Source: Sulfurihydrogenibium yellowstonense SS-5
Lineage (GTDB): Bacteria; Aquificota; Aquificia; Aquificales; Hydrogenothermaceae
Length of the DNA: 5,149 nucleotides
NCBI RefSeq assembly: GCF_000173615.1
Contig: NZ_ABZS01000122.1
Coordinates: 1-5,149 of the forward strand
Reading direction: 5' to 3'
A program made the translations under genes and the position numbers. The notes beneath the pieces were generated by a model that saw only the letters and a program-made list of their open reading frames with translations, made no database searches and was not told the DNA's origin. Positions within the stretch are counted from its first letter, which is position 1. Each line of letters begins with the position of its first letter. This document shows positions 1 through 5,149 of this stretch, piece after piece.

Positions 1-549
1 AACTACTTGAAAGCTAACCTGCCATGGCTGAGCTCCAAGGGCGTATGCTGCTTCTCTTGTTGCCTGTGGAACTAATTTCATCATCTCGTCGGTTGTGATT
101 ACTATAACCGGTATCATAAGCAATGCAAGCGCTACAGAACCGGCTATTCCCATAAAATGACCAACCGGATAAACAAGTATCGCATATACCACTGCACCTA
201 TGACGATAGATGGATTACTTACCATTACATCAACTATGTTTCTTGCAATTCTAAACACTTTTGAGTTTTGACCATACTCGGCAAAGAATATACCTGCTAA
301 TATTCCAATAGGCGTTCCTATCATAGTTCCAAGAACAGTGATGATTAAATGACCGATAAAAGCATGTTTTAATCCACCGCCTTCCATACCGGGTGGAACC
401 GGGTCTTTTGTAAATAAATCTAAATTTATGTATTTAAAACCGTTAATAAGCAAATCTCCAAGTATCCAAAACAAGAAGAATAATCCAAGAAGTGCAGAAA
501 AACCCGATAATGTAAGGAATATGTAATTTTCTAACTTTCTTTTAACCAT
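1..549 (-). CDS. pstA: Phosphate ABC transporter permease PstA (5' part, runs off the window)
   Basis: This is one of the two inner-membrane permease subunits of the high-affinity PstSCAB phosphate importer. It pairs with PstC and docks the ATPase PstB. The first 183 codons are visible and open to the window edge, out of roughly 280-300 in the family. Hydrophobic segments lie at about residues 9-34, 63-90, 112-130 and 132-153. The motif NPSIVIG (112-118) corresponds to the conserved PSIV region of PstA. The EAA loop that contacts the ATPase begins at about 166, with EAAYALGAQPWQ visible before the cut. The ATG at 549 lies three bases after the pstC stop. Its Shine-Dalgarno (GGAAGGTG) overlaps the last pstC codons, which supports this start and implies coupled translation. 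PstA rather than PstC is chosen from gene order and the PSIV region. No defect is seen in the visible part. Confidence 0.95.
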   Translation of the reverse strand, partial: MVKRKLENYIFLTLSGFSALLGLFFLFWILGDLLINGFKYINLDLFTKDPVPPGMEGGGLKHAFIGHLIITVLGTMIGTPIGILAGIFFAEYGQNSKVFRIARNIVDVMVSNPSIVIGAVVYAILVYPVGHFMGIAGSVALALLMIPVIVITTDEMMKLVPQATREAAYALGAQPWQVSFQVV

Positions 550-552
550 GAC

Positions 553-1503
553 TTACACCTTCCATTTCTTTTCTAATCTTAAAAGCATAATTTTAGAAAG
601 ATATAAAACAGCAAATGACATAACGAAAAGTATTAAAGCAAGATAATATAAAGAAGAAAGATAAACAGCCGTGTCTGCTTCTGTAAATTGGTTTGCCAAA
701 GCAACGGTGATGGTTGTAAATGGGTCTAAAAGTGATTTTGGTATTTGGTTTACGTTTCCTGCTAAAAATGTAACTGCCATCGTCTCTCCAAGTGCTCTAC
801 CGGTAGATAAGATCAATCCGCCTGCAATGCTTGACGTTGTGATAGGTATCATCACTTGTTTTATAACTTCCCATTTTGTGGCCCCAAGGGCATAAGCTGA
901 TTCTTTCATTATAGGCGGAACCATGTTAAACGCATCTTTAACAACAGAACTCATAAACGGAATTATCATTATTCCAAGGATAAGAGATGTTGTTAAAACA
1001 TCAATCCCTGTAGGAGAACCTTCAAAAAGCTTTCCTATTAAAGGAATTCCGCCAAGTTTTTCCTGAAGCCATGGCTCTATTTTTACACCAAATAATGGAG
1101 CAATTACAAACAATCCCCACATACCATAAATAATGCTTGGAATTCCGGCTAAAAGCTCTATTGCAGTTGAGAAGATTGGCTTTAGTTTGTTTGGTGAAAG
1201 TTCAACTAAAAAAATAGCAATACCAATTGAGATTGGAGCAGCAAATAATGTTGATAAAAATGTTGCTATTAATGTTCCAACTATAGGAGCCAACCCGCCA
1301 AATTTAAGTGCAACCGGGTCCCAGTCGGTAGATGTTAAAAAGTTTAAAACTCCAAAGGTTTGTATAGCAAGATATGCTTCTTTATACAGTACAATGAATA
1401 TAACTAACGGAAGTATAAAGCCAATAAATATTGCCGCAAACCCAAGTATTATTTTTAAAAGTTTTTCTACAAGAAGCGCCCTTTTTAGTGCTGTATTTTC
1501 CAT
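553..1503 (-). CDS. pstC: Phosphate ABC transporter permease PstC
   Basis: This is the inner-membrane permease partner of PstA in the PstSCAB phosphate importer. The 316 residues are full length for the family. Hydrophobic segments lie at about 16-40, 71-100, 108-138, 166-188, 222-249 and 283-305, giving six helices with a short N-terminal cytoplasmic stretch. The PstC signature region contains ELLAGIPSIIYGMWG (116-130). The EAA loop for PstB contact is ESAYALGATKWEVIK (201-215), followed by the conserved GRALGETMAV (235-244). The start at 1503 is supported by AAGGAG (1512-1517) eight bases upstream. It lies 365 bases downstream of pstS, behind an intrinsic terminator, so it is expressed either by read-through or from its own promoter. 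The protein ends in a basic tail (LEKKWKV) whose codons also form the pstA ribosome binding site. Confidence 0.97.
   Translation of the reverse strand: MENTALKRALLVEKLLKIILGFAAIFIGFILPLVIFIVLYKEAYLAIQTFGVLNFLTSTDWDPVALKFGGLAPIVGTLIATFLSTLFAAPISIGIAIFLVELSPNKLKPIFSTAIELLAGIPSIIYGMWGLFVIAPLFGVKIEPWLQEKLGGIPLIGKLFEGSPTGIDVLTTSLILGIMIIPFMSSVVKDAFNMVPPIMKESAYALGATKWEVIKQVMIPITTSSIAGGLILSTGRALGETMAVTFLAGNVNQIPKSLLDPFTTITVALANQFTEADTAVYLSSLYYLALILFVMSFAVLYLSKIMLLRLEKKWKV
556..563 (-). promoter_or_regulatory. pstA ribosome binding site inside the pstC 3' end
   Basis: GGAAGGTG lies six bases after... the pstC codons for the final Trp-Lys-Val and directly abuts the pstC TAA (553-555). Seven to six bases separate its core from the pstA ATG at 549. 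Because the site is covered by ribosomes terminating on pstC, pstA translation is probably coupled to pstC, which would keep the two permease subunits in equal amounts. The coupling is inferred; the site is seen. Confidence 0.75.
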
Positions 1504-1544
1504 CCTTTAAGCTCCTTACTTTACTGTTTGTAATATAAATTTTT

Positions 1545-1566
1545 GTGTAAAATTATAAATTAACAC
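1545..1566 (-). promoter_or_regulatory. Possible pstC promoter: -10 hexamer within an imperfect palindrome
   Basis: Reading on the minus strand, a perfect TATAAT sits at 1552-1557, about 50 bases upstream of the pstC ATG. It is centred in a 22-base imperfect palindrome (GTGT at one end, ACAC at the other; 18 of 22 positions symmetric), which could be an operator overlapping the -10. No convincing -35 hexamer is present at 16-18 bases; the best available are ATTTCT-like strings. AT-rich DNA produces such -10 strings easily, so this is weak. It gains some weight because a terminator separates pstC from pstS. Confidence 0.3.
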
Positions 1567-1606
1567 CTTGGGTGAGAAATTGGCGGTTTTTTTAAAATTT
1601 AAAAAT

Positions 1607-1700
1607 GAGATCCTTCGGACTTACGTCCTCAGGATGACAGAGAAAGCGAAAGTATGTTAACGATTGCCTTACTTGTCATTCTGAGCGAAGCGAGGAATCT
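1607..1700. repeat. Dispersed-type palindromic repeat, two arms in inverted orientation
   Basis: The left arm is 1607-1639 (begins GAGATCCTTCGG, ends CTCAGGATGACA) and the right arm is 1674-1700 (TGTCATTCTGAG ... GGAATCT). The reverse complement of the right arm aligns with the left arm. The inner ends share TCAG(A/G)ATGACA with one mismatch over 11 bases, and the outer ends share AGAT and TCG with two differences. Each arm also folds on itself: ATCCT/AGGAT and GGAC/GTCC in the left arm, GC/GC with a GAA loop in the right arm. The spacer is 34 bases. From memory, this sequence type (TGTCATTCTGAGCGAAGCGA...) recurs between genes in many unrelated bacterial genomes, often as such palindromes. 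Copy number here cannot be judged from one window. It may be a non-autonomous mobile or REP-like element, or an mRNA-stabilising hairpin. Confidence 0.75.
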
Positions 1701-1805
1701 ACTACTTTTATCCAATTTCTCCACCCTACGTATTTACATATACACTCTATAGCTTTAGAAAATCCTAAGACATTATTATAAAATAAAAACAATATTGCTT
1801 TTCTT

Positions 1806-1839
1806 AAAAATAAAAGCCCCACCTTTTTAGAGGTAGGGC
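1806..1839 (-). terminator. Intrinsic terminator after pstS
   Basis: On the minus strand, a 9-bp stem (GCCCTACCT paired with AGGTGGGGC, one G-U wobble) with a six-base loop spans 1839 down to 1816. It is followed directly by a T-rich run, TTTTATTTTT (1815-1806). It begins 29 bases after the pstS stop. There is no T-run on the opposite side, so it acts in one direction only. It should end most pstS transcripts before pstC, leaving the binding protein in excess over the permease. Confidence 0.9.
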
Positions 1840-1868
1840 AAGATTGGAGGTTAGACATGAGAAAAGTA

Positions 1869-2879
1869 TTACATCAATCCGTTTTCTTTCCAGTATGACC
1901 TGATTAAATCTTTCACGTTTTGCGGCATTGGGATATAGTTTAATCTTGCAGCTTCTTGGTCTCCATTTGTAAATACCCAGTCAAAGAAATTAACTGATTT
2001 TTTTGAGCTTTCTGGTTTATCTTTTGCAAGTAATATAAATACAGCTCCAGTTATTGGATATGAGTTTTTGCCCGGTTGGTCTGTTAATACTTCATAGAAA
2101 TGCTTCATTTTATCCCATTTAGCGTTAGCAGCTGCTGCTTGGAAGCTTTCCATAGATGGAGCAACAAAGTTTCCTTCTCTGTTTTTAACTTTTCCAGCAG
2201 GCATGTTGTTTTGTTTTGCATATATAAATTCTACGTATCCTATTGCTCCTCTCATTCTCTTAGTGTAGTTAGCTACACCTTCATTACCTTTTCCGCCTAC
2301 GCCAGTTGGCCAGTTAACAGATGTTCCAAATCCAACCTTTTCCTTCCATTCTGGGCAAACTTTTGATAAGTAGTTAGTCCAGATCCAAGTTGTACCAGAA
2401 CCATCAGACCTACGAACTACCGTGATCGGTCTATCCGGTAAGTTTACGCCAGGGTTTAGTTGTTGTAAGTATGGGTCGTTCCACTTAGTGATTTTACCCA
2501 TGTATATATCACAGAGAGCTTTTCCGTCAAAGTTAAGAACTTCTTTTACTTCTGGTAGGTTGTAAGTTGGAACTACTCCACCGATTACTGCCGGGAATTG
2601 GAGTAATTTCTTTTGGTTTAACTCTTCTGGTGTTAATGGAGCGTCTGATGCACCAAAGTCTACTGTTCTGTTTTCAATCTGTCTGATACCACCACCAGAA
2701 CCGATTGATTGATAGTTAACTTTGTTTCCTGTTGCTTTTTCATATGCATAAGCCCAAGCAGACATGATTGGATAGACAAATGTTGACCCTGCACCTGTAA
2801 CCGTTACTCCAGCTAATGCTGCAGTAGATGTTGCTAAAATTCCAGCTATTGCAAGTTTTTTCAAGCCTTTAACTTTCAT
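1869..2879 (-). CDS. pstS: Periplasmic phosphate-binding protein PstS
   Basis: This is the substrate-binding protein of the PstSCAB importer; it captures inorganic phosphate in the periplasm and delivers it to PstC/PstA. The 336 residues match the family. A signal peptide covers about residues 1-23 (basic start, hydrophobic core, cleavage near ALA-G). There is no lipobox Cys, so the protein should be soluble rather than lipid-anchored. Phosphate-binding elements are visible in family order: GAGSTF (29-34), GSGGGIRQI (60-68), DFGASDAPL (74-82), RRSDGSGTT (156-164) and GAIGYVEF (211-218). The C-terminal lobe has PITGAVFIL (275-283) and LNYIPMP (313-319). The ATG at 2879 is preceded by GGAGGT (2889-2894) at nine bases. 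It has its own promoter with phased repeats upstream and a strong terminator downstream, so it is probably a highly expressed, nearly monocistronic unit. No key residue appears to be missing. Confidence 0.98.
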   Translation of the reverse strand: MKVKGLKKLAIAGILATSTAALAGVTVTGAGSTFVYPIMSAWAYAYEKATGNKVNYQSIGSGGGIRQIENRTVDFGASDAPLTPEELNQKKLLQFPAVIGGVVPTYNLPEVKEVLNFDGKALCDIYMGKITKWNDPYLQQLNPGVNLPDRPITVVRRSDGSGTTWIWTNYLSKVCPEWKEKVGFGTSVNWPTGVGGKGNEGVANYTKRMRGAIGYVEFIYAKQNNMPAGKVKNREGNFVAPSMESFQAAAANAKWDKMKHFYEVLTDQPGKNSYPITGAVFILLAKDKPESSKKSVNFFDWVFTNGDQEAARLNYIPMPQNVKDLIRSYWKENGLM

Positions 2880-3006
2880 CTTCTTCTTACCTCCGTAAAA
2901 TTTTTAAGATTATGATACTATGAAAATGTTTATTTTTTATTAATTTTTTGTTAAGAAATTTTAACAATTTCCCCTCTCCCTCCCAAACATACAAAAAGCA
3001 GTAGGA
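2880..3006. other. Porin-pstS intergenic region
   Basis: This 127-base gap holds the pstS ribosome binding site, the phased-repeat promoter, and, just upstream of the promoter, a purine-rich tract on the minus strand (2971-2984; three G-runs of 3, 3 and 4). No convincing intrinsic terminator for the porin gene is seen, so some porin transcripts may read into pstS. Confidence 0.6.
2912..2964 (-). promoter_or_regulatory. pstS promoter with four phased Pho-box-like hexamers
   Basis: Reading the minus strand, hexamers TTAAAA (2964-2959), TTAACA (2954-2949), TTAATA (2943-2938) and TAAACA (2932-2927) are spaced 10, 11 and 11 bases start to start. The -10 candidate TATCAT (2917-2912) follows nine bases after the last hexamer. 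No good -35 is present, which fits an activator-dependent promoter. The hexamers match the Bacillus PhoP site TT(A/C/T)A(C/T)A (two exactly, two with one mismatch), and the spacing to the -10 resembles an E. coli Pho box. Transcription would begin near 2905, leaving a leader of about 26 bases. The DNA is AT-rich, so this alone would be modest evidence. The same geometry in front of the porin strengthens it. Confidence 0.65.
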
Positions 3007-3339
3007 TTACCAGCTAAGCTCAGCTGTTAACATGTATTTTGATTTATCTTTATAATCTGGGTTAGTTCCTTTGTAATCATAATTGATAACGTTTGCAATC
3101 CATTTTACATATTTGTTCATAGTGTACGCTACACCAAAGTAGTAAGCATCTCTTTTGTTTGCTTTTATAGGATTTACTGTTGCATCATTATTACCACCTA
3201 AATCGTTTTTAAATCCTAACTCTTTCTTAAACTTCCAGTAGTCATATCTTGCAAAAATAGCCCAATCTTTAACTGGTCTTACTTCTGCGTTTACTGAGTA
3301 CCCATCACCTGCTTGTGGAGATAGTGAGTTATAATCAGT
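3007..3339 (-). pseudogene. 3' part of the porin gene, displaced into the -1 frame
   Basis: Reading on from the AAAA run at 3339-3342 in the -1 frame gives 110 more residues, beginning TDYNSLSPQAGDGYSVNAEV and ending LTAELSW before TAA at 3007-3009. They show barrel strands (WAIFARYDYW, DAYYFGVAYTM, YVKWIANVINYDY) and the C-terminal aromatic residue that outer-membrane proteins need for barrel assembly. One extra A in the run would restore a single 440-residue porin. The fragment has no start or ribosome binding site of its own. It is either a true frameshift mutation, phase variation in a short run, or, most simply, a sequencing or assembly error. The composition of the fragment shows no decay, which argues that any mutation is recent. 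Confidence 0.85.
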
Positions 3340-4328
3340 TTTGCATACTGTGCTGCGATTAAGAACATTGGGTGGTTATAAACTGCATGGATATGATAGA
3401 GATTGAGGTTTTTATGAGTAGTATATGCATCGTTATATCCAATGTTGCTTGCTAAGTGTAAAGATATGTTTGCATACTGGTCTTTTGTTGGGCTAACTTT
3501 TTTGTCCCCGTTTCCAAATAGGTGATACGTTACTCTACCTTCAAAAGAGTTGTGGAAGCCGGATGATCTTTGAGATTTTGTGTTAATCTTGTCATAACCT
3601 TCTCCGTTAAACATTCCTATCTCAGAGGTGATGTATGGAGTTTTTGTATTGAAGCTAATTCCAAGGTCTGCTGATGGCCATAGCCCTGCACCATCTGAAG
3701 ATTCTAAGAATACTTTATCTACAGACCTGTACAACCATCCAGAATTTTGTTCAAAATCAATCCAAGGTGTATGAGCTACACCAAACTTAAAGCTAGTGCG
3801 AGGAATTAAACTAGATATGTCTTTGTAGAGATAAGCATACTTAATTTTGAGTTTATAGTCTGTTCCTGTTGATAAATCAGTAGTAAATCTGATATGGTCT
3901 TTGTCTGAGATATAAGCCTTTGTATCAAAGTAAAATCTTCTTGCTTCAAAATCGCCTGCGTCGTTAACATTGTTAGATGTTGTTGAGTTGTGATACTTTT
4001 CTTTAATAGTAGTATAAGTATAGCCTAAGTAAGCCTTTCCGCCAATTTCAAACTTCTTAAACTTACCTGCTAATGCTGGCATGTCTCCCCATTTTTTCTC
4101 AAGCTTTGACAACTTATCCTTTGCTTCCATTGCTGTTTTGTCAATTTCAGCTTGGTATCTTGCCTTTTCTGCCTCTTCTTTTGCAAGCTGCTCGTCAATT
4201 GCTGCAGCTTCATCTTCTCTTAAGATACCCTTCTCAACAAGTTTTTTGAGAATAGGGTTCTCGACAACTTGTGCGTTTGCAAGCCCTACAGCTCCTAAGA
4301 GAGCCATCACTGCTAAAGTTCTCTTCAT
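3291..4328 (-). CDS. Phosphate-selective-type outer-membrane porin (frameshifted; in-frame part)
   Basis: This is probably a channel for phosphate and similar anions in the outer membrane, of the OprO/OprP type (Porin_O_P-like). The open frame gives 345 residues. A signal peptide ends near ANA-Q (residues 17-20). A charged, Glu/Lys/Ala-rich helical stretch that could form a coiled coil covers about 23-80. The barrel follows from about 88 with alternating strands (FEIGGKAYLGYTYT, 93-106) and the region WLYRSVDKVFLES, then SADLGISF and GMFNGEGYD (219-246), typical of these porins. After Lys330 the frame leaves the barrel and adds 15 unrelated residues (starting LIITHYL). The proper barrel continues in the -1 frame to 3007, for 440 residues in total. 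The ATG at 4328 has GAGGAGG (4337-4343) eight bases upstream. The phosphate role is inferred from family resemblance, its neighbours and its Pho-box-like promoter. Alternative: a general porin of the same fold. Confidence 0.82.
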   Translation of the reverse strand: MKRTLAVMALLGAVGLANAQVVENPILKKLVEKGILREDEAAAIDEQLAKEEAEKARYQAEIDKTAMEAKDKLSKLEKKWGDMPALAGKFKKFEIGGKAYLGYTYTTIKEKYHNSTTSNNVNDAGDFEARRFYFDTKAYISDKDHIRFTTDLSTGTDYKLKIKYAYLYKDISSLIPRTSFKFGVAHTPWIDFEQNSGWLYRSVDKVFLESSDGAGLWPSADLGISFNTKTPYITSEIGMFNGEGYDKINTKSQRSSGFHNSFEGRVTYHLFGNGDKKVSPTKDQYANISLHLASNIGYNDAYTTHKNLNLYHIHAVYNHPMFLIAAQYAKLIITHYLHKQVMGTQ

Positions 4329-4424
4329 CTAAATAACCTCCTCTAAAAATATTATTCGCATATCACTATACCAAATAAATTTTAAGATTTAATGAAAGAA
4401 TGGTTAAAATTTGTTAATAATTTT
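4329..4424. other. phoD-porin intergenic region
   Basis: The 96-base gap is almost fully occupied by the porin promoter array and the porin ribosome binding site. No intrinsic terminator is visible after phoD, so phoD transcripts may continue into the porin gene. Confidence 0.6.
4365..4417 (-). promoter_or_regulatory. Porin promoter with four phased Pho-box-like hexamers
   Basis: On the minus strand, TTAACA (4417-4412), TTAACC (4407-4402), TTCATT (4396-4391) and TTAAAA (4385-4380) are spaced 10, 11 and 11 bases. The -10 TATAGT (4370-4365) follows nine bases after the last hexamer and is preceded by TGG, an extended -10 arrangement. There is no recognisable -35. Transcription would begin near 4358, about 30 bases before the ATG. 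The array starts only seven bases after the phoD stop. The first hexamer matches the PhoP consensus exactly and the other three are one base off. The layout is the same as in front of pstS. Confidence 0.62.
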
Positions 4425-5149
4425 TTAAAATTTCATTAATCCCTTTCCAGGAATATACTGATAAGTTGCTGCTATTTCTTTATTTGAGTCTTTTTTATAT
4501 TTGTCAACGTTTACTATTTGGCACTTGGCAGATGATTTATCTATATCTAAAATAGAATATCCCCATACTCTATGGCTTAGATACTTTGTCCATGGGTTTT
4601 GTTTCATTTCTAACTGGGCATATTCATCTACATCTTTAACTCCGTAGTCTTTCCACCAGTTGGCTTCTGCTGCAGAAATTGAGGATATTGCAGGAGTCAT
4701 AAACTCTGCTCCGACGATTTTCTCATAGCTTTCTTTAAATTCTGTAGGTATTTCTGCAATCAAGGCGGCGTGTCTATCTCCTGTAAGGGCTACAAATTTG
4801 TTTATGTTATTTTTGTTTAAAAATTCTATTATCTCTTGTCTTTCTTTTATATATCCATCCCAGGCATCTAAGGAGCCATAAAGTCCGTTTATTTTTCCTT
4901 GTACAAATTGAACTTCGTTAGCTACTATTTTCCAATTATTTCCTTGTTTTAGCTTTTCATAAAACCAGAATTTTTGATTTTCTCCAAGCATTGAGGTTTT
5001 ATACTGGTCTTCACAACCTGCGGATGCGAATCTTTTATCGCAAGGTTGCGGTGTTCTGTAAGACCTTTCATCTAAGCAAATCAAATGTGCTAATTCTCCA
5101 ATTTTGAAATCTCTATAAATGGTGATCCATTCTAAAGGATTTTGAGCCT
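4425..5149 (-). CDS. phoD: PhoD-family alkaline phosphatase/phosphodiesterase (C-terminal part)
   Basis: This is a secreted or periplasmic metallophosphatase that frees phosphate from phosphomono- and diesters. In the family it uses Ca2+ and Fe3+ and is usually exported by the Tat system. Only the last 240 codons are inside the window, roughly half of a 500-residue family member. The frame is open to the edge, so the TTG at 5084 is not a real start. Visible family elements (numbered from the first whole codon at 5147): NPLEWITIYRDFKIGELAHL (3-22), the metal-site region ICLDERSYRTP (23-33), MLGENQKFWFYEKL, DAWDGY, LTGDRHA with the metal-binding Asp and His, EFMTPAISS, and a terminal NPWTKYLSHRVWGYSILDID region whose His is a candidate ligand. 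The signal peptide and first metal-binding Asp lie outside the window. It is the first visible gene of the cluster and supports a phosphate-scavenging role for its neighbours. Confidence 0.92.
   Translation of the reverse strand, partial: AQNPLEWITIYRDFKIGELAHLICLDERSYRTPQPCDKRFASAGCEDQYKTSMLGENQKFWFYEKLKQGNNWKIVANEVQFVQGKINGLYGSLDAWDGYIKERQEIIEFLNKNNINKFVALTGDRHAALIAEIPTEFKESYEKIVGAEFMTPAISSISAAEANWWKDYGVKDVDEYAQLEMKQNPWTKYLSHRVWGYSILDIDKSSAKCQIVNVDKYKKDSNKEIAATYQYIPGKGLMKF

What the first reader, a model, noticed from the sequence alone, without database searches (positions are those of the whole stretch)
2912..4417. Two promoters with the same four-hexamer Pho-box geometry
The arrays at 2964-2912 (pstS) and 4417-4365 (porin) place TTAACA-like hexamers at identical offsets 0, 10, 21 and 32 from the first, with the -10 hexamer at offset 47 in both. 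The sequences between the hexamers differ, so this is not a recent duplication. Neither promoter has a -35. The hexamer resembles the Bacillus PhoP consensus, while the nine-base gap to the -10 resembles the enteric Pho box. The likely reading is a four-site array for an OmpR-type response regulator (PhoB/PhoP) in a lineage where the site seems little described. AT-rich sequence raises the chance of coincidence, but the shared register is hard to explain that way.
Basis: partly seen in the sequence, partly recalled or inferred. Interest (0 to 1): 0.72.

Follow-up and report, generated by a model that had tools for sequence, protein, structure and literature searches.

The report
Conserved phosphate switch in heat-loving bacteria
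The DNA before two genes of a Sulfurihydrogenibium genome carries the same evenly spaced row of four short sites, a pattern that recurs before phosphate-uptake genes in many related genomes and likely lets a PhoB-like regulator switch those genes on when phosphate runs short.

Summary
Both arrays lie at the stated coordinates with the stated register. A sequence model trained only on other genera gives 64 listed matches (E<=1e-3) in 61 related genomes, against 1 for a reversed control model. Sites lie before the porin, pstS, a psiE-phoB operon, TonB-receptor genes, a P1B-ATPase operon and small CxxC protein genes. The core is three CTTAACA-like units every 11 bp, then a -10-like hexamer 9 bp after the last hexamer: close to the E. 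coli Pho-box layout, with a cyanobacterial-like unit. My searches found no description for Aquificota. Two amendments. The fourth, upstream site sits 10 bp, not 11, from its neighbour. In most porin/pstS arrays, the window's pstS included, it reads better as an inverted unit (TTGTTAAG = reverse complement of CTTAACAA), making a near-palindrome; the window's porin array is an exception. Binding by PhoB and regulation by phosphate are inferred, not shown. Verdict: a real, conserved, predicted Pho box with an unusual leading site; new variant of a known kind.

The parts
   Evidence: inverted reading 8.8 bits vs direct 2.0 for the identical G005 array
2949..2955 (-). pstS array, site 2, CTTAACA (direct)
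2938..2944 (-). pstS array, site 3, ATTAATA (direct)
2927..2933 (-). pstS array, site 4, ATAAACA (direct)
2912..2917 (-). pstS predicted -10 hexamer TATCAT, 9 bp after the last hexamer
   Evidence: first T, second A and last T at these columns in 31, 29 and 31 of 32 arrays
2948..2967 (.). 20-bp near-palindrome TTGTTAAAATTTCTTAACAA made by sites 1 and 2
   Evidence: the identical G005 and G002 stretches have 1 mismatch to the palindrome
4413..4420 (-). porin array, site 1, TTATTAAC (direct reading TTAACA at 4417-4412 scores better in the near-identical G005 array)
4402..4408 (-). porin array, site 2, TTTAACC
4391..4397 (-). porin array, site 3, TTTCATT (TTCAT variant also seen in relatives)
4380..4386 (-). 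porin array, site 4, CTTAAAA
4365..4370 (-). porin predicted -10 hexamer TATAGT, 9 bp after the last hexamer
1869..2879 (-). pstS, phosphate-binding protein
   Evidence: TIGR00975 404.3 bits, cut-off 205; PF12849
553..1503 (-). pstC-like permease
   Evidence: PF00528; name from order in the cluster
1..549 (-). pstA-like permease, cut by the contig end
   Evidence: PF00528; name from order in the cluster
   Evidence: no Pfam hit; six close relatives have 432-469 aa ORFs; expected C-terminus in another frame
4425..5147 (-). phoD-like phosphatase, 5' end off the contig
   Evidence: PF09423 137.9 bits

Best explanation
Both arrays belong to one conserved promoter-like pattern, with CTTAACA-like sites 11 bp apart, a further site 10 bp upstream and a -10-like hexamer 9 bp after the last site, and they are predicted to be Pho boxes that a PhoB-like regulator likely binds to switch on phosphate genes. 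Shown by sequence: the geometry, its recurrence in related genomes, its targets, and nearby psiE-phoB, phoU and phoR-like genes. Inferred: when phosphate is scarce the PhoR-like kinase would phosphorylate the PhoB-like regulator; its protomers would line the direct sites head to tail; the two sites nearest the gene would stand in for the missing -35 and hold sigma-70 over the -10. The array on psiE-phoB would give positive feedback. The upstream site would add affinity at the porin and pstS promoters.
For: Model scan: R1, trained without the window's genus, gives 64 listed matches at E<=1e-3 in 61 genomes (17 are its own training arrays, a few more are close copies of these); control R2 gives 1. 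For 59 of the 64 I identified a gene downstream; 2 were not looked at, 2 lie at contig ends, 1 is the reverse-strand match of an array already counted. Targets: porin, pstS, psiE-phoB, P1B-ATPase operon, TonB receptor, DUF2334 and PHP-like genes, small CxxC protein, pyruvate-kinase-like, RNaseH-like. psiE-phoB carries it in 8 genomes (G002-G006, G012, G015, G019). In G004 and G006 psiE-phoB is the divergent neighbour of the porin. A PhoR-like gene (278-285 bits) is the best match in 7 of 7 genus genomes and lies 3.4-4.1 kb from pstS in 6; in G000 it is on another contig. The -10 columns, not used in anchoring, are T 31/32, A 29/32, T 31/32. E. coli pstS, phoA and phoB, measured the same way: 17 bp from the first base of the unit nearest the -10 in 3 of 3; here 16.
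Against: No binding or expression data. No PhoB-like protein passes the TIGR02154 cut-off of 296.2 (0 of 61 genomes, best 255.1; G000, G026, G031 and G036 have none over 200 bits), and no PhoR-like one passes its own (0 of 7; for the G004 kinase PnpS scores higher than PhoR, also under cut-off). Genomes hold 2 to 19 matching regulators. Outside the 8 genomes named, I saw no listed R1 match beside a PhoB-like gene of over 200 bits (the list stops at E 0.048). In G000 itself only the last 17 residues of PhoB are seen, at a contig end. The window's porin array is a weak, partial match and is not in the listed part of the genome scan; the G002 and G005 copies are (E 4.4e-4 and 0.0065). Only 35 of 78 upstream regions reached score 16, in 31 of 50 genomes; several f2 genomes have another gene right before pstS and no array there; the G001 porin shows none.
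Confidence: 0.9

Rival explanations
1. The array is read by another OmpR-type response regulator, with PhoB only one of its targets.
For: 2 to 19 TIGR02154-like matches per genome, none over the PhoB cut-off. In genomes outside the eight with psiE-phoB arrays no listed match lies beside the PhoB-like gene. Some targets (P1B-ATPase, pyruvate-kinase-like, RNaseH-like) are not classic phosphate genes.
Against: The only regulator operon among the 39 tabulated sites is psiE-phoB; core targets are phosphate genes; a phoR-like gene lies near pstS in 6 of 7 genus genomes and phoU beside it in G004.
Confidence: 0.07
2. Chance: AT-rich promoters throw up TTAA repeats, and the shared register is coincidence or A-tract phasing (an UP-like element).
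For: AT-rich DNA (GC 0.20 and 0.26 in the two intergenics); at the loose limit E<=1 the control model also has 11 matches in G000 against 25 for R1.
Against: 0 of 2000 shuffles (geometry fitted to the data); 64 vs 1 at E<=1e-3; C/G positions and the TTAA core, not just A-tracts, are conserved.
Confidence: 0.02
3. The upstream site is an ordinary direct unit that merely sits 10 bp away; its TTGTTAAG look is a side effect of the self-complementary TTAA core.
For: In the G005 twin of the window's porin array the direct reading is better (6.7 vs 4.7 bits), and in G003 pstS too (2.1 vs -1.6). psiE-phoB of G002 and G005 has ATTATTAAC there.
Against: Inverted reading better in 22 of 24 non-redundant arrays, mean 8.4 vs 0.8 bits (whose anchoring used TTGTTAAG). 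With anchoring that ignored this site, GTTAA stands at the exact place in 24 of 35 and TTGTTAA in 19 of 35.
Confidence: 0.35

Closest known systems
E. coli PhoB Pho box (K-12 pstS, phoA, phoB promoters, fetched)
   Same: Units every 11 bp before a -10; four units before pstS; first base of the unit nearest the -10 to the -10 is 17 bp in 3 of 3 E. coli promoters vs 16 here; the G005 PhoB-like protein shares 84 of 225 aligned residues with E. coli PhoB.
   Different: Unit CTTAACA instead of CTGTCAT; upstream site 10 bp away and often inverted; the four E. coli pstS units are all direct and 11 bp apart.
Cyanobacterial SphR Pho box (CTTAACCT, 8 bp + 3 bp linker, at least three tandem copies; PMC1906773, passages read)
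   Same: Nearly the same unit (CTTAAC), 11-bp period, three direct copies.
   Different: Described as tandem direct repeats; the words 'palindrom' and 'inverted' occur 0 times in that main text. Here there is a fixed 9-bp gap to the -10.
Bacillus PhoP box (TTAACA-type hexamers, about 11-bp period)
   Same: Hexamer TTAACA.
   Different: Recalled only; no call checked it (one search listed papers, none read for this).

Membership tests
PHO box (review PMC4415409, passages read) | Two or more 11-nt direct repeat units, seven positions well conserved, four less so | tested here: met
   sites 2-4; linkers vary
PHO box (review PMC4415409, passages read) | Stands before phosphate transport and regulator genes | tested here: met
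   pstS, porin, psiE-phoB
PHO box (review PMC4415409, passages read) | Units in head-to-tail (direct) orientation | tested here: inconclusive
   sites 2-4 direct; site 1 better inverted in 22 of 24 non-redundant arrays, but direct in the G005 twin of the window's porin array
PHO box (review PMC4415409, passages read) | Bound by the phosphorylated phosphate response regulator | not testable with these tools
   needs footprinting
sigma-70 promoter with Pho box in place of -35 (recalled for E. coli) | -10 at fixed distance, no -35 | tested here: met
   -10 columns T 31/32, A 29/32, T 31/32; TTGACA matches in the -35 slot at most 4 of 6 in 39 sites; E. coli distances
PhoB (NCBIfam TIGR02154) | Score over the curated cut-off 296.2 | tested here: not met
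   0 of 61 genomes over it; still the best NCBIfam family for the G004 protein, 223.9 bits; hence 'PhoB-like'
PhoR (NCBIfam TIGR02966) | Score over the curated cut-off 334.2 | tested here: not met
   0 of 7 genomes over it, best 284.6; hence 'PhoR-like'
PhoU (NCBIfam TIGR02135) | Score over the curated cut-off 130.25 | tested here: met
   178.4 bits in G004, the one protein scanned, next to phoR-like

The most novel reading that the evidence does not exclude
The porin and pstS promoters of Hydrogenothermaceae open with an inverted PhoB site: sites 1 and 2 form a 20-bp palindrome that seats a head-to-head PhoB pair matching its symmetric receiver dimer, and this seed then extends head to tail over the direct sites to the -10. 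A Pho box would thus carry both symmetries in one operator.
Probability: 0.3. Interest if true: 0.6.

Novelty: new variant of a known kind. Interest (0 to 1): 0.42.

Why it matters
It gives Aquificota, a thermophilic phylum often placed deep in the bacterial tree (recalled), a testable Pho regulon with a written-out operator, and ties several uncharacterised genes (a CxxC small protein, a P1B-ATPase operon, DUF2334 genes) to likely phosphate control. If the inverted leading site is used, it bears on how a symmetric receiver dimer places its DNA-binding domains on tandem sites.

Tried and rejected
Chance was rejected with shuffles and a reversed model. A simple 27-base pattern with up to 3 mismatches in the own genome was too loose (27 matches, 11 for the backwards control). 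The idea that the 20-bp palindrome is a free-standing site of another factor was not supported: of 14 listed places with at most 1 mismatch, 12 are these arrays (the list was cut before all genomes were shown). Literature on inverted Pho sites: searches (18 papers, 15 listed; 28 papers, 10 listed), listings only, showed none in titles or abstract starts. Rows dropped: G060_pstS and G035_porin from the 34 arrays scoring 20 or more, leaving 32; G017b from 18 candidate training arrays; 5 of 44 examined hits before the table of 39 (the G005 porin and G002 RNaseH-like hits as repeats of known classes, one hit overlapping a start codon in G000, two at contig ends). In one search the anchoring used the -10, so its 38 of 39 is biased; the 32-array count is not. 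In one search the three window-type porin arrays (G000, G002, G005) were anchored off register and count as misses. Five of the 55 genomes with a pstS match (G044, G046, G048, G050, G051) were not in the 50 upstream regions compared.

Full report
What is in the window. The window is a whole contig of a draft genome, 1.53 Mb in 228 contigs and 82.67% complete. On the minus strand it reads phoD-like, porin-like, pstS, pstC-like, pstA-like.

The observation. Against 2000 dinucleotide shuffles of each intergenic stretch, none reached the observed score. Because the geometry was fitted to these two sequences, I sought independent tests.

Conservation. I compared 78 regions: upstream of pstS in 50 of the 55 genomes with a match, and 28 upstream of porins, among 61 genomes of the order. 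Anchoring on the direct units and the -10 alone, 35 of 78 scored at least 16, in 31 genomes. The commonest form is TTGTTAAG AAAT CTTAACA AAAA CTTAATA AAAA CTTAACA, then 9 bp, then TAnAAT. In 32 arrays anchored without the -10, its first T, second A and last T are present in 31, 29 and 31. Where the porin directly precedes pstS, the array often stands before the porin; in the window's genus it stands before both in 5 of 7 genomes (weakly before the G004 and G006 porins), while G001 shows none before the porin and G003's porin start is off the contig. In the neighbouring family some pstS genes have a two-unit version, such as TTAACA-N5-TTAACA-N9-TATACT in G045 and TTAACG-N5-TTAACA-N9-TATAAT in G053, read by eye; others there have another gene right upstream and no array.

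Genome-wide test. A sequence-only model R1 from 17 arrays of other genera was run over 61 genomes: 64 listed matches at E<=1e-3 by my count. The same alignment reversed (R2) gave 1. Of the 64, 17 are training arrays and a few more are close copies. For 59 I identified a gene downstream. Beyond pstS and porin they include psiE-phoB in 8 genomes (PsiE, PF06146, confirmed in G004 and G005); a set of small genes followed by a P1B-type ATPase (TIGR01525 479.5 bits in G005, the one scanned); a 56-65-residue protein with paired-cysteine motifs; a TonB receptor; a DUF2334 gene followed by a PHP-like one (DUF2334 confirmed in G052; PHP named by eye); pyruvate-kinase-like genes (by eye); and an RNaseH-like gene (PF04308). 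The G005 and G000 TonB-receptor sites lie just over the limit (E 0.0016 and 0.0014; G058's is 2.6e-5); in G005 the receptor is followed by ExbB (PF01618), two more genes and the phoD-like gene in one direction. The 39 tabulated sites are (5 of 44 dropped, see Tried and rejected).

Regulator. Every genome has OmpR-type regulators, 2 to 19 matches each; none passes NCBI's PhoB cut-off, and G000, G026, G031 and G036 have none over 200 bits. The candidate in the array-bearing operon has TIGR02154 as its best family (G004, 223.9 bits), shares 84 of 225 residues with E. coli PhoB (G005), and its DNA-binding domain matches the E. coli PhoB structure 1gxp by sequence (E 5.5e-15). In G004 and G006 it is the porin's divergent neighbour. 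In G004 PhoU and a PhoR-like kinase end the pst cluster; the PhoR-like gene lies 3.4-4.1 kb from pstS in 6 of 7 genus genomes, and on another contig in G000. In the window's own draft phoB is cut by a contig end, with only 17 C-terminal residues at 94% identity. Outside the 8 psiE-phoB genomes no listed match lies beside the PhoB-like gene, so autoregulation is not general, or is not seen by this model.

The first site. With anchoring that ignores it, the first site's TTAA lies 10 bp before site 2 in 27 of 35 regions and 11 bp in 1; the base at the place before it is G in 29 of 35, GTTAA stands there in 24 and TTGTTAA in 19. Scored by a matrix of sites 2-4 from other genomes, the inverted reading wins in 22 of 24 non-redundant arrays (means 8.4 vs 0.8 bits; that set was anchored with TTGTTAAG, hence the check). 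The window's pstS site reads TTGTTAAAATTTCTTAACAA, one mismatch from the palindrome TTGTTAAGNNNNCTTAACAA. The G005 twin of the window's porin array goes the other way (4.7 inverted vs 6.7 direct). At the 39 other sites a TTAA 10 bp upstream occurs in 18 and 11 bp upstream in 5, mostly without the TTG. So the 10-bp step is the commoner one wherever the site exists, and the inverted flanks belong mainly to porin and pstS promoters.

Comparison. Measured with the same ruler, E. coli K-12 pstS, phoA and phoB have 17 bp from the first base of the unit nearest the -10 to the -10; here it is 16. E. coli pstS also has four units. The cyanobacterial SphR box, CTTAACCT with 3-bp linkers in at least three tandem copies, is nearest in sequence (PMC1906773, passages). 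The review PMC4415409 (passages) defines the PHO box as two 11-nt direct repeats and notes that receivers dimerise head to head while DNA-binding domains sit head to tail. Searches for a Pho box in Aquificota: one search found 0 papers; one search listed 2, unrelated; one search listed 10 of 328 and 12 of 167, none on this by title or abstract start. The library lacks most subscription papers, so this is not proof of absence.

Likely working. Inferred: PhoR-like kinase, low phosphate, phosphorylated PhoB-like protein, head-to-tail filling of sites 2-4, recruitment of sigma-70 to the -10, with positive feedback on psiE-phoB where the array is present. The role of the upstream site is open.

Noticed in passing
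window 3009-3400 (minus strand): The porin gene is out of frame near its 3' end: the 345-aa ORF ends early while the expected C-terminus (..YMLTAELSW) lies in another frame; six close relatives have 432-469 aa ORFs. Real mutation or assembly error cannot be told.
   Followed up: partly
window 1805-1840: A terminator-like hairpin just after the pstS stop codon; similar hairpins with different stem letters stand at this place in several genus-mates (by eye). Possibly an attenuator or stabiliser that lets pstS outnumber pstCA.
   Followed up: no
window 1600-1720: A dispersed repeat ('..CCTCAGGATGACAG..' and '..TGTCATTCTGAGCGAAGCGAGGAATCT..') between pstS and pstC; part of it also in G002 at the same place (L010) and in L162 before another gene (by eye).
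   Followed up: no
L163, L169, L171-L175, L177, L194, L196, L197, L199: A small (56-65 aa) protein with paired-cysteine motifs, no Pfam or NCBIfam hit in the one member scanned (G005), has the array in 12 genomes: an uncharacterised likely phosphate-starvation protein.
   Followed up: partly
L284, L186, L290: Small unknown proteins followed by a P1B-type ATPase (scanned in G005) carry the array in two families; why a metal pump would be under phosphate control is unclear.
   Followed up: partly
L180, L181, L183, L176: A DUF2334 gene plus a PHP-like gene carry the array in four genomes; lipid or polysaccharide remodelling under phosphate stress is a guess.
   Followed up: no
L092 280-1633 (G005): The phoD-like ORF of G005 ends at ..EANWW, where the window's ORF reads on for about 75 more residues: one of the two may be shortened.
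   Followed up: no
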